From Acetobacterium malicum subsp. dehalogenans DSM 11527 (lineage in GTDB: Bacteria; Bacillota; Clostridia; Eubacteriales; Eubacteriaceae): 62,596 nucleotides of DNA. The stretch is from positions 39,262 through 101,857 of the forward strand of contig NZ_AXAC01000011.1 in the NCBI RefSeq assembly GCF_000472665.1, in the 5' to 3' direction. Position numbers and translations under genes: made by a program. Positions 1 to 62,596 of the stretch are shown piece after piece; within the stretch, counting starts at the first letter, position 1; every line of letters begins with the position of its first letter. The notes under the pieces were generated by a model. That model was not told the origin of the DNA and ran no database searches. It saw nothing but the letters and a program-made list of their open reading frames with translations.

Positions 1-283
1 AAAAAACCCGCCGATCCTGATTCTCGACGAGGCCACCTCGGCCCTGGATAATGAAAGCGAACGGATTGTTCAGGAATCCTTGAAAGAGCTGACCCGAGGC
101 CGAACCACTTTTACCATCGCCCATCGCCTGACCACCATCAAAAATGCCGACTCGATCTTAGTCCTCACCGAAGATGGGATTGTCGAAAAAGGCTCCCACG
201 AGGAATTGCTCCGGGAAGAGGGGGTCTACTACGACCTCTACCAGATGTACCGGGAGCTGGATGAATTAAACGAAGAGTTTTAG
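1..283 (+). CDS. ABC exporter ATP-binding protein, C-terminal fragment
   Basis: The reading frame is open from the window edge (first full codon at position 2) to a TAG at 283, so only about 93 C-terminal residues are present. They hold a Walker B with D-loop ([12 protein letters not shown]) and the switch histidine in AHRLTT, followed by a KGSHEELL tail, which is typical of the nucleotide-binding domain of ABCB/MsbA-type fused exporters. The ABC signature and Walker A lie upstream, outside the window. The substrate cannot be told. It ends convergently to larE, separated by an inverted-repeat element. Confidence 0.9.
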
Positions 284-327
284 GTGCTAGCCGGATTGGG
301 TTGTCAACTTAGGGTTAGCAACCTGCT

Positions 328-524
328 ACCGTACCGACCAATTGTTAATCTGTTGTTCGCTGCGCCATGCGAATTTCGCTCCGCTTCTTTCGCATTGGTC
401 GCGGGCAGTCGCCAACTATAAGCAAGCTTATGATTGGCTCGTTGCCTTCGCGAAGGATCGGACAGGCTATCGCCGTGTTCGCCCCGATGCGTACAACATG
501 ATGTAACAATTGTCGGTACTACGG
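328..524. repeat. About 200-bp element with terminal inverted repeats
   Basis: The arms at 328-357 and 493-524 are imperfect inverted repeats of about 30 bp sharing the cores GTACCGAC, AATTGTTA and TGTTGT. The interior is GC-richer with short palindromic stretches and no credible ORF. It fills the convergent gap between the ABC exporter and larE. It could be a MITE-like element or a large transcription-terminating fold. I see no clear target-site duplication. A small hairpin at 50433-50459 resembles the two arm tips joined together. Confidence 0.5.
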
Positions 525-544
525 TTGTTTTAACCTGAAATGAT

Positions 545-1360
545 TCAACCGTTCATATTGCCGCAGTTGTAGCCGGCCAGGTCCAGGGTGATGGTTTTGA
601 TGCCGAGGTTTTTCAGGGTGTCAATCAGGATCAGGCGGTTTTCGATGATGGTGGTAAAATCGCCGGGGTCGCATTCGATTTTAGCGGTATCCCCCAGCAG
701 TCGTAGTCGGTATTGGCTTAATCCCAGGGATTTGAGAAAATCCTCTCCGGCTTCAATGGCCGTTAGGGCTGCCGGGGTGATCGGGGTGTTGGTGGGAATC
801 CGGGTGGCCAGGCAGGCCATGGCTGGCTTGGTGGCGGTGGGTAAACCGTAATAAGCCGAGAGTTCGCGGATATCCTGCTTGGTCAGGCCGGACTCTTTTA
901 ACGGACTGAAAACACCCAGCTCACCCAGGGCTTTAATGCCCGGCCGGTAGTCTTTCATATCATCAAGGTTGGAACCGTCCAGAATTACCTCGTAGCCATT
1001 GGCCCGGGCCGTATCTTTGATCTGGGTAAAAATAAATTTCTTGCAGTGATAACAGCGATCGGCCGGGTTCTTGACAAAATTCTCCAACGAAAAAACATCA
1101 GCATCAATCACCAGCGGCACCGCCCCCATCGCTTTGGCCAGCGCCTGGGCCTCAGCAAATTCGGAGCCGGGCAGCATCGCCCCGTTGACGGTGATGGGCA
1201 AAACATTGGGCCCCAGCACGTCAATCGCTACCTGCAGCAGCAGGGTACTGTCGACACCGCCAGAGAAGGCAATGCTGACCTTGGGAAAACGTTTGATATT
1301 TTCTTTCAAAGCAACCAGTTTTTCGGAAAGAACCGGTGATAAGGTGGTATTTATCTTCAT
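545..1360 (-). CDS. larE: ATP-dependent sacrificial sulfur transferase LarE
   Basis: 271 aa PP-loop protein. Known role of the family: it adenylates and thiolates the pyridinium dicarboxylate precursor of the nickel-pincer (NPN) cofactor of lactate racemase. Visible motifs: the PP-loop SGGVDST (residues 33-39), RCYHCKK (102-108), DGSNLDD followed by YRPG (128-141), and KPAMACLATRIP containing Cys183, which matches the sulfur-donor cysteine of the Cys-type LarE. The start is supported by AAGGAGAT just upstream. No larA, larB or larC is in view, so the protein stands alone here and could serve another nickel-pincer enzyme. Confidence 0.88.
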   Translation of the reverse strand: MKINTTLSPVLSEKLVALKENIKRFPKVSIAFSGGVDSTLLLQVAIDVLGPNVLPITVNGAMLPGSEFAEAQALAKAMGAVPLVIDADVFSLENFVKNPADRCYHCKKFIFTQIKDTARANGYEVILDGSNLDDMKDYRPGIKALGELGVFSPLKESGLTKQDIRELSAYYGLPTATKPAMACLATRIPTNTPITPAALTAIEAGEDFLKSLGLSQYRLRLLGDTAKIECDPGDFTTIIENRLILIDTLKNLGIKTITLDLAGYNCGNMNG

Positions 1361-1491
1361 GGTATCTCCTTGCGTGTATCTGTTTGAGTTTTTAATTCTG
1401 ATAGTGGCTATATTATAACTCCTTAAGAGGGTTCCCCGCCAGTAAATATTTTGTTATAATGTTTACATTAAAGAATAGGGGGGAATATCGA

Positions 1492-2226
1492 ATGTCCATA
1501 AAAAAAGCCATCTCACTGGGGGTGGGAATTGGCGTTTTGTTTATTATTGTGTTAATCATATATGGGGTCACCCATACATTTAATCAAACCAAAGGTGAGG
1601 ATCATCTGGTCAAAGGGGTTGATCTATCGGCTTACCAGGGCGAGATTGATTGGGAGTTGCTGGCTGATCAGAACATTGACTTTGCCTTTATCAAGGCCAC
1701 CGAAGGCAATGATTATGTGGATACAAAATTTAAGACTAACTGGGAAGAAAGTCAGAAAACTGCCCTTAAGGTTGGGGCTTATCATTTTTTAAATTATGAT
1801 ACCACTGGTAAAGAGCAGGCCAAGAACTTTATTGACAACGTGCCGGTTTCAGATCAGAATCTGCCGCCGGTGGTTGATCTGGAATTGTATGGGATATATG
1901 AAGACAACGCCTTACCCAAGGAACAAGTCAAGGTTATCCTCGATGAATTCTTAAAAGAACTGGAAAACCACTATGGAGTCAAGCCGATTATCTATACGAC
2001 CCAACGGATTTTTAAAATGTATATCGGAACCGACTACAAAGACTATCAAATCTGGATTGTCGATTTGGATAACGCCTGGCCAGAAACCCTGCCGAACGGT
2101 GAAACCTTTACCTTCTGGCAATACAGTCACCGGGGCATGATGGACGGTTATGACGGCGATGAAACCTTCATTGACATGAACCTTTACAATGGCACCTACG
2201 CTGAATTTATTGATGAGTTTTTTTAA
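1492..2226 (+). CDS. Glycoside hydrolase family 25 lysozyme (muramidase), membrane-anchored
   Basis: 244 aa. An N-terminal hydrophobic segment (about residues 8-25) acts as signal anchor. The GH25 domain follows: GVDLSAYQGEIDW with the conserved Asp, AFIKATEG, VGAYHF, PPVVDLEL with the catalytic Glu, and a C-terminal FWQYSHRG. The family cleaves beta-1,4 bonds between MurNAc and GlcNAc in peptidoglycan. An in-frame ATG at 1459 lies inside a TATAAT box (1454-1459), so the real start is the ATG at 1492, preceded by AGGGGGGAA. It is transcribed divergently from larE and ends at a bidirectional terminator. Confidence 0.88.
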   Translation: MSIKKAISLGVGIGVLFIIVLIIYGVTHTFNQTKGEDHLVKGVDLSAYQGEIDWELLADQNIDFAFIKATEGNDYVDTKFKTNWEESQKTALKVGAYHFLNYDTTGKEQAKNFIDNVPVSDQNLPPVVDLELYGIYEDNALPKEQVKVILDEFLKELENHYGVKPIIYTTQRIFKMYIGTDYKDYQIWIVDLDNAWPETLPNGETFTFWQYSHRGMMDGYDGDETFIDMNLYNGTYAEFIDEFF

Positions 2227-2228
2227 TA

Positions 2229-2256
2229 AAAAAAGCTGCCATTATGGCAGCTTTTC
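2229..2256. terminator. Bidirectional terminator between lysozyme and desulfoferrodoxin
   Basis: Perfect 11-bp stem AAAAGCTGCCA / TGGCAGCTTTT with a 3-nt loop. Runs of T follow on one strand and A precede on the other, so it can serve both convergent genes. Confidence 0.85.
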
Positions 2257-2290
2257 GTGTTATTGGATTAATTTTTAAGAGCGTGATTAA

Positions 2291-2677
2291 TTATAGACTT
2301 GCTTTCCATAAACCATGAAGGTTACAATATTCATAGGCAGCAATGACCTTATCCCCAGGGGTTAATTCAAATTCGGCTTTGGGGGCACCTGTTTCTGCCA
2401 GACATTTACGTTGGCCGCCTTCGGTTGTTTCCAGATAGACCCAGGCGATATGGTGTTCTGGTGTCATTGGATGAGGAACGCTTCCAATATCGACGGTGAC
2501 GCTATTACCGCTAACGGTGATGACGGGAACGTGTTTTTCCTGGGCGGCATCAGTCGTATTAGGAACAACTTCAGTCATTGGATCGCCGCAGCAGATCATT
2601 TGTACACCAGATTCGTGAATCATACCCACAAAATTCCCACAATGTTTACAGACGAAAAATTTTGGTTCTTTACACAT
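2291..2677 (-). CDS. dfx: Desulfoferrodoxin (superoxide reductase, two-iron type)
   Basis: 128 aa cytoplasmic protein. The N-terminus has the desulforedoxin-like iron site (CKHCGN at 10-15 and a CC pair at 29-30). The C-terminal part has the catalytic SOR iron ligands: EKHVP, HPMTPEHHIAW and CNLHGLW. It reduces superoxide to hydrogen peroxide without making oxygen, a usual defence in strict anaerobes. It is a single gene, with an AGGAGG-like site (AGGTCTATT region) and its own promoter to the right. Confidence 0.95.
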   Translation of the reverse strand: MCKEPKFFVCKHCGNFVGMIHESGVQMICCGDPMTEVVPNTTDAAQEKHVPVITVSGNSVTVDIGSVPHPMTPEHHIAWVYLETTEGGQRKCLAETGAPKAEFELTPGDKVIAAYEYCNLHGLWKASL

Positions 2678-2941
2678 AATAGACCTCCTAAGTCAATGTT
2701 AATCTCTTTTGTTATATTCCCCAAAAATAAAGAAATAAACAGATTAGATTAATTCTTGTTTATATTATAACATAAGATTTACAAAAGTGAAGACACAAAT
2801 TGTTAATTTTCGACAATTAAGTGATTTATAGGCATCGAACAGAAGTTGCTCTGATGTCGGATTCTGCAATTGGCTGCAAAGCTCACGGCAGTTTTGAATT
2901 GTTAATTTTGAAAGGAGAGAAGCGCGGCTTCGAGAAGAAAA

Positions 2942-3559
2942 ATGGAAAAACAATGGCTTGTATGGGCAAGAGAATTACAATCAATCTCTCAGTCAGGATT
3001 GACCTACTGCAAAAATGATTATGATCTGGTCCGCTATCGTGAAATAGAAAAGTTGTCCCGCGAAATTATCGAAAAACATACCGAGGTTTCCCATGAGGTG
3101 ATCAAAGACTATTATGTCCGGGAAGAAGGGTATCTGACCCCTAAGGTCGACGTCCGGGGTGGTGTCATCGTCGAAAACAAGATTCTCCTGGTTCGAGAAA
3201 AAGTTGATGGGCGCTGGTCTCTACCGGGCGGCTGGGCCGATGTCAATCGGACACCCCAGGAAAATGTTATTAAAGAAGCCTTTGAAGAAGCCGGAGTGCT
3301 GGTTAAACCAACCCGACTGGTAGGGCTGCTGGACCGCAGCAAATGGGTCCAGGACACCTGTCCCTATACCATTTATAAGATTCTGATGCTTTGCGAACTG
3401 CTGGAAGGGGATTTTAAAGGCAATGCCGAAACCACCGAGAGCGGCTTCTTTGCTATGGATCAGTTACCGCCATTATCCCTGGGCCGAACCACCGAAGCCC
3501 AGCTGGCCCTCTTCTTTAAAGCCCACCAAAACCCGGAATACCATCCGGTTTATGATTAA
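2942..3559 (+). CDS. Nudix hydrolase (ADP-ribose pyrophosphatase-like)
   Basis: 205 aa. The N-terminal 70 residues form the helical extension seen in a subgroup of Nudix proteins (Nudix_N). The Nudix domain follows with GGWADVNRTPQENVIKEAFE and then EAGV; the usual RE of the box is replaced by KE. The family cleaves nucleoside diphosphates linked to another moiety; ADP-ribose or a nucleotide sugar is plausible but not shown. The assigned start has only a modest GAGAAG upstream; a better AAAGGAGAG lies further away at about 2910. Confidence 0.85.
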   Translation: MEKQWLVWARELQSISQSGLTYCKNDYDLVRYREIEKLSREIIEKHTEVSHEVIKDYYVREEGYLTPKVDVRGGVIVENKILLVREKVDGRWSLPGGWADVNRTPQENVIKEAFEEAGVLVKPTRLVGLLDRSKWVQDTCPYTIYKILMLCELLEGDFKGNAETTESGFFAMDQLPPLSLGRTTEAQLALFFKAHQNPEYHPVYD

Positions 3560-3565
3560 AAAGAA

Positions 3566-3608
3566 CAAAAACCACAAAAACCGGCGATCTGCCGGTTTTT
3601 GTGGTTTA
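3566..3608. terminator. Bidirectional terminator after the Nudix gene
   Basis: 17-bp perfect stem (3569-3585 with 3591-3607) with a 5-nt loop. A-rich and T-rich flanks serve the Nudix gene and the convergent lipoprotein gene. Confidence 0.85.
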
Positions 3609-3610
3609 TA

Positions 3611-4324
3611 TTATACAACGTAAGAGGTTGGTATGTTGGTACAGGTAATGGGAGTGGTGATCATTTTGGAAACACCGCTTTGGCCTTGGGTTTGCAGGGT
3701 TTCTTCCACCGATTTATTGATAGGAAGGGCACCAGCGATCATTTTTCCGTCTTCTGAGGCCGGAAAGAAATTTCCGTTCTTATTTAGGAAGGTCGCATAA
3801 ACCCGGTATTGAGTCGCCCCATCGGCATCAACAAAGGTGTAAAAACCATCCAGGCCTTCCACCGGGGTATAAAATCCAAAGGGGAGTTCGCCGTCATAAA
3901 CAGTAGGAATTCCATTGCCCTTATCCACCTTGGTCAGAGGAGAACTGCTGTTTTTTAAGGCTAAATAAACGCTCTGTTCATCGACTCGATAATCGACCTG
4001 ATAAAAACCTTCACCAATCAGGTGAGATTGGTCACCATCGATGGATTCTTTTTTTCCATAAACATAGTAAACCGGTTCCCCGGCGGTATTCGTAAAACCA
4101 AAGACGCCAAACTGGACGGTAGTGGTGGCACCGTTGGGATCATCCGGAATGGGATTGGTGATGCTTAATATTGAATCGAGATGGAGTCCGCTGGGAATGG
4201 TCGCTGATGTGGGGACCGTCATCAAGGTAAGATAGGCAGTGGTGCCATCATCTTTGTCGCAACCGGCGAATAGTAAAACAATCAGGGAAATAATTATGAT
4301 AGTTAAGAATCTTTTTTTTGGCAT
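3611..4324 (-). CDS. Lipoprotein of unknown function
   Basis: 237 aa. It has a typical lipoprotein signal: charged start, hydrophobic core and lipobox LFAGC with the lipidated Cys at residue 22. The mature part is beta-rich, with several aromatic YxVYGK- and YTFVDADG-like segments, and no catalytic motif that I recognise. An AGGAG site sits 7 nt before the ATG. The upstream region carries two 15-bp direct repeats (4363-4400) that may control it. Confidence 0.75.
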   Translation of the reverse strand: MPKKRFLTIIIISLIVLLFAGCDKDDGTTAYLTLMTVPTSATIPSGLHLDSILSITNPIPDDPNGATTTVQFGVFGFTNTAGEPVYYVYGKKESIDGDQSHLIGEGFYQVDYRVDEQSVYLALKNSSSPLTKVDKGNGIPTVYDGELPFGFYTPVEGLDGFYTFVDADGATQYRVYATFLNKNGNFFPASEDGKMIAGALPINKSVEETLQTQGQSGVSKMITTPITCTNIPTSYVV

Positions 4325-4362
4325 GCCGTCGCTCCTATTTCATGTATGAGTATATTTTATAA

Positions 4363-4400
4363 CACTTTAGGCACAATAGCAATCACACTTTAGTCACAAT
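4363..4400. promoter_or_regulatory. Two 15-bp direct repeats in a divergent promoter region
   Basis: CACTTTAGGCACAAT (4363-4377) and CACTTTAGTCACAAT (4386-4400) differ at one base and are spaced 23 bp start to start. They lie between the lipoprotein gene and the divergent C26 peptidase gene, next to an AT-rich -10-like stretch for the lipoprotein. A binding site for an unknown regulator is the simplest reading. Confidence 0.45.
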
Positions 4401-4526
4401 TATGTCCAAGAATCAAACTTTCCTTGTGATTATGATGCTTTTCGTTTAAAATAGTATCAATGGTATTTCAAAGCGAAAGCGGACGAGATGCCATTTTTGA
4501 AATGATCCATGGAAACGAGGAAACCG

Positions 4527-5249
4527 ATGAATTCTGAAAAAAAGCCCTTAATTGGGATTTTACCATTATATGACAGTATCAAGAAGAGTATCTGGATGTA
4601 CCCAGGCTATCCCGAGGGGATTACTGAGGCGGGTGGAATCCCGGTGATTCTTTCAATTTTAAATCGTAATGAGGATATTGAAGCCATTGCTGAGCGACTG
4701 GATGGGTTTGTCTTCAGCGGTGGTCAGGATGTCGATCCCCAGTATTATGGCGAAGCCTTGCTAAAATACAGCAACGAGATTTACCCGCCAAGAGATCAGC
4801 TGGAATTGCGGCTGCTACGGGCTGTGATGGACCGGGATAAACCAATTTTCGGGGTCTGTCGGGGACTCCAGTTAATTAACGTTGCCTTGGGCGGAACACT
4901 TTATCAGGATATTAATAAGCAGGTAAAACGGGAACTGCCGATTCAACATTTTCAACAAAATAACTATGAATTTCCCGTTCATGAGGTCAGCATCGCAACG
5001 AATTCCCGGTTATATGAAATCATCGGGACGGAAACGATCCGGGTTAACAGTATGCATCATCAGGCCATTGCCCGATTAGCGCCCCAACTGATTGCCGCTG
5101 CCGCAAGCGCGGACGGCCTGGTGGAAGCAGTGGAAATCCGGGGGCTTAGTTTCGGCCTGGCGGTGCAATGGCATCCCGAGTTTTTATGGCAACAGGATGA
5201 CAGTACTTTAAAAATTCTACAGGCTTTTGTGGCTGCCTGCCGTGATTAA
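4527..5249 (+). CDS. Gamma-glutamyl-gamma-aminobutyrate hydrolase-like peptidase (class C26)
   Basis: 240 aa class I glutamine-amidotransferase fold. FSGGQDVDPQYYGE is followed by the nucleophile elbow GVCRGLQLIN with the catalytic Cys, and the His/Glu pair is in QWHPEF. It resembles PuuD, which releases glutamate from gamma-glutamyl compounds in polyamine breakdown; here no other puu genes are near. I chose the ATG at 4527 because GAGGA lies 6 nt before it; an in-frame ATG at 4509 has no such site. Confidence 0.85.
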   Translation: MNSEKKPLIGILPLYDSIKKSIWMYPGYPEGITEAGGIPVILSILNRNEDIEAIAERLDGFVFSGGQDVDPQYYGEALLKYSNEIYPPRDQLELRLLRAVMDRDKPIFGVCRGLQLINVALGGTLYQDINKQVKRELPIQHFQQNNYEFPVHEVSIATNSRLYEIIGTETIRVNSMHHQAIARLAPQLIAAAASADGLVEAVEIRGLSFGLAVQWHPEFLWQQDDSTLKILQAFVAACRD

Positions 5250-5290
5250 AAAAGGATTCCCTGCATTATCCAGCAGGGAATCCTTTTTTA
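5249..5290. terminator. Bidirectional terminator
   Basis: 16-bp stem AAAAAGGATTCCCTGC / GCAGGGAATCCTTTTT (5249-5264 and 5273-5288) between the convergent C26 peptidase and substrate-binding protein genes. Confidence 0.85.
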
Positions 5291-5306
5291 TAGGCAATAG
5301 GTAGAG

Positions 5307-6389
5307 CTATTTAGCCAGCCGCATCCCTTCGCCGGATAGGATTGCTGCCACATCAGCATCGCTAAGCGTGAGATCAAACCATTGCTGATAATAGTCTTTG
5401 ACGGTCTGGGTCAGATCCACATCGGCAAATAGCTTGGGATAAAAGGTGGTGGCGATAAATAAGGCCGCCATATGGGATTCCATCGAACCGGGGTGGCCCC
5501 AGCGAGTGACGCCCACTGGCAGGGTGATGACCTGTTGTTCGGTGACAGCTTTTAATCCCGACCATTTGGGATCGGTGAGCATATATTTGCTGGCATTGAT
5601 GTCATTGGCAATAATGGCATCGGGATTCCAGCTGTAGATCTGTTCCAGGGTGGTCATGGTTTTCTCAGCATCGGTGATCAAACTACCGCCCTGGGTGGAG
5701 ACATTGATGATCCCGGCAGCATCGGTGATCTGGCTGCAGAGATCACCAGCCAGGTCAGTCCGGGCCGCCTCATTGACAGCATGGTAAACCCGGGGCCGGG
5801 CAGAATCCGGTAGGCTGGTGACCCGCTGGGAAATCAGTGCCAGGGTTTGTTCCGCCGCCGCATTATAGTCGGCGGCCCGTTGTTCCTGGTTAAAAACCTG
5901 GCCAGTGACGGTGATCGCTTTTTGGAGACCAGCCAGGCTGGCATAGTCGATGACCACCCAGGGAATCCCGGCCTTATCGAGTTTTTCGATTTCTCCAGTA
6001 TTATCGGCGGTGCTTTGGCGCAGCAGCACCAGATCGGTGTTGGTGGCCAGCAATTCTTCAATATTGATGGCACCGTCATTAAACGGCACCGATACTGAGG
6101 CGATATCCGGTCGCTTGTAGGCCATCAGCACATCCCGCTTAATGCCGTTGGGGATTCCGACGATCTTGTCTTCCTGGCCCAGCATCGCCATGATATGAGC
6201 GGTGGAGGCGTAAAGACAGGCCACCCGTTGGGGATCAGCTGGGATTACCACCTCCCGGTCTAGACAATCCACGATTATTTTGGTTGGTACCGCCGCAGTT
6301 TGGCTTTGAGTCTGGCAGCCGCTGCTGATGATCAGTATTAGTCCGATCATCAGCAAACAGCTGGTGAGAAAACTTGTTTTTTTGCGCAT
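5307..6389 (-). CDS. FecB/BtuF/MolA-type ABC substrate-binding lipoprotein
   Basis: 360 aa. Lipobox SSGC (Cys25) after a hydrophobic signal. The body is a class III periplasmic-binding fold: DCLDREVVIPADPQRVACL opening, INIEELLATNTDLVL, and WGHPGSMESHMAAL near the end. This class carries siderophores, heme, cobalamin or, in the MolBCA group, molybdate/tungstate. It is the last gene of a four-gene operon (Ig-like surface protein, permease, ATPase, this gene) that starts behind a probable Moco-type riboswitch, which makes molybdate or tungstate the leading ligand. Ligand identity is inference. Confidence 0.85.
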   Translation of the reverse strand: MRKKTSFLTSCLLMIGLILIISSGCQTQSQTAAVPTKIIVDCLDREVVIPADPQRVACLYASTAHIMAMLGQEDKIVGIPNGIKRDVLMAYKRPDIASVSVPFNDGAINIEELLATNTDLVLLRQSTADNTGEIEKLDKAGIPWVVIDYASLAGLQKAITVTGQVFNQEQRAADYNAAAEQTLALISQRVTSLPDSARPRVYHAVNEAARTDLAGDLCSQITDAAGIINVSTQGGSLITDAEKTMTTLEQIYSWNPDAIIANDINASKYMLTDPKWSGLKAVTEQQVITLPVGVTRWGHPGSMESHMAALFIATTFYPKLFADVDLTQTVKDYYQQWFDLTLSDADVAAILSGEGMRLAK

Positions 6390-6423
6390 AAAGAGATCCT
6401 TTCTTGATAAATAGATAAGCCAA

Positions 6424-7233
6424 TCAGCGAATGTTTTTTAATGGTACGATAAATTTCCGCTGAATCCCTTCTTCGTCGGTGGTGCCGGTGGTGGAGCTGA
6501 TTTTAAAGACGTCTTTGAGATTACTTTTGGTAATCACCTCGGAGGGGGTGCCGATGGCGGCAATTTTGCCCTGGTCCATTAAAGCGACCCGGGTAGGTAC
6601 CGCCGCATTTTCAAGATAAAAGGCCTGGTTGAGAAAATGGGTGGCCATGACAATGGTGAGTTCCTTTTCTTTGACCAGCCAGGTGATAATTTCCATCACC
6701 ATCAGCTCATGGCGAAAATCCAGATGGGCGGTGGGTTCATCTAGTACCATGATGTGGGCGTCCTGGGTTAAAGCCCGGGCAATCAGCACCAGTTGCAGTT
6801 CGCCGCCGCTGAGTTCAGTGTAAAGCCGTTCCTCAAAACCCTGCAAACCCACCTGTTCAAGGCTTTCCCGGGCTCGTTGCCGCTGGCTGGCGTCCGGCGA
6901 ACCAAAGCCCCGGGTGGCAGTAGTCCGGCCCATCACGACAATATCCAGCACCGTATAAGGAAAGGTTTTGGTATGACTCTGGGGCACATAGGCAATCTGT
7001 TGAGCGAATTCCCGCGGTTTCAACTGAGCCAGATCGGTGCCGCCGACTTCAATCGTTCCCTGTTGGGGCTGGTTGATGCCCAGGATACTGTCGATCAGGG
7101 TGGTTTTGCCGCAGCCGTTGGGGCCGATGATGCAAAAGACCTCGCCGGGATGGACGGCAAAACTGATGTCCTCAAAAATCAGCTGTCGGGGGTTGTAACC
7201 AAAACTCAGGTTGTTTAAACGTAACACGGTCAT
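6424..7233 (-). CDS. FecE/BtuD/MolC-type ABC importer ATPase
   Basis: 269 aa. Walker A GPNGCGKTT, Q-loop in AYVPQSH, signature LSGGELQLVLIARAL, Walker B IMVLDEPTAHLD and switch His in ATHFL. It powers the FecCD-type permease encoded just upstream. The ATG at 7233 has AAGGAG 7 nt ahead and overlaps the permease stop codon; a GTG one codon earlier is possible but worse spaced. The C-terminal extension of about 40 residues after the switch region is usual for the group. Confidence 0.9.
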   Translation of the reverse strand: MTVLRLNNLSFGYNPRQLIFEDISFAVHPGEVFCIIGPNGCGKTTLIDSILGINQPQQGTIEVGGTDLAQLKPREFAQQIAYVPQSHTKTFPYTVLDIVVMGRTTATRGFGSPDASQRQRARESLEQVGLQGFEERLYTELSGGELQLVLIARALTQDAHIMVLDEPTAHLDFRHELMVMEIITWLVKEKELTIVMATHFLNQAFYLENAAVPTRVALMDQGKIAAIGTPSEVITKSNLKDVFKISSTTGTTDEEGIQRKFIVPLKNIR

Positions 7234-8246
7234 CACCAGCTCCTTCCTTTGGTTTTTTTAAGCAGGTAAATAAAAAATGGGCCGCCAATCAAAGCGGTCA
7301 CAATCCCCAGCGGGATTTCGCCGCCGGTCAGGCTACGGCACAGGGTGTCGCAGAAAATCACAAAACAGGCCCCTAGGGACATACTGGCTGGCACCAGCCA
7401 CTTGTTGTCATTGCCCACCAGCATCCGGCCCACATGGGGGATGATCAATCCGATCCAGCCGACGATGCCACTGACGCAGACGGCCCCGGCAGTAGCCAGG
7501 GTGGCAAAGGCAATGACGGCGGCTTTATTGGCAATGACATTGATCCCCAAGGTCCGGGCCTCACGATCACCCATGGATAGGACGTTGAGCCGGTAACGCA
7601 GGATCAGCATCCCGCTCATGCCCAACGCCATCGGGATCAAGGCCAGATAGACATCAGCGGTTTTGGTTGATGCCAGACTGCCCATTAGCCAGAAGGTGAT
7701 CACCGGTAGCTGGGTGGCAGTATCGGCCAGATATTTAAGTAGTGAGATCAGGGCTGAAAAAATCGACTGAATAATAGTACCACCCAACACTAGGGTGATG
7801 GTGGTAGAGGTGTTGTCGATTTTTCCGGCAAAATAGCTGAGAATTACCGCCAGGATCCCAAAGCCAAAGGCGAACAAGGGGGTCAGAAAAACCGTGTTGA
7901 ATAACACAATGGCCAGGGCGGCACCGAAGCCGGCTCCGGCTGAAACCCCCAGAATGCCGCTGGAAACCAGGGGATTGCGAAAGAGACTCTGAAAGGCGGC
8001 GCCGCTAGCTCCCAGGGCCGCCCCCACCATCGCCCCCTGAAAGGCTCGGGGCAGACGGATCTGCAGAATCACGGTGGTGGTTTCGGCACTGACACCGCTG
8101 TTGTTGCCGGTGAGCCCCTGCCAGAGCGTCAGAAAGATGTCCGTTAAAGAAACGTAATAACGTCCGATACAGATGGTTCCAAAGAAAAAGAGGATCGGAA
8201 GCGCGATCAGAATGAGGGTGACAATCGTCTTTTTAGATGGTGACAT
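7233..8246 (-). CDS. FecCD-family ABC importer permease
   Basis: 337 aa with about ten membrane segments. Family signatures are present: RLPRAFQGAMVGAALGASGAAFQ, in which the coupling and gate regions sit, the GILGVSAGAGFGAAL repeat-like stretch, and the end segment IPLGIVTALIGGPFFIYLL. It forms the homodimeric channel of the importer. Its ATG follows the stop codon of the Ig-like protein directly, so the genes are translationally linked. Confidence 0.92.
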   Translation of the reverse strand: MSPSKKTIVTLILIALPILFFFGTICIGRYYVSLTDIFLTLWQGLTGNNSGVSAETTTVILQIRLPRAFQGAMVGAALGASGAAFQSLFRNPLVSSGILGVSAGAGFGAALAIVLFNTVFLTPLFAFGFGILAVILSYFAGKIDNTSTTITLVLGGTIIQSIFSALISLLKYLADTATQLPVITFWLMGSLASTKTADVYLALIPMALGMSGMLILRYRLNVLSMGDREARTLGINVIANKAAVIAFATLATAGAVCVSGIVGWIGLIIPHVGRMLVGNDNKWLVPASMSLGACFVIFCDTLCRSLTGGEIPLGIVTALIGGPFFIYLLKKTKGRSW

Positions 8247-8930
8247 TTAAGCTTTTTTGCGTCTGATGACGACCGCCCCAACGACAATCGCAATGACCAT
8301 CAGAACGATGATGAGTCCGATGGTACTCCCATAAGAGTTACCGCTAGCAGTAGTACTGGCAACTTCAGCGGCACCGACGGTGGTAAAGGTTAGGGCGAGC
8401 GGTGCGGTCAGGACATCTCCGCTTTTGGAGCTGAGGGTGCTATCAACCTTGATGGTGTAAACCGTACCTTCCTGGAGGGGTGCGCCGGGTATGATGTTGA
8501 TGAAATTACGCAGCTCCGGGTTCAATTGATCATCGGCCATGGTGATTTCGGCTGCGATTGGCTGATCCCCGGCCCAGAGGCTAACGGCTTTGAGGTTGGC
8601 GTCCCGGACTGTGGCATAGGCCACATTTTTGCTGAATTCCAGTTTGATTTGCGTATCAACGGCGATATCAGTGGCCTTATCAGCCGGGCTGGCGGTCACA
8701 ATGGTCAGCGGTTCAGTACTGCCGCCGCCGGTGTTATCACCGCTGCCTGGTACTGTGCTGGTATCAGTCGTGGTTTCAGTAGCAGACCCGCCACCACCAC
8801 CGGAACCATCGCCACTGCCGCCGCCGGAACCGTCACCGCCGGCTGCTATCACACTGCCGCAGCAGCCAAAGGCCAGCAGACTGATTAACAATAAAGACAG
8901 GATTGTTTTTGAAAAGTTTTTGGGTTTCAT
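8247..8930 (-). CDS. Ig-like (Big_5) surface protein with C-terminal membrane anchor
   Basis: 227 aa: signal peptide ending near AVIAAG, a low-complexity Gly/Ser/Thr linker (about residues 30-72), a Big_5/SbsA-type Ig-like domain (about 75-185: TASPADKATDIAVDTQIKLE start, LTFTTV end), then a single membrane helix and RRKKA at the cell side. It is the first gene of the importer operon, between a riboswitch and the permease. A surface-exposed binding or tethering role beside the substrate-binding protein is inferred. No known ligand-binding motif (NEAT, for example) is seen. Confidence 0.75.
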   Translation of the reverse strand: MKPKNFSKTILSLLLISLLAFGCCGSVIAAGGDGSGGGSGDGSGGGGGSATETTTDTSTVPGSGDNTGGGSTEPLTIVTASPADKATDIAVDTQIKLEFSKNVAYATVRDANLKAVSLWAGDQPIAAEITMADDQLNPELRNFINIIPGAPLQEGTVYTIKVDSTLSSKSGDVLTAPLALTFTTVGAAEVASTTASGNSYGSTIGLIIVLMVIAIVVGAVVIRRKKA

Positions 8931-8961
8931 GTTTTCCTCCGTAATTTTAGAATATTATCCA

Positions 8962-8990
8962 TAAAAAATAAAGACCGGCTGGTCTTTATT
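8962..8990 (-). terminator. Intrinsic terminator at the end of the riboswitch leader
   Basis: Read on the minus strand: stem AATAAAGACC / GGTCTTTATT with loop AGCC, followed by a U-run, 30-60 nt before the Ig-like gene. It directly follows the closing strand of the leader's first helix, as in transcription-attenuating riboswitches. Confidence 0.8.
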
Positions 8991-9134
8991 AATTAATCCG
9001 CATTTGGACAGCAATGGCTGTCGCAACTGGTGGTTAATTAACTCCTTCCCAACGTGGAGGCCTAAACGTTTCCATTTAAACCCTATCGGCCTTGATCCAT
9101 AGAGTGTCGTTAGGAACAAAGGCTCGGAATTAAT
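8991..9134 (-). promoter_or_regulatory. Probable Moco/Tuco-type riboswitch
   Basis: On the minus strand a closing helix pairs ATTAATTCCG (9134-9125) with CGGATTAAT (9000-8992). Inside are a segment like the 11-nt tetraloop receptor (CCTAAC and TATGG strands, 9114-9097), a hairpin TAAATG-GAAA-CGTTTA with a GNRA tetraloop (9078-9063), and GGCCTCC followed by GGGAAGG. From memory, a tetraloop/receptor pair and these G/C blocks fit the molybdenum-cofactor riboswitch class. A terminator follows at once. The architecture is seen directly; the class assignment rests on recall and needs a covariance-model search. Confidence 0.6.
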
Positions 9135-9171
9135 ATTTTGATTTAGTTGATGATCGATAAATCCATGAGTA

Positions 9172-9200
9172 ACGATATGATAAATGAAGCGACTTGTCAA
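9172..9200 (-). promoter_or_regulatory. Promoter of the riboswitch-controlled importer operon
   Basis: Minus strand TTGACA (9200-9195), a 17-nt spacer, and TATCGT as -10 (9177-9172), about 40 nt before the leader's first helix. Confidence 0.55.
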
Positions 9201-9216
9201 CGCCCGGGGAATTGAA

Positions 9217-9411
9217 TCATAAATCAGGGAATAAAGATTTCATACAACAAATTCCCGCTCCGACAAAGCGCCGGTAGCGGCAATTATAGCAGGAGACGGT
9301 TTCTTCGGCCAGCCATTCTTCTTCCACGTCGGGCTTAAATTCAGGGCAGCTCAAGGCGATGGACTGACCTTGATTCCAGGCTTCCATCGGAAGCTGGTGC
9401 TGATCAGACAT
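9217..9411 (-). CDS. Small cysteine-rich protein, coupled to the TiaS-like gene
   Basis: 64 aa. The C-terminal half holds SCYNCRYRRFVGAGICC, a CxxC plus CC pattern that suggests a small zinc or iron-sulfur site. The ATG at 9411 overlaps the end of the TiaS-like gene (its TGA lies inside ATGTCTGA), so translation is probably coupled. A longer reading frame upstream overlaps the neighbour fully and is not credible. Function unknown; the tight pairing suggests it works with the TiaS-like protein. Confidence 0.65.
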   Translation of the reverse strand: MSDQHQLPMEAWNQGQSIALSCPEFKPDVEEEWLAEETVSCYNCRYRRFVGAGICCMKSLFPDL

Positions 9412-10156
9412 AGAAATGTTCGCCCAGTCGGCGAATTTCAGCTTTGGGTAGGGTGGCATACTGATTGTTGTCGTCTTTGCGGACGAAAAGCACATACTGA
9501 TTGCGGTACAGCACCGTTTTGGAGCGATTGGCCAGGCTGATCAGGGTCGTGTCAGCCAGCGTCTCCTTGCTGGTGAGGTCCAGCACCTGCTCGACTTCGG
9601 GCAGCTTTTTCAGTTCGGCAACTGCGTAGGTCTGGTTGATTGCGGCATTTTTCAGGGCCCCTTTGATTTCGCCATCACAGCCGAATAATCGCAGGCCGAC
9701 GCCGGCCAGGGCGCCGATTATACCCTGCCCGGTACCGCCATGTTCAGACAGGTGGAGCTGGTGATTGTGGGCGCAGGTCAGGGCGTCCGCTTTGGTCAAA
9801 ACTGTCTGTTTGGCCTGGATGCCAAATTCCATCAGCTCATCGTAATGACAGCTTTCATCATAGGCCAGCACGCATAGACCGGGGTCCGAGCCTACTGCGG
9901 CAACGGTATCAAGGTGCTCGGCGGCCAGATCGATGATGGTGGTCAGGGCCTCATCCGGGGCTTCGCCGTGAAAACACATCGAGCTGTTATGTGAGGTATA
10001 GGGGATATCCTCATGAATATAAAGCTGGTGTCGGGTCACGAGTGAACAAGGTCCGTAACCCTGGCGGATGATTTTTTCCCGGATCTGCTCGGCGATGGTT
10101 CCGGTACCGATGGAATCGAGGTTGTCGGTGTCATCAATGCAAAGGTAAAATTTCAT
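9404..10156 (-). CDS. TiaS-like protein (N-terminal part of tRNA-Ile2 agmatidine synthetase family)
   Basis: 250 aa. It starts with the hallmark CIDDTDNLDSIGTGT of TiaS-type proteins, followed by LVTRHQLY and HNSS. Archaeal TiaS is about 420 aa and ends in OB-fold and zinc-ribbon domains; these are missing here, so it matches only the N-terminal half. Bacteria normally use TilS/lysidine for the same tRNA, so a different role is likely. Its position just ahead of the Moco-type riboswitch operon hints at a link to that metal system, but nothing proves it. AAGGAG lies before the ATG. Confidence 0.7.
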   Translation of the reverse strand: MKFYLCIDDTDNLDSIGTGTIAEQIREKIIRQGYGPCSLVTRHQLYIHEDIPYTSHNSSMCFHGEAPDEALTTIIDLAAEHLDTVAAVGSDPGLCVLAYDESCHYDELMEFGIQAKQTVLTKADALTCAHNHQLHLSEHGGTGQGIIGALAGVGLRLFGCDGEIKGALKNAAINQTYAVAELKKLPEVEQVLDLTSKETLADTTLISLANRSKTVLYRNQYVLFVRKDDNNQYATLPKAEIRRLGEHFYV

Positions 10157-10216
10157 ATCTGAAAGCTCCTTGGTTTAATTTACTGAATATAGTCATTATA
10201 AGTGAAGTTATAATAA

Positions 10217-10246
10217 TTGTAAACTGCTGAGGAATGATGTTATAAT
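10217..10246 (+). promoter_or_regulatory. Promoter of the YjdF-like gene
   Basis: TTGTAA (10217-10222), 18-nt spacer, TATAAT (10241-10246), 35 nt before the ATG. Confidence 0.6.
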
Positions 10247-10280
10247 GATAAGATCACTACAAAAATGAAAGAGAATGCCG

Positions 10281-11147
10281 ATGACAAAAACAAAAATAGA
10301 TAGAAAAATGTGGCTGCTTGAGCATCTCAGGGATTTTTGGGAAGAGGCCAGGGAAAATAGAATCAAGGCTTTTGTTTATGTTTCGCTACGGATTTTAGTG
10401 GTGATGGTATTAGTTGCCGAGATTTTCAACCGGAATTATAATAACGTGTTTCTTTGTGTGCTGACCCTGATTCTCTTTATGATTCCAAACTTTCTCAACA
10501 AACGGATGAATATTGTCCTCCCTGGAACTTTGGAAATCATCATACTCTTGTTTATCTTTGGTGCTGAAATCCTCGGGGAAATTAATGAGTATTATCTGAT
10601 TTTTGATCGCTGGGATGACATGCTCCATACTATCAACGGGTTTCTCTGTGCGGCCATCGGTTTCTCAATGATTGACATCCTTAACCGTAATGAAAAAGTG
10701 ACCTTTTCGCTGTCACCGATTTTTGTAGCCCTGGTAGCCTTTTGTTTTTCGATGACAGTGGGAGTGGTATGGGAGTTTTTTGAGTTTGGAATGGATATGT
10801 TTTTTCAAACCGATATGCAGAAGGATTCCATTCAGACGGTGATCAGCTCAGTAATTTTCAATCCCGAGGGCAAAAATGTGGCAGTAGTGATGCCCATCGA
10901 TAGCATGGTAGTCAATGGGGTATCCTGGCATTACGGGGGCTACATCGATATTGGTTTGTACGACACCATGAATGACCTTTTTGTCAATTTTATTGGGGCG
11001 GTGACTTTTTCAATCCTTGGTTATTTTTATATTAAAAACCGCAGTAAAGGGAAATTTGCCAAGCGGTTTATGCCCCGTCGAAAAACCGCAGCGGAGATTT
11101 TAGAAGAACGGGAACACTACGAAAACAAGCACCACCACGATTTGTGA
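10281..11147 (+). CDS. YjdF/DUF2238-like integral membrane protein
   Basis: 288 aa with about six membrane segments. WDDMLHTINGFL and VVWEFFEFGMD are the conserved acidic/histidine stretches of the YjdF/DUF2238 family, whose function is not established. A charged, His-rich tail (HYENKHHHDL) closes the protein. I chose the ATG at 10281 because GAAAGAGA lies about 7 nt ahead; the ATG two codons earlier is too close to it. Confidence 0.75.
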   Translation: MTKTKIDRKMWLLEHLRDFWEEARENRIKAFVYVSLRILVVMVLVAEIFNRNYNNVFLCVLTLILFMIPNFLNKRMNIVLPGTLEIIILLFIFGAEILGEINEYYLIFDRWDDMLHTINGFLCAAIGFSMIDILNRNEKVTFSLSPIFVALVAFCFSMTVGVVWEFFEFGMDMFFQTDMQKDSIQTVISSVIFNPEGKNVAVVMPIDSMVVNGVSWHYGGYIDIGLYDTMNDLFVNFIGAVTFSILGYFYIKNRSKGKFAKRFMPRRKTAAEILEEREHYENKHHHDL

Positions 11148-11246
11148 AAAAATATCTAAAATTATCAAAAAAAGACTTTTATTCTCGATTTGAATGTGCT
11201 ATAATAACTTTCGTGGCCAACGGAAGTATCCTAGGTCACGATATGC

Positions 11247-11323
<77 letters not shown>

Positions 11324-11340
11324 TTTTATTGATTTTATTG

Positions 11341-11370
11341 CCATCTATATTTTATAGGTGGTTTTTTTAT
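11341..11370 (+). terminator. Terminator after tRNA-Arg
   Basis: 8-bp stem CCATCTAT / ATAGGTGG followed by seven T. Confidence 0.75.
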
Positions 11371-11479
11371 ATTTGAAATTAAGGTGTGAGATGGAACAAC
11401 GCTGAGACATTCGTTTGTTTGTATTGAGAAATTCATCCAATATTTCAGCAACTGTTAAAACGGGACATGTGTTATTGTT

Positions 11480-11627
11480 ACATACTTACTCGGCAAGACT
11501 GCTTGATACCGTTGATGGCTTGAAAAACGATTTGGCAATCTGGTGGTGCGGCGAGCTGTAACGATTGACGATCCGATGGGTTGTTTGGATGCTAAAAAAG
11601 ATCATGTCATCTATCCCATTTCATATT
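11480..11627 (+). pseudogene. Decayed 3' end, possibly of a Y-family DNA polymerase
   Basis: Only short pieces in shifting frames can be read: TVDGLKN, then RFGNLVVRRAVTIDD, then KKDHVIYPISYF before a stop at about 11627. From memory this resembles the C-terminal tail of clostridial Y-family polymerases, which often precede a small gene like the one that follows here. Stops and a frameshift interrupt it. The stretch 11376-11480 before it holds nothing I can name. Confidence 0.35.
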
Positions 11628-11646
11628 TTTAGAAGGAGATGCTTTT

Positions 11647-11888
11647 ATGGCGGTGAAGAAGTTTGTGCCGGTGATTGCAAAATTTGAAAAAGATGGAAAG
11701 ATCATTCCGATGAAGCTATTGTGGGAAGATGGTCGAGAGTTTAACATTGACTTTATCTTTGATATCCGGCTAGATCGTCTTTGAATGTAGGCGGACAGGT
11801 AACCCGGTATCTTTGTCGAATTAAAAACAAGGACGTTTATGTCTATTATGAAAAGCCAAAATGGTTTTTTGAAGGGAAGGAGCATTAG
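11647..11888 (+). pseudogene. Frameshifted small conserved protein (copy 1)
   Basis: A strong AGAAGGAGAT precedes the ATG. The first frame reads MAVKKFVPVIAKFEKDG and continues to a TGA at 11784. A one-base shift near 11770 restores LNVGGQVTRYLCRIKNKDVY and ends in KWFFEGKEH at 11888. Joined, this is a protein of about 80 aa of a widespread Firmicute family of unknown function (WEDGR-F-ID and GGQ-RY-CRI motifs). The second copy at 12219 reads through the lesion, which shows that one base is missing here. The following 11889-12212 holds no gene I can support. Confidence 0.6.
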
Positions 11889-12218
11889 TTGCAGAATATA
11901 TTTCATAATTTGACAAAACAGTTCGTTAATCTTACAATGAAAACAATACCACAAAGGGGAGGTTCATTTGAAAAAGCTGATTATGTCAATACCGTTTTAA
12001 AACTTCCCTTATGGGTATTTTAACACCGATTTAGACACCGGAGAATTTTTAAGAATGGCGTCGAATTTTGACAATAACATTGCTTTGATCAGTCGGGTCT
12101 AACCAACAGATAAGGGTATCAGATTCTTATTAATATGAAAATTTAAAACTTGAACAAGTTTTGTTTTATGAAGTCTTTGTTCGATCAAATCGGCTGGAGG
12201 CTTTTTTTCATTTGGGGC

Positions 12219-12480
12219 TTTGAAGAAGTTTGTGTCGATGATTGCAAAATTTGAAGGAGCTGGAAAGATCATTTCAATGAAAATATTATGAGATGATGGC
12301 CGAGAGTTAGAAGTTGCCTTTATCTTTGATATCAGAATTAGATCATCTTTGATGGTAGGTGGACAGGGGATACGTTACCTTTGTCGAATTAAGAACAAAG
12401 ATGTTATGTTTAATATGAAAAACCGAGATGGTATGTTGTGGAGAAGAATATTGGTTGCAGGATTTATTTCATCAATATTT
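12219..12480 (+). pseudogene. Decayed tandem copy of the same small protein (copy 2)
   Basis: About 260 nt clearly related to 11650-11910, including sequence past the copy-1 stop (a shared GTTGCAG...TTTATTTCAT-like stretch). In-frame stops (a TGA replaces the Trp of WEDGR) and a lost start make it non-functional. It reads SSLMVGGQGIRYLCRIKNKD in one frame. From 12481 to 12766 the sequence is very AT-rich and I see only the promoter region of the next gene. Confidence 0.6.
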
Positions 12481-12766
12481 TTGTTCCTACTTCCCATTGT
12501 AAAAACTACCAGGATAATGTGTTTTGGCTCTAACTGATGATTTCAGTTGAACTATTTTAAATATTGTTCATTCATTAAGTCTATCAAGGTTTAATTGTGT
12601 TTAATAATAAATTTTAATTCAACATTTCAAATATAGTTATAAATTGCAATTAAGAAAAATAAAAAAATAATAGAAAATATTGGTTAGTTAATGAAATATA
12701 AATTATAATGAAAAATAGATTCTTGAAAATAATAAATGTTCTTTTCAAAGATAAGGAGAACTGTAT

Positions 12767-14683
12767 ATGGAAGACAAAATTCTAAATAAATGGATAGCGA
12801 ATCATAAATACCATGAAAAACGCGAAGAAATGGATCAGCTGAAATATGATTCTTGGGAAAAAAGCATAAACAAAGGAATAAATCCATTAGTTGCCAAACC
12901 TCAAAAAGTTACAGAAAATGAATTCATCCAAATTAAACGACAATCTAAACGAACCTATATTTATTCAAACAGTATTCTAAGTGAATTGGAAAGAGAAAGT
13001 ACAAGAGAACAAATCGGATGTGTTCTTTTTGATGCAGATGGATGCATATTAAAATTATATGGTAATTCGGAATTTAAGGAATGGGCAAATGAAATTGGTA
13101 TTGAACCACGAACAATCTGGAATGAAAGCACTATTGGAACGAATGCATTTTCATTGGGAATTAAAAGCAAGTCAGTGATAGAACTCACTGGTGAAGAGAA
13201 CTTTTCCAAATTATTGATTAAAACAGCTTGTTATTTTTATCCGCTTAAGCTTGAAAATGATCTTATATATGGTGGATTAATGTTGGTTGTTCCTGTCGAA
13301 GCTAAGAGTAGTTATCTAAGAGAAGCAGTAGTTAGCATTGCCCGTAGCATTGACTTGCAAGTCCTTTGGTTTAAACTAATTAATCAATATGGAGAGATGG
13401 TGGATGGATATGGCGTCATTAGTTTAGATCAGTCTAATGGTGAAAATAGAATTTTAACAATCAGTCGCAGTATATTTAAAATGTTTGATGTCAAAAATGA
13501 AGATTATTATTATCTACGATTAGAAGAATTGATCGGAATTGAACCTAAAAATAAGGAATTTTGGAAAATTATTAATAATAAAATAATAGTCAATGATAAA
13601 CGGATTAGTATTGTTGTTAGGAAAAAGGAACTCAGCATTAATATCAGTACTACAAAATTCAAAGAAGAAAAATTTCATATGAATGGAATCGCCATTGCTA
13701 TCAATTCTATACAACGAATAAATAAATTGATAAACCAATATACCGGAAACAACGCCCAGTATACCTTTGACAACATTATCGGGAAAAGTGATATTTATCA
13801 GAAAATTTTGGAGCGTTCTAGAATTGCAGCAGCTTCTAATGGGAATGTGTTACTGTTAGGGGAAAGTGGAGTTGGAAAAGACGTTATTGCTCAAGCCATC
13901 CACAATAGTAGTGATCGTGTCAATGGCCCCTTTATTGCTATCAATTGTGCATCTTTTTCAAGAGAACTCATCGGGAGTGAGCTTTTTGGTTATGAAGAAG
14001 GTGCATTTACTGGTGCTAGAAAAGGTGGCAATATCGGAAAATTTGAATTAGCTAAAAATGGAACCCTTTTTTTAGATGAAATCGGTGATATGCCTTTGGA
14101 TATACAAGCGACCTTGCTTCGTGTAATTGAACAAAAGAGCTTTATGCGAATTGGCAGCAATACTTTAACCAAAGTAGATGTTCGAATCATTGCCGCAACG
14201 AATAATAATTTAGCTGAAAAAATTAAGAACAATTTATTTCGTGAAGACTTATTCTATCGTTTAGGCGTTATACGTATTAATATACCACCATTGAGAAAAA
14301 GAACTGAAGATATTCTTCTTCTTGCATACTACTTTATTGAGCGGATTTGTAAAAGAATTAACAGACAACAAGCTAAGCTGACTCCAGATGCAGAAGCACG
14401 GTTATTAAAATATCAATGGCCGGGAAATGTTCGGGAACTTCAAAATCTAATGGAGGGAATATTAAGTACAACAGTGGAAAAAAATATAAATGCAGACATT
14501 ATTACAAATTACTTATCTCTCGATTTTTGGGAAATGAATGATTTTCAGGGTGAATTAAGTGAGAAAGAAAGAATTATTGAAGCACTAAAAATCAATCGAA
14601 ATAATAAGGTTAAAACAGCAGAATATCTAGAGATTTCAAGACGGACATTATACCGTCGCCTTGAAGAATATGATTTGTTGTAA
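12767..14683 (+). CDS. Sigma-54-dependent transcriptional activator (AcoR type)
   Basis: 638 aa. The N-terminal part has the AcoR-like GAF sensor ([10 protein letters not shown] near residues 120-130). A PAS-like region follows, then the AAA+ domain: Walker A GESGVGKD (about 364-371), the sigma-54 contact loop GAFTGA (about 411), Walker B LFLDEIGD (about 434) and R-finger region [10 protein letters not shown] Fis-type helix-turn-helix ([14 protein letters not shown]) ends it. It should drive the sigma-54 promoter(s) of the acyl-CoA genes downstream in response to a small molecule bound by the GAF domain. GATAAGGAGAAC lies before the ATG. Codon use is AT-rich like the genes it precedes. Confidence 0.92.
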
Positions 14684-14713
14684 TAATTTTTACTGAAGTA
14701 CATTTGTGATAAA

Positions 14714-14730
14714 TGGCACAATGTGGCACA
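14714..14730 (+). promoter_or_regulatory. Pair of TGGCACA repeats (candidate activator site)
   Basis: Two TGGCACA copies 10 bp apart, at 14714 and 14724, between the activator stop and its terminator. The same word recurs in pairs at 14829-14875 and 18215-18241. Confidence 0.5.
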
Positions 14731-14739
14731 TGTGTTTAT

Positions 14740-14781
14740 AAAGAATAGAGAGCTTTTTAAAGCAATCTATTCTTTTTTTTT
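14740..14781 (+). terminator. Terminator of the sigma-54 activator gene
   Basis: AAAGAATAGA / TCTATTCTTT stem with a long loop, followed by eight or more T. Confidence 0.75.
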
Positions 14782-14828
14782 ATTGAAACTAAAAAAACAA
14801 CGGATTTGTAGCTGGAAAAATTAAATAC

Positions 14829-14875
14829 GGCACAATTTAGGCACAATATAATTATTCAGGCGCAAAAATGGCACA
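14829..14875 (+). promoter_or_regulatory. Four GGCRCA repeats upstream of the acyl-CoA dehydrogenase
   Basis: GGCACA at 14829, 14840 and 14870 and GGCGCA at 14859 form two pairs, each 11 bp apart (one helical turn). They lie 120-170 nt before the ATG, the usual place for enhancer-like sites of sigma-54 activators. A perfect -24/-12 box for this gene is not visible; TGGCACAATATTACA (14869-14883) is off by spacing and lacks the GC. Confidence 0.5.
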
Positions 14876-14997
14876 ATATTACAAAGAGATCCAAATTTAA
14901 GTATGAAAAGAATATTTTTTAAATGAATAAATGAATGAATACTAAACTAAGGTTGTAGAAAGAATGAACACCACTAAATATTAAAAGGAGTAAAACT

Positions 14998-16131
14998 ATG
15001 GATTTTTTGTTAACAGAAGTACAAATGGAATTGATGGAAATGGTAAAAGATTTCGGTGAAAAAGAAATTGATCCGATTGCTTTAGAGTATGATCATAAAG
15101 GTGAATTTCCAATAAAGATTTACAAAAAAGCTTTTGAAATGGGATTACACACATTAGAATATCCGGAAAAATTTGGAGGTTCAGGTGTCAATGCGGTCAC
15201 AGCAACTGTAGTTAATGAAGAGTTGGGAAAACATGATGCTGGTTTTGCAACAAGTGTTTCTGCAGTAGGTTTAGCGGCAAAACCAGTTCTGATTGCAGGA
15301 ACCGATAATCAAAAAAAACTTTTTGCTGATTTAACCATACATGGCGCATTTGCAGCATTTTGTCTTACTGAGCCAAATGCAGGTTCAGACGCTGGTTCAG
15401 TAAAAACAACAGCAAAAAAAGTTGGAAATGAATACATTTTAAATGGAAGAAAATGTTTTATTACTAATGGTGGCGTTTCGAATGTTTATACAGTTATCGC
15501 GACGACGGATTCAAGTAAAGGGGTTAAAGGGTTATCGGCATTTCTTGTTGAACGAGATAGAGAGGGTGTATCAGTTGGTAAAGAAGAAGATAAAATGGGA
15601 ATACGTCTATCAAATACTACAGATGTTATTTTCGAAGATGTGAGAATTCCTGAAACACATTTATTAGGTAATGAAGGTGATGGTTTCAAAATCGCAATGG
15701 TAACACTTGATTATTCAAGACCAAATGTTGCAGCATGTTCAGTCGGTATTTGTCAGGCAGCCATTGATCATTGCGTAAAATACGCAAAAGAGCGAACGAC
15801 ATTTGGTAAACCCATTGCAACGCTTCAAGCGATTCAATTTATGTTAGCTGATATGGAGATATCTACCGAAACAGCACGTCAGTATACCCGCTATGCAGCT
15901 TCTTTGGTTGACGCTAAGAAACCTGTCTCAAAGGCAGCTGCTATTGCAAAATGTTTTGCAGGCGATGCTGCAATGAAAGTGTCAACCGATGCAGTGCAAA
16001 TTCTAGCTGGATATGGATATAGCCGCGAATATCCGGTTGAAAAGCTTATGAGAGATGCTAAGATATTTCAAATATTTGAGGGAACTAATCAAATTCAACG
16101 GCTTGTTATTGCTGGACAGATGCTACGTTAG
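14998..16131 (+). CDS. Acyl-CoA dehydrogenase (Etf-linked, short-chain type)
   Basis: 377 aa, full length for the family. CLTEPNAGSDAGS and FITNGG bind FAD and substrate. The catalytic base is the Glu (about residue 361) in FEGTNQIQR near the C-terminus. It interconverts an acyl-CoA and a 2-enoyl-CoA. The adjacent EtfB and ferredoxin-bearing EtfA make it a likely part of an electron-bifurcating complex like Bcd-EtfAB or caffeyl-CoA reductase CarCDE. The substrate chain is unknown. AAAAGGAG precedes the start. Confidence 0.92.
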   Translation: MDFLLTEVQMELMEMVKDFGEKEIDPIALEYDHKGEFPIKIYKKAFEMGLHTLEYPEKFGGSGVNAVTATVVNEELGKHDAGFATSVSAVGLAAKPVLIAGTDNQKKLFADLTIHGAFAAFCLTEPNAGSDAGSVKTTAKKVGNEYILNGRKCFITNGGVSNVYTVIATTDSSKGVKGLSAFLVERDREGVSVGKEEDKMGIRLSNTTDVIFEDVRIPETHLLGNEGDGFKIAMVTLDYSRPNVAACSVGICQAAIDHCVKYAKERTTFGKPIATLQAIQFMLADMEISTETARQYTRYAASLVDAKKPVSKAAAIAKCFAGDAAMKVSTDAVQILAGYGYSREYPVEKLMRDAKIFQIFEGTNQIQRLVIAGQMLR

Positions 16132-16142
16132 GGAGGTTAAAA

Positions 16143-16934
16143 ATGGAAAGTATAGTATGTATAAAACAAGTTCCGGACACTAGTGAAGTAAAAATAGATC
16201 CAGTGACAAATACACTTATTCGTCATGGAGTACCAAGCATAATTAATCCATTTGATAAAAATGCTCTTGAAGCAGCAGTTCAGTTAAAAGAAATTCATGG
16301 TGGAACGGTAACTGTATTAACCATGGGTCCCCCTCAAGCAGTGGAGGCTTTAAGGGAATGTTTGTCTTTGGGAGCTGATAAAGCTTATCTGGTTAGTGAT
16401 CGGGCTTTTAGCGGAGCGGATACATTGGCTACCAGTTATACATTAGCAGCGGCAATTAGAAGAATAGGGAAATTTGATTTGATTTTTTGTGGCAAACAGG
16501 CAATTGATGGTGACACAGCTCAAGTAGGACCGGAAATCGCTGAATTTTTAGATGTCCCACAGGTTACTTTTGTTTCTAAAATTTTAGTGAAACAAGATAA
16601 TATTCAGGTTGAAAAAGAGCAAGATGACGGATATGAAGTGATTGAAGTTGAACTTCCGGCATTGCTAGCAGTGGTTAAATCTATTAATATCCCTCGCTAT
16701 CCCAGTATTAAGAGTAAAATGGCGGCAAGAAAAGTTGAGATTGAAACCATTACTGCTGAGGATCTCGACATCGATAATGGTCGCCTTGGACTTGGTGGAT
16801 CCGCCACCCAGGTTAAAAAGATCTTTTCACCTAAAAAAAGAAGTTCAGGAACCATGATTCAACTTGATAACGATAAAGAAGCGGCACTTGAACTGTTTGA
16901 AAGAATTTTAGAAAATAGTGTTTTTAGTATGTAG
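16143..16934 (+). CDS. etfB: Electron transfer flavoprotein subunit beta
   Basis: 263 aa. CIKQVPDTSEVKIDP start, GKQAIDGDTAQVGPEIAEFL nucleotide-binding signature, and PALLAVVKSINIPRYPS. It starts 12 nt after the dehydrogenase with a GGGAGG site, so it is in the same operon. In bifurcating Etfs this subunit holds the bifurcating FAD and takes electrons from NADH. Confidence 0.93.
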   Translation: MESIVCIKQVPDTSEVKIDPVTNTLIRHGVPSIINPFDKNALEAAVQLKEIHGGTVTVLTMGPPQAVEALRECLSLGADKAYLVSDRAFSGADTLATSYTLAAAIRRIGKFDLIFCGKQAIDGDTAQVGPEIAEFLDVPQVTFVSKILVKQDNIQVEKEQDDGYEVIEVELPALLAVVKSINIPRYPSIKSKMAARKVEIETITAEDLDIDNGRLGLGGSATQVKKIFSPKKRSSGTMIQLDNDKEAALELFERILENSVFSM

Positions 16935-16958
16935 TTTATCTCTAACAGGAGGAAATTG

Positions 16959-18191
16959 ATGTCAATAAAAATTGATGATAAAAGTTGTGTGAAGTGTGGA
17001 GTTTGTGAAATTCAATGTCCCTTTGGTGCAATTGAAATGGTGGGTGAAAACATGACCATTACAGAAAAATGCACTTTGTGTGGAGCTTGTCTTGATGTTT
17101 GCCCTGTTGAAGCAATCACAAGAGAAACGATAAAAACCGTAACGTCGATGGAAAAGTCGGACTATCATCACGTTTGGGTGTTCATTGAACTCCATAATGG
17201 AGTACCAAGGAATGTAGGATTAGAGTTATTAGGGCAAGGTAGACTTCTTGCGGACGAAAATAAGGAGAAGCTCGTTGGAGTCATTATTGGAGAAGGCAGC
17301 CAAAAAGTAGCAAACAGCATATTCAATTATGGTGCGGATGAAGTTATTATTGTTGAAGGTCCTCAATATGGGGTGTATAATACGGAAGTTTACACGCATG
17401 TAATGGCAACATTAATCGAAAAATATAAGCCGGCGACTATCTTGATTGGTGCAACTAATAATGGTCGAGATTTAGGACCTAGAGTTGCATGCCGGGTAAA
17501 AACGGGATTAACAGCAGATTGTACTGATTTAGGAATTGACAAAGAAACAGGTAATGTTGAATGGACACGACCAGCTTTTGGTGGGAATATTATGGCTACT
17601 ATCGTGTGTCCGGAGCATCGCCCTCAAATTGGGACCGTTAGACCGAATGTCTTCAAGAAACCTATAAAGGATGACATGCGCACTGGGAATTTGATAAGTG
17701 AAACTGTAATTATTGATGATGCAAAGATAAGAACACGTTCGATTAATTTTATTAAAAATTTTGATGCCAATCACGTAAATTTGGAAGAAGCGCAGTTTAT
17801 CGTCTCGGGAGGCAGAGGTTTAGGAAAAAAAGAAAATTTTGAAATGATTGAATCTTTAGCAGAAGCTCTAAGCGGAACTGTTGGTGCCTCAAGAGCTGTT
17901 GTTGATGCAGAATGGATTTCACCGCTACATCAAGTTGGTCAAACTGGAAAAACAGTTGGTCCAAAGGTTTATATAGCCTGTGGTATTTCAGGTGCTATTC
18001 AACATTTAGCAGGAATGTCATCTTCGGATATTATTATTGCAATAAATAAAGATCCTGAGGCGCCCATTTTCGATGTAGCAGATTTCGGAGTGGTGGGTGA
18101 TTTAACCGAAGTTATCCCAGAGTTTACCAAACATATTTTAGATTATAAGAATGGCACATATATGACACGAAATTTAAAGAATAATGGATGA
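16959..18191 (+). CDS. etfA: Electron transfer flavoprotein subunit alpha with N-terminal 2[4Fe-4S] domain
   Basis: 410 aa, about 70 longer than a plain EtfA. The extra N-terminus carries two CxxCxxCxxxC clusters (CVKCGVCEIQC and CTLCGACLDVC). The usual EtfA follows, ending in the FAD-binding GRGLGKKENFEMI, VGQTGKTVGPKVYIA and SGAIQHLAGM. The same layout occurs in CarE of Acetobacterium woodii and suggests direct exchange with ferredoxin. I chose the ATG at 16959, 6 nt after AGGAGG. Confidence 0.93.
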   Translation: MSIKIDDKSCVKCGVCEIQCPFGAIEMVGENMTITEKCTLCGACLDVCPVEAITRETIKTVTSMEKSDYHHVWVFIELHNGVPRNVGLELLGQGRLLADENKEKLVGVIIGEGSQKVANSIFNYGADEVIIVEGPQYGVYNTEVYTHVMATLIEKYKPATILIGATNNGRDLGPRVACRVKTGLTADCTDLGIDKETGNVEWTRPAFGGNIMATIVCPEHRPQIGTVRPNVFKKPIKDDMRTGNLISETVIIDDAKIRTRSINFIKNFDANHVNLEEAQFIVSGGRGLGKKENFEMIESLAEALSGTVGASRAVVDAEWISPLHQVGQTGKTVGPKVYIACGISGAIQHLAGMSSSDIIIAINKDPEAPIFDVADFGVVGDLTEVIPEFTKHILDYKNGTYMTRNLKNNG

Positions 18192-18214
18192 TTGCTTGTT
18201 GATGTATACATCTT

Positions 18215-18241
18215 GGCACAATATGGCGCAGATTTGGCACA
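18215..18241 (+). promoter_or_regulatory. Three GGCRCA repeats upstream of the -24/-12 promoter
   Basis: GGCACA (18215), GGCGCA (18225) and GGCACA (18236) are spaced 10 and 11 bp apart, 150-175 bp before the sigma-54 promoter at 18389. This matches the clusters near 14714-14875 and is a good candidate binding array for the activator encoded at 12767. Confidence 0.6.
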
Positions 18242-18388
18242 AATTTGCATTTTATTTGGATTTTATTTGCATTTTTTTTATTGAGCGATCAACTTTTGGA
18301 TAAATAAGAATCTAAAACAAATATAGAAAGTACCAGAATATCCCACCTAGAAATAGTTTTTAAGAAGAAATAACTGGTTATTTGCAAA

Positions 18389-18405
18389 TTGGCATAATAA
18401 TTGCT
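18389..18405 (+). promoter_or_regulatory. Sigma-54 (-24/-12) promoter
   Basis: TTGGCATAATAATTGCT has the invariant GG and GC separated by exactly ten bases, with near-consensus flanks (TTGGCA and TTGCT). It lies 70 nt before the enoyl-CoA hydratase/isomerase start. Confidence 0.8.
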
Positions 18406-18474
18406 TAATTTAGTTTTAGCTTGTTTTTGGATATAAAAAAATAAGCAAATATTTATTTAAAGAGGAGATCAACT

Positions 18475-19263
18475 ATGGAATTTAAAAAAATTGAGTATTC
18501 AGTAAAAAATTATGTTGCTAAAGTCGTTCTAAATTCACCGAAAAATTTAAACGCACTGGATGAGTCGATGTTGGATGAATTACTTCTGGCGCTTGAATTG
18601 ATTGAAAATGATGATGAAGTAAAAGTTGCTGTTTTAGCGGGTTCTGGAAATGGATTCAGTGCTGGAGGGGATATTAAATACATGTATTCAACACTCAAGT
18701 CTGGAGAAATGGAATTTGGTGATGCAGTAAAAAAAGCTGGATTAGTTGCTTACGGAATAAAAAGACTTTCAAAACCAGTAATTGCAGCGGTCCATGGTGC
18801 AGTAGCTGGGGCTGGAGTAAATGTGGCATTAGCATGTGATTTCTGTTTTGCAACAGAGGAAACACAATTTATTCAAGCTTTTGTAAAACTGGGATTAGTT
18901 CCAGATGCTGGAGGAATTTATTTACTTACCCGTGCAGTTGGGGTCAATAAAGCCATTGAACTTGTCATGACAGGAAGGCCTGTGGGTGCAGACGAAGCAT
19001 TAACAATTGGGATGATTAATAAAGTTGTATCAGCTGATAAATTAGAAGAAACAGTTTATAAAACGGCAGAACAATTATTAATGTCACCTTCAATAGCACT
19101 TGCTGGAATGAAGGCATTGATTTTTGAAAGCGAGTACAAGGGGTTTCAAGAATATTTGACACTTGAAGAACAACTTCAGAATAAATGCGGAGCAACTGAG
19201 GATTTCAGAGAGGGTGTCTTTGCTTTTGTTGAAAAAAGAAAAGCAAATTTCATTGGGAAATAA
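18475..19263 (+). CDS. Enoyl-CoA hydratase/isomerase family protein
   Basis: 262 aa crotonase fold. SAGGDIKYMYS and HGAVAGAGVNVALACDF form the oxyanion hole. The active-site stretch is LVPDAGG, with Asp where hydratases usually have Glu/Gly; this is the pattern of PaaG-type and some enoyl-CoA isomerases, so double-bond isomerisation is as likely as hydration. It is the first gene behind the sigma-54 promoter. A GAGGAG site precedes the ATG. Confidence 0.85.
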   Translation: MEFKKIEYSVKNYVAKVVLNSPKNLNALDESMLDELLLALELIENDDEVKVAVLAGSGNGFSAGGDIKYMYSTLKSGEMEFGDAVKKAGLVAYGIKRLSKPVIAAVHGAVAGAGVNVALACDFCFATEETQFIQAFVKLGLVPDAGGIYLLTRAVGVNKAIELVMTGRPVGADEALTIGMINKVVSADKLEETVYKTAEQLLMSPSIALAGMKALIFESEYKGFQEYLTLEEQLQNKCGATEDFREGVFAFVEKRKANFIGK

Positions 19264-19304
19264 GTCTTATTTAAAATAGAAATTAAAACTCAGGAGGAAA
19301 AAAG

Positions 19305-20603
19305 ATGAATTGGCAAGACGATTATAAATGTAAATTAATTTCAGTAGATGAAGCGGCATCAAAAATTGAAGACGGCGATCGAGCCTGGATTAGTCCATGT
19401 TCAGCTTCACCGATACAACTTGTCGATGCAATATGTGATCGATACAAGGAACTAACGGATGTCCATATGACTACTGCATTAGCAATGTATCCATTCAAGT
19501 TTATGACATCACCAGATTATATTGGTCATATTAATTACCACACGGCTTTTTATGGACCATATGACAGAGCCTATGAAAAAGCTGGCAATGTTGAACTATA
19601 CAGTGTTCAGTTTCAGAACTTTGGTAAACTCATTTTGGATCAATCAAAAGAAGGTCCGAGAATTAATACTGTTTTAGCAGAAGTATCACTGCCTGATGAA
19701 GATGGTTATTTGTATTTTGGTCCTATGGGAGTGTCTGTGACTGGACCGGTGTGTGAAATTGCGGATAAAGTAATCGTTCAAGTTAACAAACATCAACCAA
19801 AAGTTTTTGGTACATACAATAAGATTCATGTTAATGATGTAACCTGGATTTGTGAATATGATCATCAATTGCCAGAATTTCCTCAACCTCCGATTAGTGA
19901 AACTGATCAAAAAATAGCAAATGTAATTTTAGATGAAATTCCTGATGGCGCTTGTATTCAAATCGGTTTAGGTGGTCTTGCAAACGCTATTGGTTACGGT
20001 CTTGAATCAAAAAAAGATTTATCAGTGCACACGGAAATGTTTACCGATTCAATGTATGATCTTTGCAAAAAGGGGGTTATTAGCGGAAGAATTTATTGTG
20101 GATTTGGATTAGGCAGTCAGGAACTATATGAATTCGTAGGTCGAGGAAATGTCGAACTGGCACCGATTTGGATAGTAAATGATTCATATGCTGTTGGTAA
20201 GAATGACAATTTCATTTCCATTAATGCATGTTTAATGGCTGATCTTACGGGTCAAGTTTGTTCCGAAGGAATTGGACATAGAAAATACAGTGGCGTTGGT
20301 GGACAAGTTGATTATGTTAGAGGTGCAGCAATATCAAAAGGTGGAAAGAGTTTCTTGTGCCTGGCTTCGGTAAGCAAAGATAAGAATGGAACTTTAAGGT
20401 CTAATATTATGTGTGATTTTGCACCCGGTCAAATCGTTACGACACCTCGATCGGATGTGATGTATATTGTAACTGAATTCGGTATTGCAGATTTATATAA
20501 TAAATCGATTCCAGATCGAGTGGAAGCAATGATTCAAATAGCACATCCAGACTTTAGAGATGATTTAAGAGAAAAAGCTAGACATGCAAAATTAATCAAA
20601 TAG
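19305..20603 (+). CDS. Acetyl-CoA hydrolase/transferase family CoA-transferase
   Basis: 432 aa, the size of 4-hydroxybutyrate or butyryl-CoA:acetate CoA-transferases. The glutamate expected to form the acyl-CoA thioester is Glu244 in VHTEMFTD. IGLGGLANAIG, GVGGQVDYVRGA and YIVTEFGIADL are family signatures. It would activate the incoming acid by swapping CoA from acetyl-CoA or another acyl-CoA. AGGAGG before the start. It likely shares the message with the preceding gene. Confidence 0.9.
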   Translation: MNWQDDYKCKLISVDEAASKIEDGDRAWISPCSASPIQLVDAICDRYKELTDVHMTTALAMYPFKFMTSPDYIGHINYHTAFYGPYDRAYEKAGNVELYSVQFQNFGKLILDQSKEGPRINTVLAEVSLPDEDGYLYFGPMGVSVTGPVCEIADKVIVQVNKHQPKVFGTYNKIHVNDVTWICEYDHQLPEFPQPPISETDQKIANVILDEIPDGACIQIGLGGLANAIGYGLESKKDLSVHTEMFTDSMYDLCKKGVISGRIYCGFGLGSQELYEFVGRGNVELAPIWIVNDSYAVGKNDNFISINACLMADLTGQVCSEGIGHRKYSGVGGQVDYVRGAAISKGGKSFLCLASVSKDKNGTLRSNIMCDFAPGQIVTTPRSDVMYIVTEFGIADLYNKSIPDRVEAMIQIAHPDFRDDLREKARHAKLIK

Positions 20604-20624
20604 TTTCTAAATTGGCCAAATGAT

Positions 20625-20668
20625 GAGCAGTTTTATCCAATCATTTCATAAGTTGGATAAAATTGCTC
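20625..20668. repeat. Long inverted repeat between CoA-transferase and FadN-like genes
   Basis: 16-nt arms (20625-20640 and 20653-20668) pair with one mismatch. There is no T-run after it, so it is not a clear terminator; partial attenuation or an RNA-processing/stability hairpin are possible. Confidence 0.6.
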
Positions 20669-20704
20669 TACTAAATAATAACTATATAGAAAAGAGGAAA
20701 ATAT

Positions 20705-23056
20705 ATGACTTTAAGTATTAATAAAGTCGCTGTTTTAGGTGCAGGAGTTATGGGGGCAAGTATCGCGGCTCATATTGTCGGGGCAGGTGTTCCTGTTTGT
20801 TTGCTTGATATTGTTCCAAATGCTTTAACAGATGAAGAAAAATCTAAAGGGCTATCAACAGATAGCTATGAATTTAGAAATCGCTTTTCAATTGCAGGTA
20901 AAAGTAAAGTTACAAATCCAAAATTTAAGGCTATTTATGATACAGATTTGGGTGCCATGATTGAAGTAGGTAACTTGACGGATAATCTTGGGATGTTAAA
21001 AGATTGTGATTGGATTATTGAAGTTATATTAGAAAATGTCGAAGTAAAACAAAAGCTGATGGAAAATATCAGTGAATACCTCAAATCCGATGCGATTATC
21101 ACATCAAATACATCGGGTGTTTCGATAAATGAAATCGTGAAAAATATGCCTTTAAGTATTAAACAACGGTTTTTGGGTACTCATTTCTTTAATCCGCCAC
21201 GGTATATGAATTTATTTGAAATTATCCCAGCGAGAGACACAATTCCAGAAATTATCGATTTTATGGCAGATTTTGCAACAGAAAAGCTTGGTAAAGGCGT
21301 AGTATTTGCAAGAGATACACCCAATTTTATTGCTAATCGAATTGGGTGCCATGCGAACATCGCTGTCGCAAAATTAACTGAAGAATACGGATTCAGCATA
21401 CCGAAAGCAGATCTGTTAACTGGAGAAATAATTGGTAGACCAAGAAGTGCGACCTTCAAAACTATGGATATTGTTGGCATTGATATCTTAGTTCATGTTG
21501 CTGATAATGTAATCAATAATAAAATTGGTGAAAAAGCTAAAGATGAATATCTTGTGCCAGAGTATGTTATGGATATGGTGCATAATAAATGCTTAGGTGA
21601 TAAAACAAATGGCGGTTTCTACAAGAAAATAAAATCTGAAATCGGTATAAAGCGACTCTATTGGGATTATAATGAAAAAGAGTACGTTGAAATTACACCG
21701 GAAAGCATTGATTGTGTCGAATTTGCTAAACGCGGAAAAACACTTTCAGACAAATTGATAAAGCTAATATATGGCGATTCAAAAGAGAGTGAATTTGCAT
21801 GGCGAGTAATAAAAGCAAATCTTTTGTATAGTGCTAATTGTATACCAGAAATTACTAGTAATTATATCGAGATTGATAATGCAATGAAATGGGGATTTAA
21901 TTGGGAGTTGGGTCCTTTCGAAATATGGGATGCTATTGGTGTTAAAGAATCAATTGAAAAAATGAAACAAGAAGGTGAAGTGATTCCTGATTGGGTAGAG
22001 AAGCGAATGAGTGAAGGACGTGCTAAGTTTTATGAAACTGAAAACATGAAAGTTCCTTATATTCGCTTGTCAGCGCCAGAATTTTCAGTAATAGATGAAA
22101 ATAATGGAGCGACATTAAAAGATATTGGCGATCAAATTGTATGTCTTGAATTTAAAACAAAAGGGAACACAATCACAGATGATGTCATTTCTATGATTTA
22201 TAATGCAGTAGAAGTGGTAGAAAAAGGCGACTATAAGGGATTAGTGATTGCAAATCAAGCAAAGAATTTTTCTGTTGGTGCTAATCTAGCACTCATTAGA
22301 GAATATGCGAAAGAAAAAGCATGGACAAAAATTGAAAAAATGGTTCAAGAATTTCAGTATGCAAATATGTCATTAAAATACTGTAACAAACCAGTTGTTA
22401 CTGCCGCTTATGGAATGACATTAGGCGGAGGCGCTGAAATTGCATTGCATGGTTATAGACAAGTAGCTAACGCAGAAACTTACATGGGTTTGGTTGAACT
22501 TGGTGTCGGTTTAGTGCCAGGTGGTGGTGGATGCAAAGAATTGCTTTGGCGCGGAATGGAAGGGCTTAGTAAAGTTAGTATGGCTGAACGAGTGAATCAT
22601 GTAAAAAATATTTGGAGTGCCATTGCAAGTGCAAAAGTTTCTAGCAGTGCTCATGAAGCAAAAAAATTGGGATTCATCAGAGGGACGGATCAAATTAATA
22701 TGAATTTGAAATATCAGGTAAAAGAAGCAAAAGATGTCGCTCTATTTTTGAGCAATTTATCTTTCCGTAAAAATATCAAAAAAGATTTGGTTGTTACAGG
22801 CAAGACGGGAAGAGGTGCAATTCGAATAGGAATTGACATGATGAAAGATGGCAAGATGATAACAGAATATGATACATTTCTTGCTGACAAGGTCGCATTT
22901 ATACTCACTGGTGGCGATGTGCTTCCAGGAACGGCTGTTTCAGAGGAGTATATTCTTGGATTGGAAAAAGAAGCCTTTCTGAGTTTATGTGGTGAAACAA
23001 AAACTTTAGAAAGAATTGAGTATATGTTGGCAAAAGGGAAACCATTAAGAAATTAG
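20705..23056 (+). CDS. 3-hydroxyacyl-CoA dehydrogenase / enoyl-CoA hydratase fusion (FadN type)
   Basis: 783 aa. The N-terminal NAD domain (AVLGAGVMGASIAAHIVGAG at about 9-28) and dehydrogenase core with the catalytic His in LGTHFFNPPRYMNLFE come first. A C-terminal crotonase domain (about 470-680) follows, with FSVGANLALI, AYGMTLGGGAEIAL and the active-site stretch VELGVGLVPGGGG. This dehydrogenase-then-hydratase order is that of Bacillus FadN, opposite to E. coli FadB. It would carry out two successive beta-oxidation steps. Thiolase follows 11 nt later. Confidence 0.92.
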   Translation: MTLSINKVAVLGAGVMGASIAAHIVGAGVPVCLLDIVPNALTDEEKSKGLSTDSYEFRNRFSIAGKSKVTNPKFKAIYDTDLGAMIEVGNLTDNLGMLKDCDWIIEVILENVEVKQKLMENISEYLKSDAIITSNTSGVSINEIVKNMPLSIKQRFLGTHFFNPPRYMNLFEIIPARDTIPEIIDFMADFATEKLGKGVVFARDTPNFIANRIGCHANIAVAKLTEEYGFSIPKADLLTGEIIGRPRSATFKTMDIVGIDILVHVADNVINNKIGEKAKDEYLVPEYVMDMVHNKCLGDKTNGGFYKKIKSEIGIKRLYWDYNEKEYVEITPESIDCVEFAKRGKTLSDKLIKLIYGDSKESEFAWRVIKANLLYSANCIPEITSNYIEIDNAMKWGFNWELGPFEIWDAIGVKESIEKMKQEGEVIPDWVEKRMSEGRAKFYETENMKVPYIRLSAPEFSVIDENNGATLKDIGDQIVCLEFKTKGNTITDDVISMIYNAVEVVEKGDYKGLVIANQAKNFSVGANLALIREYAKEKAWTKIEKMVQEFQYANMSLKYCNKPVVTAAYGMTLGGGAEIALHGYRQVANAETYMGLVELGVGLVPGGGGCKELLWRGMEGLSKVSMAERVNHVKNIWSAIASAKVSSSAHEAKKLGFIRGTDQINMNLKYQVKEAKDVALFLSNLSFRKNIKKDLVVTGKTGRGAIRIGIDMMKDGKMITEYDTFLADKVAFILTGGDVLPGTAVSEEYILGLEKEAFLSLCGETKTLERIEYMLAKGKPLRN

Positions 23057-23067
23057 GGAGAATATTT

Positions 23068-24255
23068 ATGATAAAGGAAGCAGTTATTGTAGCGATGGGG
23101 AGATCTCCAATCGGAAAAGCGCCAAAAGGAAGCTTAAAAGGAACAAGACCGGAAGCAATCGGATCTCAAGTGATAAAGGGATTATTAAAAAAAATACCGG
23201 AGTTTGATCCAAAAGAAATTGATGATTTTATAGTAGGTTGCGCGTTTCCAGAAGCTGAGCAAGGTGTTAACTTAGCAAAAATGATTGCATTTAAGGCTGG
23301 CTTGCCAAATTCTGTGCCCGCACAAACGGTGAACCGCTTTTGTTCATCCGGATTACAGACGATTTCAATAGCAGCCAATAGTATCATGTTAGGACAATCT
23401 GATTGTGTTCTGGCTGGTGGCGTTGAATCAATGAGTGTTGTGCCAATGGGAGGAAATATTTATCACCCCGATGTTGATCTGATTGAAGAAAAGCCCGATG
23501 CATATGTATCAATGGGATTGACGGCAGAAAACGTTGCAGAAAAATATGGTATCACCAGAGAAGCACAAGATGCTTTTACAGTGGAAAGTCATAAAAAAGC
23601 TTTATCCGCAATTGAAGAAAATAGATTTTATGATGAAATCATTCCAATAGAAGCAGACAGAATGGCAAAAGATAAAAACGGAAATCCATGCATTGAAAAG
23701 TTCTTATTTAAAATGGATGAGGGACCTCGTAAAGGTGTTACATCGGAAACACTTGCAAAACTTAGAACTGTATTTAAAAATGGGGGAACTGTTACAGCTG
23801 GAAATGCTTCGCAAACTAGTGATGGTGCTGCGTTTGTATTAATCATGAGTAGGGAAAAAGCAGAGGAGTTGGGGATGAAACCCTTAGCTGTTTTTAGGAG
23901 TTTTGCAGTTGCTGGTGTCGATCCTGCATTAATGGGAATTGGCCCAATTAAAGCCATTCCCAAAGCAGTGAGTTCAGCTGGAATCGAATTAAAGGATCTT
24001 GACTTAATAGAACTAAATGAAGCATTTGCATCTCAATCGTTAGCATGCATTAAAGAACTGGAATTGAATAATGAAATAATCAATGTTAACGGCGGTGCCA
24101 TTGCGTTAGGACATCCTCTAGGCTGTACAGGTGCTTATCTCACAATTAAACTGATTTCAGAAATGAAAAAAAGAAAAAAAAGTAAATACGGATTAGTTAG
24201 CATGTGTATTGGTGGCGGCATGGGTGCAGCTGCGGTATTTGAAAATATAGATTAA
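23068..24255 (+). CDS. Acetyl-CoA C-acyltransferase (thiolase)
   Basis: 395 aa. The acylated cysteine is Cys92 in NRFCSSGLQ, followed by NEAFA, the His motif GGAIALGHPLGCTGA and the second Cys in CIGGGMGAA. It cleaves 3-ketoacyl-CoA to acetyl-CoA plus a shortened acyl-CoA, or runs in reverse. It pairs with the FadN-like fusion, as fadN-fadA do in Bacillus. Confidence 0.93.
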   Translation: MIKEAVIVAMGRSPIGKAPKGSLKGTRPEAIGSQVIKGLLKKIPEFDPKEIDDFIVGCAFPEAEQGVNLAKMIAFKAGLPNSVPAQTVNRFCSSGLQTISIAANSIMLGQSDCVLAGGVESMSVVPMGGNIYHPDVDLIEEKPDAYVSMGLTAENVAEKYGITREAQDAFTVESHKKALSAIEENRFYDEIIPIEADRMAKDKNGNPCIEKFLFKMDEGPRKGVTSETLAKLRTVFKNGGTVTAGNASQTSDGAAFVLIMSREKAEELGMKPLAVFRSFAVAGVDPALMGIGPIKAIPKAVSSAGIELKDLDLIELNEAFASQSLACIKELELNNEIINVNGGAIALGHPLGCTGAYLTIKLISEMKKRKKSKYGLVSMCIGGGMGAAAVFENID

Positions 24256-24334
24256 TTAAACTAGAAAATTTGTTTTAAGGTTAAATTTATTCATGCTGCG
24301 AAAAAATTGATGAAATCGAAACTAAATTGGAATT

Positions 24335-24575
24335 TTGATTTTAGATGAAAGTTATTATGCAATACCTAAAGAAAAACTATGTTTGCAAAACTTAAAATAA
24401 ATAAAGAAGCCAACTTTGAGTTCTGGAAAGAATAAGCAAAAGTGCTTAAGGACGAATGTGCTATTCATTATACTGTTACTGATGTTTAAATGGGAGATAG
24501 ATTAGAAGCTATTTATTTTTGGCACCATCATCAAATATGTAAATTTATTAAAGAAAAACAAAGAAAAAAGCTGTT
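24335..24575 (+). pseudogene. Decayed small gene
   Basis: Conceptual pieces in two frames read LDESYYAIPKEKLCLQNLK, then INKEANFEFWKE, then KVLKDECAIHYTVTDV and MGDRLEAIYFWHHHQICKFI, broken by three stops and one frameshift. I do not recognise the family. The rest of the 24256-24630 gap holds only the terminator. Confidence 0.4.
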
Positions 24576-24600
24576 CTGAAAAAATCAGTACAGCTTTTTT
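24564..24600 (+). terminator. Terminator ahead of the chemoreceptor gene
   Basis: 11-bp stem AAAAAAGCTGT / ACAGCTTTTTT with a 15-nt loop. Confidence 0.8.
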
Positions 24601-24630
24601 AATTATTGATTAACTTTTTAGGAGAAGAAG

Positions 24631-26946
24631 ATGAGCATACGAAAGAGCTTATTAGTTAAGATGTTATTGAATAACGTACTGCCTGTTATAATAATTTATA
24701 TTATTATTGTTAGTGTGTCAATGTCTATGGTATGGGACAACGTTGATCAAATTAAAGATCTTCAAAATAATTTATTATTAATTTATGGGCTAGGAGTATT
24801 TTTTATTCTTGGGGTAATTATTCTTAATGCGATCGGGTTATCCAATAAAATTTCAAGCCTTTTAGATTCAGCTAATCAATTCGCAAATGGAAATCTTGAT
24901 CAAAACTTTAAGTTGGTTACTTCCAAAGATCAATTTGGAGAGTTGAGCTTAGCATTCTCTAATATAAGTGAATTGATTAAAATTCATTCGAATGAAGCAA
25001 AGTGCTTATCAGAGGGAGATACATTAATAGATATTCACCTTGCATCAGAAAAAGATTTGATGGGAATGAGTTTATCTAAAATAAAATCCTCTATCAAAAC
25101 ACTTCGTGCTGATACAGCAGTTCAGAAAGACCTGGTAGAAAAAGGGATCCTGAATTTTGAAAGCGATACTGCAAATAACGCAGGGGATTATAAAGTGATA
25201 ATGGAGAATTTTGATCAGACGAAGAATATGTTGATAAGTAAGATTGAATGGTATGAATCGATCCTGGATGCGATACCATTTTCAATTCAGGCAGTCGACA
25301 ATGATTTAAAATGGACATATTTAAATAAGAAATTTGAAGAATCGATGATTGTTAACGGTATAATTAATAACAGAGAATCTGCTTATGGAATGGATTGTTG
25401 TAACGCAGGTGCAAATATTTGCAATACAGAATTTTGTGGAATACATCGATTGGTTGAACAAGGTTTACACAATAGTTATTTTGATGGTTTTGGTAAAAAT
25501 TATAGACAAGAAGCATCATACATTACCAATAAAAATGGAGAGAAAATAGGATTTGTTGAAGTTGTCACTGATATAACTCCATTGATTAGCGTTAGTCGAT
25601 TTACAAATGATGAGTTAATTAGATTAGAACAAAATCTACAGAGACTGGCACAAGGTAATTTAGATTTTGAAATAATTATCGGAGAAGCAGACGAATACAC
25701 CGGAGAAGTATATGACAATTTTAGTTTAATCGGAAATAGATTATTTGAAGTTAAGAAAACAATTGCAAGTCTGCTGGAAAATGCTACGATGTTAAGCACT
25801 GCAGCTTTGGAAGGGAAACTTAATGCCAGAGCAGATGAAACTAAATTCACTGGTTCATGGCAGAATCTCATATGCGATATGAACAATATGCTTGAAGAAA
25901 TTGCGAAACCGCTTCAAGAAGTTTCAGAAGTTTTCGGTTTGCTTGTCGGTGGAAATTTACAAGCTACGGTCACCGGTTCATATAAAGGTGAGTTTAATGA
26001 ACTAAAAATAACGACAAATAAAATGGGCGCTCATTTAAAAGTAGTTATTGATGAAATAACAAACGCAACTGCTCAAATTGCAGCCGGAAATTTGGATATT
26101 AAAAATCTCAGAGAATATTTTGCAGATTTTAATAAAATGTCAATTTCGGTGAACACTATTATTGAATCGTTAAATGCATTATTATCAGACATTAATAATG
26201 CGGCAGTACAAGTAGCTTACGGATCAATTCAAGTATCAGATGGTAGCCAAGCTTTAGCGCAAGGTTCTACCGAACAAGCGAGCTCACTTCAGGAGCTAAC
26301 AGCTTCGATTACAGAAATAGCATCTAAAACCAAAAATAATGCGATAAATGCTAATCATGTACAGGAAATGTCGGTTAAAGTACGAGATAATGCTATTAAC
26401 GGTATGGTTCAAATGAAGGAAATGCAAAATTCGATGGTTGATATAAATCGGTCATCAGTAGATATTTCAAAAATAATAAAGGTTATCGATGACATTGCTT
26501 TTCAGACTAACATACTGGCTCTCAATGCAGCTGTTGAAGCAGCAAGAGCAGGTCATCATGGAAAAGGTTTTGCAGTGGTTGCTGAGGAAGTGCGAACTCT
26601 GGCAGCACGTAGCGCAGAAGCAGTAAAGGAAACAACACTATTAATTGAAGGATCTATAGAGAAAGTTCAGGATGGTACAAAAATTGCAGATAAAACTGCA
26701 TCAGCCCTGAATGAAATTGTTTCAGGAATAGAAAAAGTAACAGAGTTGATAGATGATATTGCAGTTGATTCCAATGAACAAGCATCAGGCATAGTTCAGA
26801 TTAACACGGGAATTGAACAGGTAGCTCAAGTGGTCCATAACAATTCTGCAACTGCAGAACAAAGTGCTGCTGCTAGTGAAGAGTTATCTGGTCAAGCTGA
26901 ACTACTCAAAGAATTGATAGATAAGTTTCAGTTAAGAAAAAATTAG
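24631..26946 (+). CDS. Methyl-accepting chemotaxis protein with Cys-motif PAS domain
   Basis: 771 aa. Two membrane helices (about 8-30 and 46-66) are joined by a very short outer loop, so sensing is probably cytoplasmic. A HAMP domain is followed by a PAS domain (about 205-315) with a cysteine set, [15 protein letters not shown]. More HAMP-like repeats come next, then the signalling domain, whose tip reads [15 protein letters not shown] and continues into the [13 protein letters not shown] stretch. AGGAGAAG precedes the ATG. It is AT-rich like the fatty-acid genes and may steer toward their substrate, which is inference. Confidence 0.9.
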
Positions 26947-27164
26947 CTTTCATTAAAGGAGTATTTTAATAATTATTTATTAACAAGTGATGTATATTCA
27001 GCATAAAATTAAATAATTTAAATTTAGTTTACTTATGCCTAATTCGTGCTATTTTTGACACCTTAAATGCGGACTGCCTCTACCATAAAGAGTAGTTAAA
27101 AATTGAATGAATCTTAATTATACTTCCTTGTTTAACTTCATGATTGTCGTACATACGGTAGCCC

Positions 27165-27497
27165 CCCTATGTTAGGATAGTTGTCAGGTAGACAAAAATA
27201 CTTTATTATAGTAATTAATAACGATGAAGGAGCCACCTGATGACACGATACAGTAAGGAATTCAAAGAGAACATTATCAAACAGATGATGCCCCCAACCA
27301 ATAAATCAGTTAACCAGCTTACCGCCGAAACCGGTGTTTCAGAACACACCCTATATGCGTGGAAACGGGCTGCAAAATCAGCTGGTATTGCGGCGCCAGC
27401 CGGTGAATCATCATCGGAACGCTGGTCAAGTGAAGATAAATTTCTAATCGTTCTAGAAACCGTAACAATGAACCAGGCTGAACTGGCGGCTTATTGT
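27165..27497 (+). mobile_element. Left part of an IS3-type insertion sequence
   Basis: An end-like stretch begins TGTTAGGATAGTTGTCAG at about 27171. The transposase OrfA-like gene starts at 27240 behind AAGGAG. The element is cut at about 27497, where recombinase DNA begins in the opposite orientation; its 3' part resumes at about 29540. 26947-27164 holds no gene. Confidence 0.7.
27240..27497 (+). pseudogene. IS3-type transposase N-terminal part, truncated
   Basis: About 86 codons: YSKEFKENIIKQM, then a helix-turn-helix with AETGVSEHTLYAWKR, then SSERWSSEDKFLIVLET and ELAAYCR, where the family reading stops. The frame then runs on into unrelated DNA, the reverse complement of the recombinase end. 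Catalytic residues were further downstream; a matching DDE piece is at 29540-30029. Confidence 0.8.
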
Positions 27498-28651
27498 CGG
27501 GGGGTATCCACATGTCCGAGAATATCGGAAATCACAGCTAATGGGGTGTCATGCTCAAGCATTCTCGAGGCGGCGGTATGTCGGAGTGAATGCATTCCCC
27601 GGTGTTTTTTTAAGGTGGGCAGCCTGGCAATGCGCATATAGGACTGAATCATCTGACACAAATGATCATCCGCAGCAAAAGGCAGAAAAGGTGCCATATG
27701 TCTGATGAATATCACTGGTACATCCACCTTGGGTCGACCATATTTCAGATAATCAATCACTGCCCATCCAACTTCAGTGGGGATTGGTAAAATTACGGTT
27801 TCCCGGGTCTTTGACTGGGTGAAAATCAGCTTCTTTTCTTCCCAGTGAAAACAATCAAACGTCAGATTTTTGATATCCGAAACCCGAAGCCCCAACATAC
27901 AGGCGAGCAGAATCATCGCATAATCCCGTTTGCCCTTTGGGCTGCCACGGTCGATGGCGGCAATCAGTGCCGTCAGTTCTTCCTTTGTCCAGACCGACGG
28001 GATACGAGTTTGTTTACGCGTCTGAACCATCGGTGTTTTGGAAGCTAAATCAGTTGTCAAAATATCCTGTTCATGGAGGTATCTCAAAAATGATCGGATA
28101 GAACAGATGCTCTGTTCCACCGTTTTGAAGGCATAACCCGCCAATGTTCGGATATAGGCGTTTATGATGGGCAGGTTGATATCATGACAATCCATAATCT
28201 TTTGAGAGACGAGATAGTCCATCAATCGCTCCGATTGTTTGACATAGTGATTAACGGTTACACTGCTATAATCTTTGCCAATACAGTATTTTCTGAAACC
28301 ATTGCTGATATCCATATAATACGGATCAACAAGTAACGCATGATGCTTATAATATCGCCTCAAAACTGTGCTATGTAGCTGAAAATCACCGATCATCCGG
28401 ATAATTCGGAGTTCCTGGGTGTCCTTCTGAGATAAGGTTTTACCAGTATCTTTTTCAAATATCTGGAAATAATGTTCAACAAAATCCAGCCCCAATTGTT
28501 CCGAAAAATACGTTTCACCGCGTTCATCGGCAAACAGCTGCAGTTTTTGCCACCGATTGCGATAAAAATTCATGCTGCCTTTTGTATAGCCAAGGCGGAT
28601 CAGTTCCTGTTCCAAATCGGATAAAACTTCTTTTAGTGGTTTTCTCTGCAT
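27491..28651 (-). pseudogene. Tyrosine recombinase lacking its C-terminal catalytic tyrosine
   Basis: 386 aa from an ATG at 28651 with GGAGG 9 nt ahead; an upstream in-frame ATG at 28741 lacks a site. The SAM-like N-terminal domain and catalytic core are present: Arg in LGLRVSDIKNL, HSLRHTAASRML and LGHVDT. The reading then changes to a foreign PRQ and stop, exactly where the IS sequence starts. The conserved Tyr about ten residues further is lost, so the enzyme should be inactive. Confidence 0.8.
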
Positions 28652-28707
28652 AAGAAATACCTCCTTCAATGATTTTTGAGCATTTGTGCTCTCTTCATTG
28701 TCGGATA

Positions 28708-28789
28708 TTATGCAAAGTAAATCAAAGAGAAATCCCATCATTTACAGGTATTTCAACTTTTACTTCGCATAACTACTTACTTTGCATAA
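28708..28789. repeat. 13-bp inverted and direct repeats beside the recombinase
   Basis: TTATGCAAAGTAA (28708-28720) is a perfect inverted copy of TTACTTTGCATAA (28777-28789). A third copy, TTACTTCGCATAA (28760-28772), differs by one base. They lie between the recombinase start and the join to the group II intron piece, so they are good candidates for recombination sites or the element's end. Confidence 0.6.
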
Positions 28790-29458
28790 GGTGGGGTTGT
28801 GAGTCCGATACTGGCCAATTTATTCATGCATTATGCGTTCGATAAATGGGTAAAAGTAAATCTTAAGAGTGTACGCTTCTGCAGATATGCGGATGATGGC
28901 GTTATTCACTGCAAAAGCAAATCACAGGCTGAATATGTTCTAAGAAAAATCACTCAGCGCTTTAAAGCATGTGGTCTTGAAATACACCCGCTGAAAACCA
29001 AAATTGTTTACTGTAAAGATATTAATCGAACAGAAACCCACGAAAACATTCAGTTCACATTTTTAGGATACACGTTTAGACCGAGAAGAGCGAAAGACAA
29101 ATATGGAAGAATATTTCATAATTTTCTGCCCGCAGTCAGTAAGGATGCTTTAACGCAAATGCGTCAAACAATCAGAGGCTGGCATCTTCAGTTAAAATGC
29201 GAGAAAGATATTTTTGATCTTTCGAATATGTTTAATCCAATATTACGGGGCTGGCATAACTACTACAGCCGATTCTATGAATCAGAAATGTTTGTAATAT
29301 GGAAACATGTAAACATGTATCTGACACGATGGCTGATGCGAAAAGATAGACATCTTGCCAAGCATCAACGGCGGGCGAGAAAGAAATTGGGAGAATTGTC
29401 GAGAGCGCACTCTAATCTTTTTATACACTGGAAACTTGGATATTTACCAGCGATTTGA
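28790..29458 (+). pseudogene. Group II intron reverse transcriptase/maturase, C-terminal part
   Basis: The readable homology starts at GVVSPILANLF right after the repeat at 28789; the first RT blocks are missing. YADD (RT block 5) is present in CRYADDGVIH, followed by FLGYTF and the maturase X region with LRGWHNYYS. No HNH endonuclease domain is seen before the stop at 29458. The domain V and VI RNA of the same intron follows. Confidence 0.8.
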
Positions 29459-29464
29459 TAATGG

Positions 29465-29537
29465 GAGCCGGATGAGTCGAGAGGTTCACGTCCGGTTCTG
29501 CGAGGGGCTGTGGGTGAAATTCCCACGGTCTACTCAC
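29465..29537 (+). ncRNA. Group II intron domains V and VI (3' end)
   Basis: A 34-nt domain V hairpin runs from GAGCCGGATG to GTCCGGTTC (29465-29498) with a GAGAGG-type centre. Domain VI (about 29503-29537) has CTGTGGGTGAAATTCCCACGG with the bulged-A TCTAC end. The exon that follows is the transposase (reading LPSGVKGFYYY). The 5' half of the intron has been lost. Confidence 0.8.
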
Positions 29538-29539
29538 CC

Positions 29540-30029
29540 GTGGTTGCCAAGCGGAGTAAAAGGTTTTTATTATTATCTCTATCTCATTCTCGATCTGTAC
29601 AGCGGAAAGATCGTCGGCTGGGAAATATGGCCGGAAGAATCGGCCGAAAATGCCAGTATTCTAGTTAAAAAAGCCGTTTTATCCGAAGGGTGTTTACACC
29701 GAACCCAACCACTTATTCTACATTCCGATAATGGCAGTCCGATGAAAGGCGCAGCTTTACTGGAAACCCTCTATAAATTGGGAGTTGCCACATCAAGAAG
29801 CAGACCACGGGTAAGTAATGATAATGCCTATGCCGAATCCATCTTTAGAACCGTCAAATATCGGCCCAATTATCCCTATAAAGGCTTTTCTGATCTTGAC
29901 AAAGCGCGGGAATGGGTACTCAACTTCACCCGTTTTTATAATTACGAACATCGTCACACCAGAAAAGAAGGGATGAAGGGCTTTAATTGGAAAATTCTTG
30001 AAGGAAAACCGATCAAAGATGGAAAATAA
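29540..30029 (+). pseudogene. IS3-type DDE transposase, C-terminal piece
   Basis: Reads LPSGVKGFYYYLYLILD, with catalytic-core parts LHSDNGSPM (second Asp) and NDNAYAESIFRT (Glu), ending NYEHRHTRKEG at a TAA. The first catalytic Asp and all upstream OrfB sequence are gone. It is the continuation of the IS begun at 27165, split by the intron and the recombinase element. No right inverted repeat matching the left end is visible. Confidence 0.75.
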
Positions 30030-30205
30030 CTTTGATGATCTCGACAAAGAATTGATTGCGCAGGTCGTTGAGAACAGCCTGGAAGGCAATTGGAAGATAA
30101 ACTGTATTATACGAACACGACATCGAACACTGGTAATTTTCAAAGAAAGTGGTATAATCAAAAAAACGGAATCGGAAACGTCAAATAAACCATGAGGTGA
30201 TGCAA

Positions 30206-31194
30206 ATGAAAACAGGAGGGTTCATTTATAATTTGAATTATCCTAGTTATGAAAAAGAGAGTTGCGAAATTGAGGTGCGCTCTCTTTTTAAGTTCGATTT
30301 GAAAGAAAAAGTCTTTTTTGACAGTAGAAAAGTTCATCCTTCCATAAGTCCATTTTTAAAAAGCCGGTTGGAAATTAGATACAAGGCTTCCACGTTTTTA
30401 GAACTTATCGAGTTGACAACGAAAGATAAGATAACAGCATCAGATTTCATGGTTAAATATATGGAATTGGGAATAGACGACCCGCACTTTACGAAAAGAC
30501 GAGAGTATTGCAAAGCAATCGGTCTTGTTATTGGGGGGCCTGCTTGTTATACGTCACCTAAAATTATATTTGGAATTACTTTCTATAAGGGCAACTGGTA
30601 CTTTGGAAATTTAACAGAGAGAAGTCTTTATTGGAAAAAGCACAATAATAAACCGAATTCATATTCGAGTTCGATCGGTCTAAGTACTGCAAAAGTTCTG
30701 ATAAATATTGCGGGGAATGGCGATACATCCAAACGATTAATCGATCCATGCTGTGGTGTCGGGACGGTATTATTAGAAGGTATTTGGGCAGGATATGATA
30801 TTATCGGGTGTGAAATAAATAGTAAAACGGCTGAAAATGCACGAAAAAACTTGAGACATTTTAATTATTGGATATTACGGGGTGGCTCTAAATCAGCGGA
30901 ATACTCAATTATGAAGCAACAGTTATTACTGGCGATATTCAGGATATAGAGGATAGTTTTGACGCTGCCATTGTAGATCTTCCATATGGTAATTTCAGCC
31001 TTAAAAATGATGAGAATCAATTAAAAATCATTAGGAATGCGATAAGAATTTCAAAAAAAATCGTACTAGCTTCATCAGAAGATATAAGAGATGAGCTTGC
31101 ACAGGAAAATCTCAAAATCATCGATCATTGTAAAATTGGGAAAAATAAAAATGGTGATTTTTTGCGTTATATCTGGGTCTGCGAAGTAGGATAG
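30206..31194 (+). pseudogene. Frameshifted Trm11/TrmG10-like tRNA (guanine) methyltransferase
   Basis: The first part (about 247 codons from ATG 30206, with GAGGTGA ahead) has an N-terminal RNA-binding-like region and the SAM site DPCCGVGTVLLEG and GCEINSKTAENARKNL. It leaves frame at about 30870. Another frame from about 30910 gives VITGDIQD, the catalytic-type DLPYG (normally DPPYG) and a coherent end at 31194. About 30-40 nt of extra sequence seem to separate the two parts. The gene sits directly against the IS debris. Confidence 0.65.
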
Positions 31195-31230
31195 ATGAAT
31201 TTTGATAAAAACATGGACAAAGGCATACCA

Positions 31231-31270
31231 TAAATCTCATTCACCAGTTTCTTGGGGATGGGATTTTTTT
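31231..31270 (+). terminator. Terminator after the methyltransferase pseudogene
   Basis: AAATCTCAT / ATGGGATTT stem followed by a T-run. Confidence 0.6.
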
Positions 31271-31373
31271 GTCATTAACCGAATTTTAACCGATCGTGAT
31301 AACATTTGAAAGTTCCTAAGTTCCTCCAGCAGGTTGGGGCTTTGCACCTGAAATCTGGAAGTCTTAAAGTATC

Positions 31374-31415
31374 TTGACTTTGTATCGTCACGAGAGTATA
31401 CTAGTTATAGCTAGT
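31374..31415 (+). promoter_or_regulatory. Promoter and GntR-type operator of the aldolase cluster
   Basis: TTGACT (31374-31379), a 17-nt spacer, TATACT (31397-31402). The palindrome ACTAGTTATAGCTAGT (31400-31415) overlaps the -10 box. A nearly identical palindrome sits in the promoter at 35686. Binding by the GntR protein encoded at 34851 would block RNA polymerase. Confidence 0.75.
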
Positions 31416-31508
31416 CATAATCATACATGGCGACTACCTTTTTAATGAACGAAGTCAGGATTGATTGGAATAATTAGGTCGTATCCGATAAGCGAGGAAG
31501 TGATAAGA

Positions 31509-33296
31509 ATGGGATATGTCAATATGGAAAAAATTTTACACGATGCACGCAAGGGCGGTTATGCCGTAGGTGCCTTCAACATAGTCAATGATTTGACTGC
31601 CCGGGCCGCCGTTCAGGCCGCTGAAGAACTGGAACAGAACATTATTCTGCAGACCTCGGTGAAGACCGTCAAAGCGTTTGGGATCACAGCAATGATGGCC
31701 TTTCTAAAACCGTTAGCAGTGCATGCCAGCGTCGATGTGGCCATCCATCTGGATCATTCCACGGATGTCGCCTTTACTAAGGCCTGCCTTGATGCGGGCT
31801 GGTCATCCGTTATGTATGACGGCTCGAAGCTGTCGCTTGCCGAAAATATTACCAACACCCGGGAGCTCGGTGAGTATGCCCACAAAATGGGGGCGACCAT
31901 CGAGGGGGAACTGGGGGCAATTGTTGGTGTCGAAGACGACATTTTTGTGATGGAAGGCGCCGGTGCCCATGCCAAACCCGCTGATTGCCGGGTTTTTCTG
32001 GAAAAAACCGGGGTCGATGCGTTTGCCCCGGCAGTGGGAACCGCCCACGGGGTGTACAAAGGCGAAATCAACATCGATTATGATCTCTTTGATGAAATCA
32101 ACAGCTTCTCACCCTGCCCGCTGGTTCTCCATGGTGGAACGGGGCTGACCGATGAAATGTTTTATCGGCTCATTGATCTGGGTGCTGCCAAAGTCAATAT
32201 TTCCACTGCGATTAAGATTGCCTATTGTCAGGGCATGAAGCAATATCTGCTTGACCACCCGGATCAGAATGATCCGCTCAAACTGGATGCCTTTGTGGCT
32301 GCTCAGGTTAAGGCCGTGGTAAGCAGACACATCCGCTTTTTTAGCCAGATGGATCGTGACCGGGCCCCGTTTGAGGTGGATCTTCATTGTCACTCGACCC
32401 GCTCTGACGGCGGCGATACTCCCAAGGAGCTGATTATCAATGCGGCCAAACGGGGGGTTAAAGTGGTGGCGATTACGGATCATGATGTCCTGCCGCCAGA
32501 TAAGATTGAAATCAATGGGATTATGATTGATCCCGTGGCGTTTGCAGCTCAAAAAGGGGTGACGTTTATCCCGGGCATTGAATTCTCCTGCGAAACCGAG
32601 GTTGAGGATGTGCACATTGTCGTTTTGGGATGTGACTTCAGTGATCCCCGGATTCTTGCGATGAATCAGAAAATTGTCCACAGCAAAATTGATTCTTATC
32701 GGAAATTAACTGAAGTGTTGACCGAAAAAGGCTACCCGATCAGTTGGGAAGAGGTCCTCAATTACGATGAGATTCCCCGGAAACCGGAAGACGTTCAGAA
32801 AAAACTGATTTTCAATCTGATGGCCGAAAAAGGTTATACCAAGACCTGGAGTGAGGCTAAACTGCTCTGTCGAAATAATCCCGAGTATAGTGTCAAGCGG
32901 GAAAAACCGGCAGCCGCAGAAATTATCCGGCTGGCCCATCAAACCGGGGGGATCGCCATTCTGGCCCATCCTTATCTGATTGATGAACGGATTGTGTTGC
33001 AACAGGGTGAGATGACCCGGGCCGATTTCATCGACGGGCTGATTGAGGCCGGTCTTGACGGGATTGAGGCCGCATATACCTATGATAAAACCACCTACAA
33101 CGGCGATCTGACAAAAGCCCAGATCATCGAACAGGTCAGGCATAACTATGCTGACCGGGTGGCGATTATTTCCGGCGGTTCGGATTATCATGCTGATTAT
33201 AAAAAGACCGATAAAAAGGTCCGCCAGATCGGTGAAGCCGGGATCAGCCTGACCTATTTCAAGACAAATCCGTTGCTGTCCAGATTGGAGCGGTAA
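31509..33296 (+). CDS. Class II aldolase fused to a PHP phosphoesterase domain
   Basis: 595 aa. Residues 1 to about 285 are a class II (zinc) ketose-bisphosphate aldolase: GAFNIVND, metal ligand region HLDHSTD, EGELGAI, GTAHG, LHGGTGL and NISTAIK. From about residue 288 a PHP domain begins with DLHCHSTRSDGG, ITDHD, PGIEFSC, ILAHPY and GGSDYHAD, all metal-binding motifs. Aldol cleavage and phosphate release could thus be joined in one protein. The start at 31509 has GAGGAAG 8 nt ahead. First gene of the cluster. Confidence 0.88.
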   Translation: MGYVNMEKILHDARKGGYAVGAFNIVNDLTARAAVQAAEELEQNIILQTSVKTVKAFGITAMMAFLKPLAVHASVDVAIHLDHSTDVAFTKACLDAGWSSVMYDGSKLSLAENITNTRELGEYAHKMGATIEGELGAIVGVEDDIFVMEGAGAHAKPADCRVFLEKTGVDAFAPAVGTAHGVYKGEINIDYDLFDEINSFSPCPLVLHGGTGLTDEMFYRLIDLGAAKVNISTAIKIAYCQGMKQYLLDHPDQNDPLKLDAFVAAQVKAVVSRHIRFFSQMDRDRAPFEVDLHCHSTRSDGGDTPKELIINAAKRGVKVVAITDHDVLPPDKIEINGIMIDPVAFAAQKGVTFIPGIEFSCETEVEDVHIVVLGCDFSDPRILAMNQKIVHSKIDSYRKLTEVLTEKGYPISWEEVLNYDEIPRKPEDVQKKLIFNLMAEKGYTKTWSEAKLLCRNNPEYSVKREKPAAAEIIRLAHQTGGIAILAHPYLIDERIVLQQGEMTRADFIDGLIEAGLDGIEAAYTYDKTTYNGDLTKAQIIEQVRHNYADRVAIISGGSDYHADYKKTDKKVRQIGEAGISLTYFKTNPLLSRLER

Positions 33297-33298
33297 GG

Positions 33299-33970
33299 AT
33301 GATTTTAAATCAGAATGCCCGGAAATACGGACACCTTATTTTTGATCTGGACGGAACCCTGGTGGATACCAGTCCGGATATTGTGGCAGCGGTCCAGTAT
33401 CTGATCAAAAAATACGGTTTGCCAGAAAAAACCGATGCCTCTATCCAGAGTTGCATCGGTGGCGGGGCCCGCAACGTCTTGCTCAAAAGTCTCGGTGAGG
33501 AACGGGAAAGCCTTATTGATGCGGAGATTTTGCCGTTGTTTGTGGCCTATTATACCAGTAATTGTGCCGTCCATTCCCGGCTCTATGAGGGGGTCCGGGA
33601 GATTCTGGAGCAGTACCGCGAGGCTGGGAAAAAATTGTCGGTGGCGACATTTAAAATCCGCAGTGCCACTATGAATATTTTTGAACGTTTTGCCTTGACG
33701 CCGTATTTTGACGTGATCATTACCGCCGATGATGTTAAAAACCCCAAACCGGCTCCGGATTGTATTGATGCGATTATCAATCATTACGGTGCCGAAAAAG
33801 CCGATTTTATTTTGATCGGGGACACCCGCACCGATTATCTGACCGCTACCAATGCCGGCATTGATGTTTGCGGGGTGACCTACGGCTATAATTCGCCGGA
33901 GCTGATGATCAGTTTGAAACCAGCCTATGTAATCGACCGGATGGCTGAATTACCATCGGTCGTCTGGTAA
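33299..33970 (+). CDS. HAD-family phosphatase (phosphoglycolate phosphatase-like)
   Basis: 223 aa. HAD motif I is FDLDGTLVDT, motif II lies in SVATFK, motif III in NPKPAPD and motif IV in IGDTRTDY. The alpha-helical cap has the subfamily I layout (GGGARNVLL). It starts 3 nt after the aldolase-PHP stop, so the two are translated together. It probably dephosphorylates a small sugar phosphate produced by the cluster. Confidence 0.85.
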   Translation: MILNQNARKYGHLIFDLDGTLVDTSPDIVAAVQYLIKKYGLPEKTDASIQSCIGGGARNVLLKSLGEERESLIDAEILPLFVAYYTSNCAVHSRLYEGVREILEQYREAGKKLSVATFKIRSATMNIFERFALTPYFDVIITADDVKNPKPAPDCIDAIINHYGAEKADFILIGDTRTDYLTATNAGIDVCGVTYGYNSPELMISLKPAYVIDRMAELPSVVW

Positions 33971-34023
33971 AATCATGGCCGTACCACGCTGTGGTTGCTT
34001 AATAAATGATGGAGGTAAAAATT

Positions 34024-34743
34024 ATGGTCGATTTAGCAAAGCTGAACAAATGGGAGTTGGGGAAATTTTTTGACCATTCGGTGTTGCCCAAAAACACCAC
34101 CGAAGCAGACATTCGCAAGGGGTGCCAGGAAGCAAAGGCCTATAATTGTGCCGCCTTTTATTCCGCATCGGCGTTCTGGACCCCGGTTGTCCGGGACGAA
34201 CTGCAGGGCACCGATATTCATGTGGCAACAGGGTTGGATTTTCCCTTTGGGGTGTCGACGGTGCGGATGAAGGGTCTGGAAACTGAGGAAGCGGTGGCCG
34301 CCGGCTGTACCGCCCTGGACATGGTGATGAACATTGGCGCCCTGAAGGATAAGAATTATCAGGAAGTTAAGCACGGTCTGGATGCTTTTGTTAAGGCGGC
34401 CCAGGGCCATGTCACCAAGTGTATTATGGATGTCTGTTTTCTGACCGATGATGAAATTGCCACGGCCTGTCAGCTGATTGCCGAAGCCGGGATTGACTAT
34501 GCCAAAACGTCTACCGGGCAGTTTGAAGGGCCTAGCATGGACCAATTTCTGATTATGAAAAACACCTTGAAAGATACCAAAATAAAACTGAAAGTGGCGG
34601 GCGTAAAATTCCCCCGGCCTCAGAATGCTTATGCGTTTCTGCTGGCAGGTGCCGATCTGATCGGAACACGAGCCGCCGTGGCCATTATTGAGGCCCTCGA
34701 TCAGATGCGTGAAATCGGCCTGGTACCACCTTATCAGGGCTAG
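34024..34743 (+). CDS. DeoC-family aldolase, paralogue 1
   Basis: 239 aa TIM barrel of the deoxyribose-phosphate aldolase family. The Schiff-base lysine is Lys161 in YAKTSTGQ. MNIGALKDK and VAGVKFPRPQNA are further active-site strands. Unlike usual DeoC, the end has GVKFPR instead of SGGIR, a change shared by all three paralogues here, so the substrate may not be deoxyribose 5-phosphate. GGAGG lies before this ATG; an upstream ATG at 34006 is not credible. Confidence 0.85.
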   Translation: MVDLAKLNKWELGKFFDHSVLPKNTTEADIRKGCQEAKAYNCAAFYSASAFWTPVVRDELQGTDIHVATGLDFPFGVSTVRMKGLETEEAVAAGCTALDMVMNIGALKDKNYQEVKHGLDAFVKAAQGHVTKCIMDVCFLTDDEIATACQLIAEAGIDYAKTSTGQFEGPSMDQFLIMKNTLKDTKIKLKVAGVKFPRPQNAYAFLLAGADLIGTRAAVAIIEALDQMREIGLVPPYQG

Positions 34744-34850
34744 ACCGACAATTTTATAAAGGCCTGGACTTTTCAAAAGCAGTGGTTTGTGTTAGGATTA
34801 AAGGATTAAATCATTTCAGCAGGGTTGGAACGCAAAATAGAGGAGAAGTC

Positions 34851-35588
34851 ATGGAAGATATCAGAAGAAAAAATCCCAAACCATTGTATGTTCAGTTAGA
34901 GGAATTGATCCGCAACAAAATTGAGGGCGGCCAATGGAAACCCCATACGGCCATTCCATCAGAAAGTGAACTCAACAAAATGTTTGGTGTCAGTCGGATG
35001 ACGATTCGCTCAGCCTGCTCACAGCTGGTTCGAGATGGCCTGCTTTACCGGGTGCCGGGAAAAGGAACCTTCGTGGCTGATGCCAAAATTGAAACCGAAT
35101 CGCTGGCATACATGGGCTTTCGCGAACAATTGGAACGGATGGGATATGAAATCTCGACCGCCGTGCTGGGGATTGAGACCGTGGCCGCCGAGGGCCGGAT
35201 CAGCCGTCGTTTAACCTGTCCCGAGGGTACCCCGATTATCCAAATACGGCGCCTGCGGTTCTTAAAGGGACAGCCGCTCAGTCTCCACTATTCTTATATT
35301 CCGGTGGCGCTTTGTGCAAATCTGGATAATGATATTCTGGAACGGGAACAGCTCTGCGTGCTGCTTGAACAACAACGGGGCTTAAAACCACTCCGGGTGA
35401 TTGAAACGCTGGAGTCGGCAACTGCCACCGAAATGGAAAGCACCCTCTTTGAAGTGGAGCCTGGTTATCCGCTGCTGGTGCTGGAAGATGTTCTCTATGA
35501 TCAGCAGGATACGCCCTATGAATATTCCAAGGTGGTTTTTCGGGGCGACAAGATTAAATTGAAATTTGAATATAAGAATTGTTTCTGA
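34851..35588 (+). CDS. GntR-family regulator with UTRA domain
   Basis: 245 aa. An N-terminal winged helix (PLYVQLEELIRNKIEGG and SESELNKMFGVSRMTIR) and a C-terminal UTRA effector domain (about 90-240) place it in the HutC subfamily, whose members bind sugar phosphates or related ligands. Matching 16-bp palindromes lie in the promoters at 31374 and 35686, which makes it the probable repressor of the cluster, released by a pathway intermediate. AGAGGAGAAG precedes the ATG. Confidence 0.9.
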   Translation: MEDIRRKNPKPLYVQLEELIRNKIEGGQWKPHTAIPSESELNKMFGVSRMTIRSACSQLVRDGLLYRVPGKGTFVADAKIETESLAYMGFREQLERMGYEISTAVLGIETVAAEGRISRRLTCPEGTPIIQIRRLRFLKGQPLSLHYSYIPVALCANLDNDILEREQLCVLLEQQRGLKPLRVIETLESATATEMESTLFEVEPGYPLLVLEDVLYDQQDTPYEYSKVVFRGDKIKLKFEYKNCF

Positions 35589-35611
35589 GCCATTGTGAGG
35601 TCAATGGTGAT

Positions 35612-35655
35612 AAAGCGCTGAAATCCGGTGGCCAACCGAGCTTCAGCGCTTTTTT
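35612..35655 (+). terminator. Terminator after the GntR gene
   Basis: AAAGCGCTGAA / TTCAGCGCTTTTTT stem with a 19-nt loop. Confidence 0.8.
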
Positions 35656-35685
35656 ATATTTATTGAGGCAAACGTCACAATTTGC

Positions 35686-35714
35686 TTGACATACTAGTTA
35701 TATCTAGTTACAAT
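35686..35714 (+). promoter_or_regulatory. Second GntR-controlled promoter
   Basis: TTGACA (35686-35691), a 17-nt spacer and TACAAT (35709-35714). The palindrome ACTAGTTATATCTAGT (35693-35708) fills the spacer and differs by one base from that at 31400. Confidence 0.8.
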
Positions 35715-35787
35715 ATCTTTAATACCAGTCATGACCGGTCTAGTGTGCCTGAAACGGCGCTGGCGAATTTAGAACAAGGAGGGTTGT

Positions 35788-36507
35788 ATGATTGATTTCA
35801 CAAAAATGACAAAATGGGATCTGGGTAAATGTTTTGATTATGCCATTTTGCCCAAAGATACCACGGAGGAAACGATCCGAAGTGAATGCAAGGTGGCGAT
35901 TAAATATAATTGCAAGGCCTTTTGCTTTTCTTCATCCTACTGGACAAAGGTAGTGGCCGAAGAACTCAGCGGCACCGATTTGCTGGTCGGGGCCGGGATC
36001 GGTTTTCCGTTTGGTCAGCAGAGCAGCGCCGTCAAGGCTTTTGAAGCCGAAGAAGCGGTTCGCTGGGGCGCCACAGTGCTGGACAATTGCATGAATGTGG
36101 GCGCGCTCAAAGACAAAAAATACCAGGAAATTCTCCAGGAATTCAAAGACTACAAGAAAGCCGCGGGTCCGGCCATGACAAAAATGATCATCGAAGCCGA
36201 AATGCTCACCGACGAAGAAATCAGAACGGCCTGTCAACTGATTGCCGAAGCCGAAATAGATTGGGCGAAATCATCATCGGGACAATACAACGGCATGTCC
36301 TTGGAACAGGTTCGGGTGATGGTGAACAGCTTGAAGGATTCCCGAACCCGGGTCAAGGTTTCGGGGGTGAAATTTCCCCGGGCCCAGAATGCCTATGTCT
36401 TTCTGATGGCTGGCGCCGAACTGATCGGTTCGCGGTCGGCCCCGGAAATCATCGAGGCCCTGGATACCATGCGGGAAATCGGGGTAGTGCCGGCGCTACA
36501 GCTGTAA
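35788..36507 (+). CDS. DeoC-family aldolase, paralogue 2
   Basis: 239 aa, clearly a sister of the third copy and more distant from the first. Schiff-base Lys161 lies in WAKSSSGQ, a conservative change from KTSTG. MNVGALKDK and VSGVKFPRAQNA are kept. It is first in the unit behind the second GntR promoter, with AAGGAGGG ahead of the start. Confidence 0.85.
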   Translation: MIDFTKMTKWDLGKCFDYAILPKDTTEETIRSECKVAIKYNCKAFCFSSSYWTKVVAEELSGTDLLVGAGIGFPFGQQSSAVKAFEAEEAVRWGATVLDNCMNVGALKDKKYQEILQEFKDYKKAAGPAMTKMIIEAEMLTDEEIRTACQLIAEAEIDWAKSSSGQYNGMSLEQVRVMVNSLKDSRTRVKVSGVKFPRAQNAYVFLMAGAELIGSRSAPEIIEALDTMREIGVVPALQL

Positions 36508-36534
36508 ACGAATACAGAGACGAGGAATGAGGAA

Positions 36535-37257
36535 ATGATAGATCTATCAAAAATGACAAAATGGGATATGGGTAAGCTCTTTGATTACTCACTGCTGCCG
36601 AAAAACTCGACCGAACCCCAGATTCGCCAGGCCTGCCGTGATGCCATCCGCTACAACGCCAAGGCCTTTTGTTTTTCATCCTCCTACTGGACTGCAGTGG
36701 TGGTGGAGGAACTGGCCGGCACCGACTTGCTGGTGGGAGCGGCGATTGGCTTTCCGTTTGGACAACAGAGCAGTACCGTTAAAGCCTTTGAAACCGAAGA
36801 AGCGGTGCGTCTGGGCGCAACGGTGCTGGACAATTGCATGAATGTCGGAGCTCTTAAAGATAAAAAATACGATGAGGTTCTGCAGGAATTTAAAGACTAC
36901 AAGAACGCCGCCGGGCCGGTGATGACAAAAATGATTATTGAAACCAGTATGCTGACTAACGAGGAGATTGTCACCGCCACCAAGCTGGTGGCGGAAGCCG
37001 GCATTGACTGGGTGAAAACATCCACCGGTCAGTACGCCGGGCCGTCGGTCTCGGAGGTATTGCTGATGGTCGATACCCTTAAAGGAACCAAGACCAAGGT
37101 CAAGGTGGCCGGGGTCAAGGCGCCGCGGCCCCAGAATGCCTTTGCCTTTTTCGCGGCTGGCGCCGAGTTGATTGGCACTCAGGGAGCAGCTGAAATATTG
37201 GATGCGGTGGCGGACATGCGCAGATGTGGCTTGTGTCCGGAGTATGAAGGAGATTAA
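36535..37257 (+). CDS. DeoC-family aldolase, paralogue 3
   Basis: 240 aa. Lys161 in WVKTSTGQ; MNVGALKDKKYDE is nearly the same as in paralogue 2, and VAGVKAPRPQNA replaces FPR by APR. It begins 27 nt after paralogue 2 with AGGAAATG-type spacing. Tandem duplication followed by divergence is the likely origin; two subunits of a hetero-oligomer or two substrate preferences are possible. Confidence 0.85.
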   Translation: MIDLSKMTKWDMGKLFDYSLLPKNSTEPQIRQACRDAIRYNAKAFCFSSSYWTAVVVEELAGTDLLVGAAIGFPFGQQSSTVKAFETEEAVRLGATVLDNCMNVGALKDKKYDEVLQEFKDYKNAAGPVMTKMIIETSMLTNEEIVTATKLVAEAGIDWVKTSTGQYAGPSVSEVLLMVDTLKGTKTKVKVAGVKAPRPQNAFAFFAAGAELIGTQGAAEILDAVADMRRCGLCPEYEGD

Positions 37258-37270
37258 AAAGGAGAGTATC

Positions 37271-38791
37271 ATGGGAAAATATTTAGTAGGTATGGACGCT
37301 GGCACGACGGGTTGTAAGGTATGCGTTTTTGATCTGGAAGGAAACCTGATGGGCAGTGACTATCGGGAGTATCCCTGTTATTATCCCCAGGAAGGCTGGG
37401 TGGAACAAATTCCGGAAGACATTACCCCGGCGTTGTTTGCCACCTGTAAAGATGCCATCAGTAAATCTAAAGTTGATCCCAGCGAAATCATGGGGGTGGG
37501 GTTGTCCTCCCAGGGATCGGTCATCGGTTTGCTGGACGAAAACGGTAAACTGCTGCGACCCTTTGTCGGCTGGCAGGATCTCCGCGGCGGCAGTCAGGAA
37601 ATCTGCTGGCTGGAAGAACAGATTTCCCGGGCCGAACACTATCAAATCACCGGCGATCCACTGGGCATGTGCTTCAGCGTGGCCAAACTGGTCTGGCTGA
37701 AACAAAATGAACCGGAAAACTGGGAAAAAACAGCGATTTTCTCCACCCATCAGGATTACTTCCTCAAGGAATTGGGGGCTGATGGCTACTATACCGATTA
37801 TTCCTCGGCCAGCCGGGAAGGGATGATGGACATTGACAAGGCCGAATGGTCTCAGAAACACCATGTCCTGTTGGGGATTCCCTTGAGCAAACGGGCAAAA
37901 ATTGTCTCTGAACCGGGAAAAGTGGTGGGTCATATTACCGCCGAAGTCGCCGCTCAAACCGGCTTGGCCGTGGGAACCCCGATTTCCATCGGCGCTCACG
38001 ATCAAAACTGTAATACCTTTGGTTCGGGCGGGGACGATGATGGTACCGCCGTCATGGTTATGGGTACCTTCGGGTCCTGTTTTGTAATCTCCGACAAATC
38101 GATTCGTGATCCTAAAGCCCGTCTGGTGGTCAAGGGGAATCATGGTGTCGGCAACTTTACCATTGAAGCCTTTGCCAATACCTCCGCCTCGGCCTATCGC
38201 TGGTTCCGGGATACTTTTTGCGATCTCGAAAAATTCTCCGGTCAATTGACCAAAATCGATCCCTATGTGCTGATTAATCAGGAAATTGAATGCTCACCGA
38301 TCGGGGCCAACGGGATCACCTTCCTGCCTTATCTCCAGGGCGTTTCCGGGGCGAAACTCAACGACAAGGCCCGGGCCACCTTCATCGGGATGAGTCTGGG
38401 CACCACCAAGTCTGACATGGCCCGGGCGGTGATGGAAGGCATCTGTTATGAAATGTATGATATCATCAATGCCGAAATGGAAGCGGGCATCGCGCTCAAT
38501 GGGATTCGTCTGACCGGTGGGGCAGCCAAATCGCCGATGTGGAGCCAGATGTTGTCGGACATCACCAAACAGCCGATTCACCTGCTTTCGACCAGTGAAA
38601 CCGGCTGTCTGGGGGCGGCCTTGTACGCCGGAATCGGGGTTGGCGCCTATCAGAATCCCCACGAAGCGGTGGAACGGGCAGTTAAGATTTCCCAGACCTT
38701 TATGCCAAATCCGGCTAATTATGAAGCCTATGATAAAGCTTACAAGCGTTTCAATGATGTTTACGATGCCTTAAACGGACGATTCTTTTAA
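37271..38791 (+). CDS. FGGY-family carbohydrate kinase
   Basis: 506 aa. GMDAGTTGCKVCVFD is the first phosphate loop, GLSSQGS and GWQDLRGG the substrate region, GAHDQNCNTFGSGG the catalytic Asp region, and RLTGGAAKSPMWSQML the adenosine motif. It resembles xylulokinase-type enzymes. It starts 13 nt after the DeoC pair with AAGGAGAG, so it should phosphorylate the sugar or polyol that the aldolases then split. Confidence 0.9.
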   Translation: MGKYLVGMDAGTTGCKVCVFDLEGNLMGSDYREYPCYYPQEGWVEQIPEDITPALFATCKDAISKSKVDPSEIMGVGLSSQGSVIGLLDENGKLLRPFVGWQDLRGGSQEICWLEEQISRAEHYQITGDPLGMCFSVAKLVWLKQNEPENWEKTAIFSTHQDYFLKELGADGYYTDYSSASREGMMDIDKAEWSQKHHVLLGIPLSKRAKIVSEPGKVVGHITAEVAAQTGLAVGTPISIGAHDQNCNTFGSGGDDDGTAVMVMGTFGSCFVISDKSIRDPKARLVVKGNHGVGNFTIEAFANTSASAYRWFRDTFCDLEKFSGQLTKIDPYVLINQEIECSPIGANGITFLPYLQGVSGAKLNDKARATFIGMSLGTTKSDMARAVMEGICYEMYDIINAEMEAGIALNGIRLTGGAAKSPMWSQMLSDITKQPIHLLSTSETGCLGAALYAGIGVGAYQNPHEAVERAVKISQTFMPNPANYEAYDKAYKRFNDVYDALNGRFF

Positions 38792-38887
38792 CAGTTGTAA
38801 CCGGCTGCGCTGATCCGTGGCGTTGCCGACGATGCGCGCAAGCGGAATGGTACCGGCCTTTGTCGAAGCGTGACGGAGCGGGATTCT

Positions 38888-38931
38888 TGCATGCGGAGCG
38901 ACACCCTTGTTGCTCCCATGCATTTTTTTAG
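38888..38931 (+). terminator. Terminator after the FGGY kinase
   Basis: Stem TGCATG-GGAGC / GCTCC-ATGCA with small bulges, then seven T. The GC-rich stretch 38792-38887 before it has further palindromic pieces but no gene. Confidence 0.7.
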
Positions 38932-38978
38932 AAATAGTGTGGTATGGACTGGTTATGATCACACCTTAGGAGGAAATT

Positions 38979-40280
38979 ATGAATATCAATTGGACCATCA
39001 ATGATCTCGGTTTGCCGGAGGTCAGCGGCGAAGAGTCGCTGCTTGCCCGGGTTAAAAATTTGCCGCTGAGCTACGCCGAGATCACTCAGTTAAGTGGTCG
39101 GGCGGACCGGATTGGGGTTACCTCGGGCTTTCGGAAAGTGATCGAAACCTTTCCCGTGCCGGCGTCCGAAATCCCGGCTGGATTTAAGGTTGGCTTGAGC
39201 TTTGCCGAGCGGGTGTTACGGGTCGATCTGGTTCGGGATATCGGCTATGATAAAAACAATTGTCTCAGACCGACCAAGGTCTTGTTTTCGGCGGACAGTG
39301 CCAATCCCTATGAGATCGCTCCGATTAAGGATTACATCGCCAATCTGACCTGTAACCCGGGCATCATTTATGATTTATTTATCAACAATCCCGAGGCCAA
39401 TGTGGGCAATCACTTTAAGACCCGGGACGAGGTGATGGCCGAAATCGGCAGAATTCTGGGGCCCGGCGCAGATATCAGTGTTGAGCTTAACGATCCCTTC
39501 GGCAAAAGTGACAGCGAACTGCTGGAAGAGGCGGAAAAGTTCAGAGAAATGCTCAGCGAATATCGGGTTGTCATCAAGGTGCCTCATACCGGACCGGTTA
39601 ATGCTAACAATGTGAGCAGCCTGCTGGCCGGGGATAAACGGCTCACCACCCGCTACACCAACCCCGCCACCGGGGATGCGTTCCGCGGCCATCGACTGGC
39701 GTTGTTGCTGCGGGAACACGGCTTCCGGGTCAATTTTACGCTGATGTTTGAACCCTGGCAGGCCGCCCTGGCACTGCAGGCCCGGCCTTATTTTATTAAC
39801 AGCTTCATCCGCCATCGGCTGATCCAGTCGAAGGCCATCGAACGGTTGCTGCACCGGTATCAGACCACCACCGACAAAAGCTATCTGGAACAGCTGCGGA
39901 CGTTGCTGGTAGAGAAGGATTATTTTACCGCCAATGAGACCAATATCGATCTTGATACCGTTTTTCAGGAAGCTGAAAACATCCTCAAGCACCGCCAGAT
40001 CGGGACCCCTGAAGGCGCCGACGGATTGGATGCGGTGCGCCAGAATTTACGGCTGCTGCGCCACAGTAATCTGCCGGACACCCGTCTGATTGTATGCAGT
40101 ATCGAGGGTAATGACAATTACCCGGATATCGATCGGCTGCTGTCTACTGATGAATACAGCGACATGGCCGGCCGGGTCGTGGTGACGGCGGAGCCCCGCT
40201 ATCTGGCCCGGTTTACCAGCGCCAATCAGGTTATTTCTTATCAACGCCGCTTTATGAATGCCGCCAATGGGATGGGTTAG
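38979..40280 (+). CDS. Transaldolase-like TIM-barrel protein, extended
   Basis: 433 aa. The middle part reads like a transaldolase/fructose-6-phosphate aldolase barrel: VIKVPHTGPVN with a Schiff-base candidate Lys at about residue 200, FRVNFTLMFEPWQAALAL, and FINSFIRHR. The N-terminal 120 residues and the C-terminal 130 are not part of that core and I do not recognise them. AGGAGG precedes the ATG. It follows the FGGY kinase after a terminator and would be the fifth aldolase-type protein of the cluster. Function is inferred. Confidence 0.6.
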   Translation: MNINWTINDLGLPEVSGEESLLARVKNLPLSYAEITQLSGRADRIGVTSGFRKVIETFPVPASEIPAGFKVGLSFAERVLRVDLVRDIGYDKNNCLRPTKVLFSADSANPYEIAPIKDYIANLTCNPGIIYDLFINNPEANVGNHFKTRDEVMAEIGRILGPGADISVELNDPFGKSDSELLEEAEKFREMLSEYRVVIKVPHTGPVNANNVSSLLAGDKRLTTRYTNPATGDAFRGHRLALLLREHGFRVNFTLMFEPWQAALALQARPYFINSFIRHRLIQSKAIERLLHRYQTTTDKSYLEQLRTLLVEKDYFTANETNIDLDTVFQEAENILKHRQIGTPEGADGLDAVRQNLRLLRHSNLPDTRLIVCSIEGNDNYPDIDRLLSTDEYSDMAGRVVVTAEPRYLARFTSANQVISYQRRFMNAANGMG

Positions 40281-40489
40281 GCGGGGCCAGCGGGACGGCT
40301 GGGGATGAGCCTGATAATTAGAACGGATCGGTTATTGCTGGTAGGGTTTAATGAATTCAAAACGTTTTAATCAATCAGCCTGCGGCTTTTGGAACGATAA
40401 GCCTTGACAAAACGCTTCAAATAACACATTATCCTATAATACTCTTTGCACTGCATATTTTTCGACAGTACAAACTGAGCAGGCGATAA

Positions 40490-40612
40490 ATTTTAAAGGC
40501 GTAGGCGTTTAGAATTTGTGGGGCCGGGTCACAAGGTGACAACAGATGCACGTATTTGACATCTGTGGGACAGTAGTTTACTTGCTATTGTTTCACAGGT
40601 GTTTTTTTGATG
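40490..40612 (+). promoter_or_regulatory. Possible cis-regulatory RNA leader with alternative hairpins
   Basis: In order: GTCAC-AAG-GTGAC hairpin (about 40528), ACAGATG / CATCTGT hairpin, and a terminator-like stem ACATCTGTG / CACAGGTGT (40559-40601) with an inner ACAGTAG/CTATTGT helix and a T-run. The last two share CATCTGTG and exclude each other, as in attenuators. I cannot match it to a known riboswitch class. The gene after it is broken. The rest of 40281-40490 shows nothing. Confidence 0.4.
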
Positions 40613-40734
40613 GCACAAAAGAGACAAGGCATGGGAATTGTGGCTGTGGTGGAGTGAAAAAATCTCACTAATGGAGGCAAGATCATGGAAAAAAAGAATG
40701 GCCCGAACAACGACCTCTAAGACCGCCCGGGCAT

Positions 40735-41237
40735 TAAGCAGAGAAGCCCGGGCTGCTGTCGAAAAACAATGCCGATCTGATGATGGATTCCTTTCATTTC
40801 GGGGTCGGCGTCGTCACCCCGGCCGCCTTTGCGGGCTGGCCGGCCACTGAAATTATCAACGGCTACGGCTATCGCTTTGACAATCGTGATTTGAGCATCA
40901 CCGCCCAGCGGCAGCTGGCCACGTAATCAAGGATCAGCTGATCGCCAGCGGAGTGCTGCTAACCGGTTTTGTAAGCACTGAGAACAACCAGAGCATCGCC
41001 TTTATCGATGATGACATGGGTTCGGATGTGCCGATGGTGCTGACCAAACTGGGGATTCTGGGCAGCTTTTTCCTGGTCCAGATGAAACTCAGCGGTTATC
41101 TGCCGGTCTATCTGCCGCTGTATCTCTATCCGCTGATTGTCGCCATCGGGATGGCTTCCTACCTCGGCATCAATTTTCTGCAGCTGCGGCGGATCAACCA
41201 GATCCCCCTGGCGGCGGCGCTAAAAAATCACGAATAG
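40735..41237 (+). pseudogene. Broken FtsX/MacB-type ABC permease remnant
   Basis: One frame reads FHFGVGVVTPAAFAG and continues to TEIINGYGYRFDN, then stops. A second, one base shifted, reads VIKDQLIASGVLLTGFVSTE, two membrane helices and the end LQLRRINQIPLAAALKNHE, which is the usual C-terminus of FtsX-like permeases. The first half of the gene is missing or scrambled, and no partner ATPase is nearby. Confidence 0.5.
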
Positions 41238-41354
41238 CCGCCAGGCTTCGGAGCCATTGGACCGGACCGGCGCGAATGGGACTGGAAAATCTGCGGCTTT
41301 TTTAGTATAATCAAGCAGGAACCAATCAATGACCACAATTAAGGGAGGAACACC

Positions 41355-42161
41355 ATGAGTGAACGCTTAATTATTTTGGGCACCGGCAATGCGGCGGTGA
41401 CCCGGTGTTATAATACCTGCTTTGCGATCCAGCAGGGCGAGGACTATTTTCTGGTTGATGCCGGCGGCGGCAACGGCATTCTGACCCAGCTGGAGCGGGC
41501 CGACATCAGTCTGACGCAGATCCATGAGGTCTTTATCAGTCATGGCCATACCGATCATCTGCTGGGACTGATCTGGCTGATCCGGATGATCACCGCCCAG
41601 ATCAAAAGCGGCCACTATCAGGGCCAGTTGACCATTTACTGCCATGCCGAGCTGAAGAAAACGGCGCTGACGATCGTCAAACTGACGCTGCCGGAGAAAT
41701 TTGTCAAGCTGATCGGCGATCGGGTGGTGTTTAAGGTGATCAAAAACGGACAGAGCAAGAAAATTCTCGGCAATAAGGTGACGTTTTTTGATATCCAGTC
41801 CGCCAAGGCCAAGCAGTTCGGCTTTGTGATGACGCTGTCGACGGGGCGGCGGCTGACCTTTCTGGGCGACGAGCCCTATCAGGAGCACGAGTACCCCTAC
41901 GCTTTTGGGACCGACTGGCTGCTCCATGAGGCCTTCTGTCTCTATGCCGAGCGGGAGCAGTTCAAGCCCTATGAAAAGGCCCATACCACGGTGAAGGATG
42001 CCTGTGAAATCGGGGCCCGGCTGGCCGTGGCCAATCTGCTGCTCTATCATACCGAAGATCGCAATCTGGTCCACCGCAAGGCCCTGTATACCGCCGAGGG
42101 GGCGCCGTTTTTCGGCGGCAACCTGCTGGTGCCGGATGACCTCGAAGCATTTGAACTTTAA
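41355..42161 (+). CDS. Metallo-beta-lactamase fold hydrolase (RNase Z-like)
   Basis: 268 aa. The metal site SHGHTDHLLG is intact, followed by the fold's His in HTTVKDACEIG and a C-terminal LLYHTED. The opening ILGTGNAAVTRCYNT resembles RNase Z/arylsulfatase-type MBL proteins. Substrate unknown. GGGAGG lies before the ATG. Confidence 0.85.
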   Translation: MSERLIILGTGNAAVTRCYNTCFAIQQGEDYFLVDAGGGNGILTQLERADISLTQIHEVFISHGHTDHLLGLIWLIRMITAQIKSGHYQGQLTIYCHAELKKTALTIVKLTLPEKFVKLIGDRVVFKVIKNGQSKKILGNKVTFFDIQSAKAKQFGFVMTLSTGRRLTFLGDEPYQEHEYPYAFGTDWLLHEAFCLYAEREQFKPYEKAHTTVKDACEIGARLAVANLLLYHTEDRNLVHRKALYTAEGAPFFGGNLLVPDDLEAFEL

Positions 42162-42173
42162 GCTGACGACCGC

Positions 42174-42220
42174 AAAAAAGCGGGCCGGTTCCACCGTTAC
42201 TGGTGAAACCGGCCCGCTTT
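42174..42220 (-). terminator. Terminator for the DUF305 gene
   Basis: 14-bp GC-rich stem (42177-42190 with 42207-42220). On the minus strand it is followed by six T. Confidence 0.75.
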
Positions 42221-42291
42221 GGCGTTGGCCGCCCCGGCCGGGGTTATTTCCGTTCTTGCCGGCGGGGCTTGTTCATAATCCTGATCAGGGT

Positions 42292-42924
42292 TTAAAACCA
42301 TGTGGCCAGCCAGTTGCGCATCATATGAATTTCGTCACGCTGGGTGTCGCGGATGGTCTGGGCAAATGGAATCAGTTCCTGATGGTCGGCGTAGCCGCTG
42401 GTGATCAGTTGTTGGGACATCATCACGGCATCCATATGATGGAATATCATATCCTGCAGGAAGGCCTGATCAACGGCATCGCCTTTGAGACTGGTCAGAT
42501 CCCGCATCATCGGCTGGTAATCAACCTGATGATCCAAATTGGGATACCAGCTGTCCAGCCAGCTCTTCATCTGGTTAATTTCGGCCGTCTGGGTGGTGAT
42601 AATCGTGTCGGCGAATTGCTTCATTTCGGCCCGGTCGGTATTGGCTTTGAGGATCGTGGCCGAGGCCACCGCTTCCTCGTGATGGGCAATCATATGGACG
42701 AGATAATCATGCTCGCTTTCGATCGTCGCCTGCATCATCCCCCCATCCATCATTTCTGTATCCATCATCCCGGAGCCCATCATGCCGCCGTTCATGTTTT
42801 GAAAGTTGGGTTGCGGATTGTTGTTATTGGACAGCAAAAAGATAATGTAGCTCATCATCCCAATCAGTAGGAGCAGCACCGCAGCGATGCTGGCCCCGAG
42901 GATCACAAGGGTTGTCTTTTTCAT
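42292..42924 (-). CDS. Membrane-anchored DUF305 protein (ferritin-like, Met/His-rich)
   Basis: 210 aa. A single N-terminal membrane helix is followed by a Met-rich linker (several GMM repeats, residues about 45-70). A DUF305 domain follows with paired HMIAHHEEAV and MIFHHMDAV motifs in two helical halves. DUF305 proteins often sit with copper or other metal-handling genes. The neighbour on the right is a heavy-metal efflux system. The ATG at 42924 has GGAGG 8 nt ahead; the GTG five codons earlier is less likely. Confidence 0.85.
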   Translation of the reverse strand: MKKTTLVILGASIAAVLLLLIGMMSYIIFLLSNNNNPQPNFQNMNGGMMGSGMMDTEMMDGGMMQATIESEHDYLVHMIAHHEEAVASATILKANTDRAEMKQFADTIITTQTAEINQMKSWLDSWYPNLDHQVDYQPMMRDLTSLKGDAVDQAFLQDMIFHHMDAVMMSQQLITSGYADHQELIPFAQTIRDTQRDEIHMMRNWLATWF

Positions 42925-43153
42925 CTCAGACACCTCCACTTCGTCGCGATTTATCGCGCTGGTTTAACTTTGCCACCTGTCTGTGGGGCGCAAAGCTAAT
43001 CAATTCTGATACCGGGCCGGATCTTATGTGTTAAGCATAGCACGGAGCGGCTCTTTTTAATGTGATCCGATCACATAACCAGCGGGATTCTTTAATAGTC
43101 TTTAGTAAATAATACCATTTATTTGTGTCAGCTTGGTGTCAAAAATAAAGTAA

Positions 43154-43220
43154 TTGACAAAGGGGATGGGGTGGCGGTATAATTGCGGCACAACGTATGA
43201 ACGATTGCTCAATCGTTCAT
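43154..43220 (+). promoter_or_regulatory. Promoter and palindromic operator of the metal-efflux operon
   Basis: TTGACA (43154-43159), an 18-nt spacer, TATAAT (43178-43183). From 43197 to 43220 there is a perfect 24-bp palindrome with half-site ATGAACGATTG, placed across the expected transcription start, the usual position of SmtB/CadC operators. Confidence 0.85.
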
Positions 43221-43270
43221 GTATTATTTTATAGCGTAATATATATGTTCAAAAAAAGAAGAGGTGAACC

Positions 43271-43645
43271 ATGTCGAATAAAATACCGCCGATTGAACGC
43301 TGTGACTGTGATGTGATCCATGAGGAGATCGTCCGGCAAGTCAAAAAAAAAATGCCCCCGGAAGAAACGCTTTACGATCTGGCTGAATTGTTTAAGGTCT
43401 TTGGCGATTCGACCCGGATTAAAATCCTCTGGGCTCTGGATGAAGCCGAGATTTGCGTCTGTGATATTGCCTACCTGTTGAACATGACCCAATCGGCGAT
43501 CTCCCATCAGTTGCGGATTTTAAAGAACGCCAATCTGGTCAAAAGCCGCAAGGAGGGCAAAGTGGTCTTTTATTCGCTCAATGACGAGCACGTCAAACAA
43601 ATCTTTGAACAGGGTCTGGTTCATATTTCTGAGGAAAACAGCTAG
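43271..43645 (+). CDS. ArsR/SmtB-family metal-sensing repressor (CadC-like)
   Basis: 124 aa. N-terminal Cys11 and Cys13 (RCDCD) together with Cys62 and Cys64 in EICVCDIA give the CadC-type alpha3N thiolate site for Cd, Pb or Zn. A winged helix follows (TQSAISHQLRILKNANLVKS) and then a C-terminal helix with Asp/His (DEHVKQIFEQGLVH) like the alpha5 zinc site. It should repress its own operon through the palindrome at 43197 and release on metal binding. Confidence 0.9.
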   Translation: MSNKIPPIERCDCDVIHEEIVRQVKKKMPPEETLYDLAELFKVFGDSTRIKILWALDEAEICVCDIAYLLNMTQSAISHQLRILKNANLVKSRKEGKVVFYSLNDEHVKQIFEQGLVHISEENS

Positions 43646-43657
43646 GAGAAAATCGCC

Positions 43658-46021
43658 ATGATAAAAAAAGAATTAATTCTCGAGGGTCTGTGCTGCGCCA
43701 ACTGTGCCGCCCAGATTGAAGCCGAAGTCAATGCGATCCCGGGGCTGAGTGCCACCATGAATTTCATCAATCAGACCCTGGTCATCGAAACCGCTGCCAG
43801 CGACGGGGTAGCCGTGGTGGCTCAGGTCAAGGCGATTGTCCATAAGCATGAACCCGGTGTACAGGTCAAAGAAAAAGCGGGGCGGCCCAGTGATCGTCAG
43901 GTTTTTATCCTGGAGGGGCTGTGCTGTGCCAATTGCGCTGCCAAAATTGAAACCGAAGCGACTAAACTGACCGGTGTCAGAGCCGCCCACCTCGACTTCA
44001 TTTCCACCAAGCTGACCCTCGAAACGGTTGCTTCGGTCAGTCTGTCGGCCCTGGTTTTACAGCTTGAAGCGATTGTCGCGAAGATCGAGCCGGGGGTGCA
44101 GGTGCGGTTGGCTGCGGCAACCGCCCAGTCCGGGGCTCCGGCAACCGTCCGACCCGACGCCGATGAGGGTGGCCAGCGCCGGAAACTGTTGACCAAACTG
44201 GCTCTGGGTGGCAGCTTATTTGCAGTGGCGCTGCTGGTCAGTCTGCCCGGCTGGCTGGCGCTGAGTCTGTTTTTAGCGTCGTACCTGATTGTCGGTGGCG
44301 ACGTGGTGTGGCGGGCGGTCCGGGGCATCGCCAGCGGTCAGGTCTTTAGTGAGCATTTTCTGATGACGATTGCGACCATCGGCGCCTTCCTGGTCGGTCA
44401 GTACCCGGAAGGGGTAGCGGTGATGATGTTTTATCTGGTCGGTGAATTGTTCCAGGATATGGCCGTCGATCACTCCCGCAAATCGATCAGTGCCTTAATG
44501 GATATCCGGCCCGATTATGCCAATCTGAAAGTCGGCGACAACATCACCCGGGTCGCCCCGGAAGCGGTTGGCGTCGGCGATGCTATCGTCGTTAAGCCCG
44601 GCGAAAAAATTCCCCTCGATGGGGTGGTGGCGGAGGGCTTCTCGATGGTTGATACCTCGGCCCTCACCGGTGAATCGGTGCCCCGGGAACTAGTGCCGGG
44701 GGCGGTGGCGCTGAGCGGCTTTATCAATAAGAATGGGCTTTTGACGATTACCGTCAGCAAAACCTTTGGTGAATCGACGGTGGCCAAAATTTTAGATCTG
44801 GTCGAAAATGCCAGCAGCCGCAAAGCCCCGACCGAAAAGTTTATCACCAAGTTTGCCCGTTATTATACCCCGACGGTGGTTTTTGCGGCCCTGGCCCTGG
44901 GGATCATTCCGCCGCTGCTGCTGCCTGGAGCGACCTTCGCCGATTGGATCTACCGGGCGCTGATTTTTTTGGTCGTTTCCTGCCCCTGCGCCTTGGTTAT
45001 ATCGATTCCGCTGGGTTTCTTTGGCGGGATTGGCGGGGCCTCCAAACGGGGGATTCTGATTAAGGGCAGTAATTATCTGGAAGCCTTAAACAGCGTCGAA
45101 ACGGTGGTTTTTGATAAAACCGGAACCCTCACCAAAGGCGTTTTCAAGGTCACCGCCATCAATCCCCAGCCCGGCTTCACGGCGGACGCGCTGCTTGATT
45201 ACGCCGCCCATGCCGAAAGTTTTTCCAATCACCCGATCGCCAAGTCAATTGTCGCCGCCTATCCCGGGACGATCCGGCCGGATCGTATCCAGCATCATCA
45301 GGAAATGGCTGGCTCGGGCCTGCAGGTCAGCATCGACAGCCAGGTCGTGATGGCCGGTAATGCCGGACTGATGGCGGCACAGCAGATCCCGATCAGTCCA
45401 GTGGAAAGCTTGGGCACGGTGGTTTATCTGGCGGTCGATCAGGTTTATGCCGGTCATCTGATCATTTCGGACGAGGTCAAAGCCGACGCGGCTGCGGCGA
45501 TTGCGGCTCTGAAAGCCATCGGCATCAAGAAAACCGTAATGCTGACCGGCGATCACCAGGCGGTCGGCGACCAGATCGGCCAGCAATTGGGGCTCGATCA
45601 GGTCTATGCGGAATTGCTGCCGGCTGACAAGGTGGCCAAATTCGAATGGCTGGAAAGTCATAAAGCGGCCCATGAAAAAATTATCTTTGTCGGCGATGGC
45701 ATTAACGATGCGCCGGTGCTGGCCCGGGCCGATATCGGTATGGCCATGGGCGGGCTGGGTTCCGACGCCGCCATCGAAGCCGCTGATATTGTGATCATGA
45801 CCGACGAGCCGACGAAAATTGTCACGGCCATCAAAATTGCTCGGAAGACCCGTAAAATAGTGCTGCAGAATATTTTTCTGGCGCTGGGGATCAAAGGTGT
45901 CTTTCTGATCATGGCGATGTTTGGCGTCGCGACGATGTGGGAAGCCGTCTTTGCCGATGTCGGCGTAACCCTGCTGGCCGTCTTTAATGCGATGCGGGTG
46001 CTGAATACCAAAAATCTTTAA
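43658..46021 (+). CDS. cadA: Heavy-metal (Zn/Cd/Pb) P1B-type ATPase
   Basis: 787 aa. Two N-terminal heavy-metal-associated domains each carry GLCCANCAA (residues about 10-18 and 85-93), a CCxxC variant common in Cd/Pb/Zn pumps. Later come the TGES phosphatase loop, the membrane motif SCPCALV (about 440), the phosphorylation site DKTGTLTKG (about 485), an HP-type locus SNHPIA and GDGINDAPVL. It exports divalent soft metals from the cytoplasm. It follows the CadC-like gene by 12 nt. Confidence 0.93.
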   Translation: MIKKELILEGLCCANCAAQIEAEVNAIPGLSATMNFINQTLVIETAASDGVAVVAQVKAIVHKHEPGVQVKEKAGRPSDRQVFILEGLCCANCAAKIETEATKLTGVRAAHLDFISTKLTLETVASVSLSALVLQLEAIVAKIEPGVQVRLAAATAQSGAPATVRPDADEGGQRRKLLTKLALGGSLFAVALLVSLPGWLALSLFLASYLIVGGDVVWRAVRGIASGQVFSEHFLMTIATIGAFLVGQYPEGVAVMMFYLVGELFQDMAVDHSRKSISALMDIRPDYANLKVGDNITRVAPEAVGVGDAIVVKPGEKIPLDGVVAEGFSMVDTSALTGESVPRELVPGAVALSGFINKNGLLTITVSKTFGESTVAKILDLVENASSRKAPTEKFITKFARYYTPTVVFAALALGIIPPLLLPGATFADWIYRALIFLVVSCPCALVISIPLGFFGGIGGASKRGILIKGSNYLEALNSVETVVFDKTGTLTKGVFKVTAINPQPGFTADALLDYAAHAESFSNHPIAKSIVAAYPGTIRPDRIQHHQEMAGSGLQVSIDSQVVMAGNAGLMAAQQIPISPVESLGTVVYLAVDQVYAGHLIISDEVKADAAAAIAALKAIGIKKTVMLTGDHQAVGDQIGQQLGLDQVYAELLPADKVAKFEWLESHKAAHEKIIFVGDGINDAPVLARADIGMAMGGLGSDAAIEAADIVIMTDEPTKIVTAIKIARKTRKIVLQNIFLALGIKGVFLIMAMFGVATMWEAVFADVGVTLLAVFNAMRVLNTKNL

Positions 46022-46029
46022 GGCCGACC

Positions 46030-46063
46030 AACCACCGTTATCATCATGATGCGGTGGTTTTTA
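46030..46063 (+). terminator. Terminator after cadA
   Basis: AACCACCG / CGGTGGTT stem and a T-run. Confidence 0.7.
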
Positions 46064-46212
46064 TGATCTTCCCCATGGATGTTTGTAATGCGATCCTACT
46101 GCCACATGTTCAGTGCTTTAATTATTAAACAGCGACCCCCAGCGGCTGGCTGACATTATCGTCGCGTTGGGTAGAAAACATCAATGATCGTCCCCTTTTA
46201 ATAGAATCGCCT

Positions 46213-46300
46213 ATTTATGATGGATAATCATATCGACTAAAAAATCGTGCTTGCTTTCAATGGTCGTAGGCATCATGCCCGAATCCATCATCCCGTCAGT
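46213..46300 (-). pseudogene. Fragment of a second DUF305 gene
   Basis: On the minus strand it reads DGMMDSGMMPTTIESKHDFL and then VDMIIHH before a stop, which matches the Met-rich linker and first motif of the DUF305 protein at 42292. Nothing else of the gene is left. The rest of 46064-46520 shows no gene; a TTATAGG-like promoter region precedes yjbR. Confidence 0.6.
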
Positions 46301-46535
46301 GAGATCAATGTGAATAATTAATTGCAAGATCGGTAAGCTCTTATTAAATTGATATAGGATAGTTTATGTTTTTATGTAATTAAATCACAGAGCGATCATT
46401 AAGCTGGGGGCAAATAGAGCGGTTATTAAAAAAATATCCAGGAACATGGATAAACGACTGATTATCGAGTATAATCAAGGAGAAAACTGCGATTTAGCTA
46501 AATGCTGATATCCTGTAAACTTGGAAGGAGTCAAG

Positions 46536-46922
46536 ATGAAAGCTTGTAAAAATTGGGATGAACTGATTGAAAAAACAATTGCATCGATGCCGGGTACATC
46601 CCAGGATTATCAACCAGAATGGGATGCGGTGCGATATTTTGTAGGCGATGTGATGTTTGCCATGCGTGGTGAAAATAAGGTCGGTGAGTCATTATTGACA
46701 GTCAAACTGCCACCCGGTGACGGTGAAATTCTCCGTTCCCGGTATCCGGATATTATTCCCGGATATTATATGAACAAACAGCATTGGAATTCTATTATGC
46801 TCGACGGAAATGTGCCGGAAAGGATTTTAATTGATTGTATCCAATTGGCCTATCATACAGTGCTGATTAAATTGACTAAAAAGAAACAGCGGGAGATTGA
46901 GGAAGGCCCGCCACAACCGTGA
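46536..46922 (+). CDS. MmcQ/YjbR-family protein
   Basis: 128 aa CyaY-like double-wing fold: MFAMRGENKVGESLLTVKLP, DIIPGYYMNKQHWNSIML and the C-terminal YHTVLIKLTKKKQ fit the YjbR family, which is linked to DNA binding, though its role is not settled. The ATG at 46536 has GGAAGGAG 7 nt ahead; one at 46521 does not. Single gene. Confidence 0.8.
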   Translation: MKACKNWDELIEKTIASMPGTSQDYQPEWDAVRYFVGDVMFAMRGENKVGESLLTVKLPPGDGEILRSRYPDIIPGYYMNKQHWNSIMLDGNVPERILIDCIQLAYHTVLIKLTKKKQREIEEGPPQP

Positions 46923-47073
46923 GGGCCGACCTTTTTCCACCATTGACCTAATCGATTGCGATAAACCAACGAAAACGGGTATAAAAAGATCAAATAAACC
47001 TGCTGCTTCTGGAGGAGATGTCACCGAACACAGTTCCCCTAAACAGCCTAAATAGAAAAGAGGTGAGACCACC

Positions 47074-49140
47074 ATGTCATCTGAACTGATTAAGGACCTG
47101 CTCTTTAATACTGCCTTATTGCTTATTATCAGCATTGTTTACAATCTCTTTTTTATCCGCTTCAATAGTCGGAAAAAGTGGGTCGAAGTTGTTCTCGGTC
47201 TATTTCTAGGCGGTGTGGGGATGCTTTTGATGATGAATACCGTCAGCTTTGCAAATGGTATTATTTTTGATACCCGATCGGTTTTAATCAGCGTTTCCGG
47301 TCTGTTTCTGGGCTATATCCCGACTATCATTGCCACTTTGCTGATCTCGATCTACCGGATTTATTTAGGTGGCGGTGGGGCTCTCACCGGGGTGCTGGTG
47401 ACGGTGACTTCGGCTTTGATCGGTCTGATCTGGTATAAATATCGGTTGCAGAAAATCTTGAAAAAGCAGAACCAGATCTGGCCTGAGCTGTACCTGTTTG
47501 GATTGCTCGTCCATATTGCCATGTTGGTGTGCATGTTGACCCTGCCCAATCAACAGGGGATGGTGGTTCTTCAGGCCATCACACTGCCGGTGCTGATCAT
47601 CTATCCGCTTGGCTCGCTGCTCCTGTGTCTGGTGATGATTCAGGGTCTGAAAAATCGGGAAGCGGAAAAAAACCTGAGGCAAAGTCGGGAAAACTATAAA
47701 CATCTGTATTACGAATATCAGAAAAAAGAATCACTGTTGCGTTCGCTGCTGGATTCTCTGCCGGACTTGGTTTTTTATAAGGATAAAGAGTGTGTTTATT
47801 TGGGTTGCAACAAAGCGTTTGAAGGTTTTGCTGGGAAAACCATGGATGAACTGGTCGGACTCACCGATTTTGATATCTTTGATCTGGAAATGGCTACCCT
47901 ATTTCGAAAAATGGACCTGATCATGATGAATGAAAAAAAATCCCGCCGAAACGAGGAAATTGTTACCTATCCAGATGGTCGGGAAGTTTATCTGGAAACT
48001 CTAAAAACCCCTTATTATGATCACAATGGGCAAATCCTTGGCTTAATCGGGGTCAGTCGGGATATCACCGACCGTAAGAAAACCGAAGCTGAGATCATCT
48101 ATCTCGGCCAGCACGATGCCCTTACCGGCCTCCACAACCGTAGCTTTTACGAAAAAGAACGAAAGCGGCTGGATCATCCGGATTATCTGCCCCTGTCCCT
48201 GATCATCGGGGATATCAATGGGCTTAAACTGATCAATGATGCCTTTGGTCATGGCGAAGGGGACAAACTGCTGATCAGCATTGCCAAGATCATGGAAGAT
48301 TGTGCCCGGGAACAAGATGTTCTGGTGCGAACTGGTGGCGATGAGTTTGTCATGCTGTTGCCCCAGACCAGCTATCGGCAAGCCGGGGCCCTGGTTGAAA
48401 AGCTGAAAATTGCCTGTGATGAAGGCTACAAGCTGGAAAACGAACTGATCATTACCAGCATTTCACTGGGTTATGCAACCAAGACCAGGGAGCATCAACT
48501 TTTTGAAAAAACATTTAAACTGGCCGAGGAATCGATGTATCGGAAAAAGCTGCTGGAATATAAAAGTTTCCATTCTGCTATTATGGATTCGATTAAGACC
48601 ACTCTTTTTGAAAAAAGTAACGAAACCGAAGAACACGCCGAGCGGATGGCCGACCTGGCCAAGCAATTGGGGCGGGTATTAGGTCTGGATCAGGAGGAAC
48701 TGGTATCTTTGGAACTGGTGGCAACCCTCCACGATATCGGTAAAATCAGTATCGACAGCAAGCTACTCAAAAAAAATAGCCCCCTGACTGAGGCCGAATG
48801 GGCGGAAATTAAAAAACATCCCGAGGTTGGCTATCGGATTGCCCAGACCGTACCAGAACTGCGCAAGATCTCTGAATATATACTCTGTCACCATGAGCGT
48901 TGGGATGGCAAGGGTTATCCCCAGGGTCTGAAAGGCGAGGAAATCCCCTTACTGGCCAGGATTCTGGCGATTGTGGATGCCTACGATGCGATGACCCAGG
49001 ATCGCTCCTATCGCCGGGCGATGTCCCAAGAGGATGCCATTGCCGAGCTGCAATGCCATGCCGGCAGCCAATTTGATCCGACCCTGGTGGCGGTGTTCAT
49101 TGACGATGTCATCGAAAAAAATAGCAATGCCGGAGATTAA
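47074..49140 (+). CDS. LytS-like membrane sensor with PAS, GGDEF and HD-GYP domains
   Basis: 688 aa. Five to six N-terminal membrane helices (5TM-LYT type, residues 1-195) are followed by a short coiled coil and a PAS domain (about 225-340). A GGDEF domain has the active motif RTGGDEFV (about 422), and an HD-GYP domain has HDIGK (about 553) and the later HHERWDGKGYP. Both c-di-GMP synthesis and breakdown motifs look intact, so it may switch activity in response to a membrane signal. GAGGTGAG precedes the ATG. Confidence 0.9.
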   Translation: MSSELIKDLLFNTALLLIISIVYNLFFIRFNSRKKWVEVVLGLFLGGVGMLLMMNTVSFANGIIFDTRSVLISVSGLFLGYIPTIIATLLISIYRIYLGGGGALTGVLVTVTSALIGLIWYKYRLQKILKKQNQIWPELYLFGLLVHIAMLVCMLTLPNQQGMVVLQAITLPVLIIYPLGSLLLCLVMIQGLKNREAEKNLRQSRENYKHLYYEYQKKESLLRSLLDSLPDLVFYKDKECVYLGCNKAFEGFAGKTMDELVGLTDFDIFDLEMATLFRKMDLIMMNEKKSRRNEEIVTYPDGREVYLETLKTPYYDHNGQILGLIGVSRDITDRKKTEAEIIYLGQHDALTGLHNRSFYEKERKRLDHPDYLPLSLIIGDINGLKLINDAFGHGEGDKLLISIAKIMEDCAREQDVLVRTGGDEFVMLLPQTSYRQAGALVEKLKIACDEGYKLENELIITSISLGYATKTREHQLFEKTFKLAEESMYRKKLLEYKSFHSAIMDSIKTTLFEKSNETEEHAERMADLAKQLGRVLGLDQEELVSLELVATLHDIGKISIDSKLLKKNSPLTEAEWAEIKKHPEVGYRIAQTVPELRKISEYILCHHERWDGKGYPQGLKGEEIPLLARILAIVDAYDAMTQDRSYRRAMSQEDAIAELQCHAGSQFDPTLVAVFIDDVIEKNSNAGD

Positions 49141-49194
49141 AAAAGTAGTTGCAATACTTTCTTAATTAGATTTAAAATAACAGAATAATACGAT

Positions 49195-49240
49195 AAAGCC
49201 CCTGATGCTCAGAAAATTAATGATCATCAGGGGCTTTTTT
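49195..49240 (+). terminator. Terminator after the c-di-GMP protein
   Basis: 13-bp stem AAAGCCCCTGATG / CATCAGGGGCTTT with an AT-rich loop and a T-run. Confidence 0.85.
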
Positions 49241-49399
49241 AAAATGCCATTATAACGCCGATGGTAACGTAATCAAAAATAAAAATTTAACCGGTTAAGT
49301 ATTGCTTGTAATCTGGCAAAACTGGTGATATAATTAATTTTACAAATATACACGTATTTAAATTGTGTATCGCTACTATTTTATAGGAGGAAATGATTT

Positions 49400-50407
49400 A
49401 TGCTAACGAAACGACAGAACCTATTGGAAACGATTAAAGGTGGCAATCCTGACCGCTTTGTCAATCAGTACGAGGCCTTTGTATGCACCGATGCCATTTA
49501 CGGAATGATCATGGGCGATCCGATTACCGGTCAGGGTGGCTTTCCGATGCCAGGCGGGGAACCGGTCAAGAATGCCTGGGGAATTACCTTTGCCTGGCCA
49601 GCTGGCACTCCCGGCGCATTTCCCTTACACGATAAGGAACACAAGGTCCTTCAGGATATCACCAAATGGCGAGACGTCGTCAAAGCCCCGAAAACAGACC
49701 TGCCAGCTGAAGCCTGGGCGCCCTTTTTGCCAGCCATCGAAGCGATCGACCGCAACGAAGTGTTTGCCACCGTCTTTGTCGCTCCTGGCGTCTTTGAACA
49801 ATGCCATCATTTAATGGGAATGGAAGATTGTCTGATGGGCTTCTATGAAGAACCGGAAGAAATGCATGCTCTGATCGACTACATCGTCGAATATGAATTG
49901 GCCTATGCCGCCGAACTGATCAAATATTACAAACCGGATTGTCTCTTCCATCATGACGACTGGGGCAGCTCTCTGAATTCGTTTATGGCACCGGAAATGT
50001 TTGAAGAATTTATTGTTCCGGCTTATAAAAAAATCTATGGTTTCTATAAGGCCAACGGCGTCGAGCTAGTGGTCCATCACAGCGATTCCTATGCTGCCAA
50101 TCTGGTACCACTGATGATCGAAATGGGTATCGATATCTGGCAGGGCTGTATTTCTAACAATAATGTTCCCGACCTGATTAAAAAGTATGGCGGCCAGATT
50201 TCGTTCATGGGCGATATCGACAACTCCCTGATTGATGATGAAAACTGGACCCAGGAAAGCGTTGGTGCTGAAGTTCGCAAGGCCGTAGCTCGTTGTGGCA
50301 AACACTATTACATTCCCTGCATCACCCAAGGTGGTCCAGGCAGCGTCTATCCTGGTGTTTATGAAGCCATTACCGCGGAAATTGATCTGATCAACGCCGG
50401 TAAATAA
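49400..50407 (+). CDS. Uroporphyrinogen decarboxylase-family methyltransferase
   Basis: 335 aa URO-D fold. VVHHSDSY and an FMGDIDN strand fit the zinc-type methyltransferases of the MtaA/MtbA/MtvA-like group rather than heme-pathway HemE (its N-terminal Arg motifs are missing). In acetogens such proteins move methyl groups between O-methylated compounds, corrinoid proteins and tetrahydrofolate. No corrinoid protein gene is adjacent. AGGAGG 9 nt ahead of the ATG; expression is probably strong. Confidence 0.82.
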   Translation: MLTKRQNLLETIKGGNPDRFVNQYEAFVCTDAIYGMIMGDPITGQGGFPMPGGEPVKNAWGITFAWPAGTPGAFPLHDKEHKVLQDITKWRDVVKAPKTDLPAEAWAPFLPAIEAIDRNEVFATVFVAPGVFEQCHHLMGMEDCLMGFYEEPEEMHALIDYIVEYELAYAAELIKYYKPDCLFHHDDWGSSLNSFMAPEMFEEFIVPAYKKIYGFYKANGVELVVHHSDSYAANLVPLMIEMGIDIWQGCISNNNVPDLIKKYGGQISFMGDIDNSLIDDENWTQESVGAEVRKAVARCGKHYYIPCITQGGPGSVYPGVYEAITAEIDLINAGK

Positions 50408-50432
50408 TAACTCCTCATCTGAGAAAATAAAT

Positions 50433-50459
50433 ACCGTGCCGACTAATTGTCGGTACGAG
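50433..50459. repeat. Short hairpin resembling the arm tips of the 328-524 element
   Basis: GTGCCGAC-TAATT-GTCGGTAC (50437-50457). The same core, GTACCGAC next to AATTGT, ends both arms of the repeat at 328-524. Confidence 0.4.
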
Positions 50460-50477
50460 GTTATCTTTTACACCCCC

Positions 50478-50513
50478 ACAGCCGGAGAATGAATTTTCTT
50501 CGGCTGTTTTTTT
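50478..50513 (+). terminator. Terminator after the URO-D family gene
   Basis: 12-bp stem ACAGCCGGAGAA / TTCTTCGGCTGT and seven T. Confidence 0.85.
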
Positions 50514-50599
50514 CGTCGGTTTACAAATATTCTTTTTTGTGGTGAAATAAGGGATAGATTAAACAGATCAGGATGCAAGCGAAATAATGGAAGAAATTG

Positions 50600-50860
50600 A
50601 GGGCTTTGATTACCGACTACGTTAAGAACTATCAGGAAAAGAAACAGACCCGTACCGACTGACGGGAGCCGATCGTCGGCGTGGCGGCTGCTGTGGATCC
50701 CTTGTTTCCCCAACTGAAGCAGATCATCGGTCCCAACCACGCTCTGCCCGGCGAGCTGGTGCCCGAGTATCCCATCGGCAGCGGCGATGCCTGCGGTAAA
50801 TGCATGTGTGGCGTGCCCTGTTCGCGGGGGATCCGGGAGAAAGTAAAAAATAACAACTCA
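50600..50860 (+). pseudogene. Remnant of a 4Fe-4S (epoxyqueuosine reductase-like) protein
   Basis: Frames read LITDYVKNYQEKKQTRTD, a stop in place of Trp, then REPIVGVAAAVDPLFPQLKQ and IIGPNHALPGELVP, joined straight to GSGDACGKCMCGVPC and REKVKN. The beginning and end look like a QueG-type iron-sulfur protein with its middle deleted. The stretch 50514-50600 holds nothing else. Confidence 0.45.
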
Positions 50861-50873
50861 GAAAGGGGTTCCT

Positions 50874-51812
50874 ATGATCCTAAACACCGGCAACCGCACT
50901 GATATACCAGCCTTTTACAGTGAGTGGTTTTACAATCGCATCCGGGCGGGCTTTGTCCTGGTTCGTAATCCCTACTATCCCCAGCAGGTCATTCGCTATC
51001 GGTTATCGCCGGAGGTAGTGGACTGTCTGGCTTTCTGTACTAAAAATCCGGCTCCGATGCTAGACCGATTGTCAGAAATCAGTGCCTTTAAACAGTTCTG
51101 GTTTGTCACTATAACCCCTTATGGTAGAGACATTGAACCCCATGTGCCGGACCAGGCGCAGGTCATCGAGGCCTTCAAGCGGCTGTCCGACGTGGTCGGT
51201 ATTCAAGCGGTGGGCTGGCGTTATGATCCGATTTTCATTTCGGAGAAATATTCGCTGGATTTTCATCGAGACAGTTTTGAGCAGATGGCCATTAGCCTTA
51301 AAGGCTATACCGATCACAGCGTCATCAGCTTTATCGATCTCTATCAAAAGACCCGGCGTAATTTTAAAGGTATCCAGGCAGTCACAACTGCCGAACGTAC
51401 CGAGATCGGCCAAGCCTTTGCCACCATTGCCAGACAAAACGGGATGATGCTGCGCACCTGCTGTGAAGGAGTCGATCTGGCACCCTATGGGGTAGACTGC
51501 TTCGGCTGTATGACCCAGGCTGTTCTGGAGCGAGCCATTGGCACCAGCCTGAAGGTGCCCAAAAACCGCCACACCAGCCGGGAAGGCTGTGACTGTCTGC
51601 TGGGCAGCGATATCGGCGTATATAATAGCTGCGGCCATGGCTGCAGCTACTGCTACGCCAATCATGATGGCCAAACCGTCAAACACAATATGGCCAACCA
51701 CGATCCAAGCTCACCTTTTTTAATAGGCAATACCATGGCTGAGGATATCATTAAGGCCGCTAAACAGGTATCCTATCTAGATGGTCAGCTGTCTCTATTT
51801 GGAAAAATATAA
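50874..51812 (+). CDS. DUF1848 protein (C-terminal Fe-S motif)
   Basis: 312 aa. It opens with TGNRTDIPAFYSEWFYNRIRAG, typical of DUF1848, and a TIM-barrel-like body follows. The cysteine set CCEG, CFGC, CDCL and CGHGCSYCYAN (about residue 253) sits near the C-terminus; CxxxCxxC is the radical-SAM spacing but in an unusual end position. The biochemical role is unknown. AGAAAGGGG precedes the ATG. Confidence 0.8.
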   Translation: MILNTGNRTDIPAFYSEWFYNRIRAGFVLVRNPYYPQQVIRYRLSPEVVDCLAFCTKNPAPMLDRLSEISAFKQFWFVTITPYGRDIEPHVPDQAQVIEAFKRLSDVVGIQAVGWRYDPIFISEKYSLDFHRDSFEQMAISLKGYTDHSVISFIDLYQKTRRNFKGIQAVTTAERTEIGQAFATIARQNGMMLRTCCEGVDLAPYGVDCFGCMTQAVLERAIGTSLKVPKNRHTSREGCDCLLGSDIGVYNSCGHGCSYCYANHDGQTVKHNMANHDPSSPFLIGNTMAEDIIKAAKQVSYLDGQLSLFGKI

Positions 51813-51813
51813 G

Positions 51814-51858
51814 ATACCGTCATCAGTTAGATTTTCGTGACTGATGACGGTTTATTTT
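51814..51858 (+). terminator. Terminator after the DUF1848 gene
   Basis: 12-bp stem ACCGTCATCAGT / ACTGATGACGGT, then a T-rich run. Confidence 0.85.
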
Positions 51859-51894
51859 TGTATAATTCTTTGGGCAGTCACCGTTATCTCCATT

Positions 51895-51962
51895 AGTTAC
51901 CAAAAGGTGCCTATCTAATAAAAAAGTGCCTACTTTTTAATCACATTGAAGTTCAGTATAAT
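51895..51962 (+). promoter_or_regulatory. Conserved 42-bp element and promoter, copy A
   Basis: AGTTAC (51895), 14 nt, CTAATAA (51915), 4 nt, GTGCCTACTTT (51926-51936). A TATAAT box (51957-51962) follows 21 nt after CTACTT. The same layout, base for base in these blocks and in the spacings, occurs at 55241 and 60684. It drives the ABC importer unit. Confidence 0.85.
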
Positions 51963-52024
51963 ATCAATGCAGAAAAGAATCACACCAAAATTCAATTAGT
52001 TTCTGCGGATGAAAGGAAAAGAAA

Positions 52025-52861
52025 ATGAAAAATATTATCGCTGTTTTATTAACAGTCATTATGGCAACACTGCTGGTAACGGGGTGTAGCAGCAGTGACA
52101 AGACGGTTGCGGCAACTCAGCCACTAAAGGTGGCTATGGATTTGAAGTATCCCCCCTTTACCGGGACTGATGAAAAAGGCAATCCCGAAGGATTGGAAGT
52201 GGATATGGCCTATGCTCTGGGCGAATACTTGGGTCGGGACGTGGAAATAGTCAATACTGATTTTCCGATGCTGATCACCGCTTTGGATACTGGTGCGGTC
52301 GATATTGTTATCAGCGAAATGTCGGTAAAAGAAGAGCGTAAAGAAAAGGTTGATTTTTCAAAACCATATATGTATGATCGCACCCTGGCGCTGGTCAATA
52401 AAAGCTTCGCTGAAAAAAACAAGATTACTGATAGCATGTCAGAAAAAGATTTCTTTGCTCTGGATGCCAAATACATTGGTTTGACCGGGACAATCTCCGT
52501 CACCGTGCCCCAATCCTATGGACATCAAGTGGAAGAGATCACCGAAATTGCCAGTGGTTTAATGGAAATTAATAACGGCACGGCTGACGTCCTGGTGGGC
52601 GCCAACAGCATTATTGGTCTTCATGCCACCTATCCAGAGTCGACGGTGATTTACGTCGGCATCAATAACTCCAGCGAAACAGCCATGGCGGTAAAAAAAG
52701 GAAACACCGATCTGCTCGAACAGGTCAACGCTTTTATCAATACCATCTATGCAGATGGCGGTTTCTACCAAACCGCTGGCAGCAAATATGACCAGGCGAT
52801 TGGTGAATACTTGAAAGATCCGTCACTGGGCTTAAATTATATTATTGATCCGCCGCAGTAA
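52025..52861 (+). CDS. Amino-acid-type ABC substrate-binding lipoprotein
   Basis: 278 aa. Lipobox VTGC (Cys17), then a family 3 extracellular binding domain: LKVAMDLKYPPFTGTDEKG, GLEVDMAYAL, GAVDIVISEMSVKEERKE and DFSKPYM. It would deliver a polar amino acid or small peptide-like compound to the permease that follows 9 nt later. The ligand cannot be told. The unit is under the 42-bp element. Confidence 0.88.
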   Translation: MKNIIAVLLTVIMATLLVTGCSSSDKTVAATQPLKVAMDLKYPPFTGTDEKGNPEGLEVDMAYALGEYLGRDVEIVNTDFPMLITALDTGAVDIVISEMSVKEERKEKVDFSKPYMYDRTLALVNKSFAEKNKITDSMSEKDFFALDAKYIGLTGTISVTVPQSYGHQVEEITEIASGLMEINNGTADVLVGANSIIGLHATYPESTVIYVGINNSSETAMAVKKGNTDLLEQVNAFINTIYADGGFYQTAGSKYDQAIGEYLKDPSLGLNYIIDPPQ

Positions 52862-52870
52862 AGGGATCCG

Positions 52871-53608
52871 ATGAAACGCTGGAGTCAAAACATGCAAACA
52901 ATCCTGGCGGTGGCCCTGTTTGCCGGGATCATCGGCTACATCTTTACCAACACCATCGACGACCCTAAATATTATCTGATTCTCAATGAAAAAAGTCTGT
53001 TGCTGGAAGGGATCTGGACGACGCTGTACGTTAGCGTCGTCACCCTGGTTTTAAGTATGATTTTTGGTTTTATCCTGTTTTTAATGATGGATAGCCGGAT
53101 TGCGTTTATCAAAGCGGTGGCCATGCTTTTTAAAGAAATCATGATGGGCACGCCACTGTTGGTGATGGTTTTCCTAACCGTCTACGTTTTTGGACCGATG
53201 ATCCAGCTACAGGACAAGGTGTTATTGGGAATCCTGGCGCTGACCTTATATACCAGTCCTTATCTGGCCAATTCCTACCGGACGGCAGTGGAAGTGGTTG
53301 ACGAAGATCAGTATACGGTCATGAATCTGTACAATTTTTCTGCCTATCAGAAATACCGTTATGTCATCTTACCACAGATGATCAAGCCGATGATCCCATC
53401 ATTCATCAACGGGCTATCGAGCACCATCAAAGGGTCTGCCCTGCTGAAGGTGGTATCAGTCACCGAAATCTCCTACATCATCACCCTTATTTCTCAAAAA
53501 AACTGGGCTTCCATTGAAGGGTATCTGGTCATGTGGGTGGCCTATCTGTTGATCACCATCCCCTTATCGCTGCTGGCCCAAAAGATCGGAAAGGAGATGA
53601 GCCATTGA
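52871..53608 (+). CDS. Amino-acid-type ABC permease
   Basis: 245 aa, about five membrane helices. LLEGIWTTLYVSVVTLVLS start, GTPLLVMVFLTVY, and the coupling region EVVDEDQYTVMNLYNFSAYQ followed by the YRYVILPQ end are typical of His/Glu-type permeases. It appears as a single permease, so probably a homodimer. Confidence 0.88.
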   Translation: MKRWSQNMQTILAVALFAGIIGYIFTNTIDDPKYYLILNEKSLLLEGIWTTLYVSVVTLVLSMIFGFILFLMMDSRIAFIKAVAMLFKEIMMGTPLLVMVFLTVYVFGPMIQLQDKVLLGILALTLYTSPYLANSYRTAVEVVDEDQYTVMNLYNFSAYQKYRYVILPQMIKPMIPSFINGLSSTIKGSALLKVVSVTEISYIITLISQKNWASIEGYLVMWVAYLLITIPLSLLAQKIGKEMSH

Positions 53609-54339
53609 AACTGCAACTGGAAAAGCTGATCAAAAATTATGATAAAACGATCTTGAATGATTTAAATTTAACCATCGATAATGTCCAGGCGGTGGGGATT
53701 ATCGGGGCTTCCGGGTGTGGCAAATCGACGCTGCTGCGGTTGCTGGCGGGGATGGAATTTCCTGAGACCGGCAAAATCCGGATCAATGAGGTGCCAATTA
53801 ATCTAAAAACGGTAAAATCCTACCAGGAAAATATCGGCTATGTTTTTCAGAAACATAATTTATTTCCCCATCTGACGATTCGGGAAAATCTGCTGCTGAT
53901 TCTCGAGAAAGTCAAGAAGATGGATAAAAATCAGTCCGAAAAACGAATTGATGGGCTCCTGACACAATTTCAGCTTAACGATCAGGCTGATCAAAAGCCC
54001 AATGTCGTATCCGGGGGGCAGGCTCAGCGGGCGTCCATCGCCCGGGCTTTGTCCAACAATCCCTCATTGATCCTATTGGATGAACCGACAGCGGCACTGG
54101 ATCCGATTTTGACCGGGGAAGTGCTTAGTTCCATCCATAACTTAAAAAACCTCGGCAAGGACTTTATCTTTGTCACTCATGAGATTTCATTTCTGCGAAA
54201 TTTTGCCGACTATGTCATTTTTATGGATGAGGGCCAGATCATCGAGCATGGGGATATTACCCACATTGACAACCCGATAACGGAAAAACTGAAACAGTTT
54301 CTGGCATTTGAAACAAAAAATCAATTTATTGGAGAATGA
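53605..54339 (+). CDS. Amino-acid-type ABC ATPase
   Basis: 244 aa. Walker A GASGCGKST, Q-loop VFQKHNLFPHLT, signature VSGGQAQRASIARAL, Walker B LILLDEPTAALD and switch VTHE. I place the start at TTG 53605, which overlaps the permease stop and has AAGGAGATG 6 nt ahead; longer frames run inside the permease gene. Confidence 0.9.
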   Translation: MKLQLEKLIKNYDKTILNDLNLTIDNVQAVGIIGASGCGKSTLLRLLAGMEFPETGKIRINEVPINLKTVKSYQENIGYVFQKHNLFPHLTIRENLLLILEKVKKMDKNQSEKRIDGLLTQFQLNDQADQKPNVVSGGQAQRASIARALSNNPSLILLDEPTAALDPILTGEVLSSIHNLKNLGKDFIFVTHEISFLRNFADYVIFMDEGQIIEHGDITHIDNPITEKLKQFLAFETKNQFIGE

Positions 54340-54341
54340 AT

Positions 54342-55028
54342 ATGGATATTAAAGAAATTTATGAGAAATTTGATCAGATCGGCTGCCTAACTTTTGCAAC
54401 TATCGATGATGGTTATCCGGAAACCCGGATTGCCCATCTGTTTGCCTATGATGAAGAGGGCCTTTATTTTCGAACCATGACGGTTAAACCGTTTTATCGG
54501 CAAATTACCGAAACCGGCAAAATGTCCATTTGCGGGATGTCAGCTTCGCCTAATGTGGTTCATGCAGAAGCAACCGGTTTACCGATTTTCGAACCGGGTT
54601 TTACGATGAAAGCCACCGGTGATGTCCGGGAGATTTCCTTTGAAGAGCTGTTGAAAAAAGAAAATAAAAGTCAGGGCTTTGCCATGGGGATTAAAGATAT
54701 CCGACGTTATCGGGATTTGCGGGCCTTTGTGATGGATCGCTTCCGCGGTGAGTATTATGATTACGATTTTGATCTGGCCACCCGGGATCATAAGATCATC
54801 CGGGAGAGTTTCAGCTTCAATGATTTTCCGACAAAATTTCGCGGGATGAAGATTAATGAAAAATGCATCGGTTGTAACCAGTGCAAGGAACAATGTGATG
54901 TCAAGTTGTTTAAAGCCATCGAAATTGACGAAAACGGTGGCTATTTCATTAATAACAATCACTGTGATGTCTGTGGCGATTGTACCCTGGTCTGTCCGGT
55001 GGGTGCCATTGACAGTTATAGGGAGTGA
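54342..55028 (+). CDS. Pyridoxamine-phosphate-oxidase-like flavoprotein with ferredoxin domain
   Basis: 228 aa. Residues 1-150 have a split-barrel FMN-binding fold (LTFATIDDGYPETRIAHLF, MTVKPFYRQI). The C-terminus has two 4Fe-4S clusters (CIGCNQCKEQC and CDVCGDCTLVC). A flavin joined to ferredoxin clusters suggests electron transfer to or from ferredoxin. It is last in the ABC importer unit (ATG nearly overlaps the ATPase stop; GGAG 7 nt ahead), so it may reduce what is imported. Role inferred. The gap to 55240 has no gene. Confidence 0.85.
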   Translation: MDIKEIYEKFDQIGCLTFATIDDGYPETRIAHLFAYDEEGLYFRTMTVKPFYRQITETGKMSICGMSASPNVVHAEATGLPIFEPGFTMKATGDVREISFEELLKKENKSQGFAMGIKDIRRYRDLRAFVMDRFRGEYYDYDFDLATRDHKIIRESFSFNDFPTKFRGMKINEKCIGCNQCKEQCDVKLFKAIEIDENGGYFINNNHCDVCGDCTLVCPVGAIDSYRE

Positions 55029-55240
55029 GTGGATCGGGAAGCCTATGTGGTGATAGGGTCAGCTGTTGCCGAGTGCTTTAAAATTGTAATTGGATCTATG
55101 ATTTACCTAATTATTATTGATTGTTCTTTAGTTATGTGATAACAAATCATTAACATTTTGGCTAGCCTGATAATTTTTATAACGGGAGTGCTCATATTTT
55201 AATATGGATCTGATTTTATCTGAACAGTCGAAATTTCATT

Positions 55241-55308
55241 AGTTACTTTTTTGTTACCAACTAATAAATTAGTGCCTACTTTCTTTATCAAAGGAAATGA
55301 TTTATAGT
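55241..55308 (+). promoter_or_regulatory. Conserved 42-bp element and promoter, copy B
   Basis: AGTTAC (55241), CTAATAA (55261), GTGCCTACTTT (55272-55282) with the same 14- and 4-nt gaps as copies A and C. TATAGT (55303-55308) lies 21 nt after CTACTT. It drives the Cys-repeat peptide unit. Confidence 0.85.
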
Positions 55309-55360
55309 GTAAGTGTAACAACAATTCATATCAAATTTAAATTTTTTAGGAGGAACACAA

Positions 55361-55576
55361 ATGGGATTATTTAAGAAAAGATTGAGCGCTCAGGCTTATA
55401 TGAAAGCGCCAGAAATGAGTGCAGCAGGAAGTGCCTGCGGATCAGCCTGTGGGGCCGGGGACAAGGAAAAAGAAGAAAAACCAAGCGCCTGCAGTTCAGC
55501 TTGTGGCGCCGGTGACAAAGAACCAGAAACAAAACCAATAGCCTGCGGATCGGCCTGCGGCGCTGGCGACAAATAG
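55361..55576 (+). CDS. Cys-repeat (ACGX-type) precursor peptide, putative RiPP
   Basis: 71 aa. A basic N-terminal leader-like part (MGLFKKRLSAQAYMKAPEMS) is followed by two 18-residue repeats (25-42 and 43-60) and a half repeat (61-71). Each has two AC-X-X units followed by GAGDK: ACGSACGAGDK twice and ACSSACGAGDK once. Six cysteines (26, 30, 44, 48, 62, 66) form CxxxC pairs. It has a strong AGGAGG and is followed by a radical SAM/SPASM gene, so it is the likely substrate. It matches, from memory, the predicted ACGX-repeat peptide families; no product is known to me. Confidence 0.8.
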   Translation: MGLFKKRLSAQAYMKAPEMSAAGSACGSACGAGDKEKEEKPSACSSACGAGDKEPETKPIACGSACGAGDK

Positions 55577-55619
55577 AAAACTCCCAAATCTCGAATTTAA
55601 CAATCAATTCAGGAGCATG

Positions 55620-55657
55620 AGCTGGCATATTAAAAGGTATGTCAGCTTATTTTTTAA
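55620..55657 (+). terminator. Terminator/attenuator between precursor and radical SAM genes
   Basis: 10-bp stem AGCTGGCATA / TATGTCAGCT (one G-U pair) followed by TATTTTTT. Partial read-through would give much precursor and little enzyme. The 55658-55781 stretch that follows has GC-rich palindromic pieces and no ORF start with a good site. Confidence 0.65.
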
Positions 55658-55781
55658 AAGTGCAGCAAGCGACTTTGACGAGAAAGCTTGCTTTCGCAGG
55701 CAAAGACATTTGCTTCACAATCAGTCGAGCGTAGAGAAGCGAGCGAGTTCTGATTTAAATCTACAAAAAAAGGAAAAAACC

Positions 55782-56804
55782 ATGGAATATTTTGCCTATC
55801 AGTTTCACATCACCGATCACTGCGATCAGCGCTGTGAGCATTGTTATATTTTTTCAGAAGATCATCAGAAGTGTCTTGACGAAATGATTATCGAGAATAT
55901 TGAAAAAGTCATCGCTAACTGCGTCGCCATGTGCAAGCAGTTGAACCGGCGGCCTTATTTCTATATTACCGGTGGCGACCCGCTGCTCCACCCGGATTTC
56001 TGGCAGCTGGCCGCAAGCTTAAAAAATCGCAACATCCCCTTTGGTATTCTGGGAAACCCTTTCCATTTAAATGATCAAATCTGTCAACGGTTGGCCGAGC
56101 ATGGCTGCCGGAAATACCAGCTGTCGATTGACGGCCTGCGTGAAACCCATGATGCCATCCGGAAGCCCGGATCCTTTGACACCACCATCGAAAAAATTGA
56201 CTGTATCCGAAAGGCCGGCATCGATTGTGCGGTCATGACCACGGTCTCCGGCACCAATAAGCATGAAATTGAAGCGATTGTCGATCTGGTCGTCGCCAAT
56301 CAAGTGGACATCTTTGCCTTTGCCCGCTATTGTCCCACCGGATTTGAAAAGGAAAACCATATCGATCCGCTGGAATACAAAGCTCTGCTTAGTCGGCTCT
56401 GGAAAAAATTTGAAGACTATCAGGACGCTGAGATCACCTTTAACCTGAAAGATCATTTATGGAATCTGTTTCTCTATGAAAAAGGACTGTTTGAGATCCC
56501 GGAGGGGTTGGATGCGCAGGTGATGGTCGATGGCTGTAATTGCGGCAATTGCCATATGACCATTTTGCCCACTGGCGATGTTTATGCCTGTCGTAGAATG
56601 GAAAGTCAAATCGGCAATGCTTTGAGTGATAGTATGCATGATCTGTTTGTTGGAAAAGGGATGGATGCCTATCGTCAGTATGATCAATTTGAGAAATGTG
56701 CAAAATGTGAATTGCTGCGGTTCTGTCGGGGTTGCCCGGCGGTGGCTTACGGTTATACCAAGAATATGTATGCCGCCGATCCCCAGTGCTGGAAGGAAGT
56801 CTGA
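55782..56804 (+). CDS. Radical SAM/SPASM peptide maturase (ACGX system)
   Basis: 340 aa. The radical SAM motif is CDQRCEHC near residue 14, followed by GGDPLLHPDFW and a TIM-barrel. The C-terminal SPASM region has CNCGNC, CRRM and CAKCELLRFCRGCPA, giving the cysteines for auxiliary 4Fe-4S clusters. Such enzymes install thioether or other carbon-linked bonds in ribosomal peptides. The ATG at 55782 has AAGGA 8 nt ahead; an in-frame upstream stretch from 55617 covers the attenuator and is non-coding in look. The natural partner is the Cys-repeat peptide. Confidence 0.88.
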   Translation: MEYFAYQFHITDHCDQRCEHCYIFSEDHQKCLDEMIIENIEKVIANCVAMCKQLNRRPYFYITGGDPLLHPDFWQLAASLKNRNIPFGILGNPFHLNDQICQRLAEHGCRKYQLSIDGLRETHDAIRKPGSFDTTIEKIDCIRKAGIDCAVMTTVSGTNKHEIEAIVDLVVANQVDIFAFARYCPTGFEKENHIDPLEYKALLSRLWKKFEDYQDAEITFNLKDHLWNLFLYEKGLFEIPEGLDAQVMVDGCNCGNCHMTILPTGDVYACRRMESQIGNALSDSMHDLFVGKGMDAYRQYDQFEKCAKCELLRFCRGCPAVAYGYTKNMYAADPQCWKEV

Positions 56805-56806
56805 GT

Positions 56807-57799
56807 ATGAAAAAGATGAAAGCCGTATTATTAAATGGCACCGGAGGCCCGGCTGTATTACAACTTAGCCAGGTCGATGTGCCAGTTGTCAAACCCGGTT
56901 GGGTTCTGGTCAAAATAAGAGCCTTTGGTTTAAATCGGGCGGAGCTGACGCTGCGCCAATACGAAGCCGATTCTTCATATATTCAGCTACCGATTATCCC
57001 GGGAATTGAATGCGTGGGCGAAATTGTTGATCCTTCAGATAGTCAGTTTGCGGTTAATGACCGCGTGGTGGCTTTAATGGGCGGGATGGGTCGGAGTTTT
57101 GACGGCAGCTATGCCGAATATGCGCTGCTCCCGGTGACCCATGTGTTTTTAGCAAAGACAAATTTGGAATGGACAAAACTTGCAGCCATTCCGGAAACGT
57201 TTTTTACCGCCCATGGCTCCTTGTTTGAGTGCCTGCAGCTTGGTCAAAATGACCGCTTACTAATCCACGGCGCAACCAGTGCGCTGGGGCTGGCAGCTAT
57301 CCAGCTGGCCAAAACGACTGGATGCACGGTTATCGGAACTTCCCGAAAAAAAGAACGGCTGGACTTTCTTAAAGAAGTCGGCGCAGATTTTGCGGTGCTG
57401 GATGATGAAATGCTGTCCAAACGAATCCGCGATGTTTTTCCTGATGGCGTAACAAAGGTGCTGGAACTGGTCGGGGTCAGGGCCATCCCCGAGACTACAA
57501 AACTACTAAAAAAACATGGTATCATTTGTTCAACTGGACAGCTTGGCGGTAATCCCACCAGTAGCTTTGATCTGATCAAAAGCATTCCCAATGGCATTTA
57601 TTTAAGCTCTTTTTACAGCAATTATCCCACCCAAGAAGTGATCGATGATATTTTTAAACGGATCGAAGAATATCAGCTCGCCACTATTATCGGTGCCGTT
57701 TTTACACTGGATGAGATCGCAGCGGCTCATGAAATGATGGAGAATAATCAAGCCCAGGGCAAGATCGTCATCAGAACTACAGCGGATCAGGTTGATTAA
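56807..57799 (+). CDS. MDR-family NAD(P)H-dependent oxidoreductase (quinone reductase-like)
   Basis: 330 aa. GroES-like N-terminal half (AVLLNGTGGPAVLQL, GLNRAELTLRQ, PGIECVGEI), then a Rossmann half with HGATSALGLAAIQLAK. It lacks the zinc-binding cysteines of alcohol dehydrogenases, which fits quinone oxidoreductase/enoyl reductase types. It starts 2 nt after the radical SAM stop, so it is translated in the same unit and may act on the peptide or on the same electrophile stress. Confidence 0.85.
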   Translation: MKKMKAVLLNGTGGPAVLQLSQVDVPVVKPGWVLVKIRAFGLNRAELTLRQYEADSSYIQLPIIPGIECVGEIVDPSDSQFAVNDRVVALMGGMGRSFDGSYAEYALLPVTHVFLAKTNLEWTKLAAIPETFFTAHGSLFECLQLGQNDRLLIHGATSALGLAAIQLAKTTGCTVIGTSRKKERLDFLKEVGADFAVLDDEMLSKRIRDVFPDGVTKVLELVGVRAIPETTKLLKKHGIICSTGQLGGNPTSSFDLIKSIPNGIYLSSFYSNYPTQEVIDDIFKRIEEYQLATIIGAVFTLDEIAAAHEMMENNQAQGKIVIRTTADQVD

Positions 57800-59091
57800 A
57801 TGAAACGAAAATGCCAAATCGCCGGGTTGATGATTATGACAGCTTTAGTGAGTGGAGGATGCGCCACCACCTTCAATGATGTTTCCAAGAACTTAAAACC
57901 AAACAACAGCCCCGCAAGCATTATGGCCATTTCGGATCCCCATTATTATTCGCCAACGCTCACAGATTACGGCGCCAAATTTACAGAAATAATAAATAAT
58001 AGTGATGGAAAAGATGTCAAGAACAGTCCTCAGATCATAGCGGCCTTTGTCAAAGAAGTGGAGATCAAACAGCCGGATGCCGTGGTAATCAGCGGAGATC
58101 TGACCTTAAATGGGGAACAAGCCAGCCATGTCGAAATGGCAGAGTATTTAAAGCAGATTGAAGCGGCGGGCATACCGGTGCTGGTAATTCCCGGCAATCA
58201 CGATATCAATAGTACTCAAGCTTATGCCATTTCCGATACTGAGATCAAAAAGACGGCTTCAATCAGCCCCCAAAGCTTTGCCCAAATTTATGGTTCTTTT
58301 GGTTATGACAAAGCAATTTCCCGGGATGGCAGTTCCTTAAGTTATCTGGCTGCCCTGACCAATGATATCTGGCTGCCCTGACCAATGATATCTGGCTCAT
58401 AATGATCGATGCCAGCCAGTACAACAGCACCACCTCTGATCTGGGCAGGGTCAAGGACGGTACACTGAGTTGGATTGAAGATTGCCTGAAAGAAGCCCAG
58501 AGCAGAAGTATAACGGTGCTCAGTGTTACCCACCAGAATCTGCTGCCCCATAACCCGGCTTTTTCAGAACTCTATACCATCGAAAATGGTCAGGAACTGA
58601 CAGCATTATATGAAAAATACCAGGTCAATCTGAATTTAAGTGGCCATATGCATATCCAGAATATTGCCAGTAACGATAGCGACGTCAATAACAATTTAGA
58701 TGACAATACTCTTTACGATTGCGCTACTGGATCCCTGGCGGTTTGGCCCAATCTCTATGCCCTGGTGGAGCTGGATAGTACCAAAAAAGTCAGCTATACC
58801 ACCAACTCGGTGGATTATGGCAGCGATTCACATCAGTTTTTTTATGACAACAGTTATAAAAAGTTTTATGATGTGTTGGGAACGCTTTACCTACCGGACG
58901 AAACCAAGAAGGGGATGGCTGTTTATGCCACCATGCTGAATCTCGATTATTTCAGCGACCAGCTTGATGCCGTGAAAATAGAAAAATACAAACAGGATCT
59001 GAACTACAAATTATGGCAGCAAAAAATGCCCGCCAGTTTCGAAACCATGTATATTGAAAGTATGCTGAAAGAAGAACCGAAAAAATGCTGA
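57800..59091 (+). pseudogene. Metallophosphatase lipoprotein gene split by a 23-bp tandem duplication
   Basis: The ATG abuts the previous stop. First part: lipoprotein signal with SGGC, then calcineurin-like motifs SDPHYYSP, VISGDLT and IPGNHDIN. At 58347-58392 a 23-bp unit is repeated exactly; the second unit shifts the frame and causes a stop at 58381. Removing one unit joins NDIW to LIMIDASQ and the frame runs through VTHQNL and SGHMHIQ to 59091, a complete 422-aa enzyme. As it stands, the metal site is split between two fragments (an ATG at 58402 could restart the second). Confidence 0.85.
58347..58392. repeat. Exact 23-bp tandem duplication
   Basis: 58347-58369 and 58370-58392 are identical. 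They lie inside the metallophosphatase gene and cause its frameshift. Either a recent slip (perhaps reversible) or an assembly error. Confidence 0.95.
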
Positions 59092-59093
59092 AA

Positions 59094-59134
59094 TAACAAA
59101 CGACTAAATATCACTACTTAGTCGTTTGTTTTGT
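59094..59134 (+). terminator. Terminator of the Cys-repeat peptide unit
   Basis: 13-bp stem AACAAACGACTAA / TTAGTCGTTTGTT, then TTG-rich; it can also serve the convergent FMN reductase gene. Confidence 0.8.
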
Positions 59135-59154
59135 GAATCTAATTTTAATTTTTG

Positions 59155-59712
59155 TTAATTCTGTATTGTTTTTAACGAATTACTCGAGGCGATTACCTGA
59201 TCAAAGACATCGTTAAGTGTGCCCTCGTGGCGTGGGTCGGGAGTAAAGGTACTCATATTTTCGAAATCAGTAAAAAGCGATAGCATTACTTGGGCTCGAA
59301 CATCATTAATATGAAGTTCTGCGGCAACAAGTCTGAGATGTTCAACTGCGCGAGATCCACCGGCACTGCCGTAACTGACAAATCCGGCAGCCTTATTTTT
59401 CCATTCAATATTCAAATAATCAATGGCATTTTTTAGCGCACCGGGAATACTGTGATTATACTCGGCCGTTACAAATATATAGGCATCAAATTCCTTGATT
59501 TTATTTGACCATACTTTGGTATGATCTTTGGTATACTGTTGCATCATTGCCGGAAACGGCTCGTCGTAAAGTGGCAAATCATAATCCGCCACATCAACTA
59601 ACTCAAATGTAGCATCATCACGTTTCTGTGCCAGTTCATAAACCCATTTTGCAACAGCTTCGCCATTTCGTCCCGGTCGGGTGCTTCCTAATATAATACC
59701 GATTTTTGTCAT
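59155..59712 (-). CDS. NADPH-dependent FMN reductase/azoreductase-like
   Basis: 185 aa flavodoxin-like fold. IGIILGSTRPGRNGEAVAKW binds FMN phosphate; VTAEYNHSIPGALKNAIDYL and VSYGSAGGSRAVEHLR are family signatures. It reduces flavin, quinones or azo compounds with NAD(P)H. AGGAGG precedes the ATG. Genes of this kind are frequent targets of HxlR regulators, one of which is encoded at 60166. Confidence 0.88.
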   Translation of the reverse strand: MTKIGIILGSTRPGRNGEAVAKWVYELAQKRDDATFELVDVADYDLPLYDEPFPAMMQQYTKDHTKVWSNKIKEFDAYIFVTAEYNHSIPGALKNAIDYLNIEWKNKAAGFVSYGSAGGSRAVEHLRLVAAELHINDVRAQVMLSLFTDFENMSTFTPDPRHEGTLNDVFDQVIASSNSLKTIQN

Positions 59713-59928
59713 CTTAATCCTCCTAGAATTTTTATAAATATTATTAAATGTATTTAATAATATTTTACCCGTAAATTTTGTTATAAAACAAATAAAATAA
59801 AAAATGATTATAAATGTGTTTAAAAAGAATACTGGCGGCCGCCGATATTCGCTACTTTTTTCTTTATAGCCGCGGGTTCATTTGTGGTGCAACGCAAGAT
59901 GCTTAATAATGTGAAGTATAACAACAAA

Positions 59929-59975
59929 TGACCGATAAGTCAATAACCAATTGGTCAACAATGACTTATCGGTCA
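59929..59975. repeat. 14-bp perfect inverted repeat
   Basis: TGACCGATAAGTCA (59929-59942) and TGACTTATCGGTCA (59962-59975). It lies in the 450-bp gap upstream of the FMN reductase gene, which shows no other gene. It may be a weak terminator or a binding site. Confidence 0.6.
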
Positions 59976-60104
59976 CTTTTAAATGAAGGTGGAAAATTGT
60001 TAAATTGTTTATTAAAGAAACTGGTGTGATCAGCGCAGTGTTTGAATTGTTCGAGACGTGATTAGAGCGCAAAAATATAGCCATAAAACAAAAATAAATA
60101 ACAC

Positions 60105-60152
60105 AAAAAGCGAAGTAACCGGACACCTGCTATGTCCAGTTACTTCGCTTTT
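60105..60152 (-). terminator. Terminator after the HxlR gene
   Basis: Long stem: AAAAGCGAAGTAAC and its complement GTTACTTCGCTTTT with a GGACA/TGTCC inner part and one mismatch. T-rich exit on the minus strand. Confidence 0.75.
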
Positions 60153-60165
60153 GGAAAAAGAATGA

Positions 60166-60504
60166 TTAATTAGTACTTGAAGAAACATACTCCTTGTAAC
60201 TGTTGCCCCAGTCTTCCATGGATTTAAAGAGCGGACGCAGGGAGTTGCCCAGATCGCTTAGGGAATATTCCACCCGGGGCGGAACTTCCGGATAAACGGT
60301 TCGTACAATCAGTCCGTCGGCTTCAAGAGCCCGTAGGTTGTCCGTCAGGACTTTCTGGCTGATCCCTGGGACGCCGTTTCTCAGCTCGCCAAAACGATAT
60401 TCCCTAACAAGTAAATTTCTAATAATCAGCAGTTTCCATTTATTTCCGATCAATTCCACCATGGTGGCAACCGGACAGGCCGGTAACTCTTCTTTTGTTA
60501 ACAT
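60166..60504 (-). CDS. HxlR-family transcriptional regulator
   Basis: 112 aa. CPVATMVELIGNKWKLLIIRNL with the conserved Cys (residue 9) near the start, then FGELRNGVPGISQKVLT and YPEVPPRVEYSLSDLG. HxlR/YodB-type proteins sense aldehydes, quinones or disulfide stress through this cysteine. It sits among the three transcription units that share the 42-bp element and is the only regulator in that stretch, so it is a candidate to bind that element; its own upstream region does not have it. Confidence 0.9.
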   Translation of the reverse strand: MLTKEELPACPVATMVELIGNKWKLLIIRNLLVREYRFGELRNGVPGISQKVLTDNLRALEADGLIVRTVYPEVPPRVEYSLSDLGNSLRPLFKSMEDWGNSYKEYVSSSTN

Positions 60505-60683
60505 TATAACCCTCCAAATTTAAAATACGTTAGTATAAAAACGATTGTTATATTCGAATTATAGTGTAATATGCTGAAAGGGTCAACACAAATCGGTGTT
60601 TATAAATAGTTGCTGCTTTAATATTTTAATATAGAGGTTCAAAAACGATCAAACCGTAAATCGAGGTTATCCGTATGTCCGAT

Positions 60684-60751
60684 AGTTACAAATAGGCAAC
60701 TATCTAATAAAAAGGTGCCTACTTTTCAAAGCGGTACAGCTGAATTAAAAT
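60684..60751 (+). promoter_or_regulatory. Conserved 42-bp element and promoter, copy C
   Basis: AGTTAC (60684), CTAATAA (60704), GTGCCTACTTT (60715-60725) with the same gaps as copies A and B. TAAAAT (60746-60751) is 21 nt after CTACTT. The message has a leader of about 170 nt before the lipoprotein ATG, in which I see no gene. Confidence 0.8.
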
Positions 60752-60932
60752 GAATTGACAAGCTTTACAAACCTGAAAGAATTTACAAGAGGGTAAATTG
60801 AATAAAGAGAAGGGAGATCAAAAAAGTATGAATGCTTGTTAAATAAGCTATTACGGAAAAAATCGACAGATATGATCTGAGTATTTTTTCTAAAAGTCAC
60901 GTTAATTTTTGAATAAAGAAAGGGAAAAGAAA

Positions 60933-61853
60933 ATGAAAAAAACGATTGTATTGACACTGATTGTATCATTTTTAATGCTGACAGTTGCTGGTTGTGGGAG
61001 CAATGCCGCAAACAGCACTGACAAGAGCTCTTCAACAACCACGGAGGAGACAAAAAAAGAAGCTACGGTTATAGAAGTGCCACTAAAAATTGGCAAGGTT
61101 CAGGTTTATGATTTCGGCGATGTCAAGTTACACGCTTATGCTACTAATGATGCCTTAAATGATGAATGTTATATTGTCGAAAATAAGGACAATCTGGTGG
61201 GAATTGAAATTCCGGCTTTTACTGACAATTTAAATGAATGGAAAGACTACATAAAAAGTCTGAACAAACCGATGAATGATATTCTGATTGACAATCATAA
61301 TACCGGCGGAGATTATCTTACTGGGATGAACGTTTATGCCACCGAAAACGCCAAAGCTGCCATTGAGGGCGGTGCGACTCTGGCTACCATGCAAGGGCTT
61401 GCACAGTCTATTGGTACAGCCTTTGACAGCAATGTGGCCAAAATAACTAAGATTTTATCTGCTGGTTCCCAAACCATTGCTGGAACTGAGTTTATGATCA
61501 CCGACAACGGCGATACCTATACCATTGAAATCCCAGAGATGAACGCCGTCTATACTCACATGTTGGGTGAAAAAGTCCATTCAATCCTGGTCAGCAATGA
61601 GATGATGGATGCTACCATCGCAACCCTGAACGAGTATCAGTCCAAGGGTTATGATTTAATTCTCTCCAGTCATGCTGCTCCTGAAACCCAGGCAGCTGTG
61701 GTAGCCAAGATTGCCTACATTGAAAAAGCTAAAGAACTGGCCAAAAGTTCAGCTGATGCTAAAATATTTACAGAAGCCATGTCCAAGGCCTTCCCGGATT
61801 ATGCCGGAGCAAATTATCTGGACATGACCGCCGGATTCTTATATCAAAAATAA
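60933..61853 (+). CDS. Lipoprotein with a degenerate MBL-like fold
   Basis: 306 aa. Signal with lipobox VAGC (Cys20), a Ser/Thr/Lys linker, then a domain whose strand order recalls metallo-beta-lactamase proteins (CYIVENKDNLVGIEIPAF, ILIDNHNTGGDYL, SSHAAPE). The HxHxDH metal motif is absent, so it may bind rather than cleave. It is alone behind copy C of the 42-bp element. AAAGGGAAAA precedes the ATG; a TTG at 60909 is less likely. Confidence 0.7.
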   Translation: MKKTIVLTLIVSFLMLTVAGCGSNAANSTDKSSSTTTEETKKEATVIEVPLKIGKVQVYDFGDVKLHAYATNDALNDECYIVENKDNLVGIEIPAFTDNLNEWKDYIKSLNKPMNDILIDNHNTGGDYLTGMNVYATENAKAAIEGGATLATMQGLAQSIGTAFDSNVAKITKILSAGSQTIAGTEFMITDNGDTYTIEIPEMNAVYTHMLGEKVHSILVSNEMMDATIATLNEYQSKGYDLILSSHAAPETQAAVVAKIAYIEKAKELAKSSADAKIFTEAMSKAFPDYAGANYLDMTAGFLYQK

Positions 61854-61906
61854 ATAATCAGTTGAACTAGATACTTGGGATCAGTCTGACTGAAAGATAC
61901 ATTTAT

Positions 61907-61953
61907 GAATACCATCCCGTCTTTCGTTTAACGTAAGTTGGGATGGTATTCTT
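61907..61953 (+). terminator. Terminator after the lipoprotein gene
   Basis: 12-bp perfect stem GAATACCATCCC / GGGATGGTATTC, loop 21 nt, short T-rich exit. Confidence 0.7.
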
Positions 61954-62019
61954 CATTAATATAAAAGTGACTGTCCAAAAAGGGTAGAAATGCAATGAAA
62001 TCATCACCTGTTTGAATCA

Positions 62020-62049
62020 TTGTTAAAGGATTACACTTAGGAATATAAT
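62020..62049 (+). promoter_or_regulatory. Promoter of the hydrogenase unit
   Basis: TTGTTA (62020-62025), an 18-nt spacer, TATAAT (62044-62049), 66 nt before the leader ORF. Confidence 0.6.
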
Positions 62050-62115
62050 CAAATCATAGGTTTCAAAAAATGGTTGCCTATTTCGAAGATTGCAATTATT
62101 TGAGGAGGTACTTGT

Positions 62116-62190
62116 ATGTATTGTTTATCTACCCAGCCTTGCATTATGCCTGTAAGGCCTTTTTCACTGAAAGGAGTTATCCCGAAATGA
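62116..62190 (+). CDS. 24-aa leader ORF overlapping the hydC start
   Basis: ATG with a strong GAGGAGG 8 nt ahead; reads MYCLSTQPCIMPVRPFSLKG then VIPK and stops at a TGA that overlaps the hydC ATG (ATGA). The hydC AAGGAG site lies inside this ORF, so its translation may control hydC. Possibly a leader peptide rather than a functional protein; its existence as a gene is inferred from the sites alone. Confidence 0.5.
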   Translation: MYCLSTQPCIMPVRPFSLKGVIPK

Positions 62191-62596
62191 GTCAAGAAAC
62201 ACACGAACATCACCACCATCATGAACCCGGTTGCGGCTGCGGTTGTCACGGTGATCAGCCAAATCCCTTTGAGGAACTAAACCCGGTACTAGATCGCTAT
62301 GCCGACATCCCCGGAAGTTTGATCACGATCCTTCAGAAAGCCCAGGAGCTTTACGGTTTTTTATCTGTTGAGCTGATGCGCCATATTGCCCTGGAAACCC
62401 ACACCAGCATTGCCAAGGTTTACGGGGTGGCCACCTTCTATACCCAATTCCGCTTTGAACCGGTGGGGAAATACCTGATCATGCTCTGTCAGGGCACCGC
62501 CTGTCACGTCAACGGCTCCAAACAGGTCGAAGAAGCCGTGATGGACTACCTCGACATCAAAGAAGGCGAAACCACCTCCGACGGACTGTTCACCCT
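62187..62596 (+). CDS. hydC: HydC/NuoE-type [2Fe-2S] subunit of the bifurcating hydrogenase, partial
   Basis: 136 codons up to the window edge. NuoE-like: LVELMRHIA-type helices (here SVELMRHIALETH), KVYGVATFYTQF, and the first half of the 2Fe-2S site CQGTACHVNGS; the second CxxxC lies beyond the edge. The N-terminus is unusual, a His/Cys-rich HEHHHHHEPGCGCGCHGD stretch (residues 6-23). In Acetobacterium hydC begins the hydrogenase operon that couples hydrogen with NAD and ferredoxin; a NuoE of formate dehydrogenase-type complexes cannot be excluded. Confidence 0.8.
   Translation, partial: MSQETHEHHHHHEPGCGCGCHGDQPNPFEELNPVLDRYADIPGSLITILQKAQELYGFLSVELMRHIALETHTSIAKVYGVATFYTQFRFEPVGKYLIMLCQGTACHVNGSKQVEEAVMDYLDIKEGETTSDGLFT

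Follow-up and report, generated by a model that had tools for sequence, protein, structure and literature searches.

A candidate tandem operator of a one-cysteine HxlR/DUF24 regulator before importer, ACGX peptide and lipoprotein genes in Acetobacterium malicum subsp. dehalogenans

Genes and features of the locus

The DNA analysed here, hereafter the window, is a stretch of 62,596 nucleotides from Acetobacterium malicum subsp. dehalogenans DSM 11527. Its right-hand part holds three transcription units that share an upstream element, together with a gene for an HxlR-type regulator on the opposite strand. The E-values given below for the element refer to R1, a sequence-only profile built from 25 sites at ACGX loci of other genomes and the three window sites.

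51895..51936, plus strand: site 1, putative tandem operator before the ABC importer and PNPOx-ferredoxin unit (pattern match; R1 E 9.7e-13)
51934..51962, plus strand: site 1 promoter, putative weak -35 TTTTTA, 17 bp, -10 TATAAT (51957-51962)
52025..52861, plus strand: substrate-binding lipoprotein of an amino-acid-type ABC importer (SBP_bac_3; profile matches)
52871..53608, plus strand: ABC permease (profile matches)
53605..54339, plus strand: ABC ATPase (profile matches), with a likely TTG start at 53605; the listed ORF runs from 53533
54336..55028, plus strand: protein with a PNPOx-like flavin domain and a 4Fe-4S ferredoxin domain; PNPOx_N is below the Pfam cut-off
55241..55282, plus strand: site 2, putative tandem operator before the ACGX unit (pattern match; R1 E 2.4e-8)
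55280..55308, plus strand: site 2 promoter, putative weak -35 TTTCTT, 17 bp, -10 TATAGT (55303-55308)
55361..55576, plus strand: ACGX-repeat peptide (TIGR04341, 48.5 bits against a cut-off of 28)
55617..55650, plus strand: terminator-like hairpin between the peptide and radical-SAM genes
55782..56804, plus strand: radical SAM/SPASM protein of the ACGX system (TIGR04340, 584 bits against a cut-off of 400)
56808..57799, plus strand: quinone-oxidoreductase-like zinc-type dehydrogenase (profile matches)
57800..59091, plus strand: metallophosphatase-type lipoprotein gene, as two ORFs in different frames (57800-58381 and 58402-59091; Pfam scan of the first ORF)
60166..60504, minus strand: HxlR/DUF24 regulator with a single cysteine, Cys10 (PF01638, 111.5 bits)
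60558..60586, minus strand: strong promoter-like site upstream of hxlR (TTGACC, 17, TATAAT; 11/12)
60684..60725, plus strand: site 3, putative tandem operator divergent from hxlR and before the MBL lipoprotein (pattern match; R1 E 3.2e-12)
60723..60751, plus strand: site 3 promoter, -35 TTTTCA, 17 bp, -10 TAAAAT
60933..61853, plus strand: lipoprotein with a predicted metallo-beta-lactamase (MBL) fold (structure model)

The peptide and its maturase both score above their curated cut-offs and so belong to the ACGX system. The match of the radical SAM/SPASM protein to TIGR04340 begins near the ATG at 55782, and the listed ORF starts at 55617. The gene at 59155-59712, which we take to encode a flavin reductase, is without an NCBIfam match. 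The structure model of the protein encoded at 60933-61853 (mean pLDDT 82.8; best Foldseek match 8d2z_A, E 9.6e-11, TM 0.59) predicts a metallo-beta-lactamase fold, and the sequence has no Pfam match at E 0.001. The zinc motif of this fold is HxHxDH. The corresponding region here reads DNHNTGGDY, and HxHxDH is found in none of the four rows of alignment A3.

The element and its promoters

The shared element is a 42-bp block, AGTTAC-N14-CTAATAA-N4-GTGCCTACTTT, whose gaps of 14 and 4 nt are identical at all three sites; here the original prediction is exact on re-reading of the coordinates. It had also placed a -10 box at one fixed distance from each block, which is borne out: TATAAT (51957), TATAGT (55303) and TAAAAT (60746) each begin on the 21st nucleotide past the block. 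The putative -35 hexamers at sites 1 and 2 and the -35 hexamer at site 3 precede them by 17-bp spacers. The element had been said to end near -38. This needs a small amendment: the block overlaps the edge of the -35, whose hexamer begins with the block's final TTT, which puts the end of the operator proper near -36.

The element contains two imperfect 18-bp dyads with centres 19 bp apart, one of the AGTTAC-N6-GTAACT type followed by one of the WSTAAT/CGCAC-N6-GTGCS type. The downstream dyad abuts the weak -35 hexamer at the window sites. Over the 22 rows without indels, complementarity in the upstream dyad (column 13.5) is 0.705 versus 0.265 for shuffled columns, with 1 of 2000 shuffles as high. 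In the same rows the downstream dyad (column 32.5) reaches 0.477, with 84 of 2000 shuffles as high, which lends weak support to its being a real part of the element. At independent sites, a hexamer with at least four of the six letters of TATAAT stands at exactly the window's -10 offset in 20 of 26 cases; the next best offset has 12 of 26.

The genome-wide motif scan proposed with the original prediction was run on this genome and 100 others. Whether no mismatch or as many as 3 are allowed, the pattern has exactly three matches in the 4,050,072 bases (76 contigs) of the own genome, and the reversed-pattern control has none there. Across the 101 genomes, own included, one additional match is found, in congener G005, 78 nt 5' of its ACGX peptide ORF; the control likewise has one, in G093. 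A dispersed repeat, an outcome that had been named in advance as refuting the prediction, is excluded by the absence of own-genome matches beyond the three within 3 mismatches.

Co-occurrence of the element and HxlR

The core motif GTGC[CG]TACTT lies upstream of the peptide, once and in the right orientation, in all 25 kept ACGX loci of other genomes; simple arithmetic puts its chance occurrence in one 3-kb locus at about 1 in 90. This set excludes additional matches to a peptide gene already counted (L010, L032-L036, L044-L049), own-genome entries (L008, L011) and L043 (G795), a sub-cut-off match in a 472-aa frame with no radical-SAM or HxlR neighbours; L009 (G064), also below the cut-off, was retained since both neighbours are present. 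An HxlR gene is nearby in 23 of the 25, one of them (L007) being a fragment. L040 and L041 have none, wider stretches of 15 + 6 and 9 kb included. Genome G664 does have, on a different contig, an HxlR gene accompanied by a site (L110).

Among 80 named loci with an ACGX radical-SAM gene, 27 have an R1 match at E <= 4e-4, two of which hold a row of the R1 model letter for letter. The element is found in 23 of the 24 loci with an HxlR of at least 57% identity to the window protein, in none of the 37 whose best match is below 57%, and in 4 of the 19 whose stretch lacks an HxlR; the 57% cut was chosen after the fact and runs along taxonomic lines, most distant loci being Bacteroidota or Methanobacteria by record title. 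L217 is the locus with a close HxlR and no R1 match. Of the 37 distant loci, in some of which the HxlR match does not adjoin the peptide, L235 (E 0.013) and L210 (E 0.055) have sub-threshold matches on the opposite strand. Eleven of the 19 loci without HxlR have less than 650 bases upstream.

The reverse test starts from the regulator. In 26 fetched HxlR loci of at least 52% identity, own included, an R1 site lies divergently upstream, within about 210 bp, in 17 (5 of which contributed to R1 and several of which are weak, down to 10.8 bits). One further locus has an R1 site upstream in the same operon, and eight are without an adjacent R1 match. Weak sites also occur in relatives beside HxlRs of 34-47% identity (L085, L089, L092-L095, L103, L108, L109). 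Comparison of these genomes shows the element and the HxlR gene travelling together in Bacillota, and this co-occurrence supports the earlier claim of a shared regulatory element tied to an HxlR protein.

The regulator

The window HxlR has an HxlR-type winged helix, scoring well above the PF01638 gathering score of 20.8. Its Cys10 is aligned in 22 of 23 ACGX-linked and 59 of 61 HxlR matches, and 21 of the 23 ACGX-linked matches have one Cys in the aligned part. This conserved N-terminal cysteine is presumably redox-active. The closest solved chain is 7kd3 (E 1.2e-27); 4a5m/4a5n, labelled YybR, another name of HypR, are also among the closest (E 4.6e-25). HypR has a second cysteine for an intersubunit disulfide. 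The window protein lacks a second cysteine of this kind, since its sequence holds one Cys only. The best NCBIfam match is RrpB (NF047364), at 123 bits below the curated cut-off of 175, so the protein is not placed in that family.

B. subtilis HxlR, the formaldehyde-sensing activator of hxlAB, belongs to the same Pfam family but has different target genes. It binds two sites upstream of its promoter. Residue +2 past the Cys is Val in the window protein and Val, Ala, Ile or Met in every match aligned there, with Lys at that position in none of the 22 + 60 HxlR matches. The Cys11-Lys13 formaldehyde bridge of B. subtilis HxlR therefore cannot form as such here, and a formaldehyde-type HxlR with Cys-X-Lys on helix 1 was rejected. 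As described in the parts of PMC7835342 consulted, B. subtilis HxlR activates through a conserved N-terminal Cys. Nitroreductase and flavin-enzyme targets also occur in the HypR (YybR) and YodB regulons (passages of PMC6943732), but operator and regulon differ.

Genes behind the element

Sites elsewhere precede macrodomain/SirTM, MBL-lipoprotein, PNPOx-ferredoxin and nitroreductase genes. The MBL lipoprotein stands behind the element in L115, L097 and L192, and the ACGX unit in all 25 kept loci; the importer lies downstream of the element and SirTM in L119, and a binding-protein gene likewise in L087 and L088. Each window gene type is thus found behind the element in other loci, in keeping with the earlier claim that the element joins three units. 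In Sporomusa silvacetica the MBL lipoprotein and ACGX are each preceded by one site, and HxlR adjoins. L091 departs from the usual order, with its sirtuin and macrodomain genes upstream of the site.

An HxlR or a regulon-type gene lies within the fetched stretch at 30 of 34 further sites, a part of the R1 matches (17 in selected stretches, 17 in 3-kb loci). By tblastn the other four, L116, L096, L099 and L117, have neither. A flavodoxin-ferredoxin-like ORF follows the site in L116, L096 has by eye an alcohol-dehydrogenase-like ORF, and L099 and L117 look like promoter relics.

In the own genome, the three window sites (36-50 bits with R1) are followed by a half-sized fourth copy on contig C5 (right half; E 0.0023) and then by E 0.24; weaker sites may be missed because 150 of 1348 first-look candidates were scored. 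The C5 copy heads an operon of adjacent sirtuin and macrodomain ORFs (L104). The sirtuin has no Pfam match and scores 23.5 bits, below the cut-off, with the NCBIfam deacylase model; it is related to the SirTM structures 5a3a-c and 8rsn (phmmer to 5a3a_A, E 1.4e-53). The macrodomain matches NF003163 at 335.9 bits against a cut-off of 272, and the two are predicted to act as a SirTM/Zn-macrodomain pair. A congener, G003, encodes an HxlR that is 94% identical, and the promoter next to this gene matches the own C5 promoter over 78 consecutive bases. The proposed regulon keeps its three promoters but is probably wider than these, the C5 operon being a probable further member.

Regulatory model and alternatives

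We consider the element very likely to be a tandem operator of the one-cysteine HxlR/DUF24 regulator, most likely an activator, of a thiol/electrophile-stress regulon. From the element, its spacing, its conservation, its linkage to HxlR and the genes behind it, all read in the DNA, we infer that HxlR binds the element and what kind of inducer it meets. Two dimers of the protein would bind next to each other on one DNA face, immediately 5' of RNA polymerase. Modification of Cys10 by a thiol-reactive signal, be it an electrophile, quinone, disulfide or aldehyde, would alter DNA affinity, and the modified regulator, most likely as an activator, would turn on the importer/PNPOx-ferredoxin, ACGX and MBL lipoprotein units, as well as the sirtuin-macrodomain operon on the other contig. 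A point against the model is that sites 1 and 2 are about 8.6 and 5.2 kb from hxlR. Activation is the probable sign of control, and the geometry argues for it: the -35 hexamers are poor at the three sites, versus the 11/12 promoter upstream of hxlR.

The same operator and regulator could instead work by repression, HxlR sitting over the -35 edge until freed by thiol modification, like YodB. We hold this to be a credible but clearly less likely arrangement. The operator abuts the -35 at the window sites, operators touching the -35 can also serve repressors, and thiol modification inactivates several repressors of the DUF24 family (PMC6943732, in part). However, the two dyads are stacked upstream and not over -10/+1, the -35 hexamers in the window are poor, and the B. 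subtilis HxlR is an activator (PMC7835342, in part). The -35 argument is weakened because this hexamer is better in several other loci (TTTACA, e.g. L114).

The genome encodes five HxlR-domain proteins, and a paralogue such as that on contig C4, which has a similar weak site beside it, could be the main regulator of the three promoters. This is improbable, since the HxlRs that accompany strong sites are most closely related to the local protein (59-72% identity; 94% in G003), whereas the C4 protein is 45% identical to it and has a site of 13.6 bits versus 36-50 in the window. Some cross-binding by paralogues is possible because of that weak related site. Three near-identical blocks within 9 kb might also suggest a mobile or dispersed repeat, or an RNA element, near promoters by accident. 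This is extremely unlikely: the own genome has no further copies, a single distance to the -10 is preferred across genera, HxlR or regulon-type genes accompany most further sites, and 51000-62596 has no Rfam match at gathering score.

Relation to known systems and significance

The element recurs in many bacteria next to an HxlR-type gene, and the genes that it seems to govern look like a redox-stress set, with a modified cysteine-rich peptide and enzymes of protein ADP-ribosylation among them. The regulator family is already known; the regulon is described in none of the papers listed by our literature searches. Nor is the ACGX peptide system, for which the regulation is the new part. SirTM/Zn-macrodomain systems are tied to oxidative stress (PMC4518038 and PMC11490716, in part), and the part of PMC11490716 consulted states that the targets and role of the minimal SirTM-macrodomain pairs are unknown. 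The main texts of both mention neither 'HxlR' nor 'radical SAM'. The known extended operons include GcvH-L and LplA2, whereas the putative HxlR operator here precedes pairs that are accompanied by ACGX, nitroreductase, Fe-S-like or importer genes.

A bolder and rather doubtful idea is that the radical-SAM-matured ACGX peptide and the SirTM/Zn-macrodomain pair form one redox-signalling module, with the one-Cys HxlR acting on the tandem operator to switch all of it. SirTM ADP-ribosylation would then have the modified cysteine peptide, or a partner, as its carrier or target where GcvH-L is not encoded alongside. Both the ACGX peptide and the minimal SirTM-macrodomain pairs are orphan systems, to which the findings give a likely regulator, operator and stress setting, and the operator can serve as a search tool for additional regulon members. 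Thiol stress is predicted to co-induce the importer, ACGX, MBL and sirtuin-macrodomain units.

Genomic distribution of the element

The original prediction described a 42-bp element repeated three times with fixed internal gaps and at a fixed distance from a -10 box, and the blocks, their gaps and their -10 distances were all confirmed on the window sequence. The three copies and the genes beside them are:

51895-51936, + strand: site 1, upstream of an amino-acid-type ABC importer and a flavin/ferredoxin-type protein
55241-55282, + strand: site 2, upstream of an ACGX-repeat peptide (TIGR04341) and a radical-SAM/SPASM enzyme (TIGR04340), in a unit that also holds a quinone-oxidoreductase-like enzyme and a metallophosphatase-type gene
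60684-60725, + strand: site 3, between the divergent HxlR gene and a lipoprotein

A dispersed repeat was looked for by a genome-wide motif scan: with 0 to 3 mismatches the pattern matched three times in the 4.05-Mb genome, and a reversed control pattern matched 0 times. The three 42-bp blocks are thus unique within their own genome. A sequence-only profile (R1), built partly from these three sites, gave E values of 9.7e-13 (site 1), 3.2e-12 (site 3) and 2.4e-8 (site 2). With 150 of 1348 candidates scored, its next match in the genome (E 0.0023) was a copy of the right half, located on contig C5; beyond it, scores dropped to E 0.24.

The window HxlR protein is a PF01638 member with one cysteine. 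The site 3 lipoprotein is predicted to adopt a metallo-beta-lactamase (MBL) fold. Such folds usually carry a zinc motif, and the usual motif was not found in the lipoprotein sequence. A terminator-like hairpin at 55617-55650, between the ACGX peptide and radical-SAM genes, suggests that the peptide transcript is more abundant than the enzyme transcript. The metallophosphatase-type gene is broken at a 23-bp head-to-tail duplication (58343-58397), either real or an assembly slip, and reads as two ORFs (57800-58381 and 58402-59091) whose frames differ.

The proposed operator at ACGX and radical-SAM loci

ACGX peptides are rare in the sampled groups: counting the own genome each time, they matched in 6 of 101 relatives, in 16 of 391 genomes at class level and in 9 of 398 at phylum level. 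Leaving out own-genome entries, second matches within one gene and the sub-cut-off L043, 25 loci remained. All 25 carry a single GTGC[CG]TACTT per stretch, correctly oriented and 5' of the peptide, and most have a TATAAT-like hexamer 20-21 nt past ACTT. An HxlR match lies within the stretch in 23/25, the one at L007 being a fragment; none was found at L040 and L041, wider stretches included. In the congener G005 (L013), the operator upstream of ACGX is present, and the HxlR match is limited to the C-terminal part (9474-9752), which overlaps the 5' end of the MBL lipoprotein gene (9601-10536). The radical-SAM gene of the system was not found by tblastn in this 20-kb stretch. Another motif, AATGTTACA, lies upstream of HxlR and near its start in 13/25 ACGX loci (e.g., L004, L018, L023), inside GAATGTTACATTC-like palindromes, and is possibly an autoregulatory site.

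Named genomes were scanned for the ACGX radical-SAM enzyme, and of 566 loci the best 80 were retained. Among these 80, R1 matched in 27 loci (28 sites, E <= 4e-4), two of which hold an R1 model row letter for letter; all 28 sites are upstream and on the same strand. R1 sites were present in 23 of 24 loci with an HxlR of at least 57% identity, in 0 of 37 below 57%, and in 4 of 19 stretches without HxlR, 11 of which have <650 bases of upstream DNA. The presence of a site therefore splits sharply by HxlR identity at a cut chosen post hoc, and the group below it is, by record title, largely Bacteroidota and Methanobacteria, where promoters differ, with part of its HxlR matches not adjoining the peptide. 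Two loci of that group (L235, L210) have sub-threshold matches on the opposite strand. The enzyme also occurs in Bacteroidota and Methanobrevibacter records (L189-L268), where the stretch often includes an HxlR match and, 3' of the enzyme gene, a quinone-oxidoreductase-like or nitroreductase gene.

The reverse test began from the window HxlR protein against 101 relatives, own included, and took 30 loci from a longer match list. Among the matches listed, 17 of 26 HxlR loci of at least 52% identity have a divergent R1 site within about 210 bp upstream (five of them, L129 and L131-L134, also went into R1), and L135 has one upstream in the same operon as HxlR; the weakest matches scored 10.8 bits. 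At eight of the 26 (L137, L141, L142, L145, L146, L147, L153, L158) no adjacent match was found at E up to 1. By eye, most of these eight show a GTGC...CTT variant at the same place, excluded from the count. Among the four listed loci below 52% identity, a same-strand site some 780 bp upstream is present at two, and the other two have no R1 site. Within the own genome, a weak site adjoins the HxlR locus on contig C4, and no adjacent site was found at the other three of the four non-window HxlR loci.

Content of the proposed regulon

An HxlR gene or a regulon-type gene lies in the fetched stretch at 30 of 34 further sites. The site is directly 5' of macrodomain and sirtuin genes (L113, L114, L098), MBL lipoprotein genes (L115, L097), a PNPOx-ferredoxin gene (L120; further downstream in L101, L118) or a nitroreductase gene followed by HxlR (L112). 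L119 has the order site, SirTM, binding protein, permease, ATPase and PNPOx-ferredoxin, its importer and PNPOx-ferredoxin genes being 50-64% identical to those of the window; in L087 and L088 the stretches reach no further than SirTM and binding protein. Sporomusa silvacetica has HxlR, a site 5' of an MBL lipoprotein and a site 5' of ACGX, which is followed by a dehydrogenase, sirtuin and macrodomain.

The half-site on contig C5 heads an operon that encodes two Fe-S-like proteins (Fer4_16 below cut-off), a SirTM-type sirtuin and a macrodomain. The congener G003 has, next to a 94%-identical HxlR, a promoter that is identical to the C5 promoter over a run of 78 bases. We infer that this HxlR was paired with that promoter before the present arrangement arose, and that further copies stand at the ACGX, MBL and importer units. 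Two sites are possible operator-promoter relics: one in G012 (L117, 5290-5331) resembles site 2 and has neither importer nor ACGX genes beside it, and one in G008 (L099, 1501-1533) nearly copies the C5 promoter and lacks the operon.

Anatomy and proposed mechanism

In the 22 of 28 aligned sites without indels, the two dyads are spaced 19 bp centre to centre (columns 13.5 and 32.5). The upstream dyad has a complementarity of 0.705, against about 0.27 for shuffled columns (1/2000 as high), and the downstream one 0.477 against the same background. As 84/2000 shuffles reach the latter value, the downstream feature is weakly supported as a dyad; conservation is highest in its right half, which was also the anchor of the alignment. 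At the window's offset, 20 of 26 independent sites match the -10 at four or more of six positions (next best offset, 12).

The -35 begins right after GTGCCTAC. It is poor at the window's sites and can be better at other loci (TTTACA in L114); the promoter upstream of hxlR reaches 11/12. Two regulator dimers would sit side by side on the dyads, against a weak -35, and this arrangement fits HxlR acting as an activator, although it may act as a repressor. The conserved lone Cys and the record of the HxlR family suggest a thiol-reactive signal as the inducer. A formaldehyde bridge of the type found in B. subtilis HxlR, which needs a Lys, is ruled out since the window protein lacks that Lys.

Significance

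The HxlR family, the ACGX maturase system and the ADP-ribosylation pair each belong to a known kind. No regulon that joins the three turned up in the literature listings covered; the terms 'HxlR' and 'radical SAM' are absent from the main text of two papers on SirTM systems (PMC4518038, PMC11490716). The latter states that neither the physiological role nor the targets beyond the extended operon are known. The proposed regulon brings two orphan systems within reach of testing.
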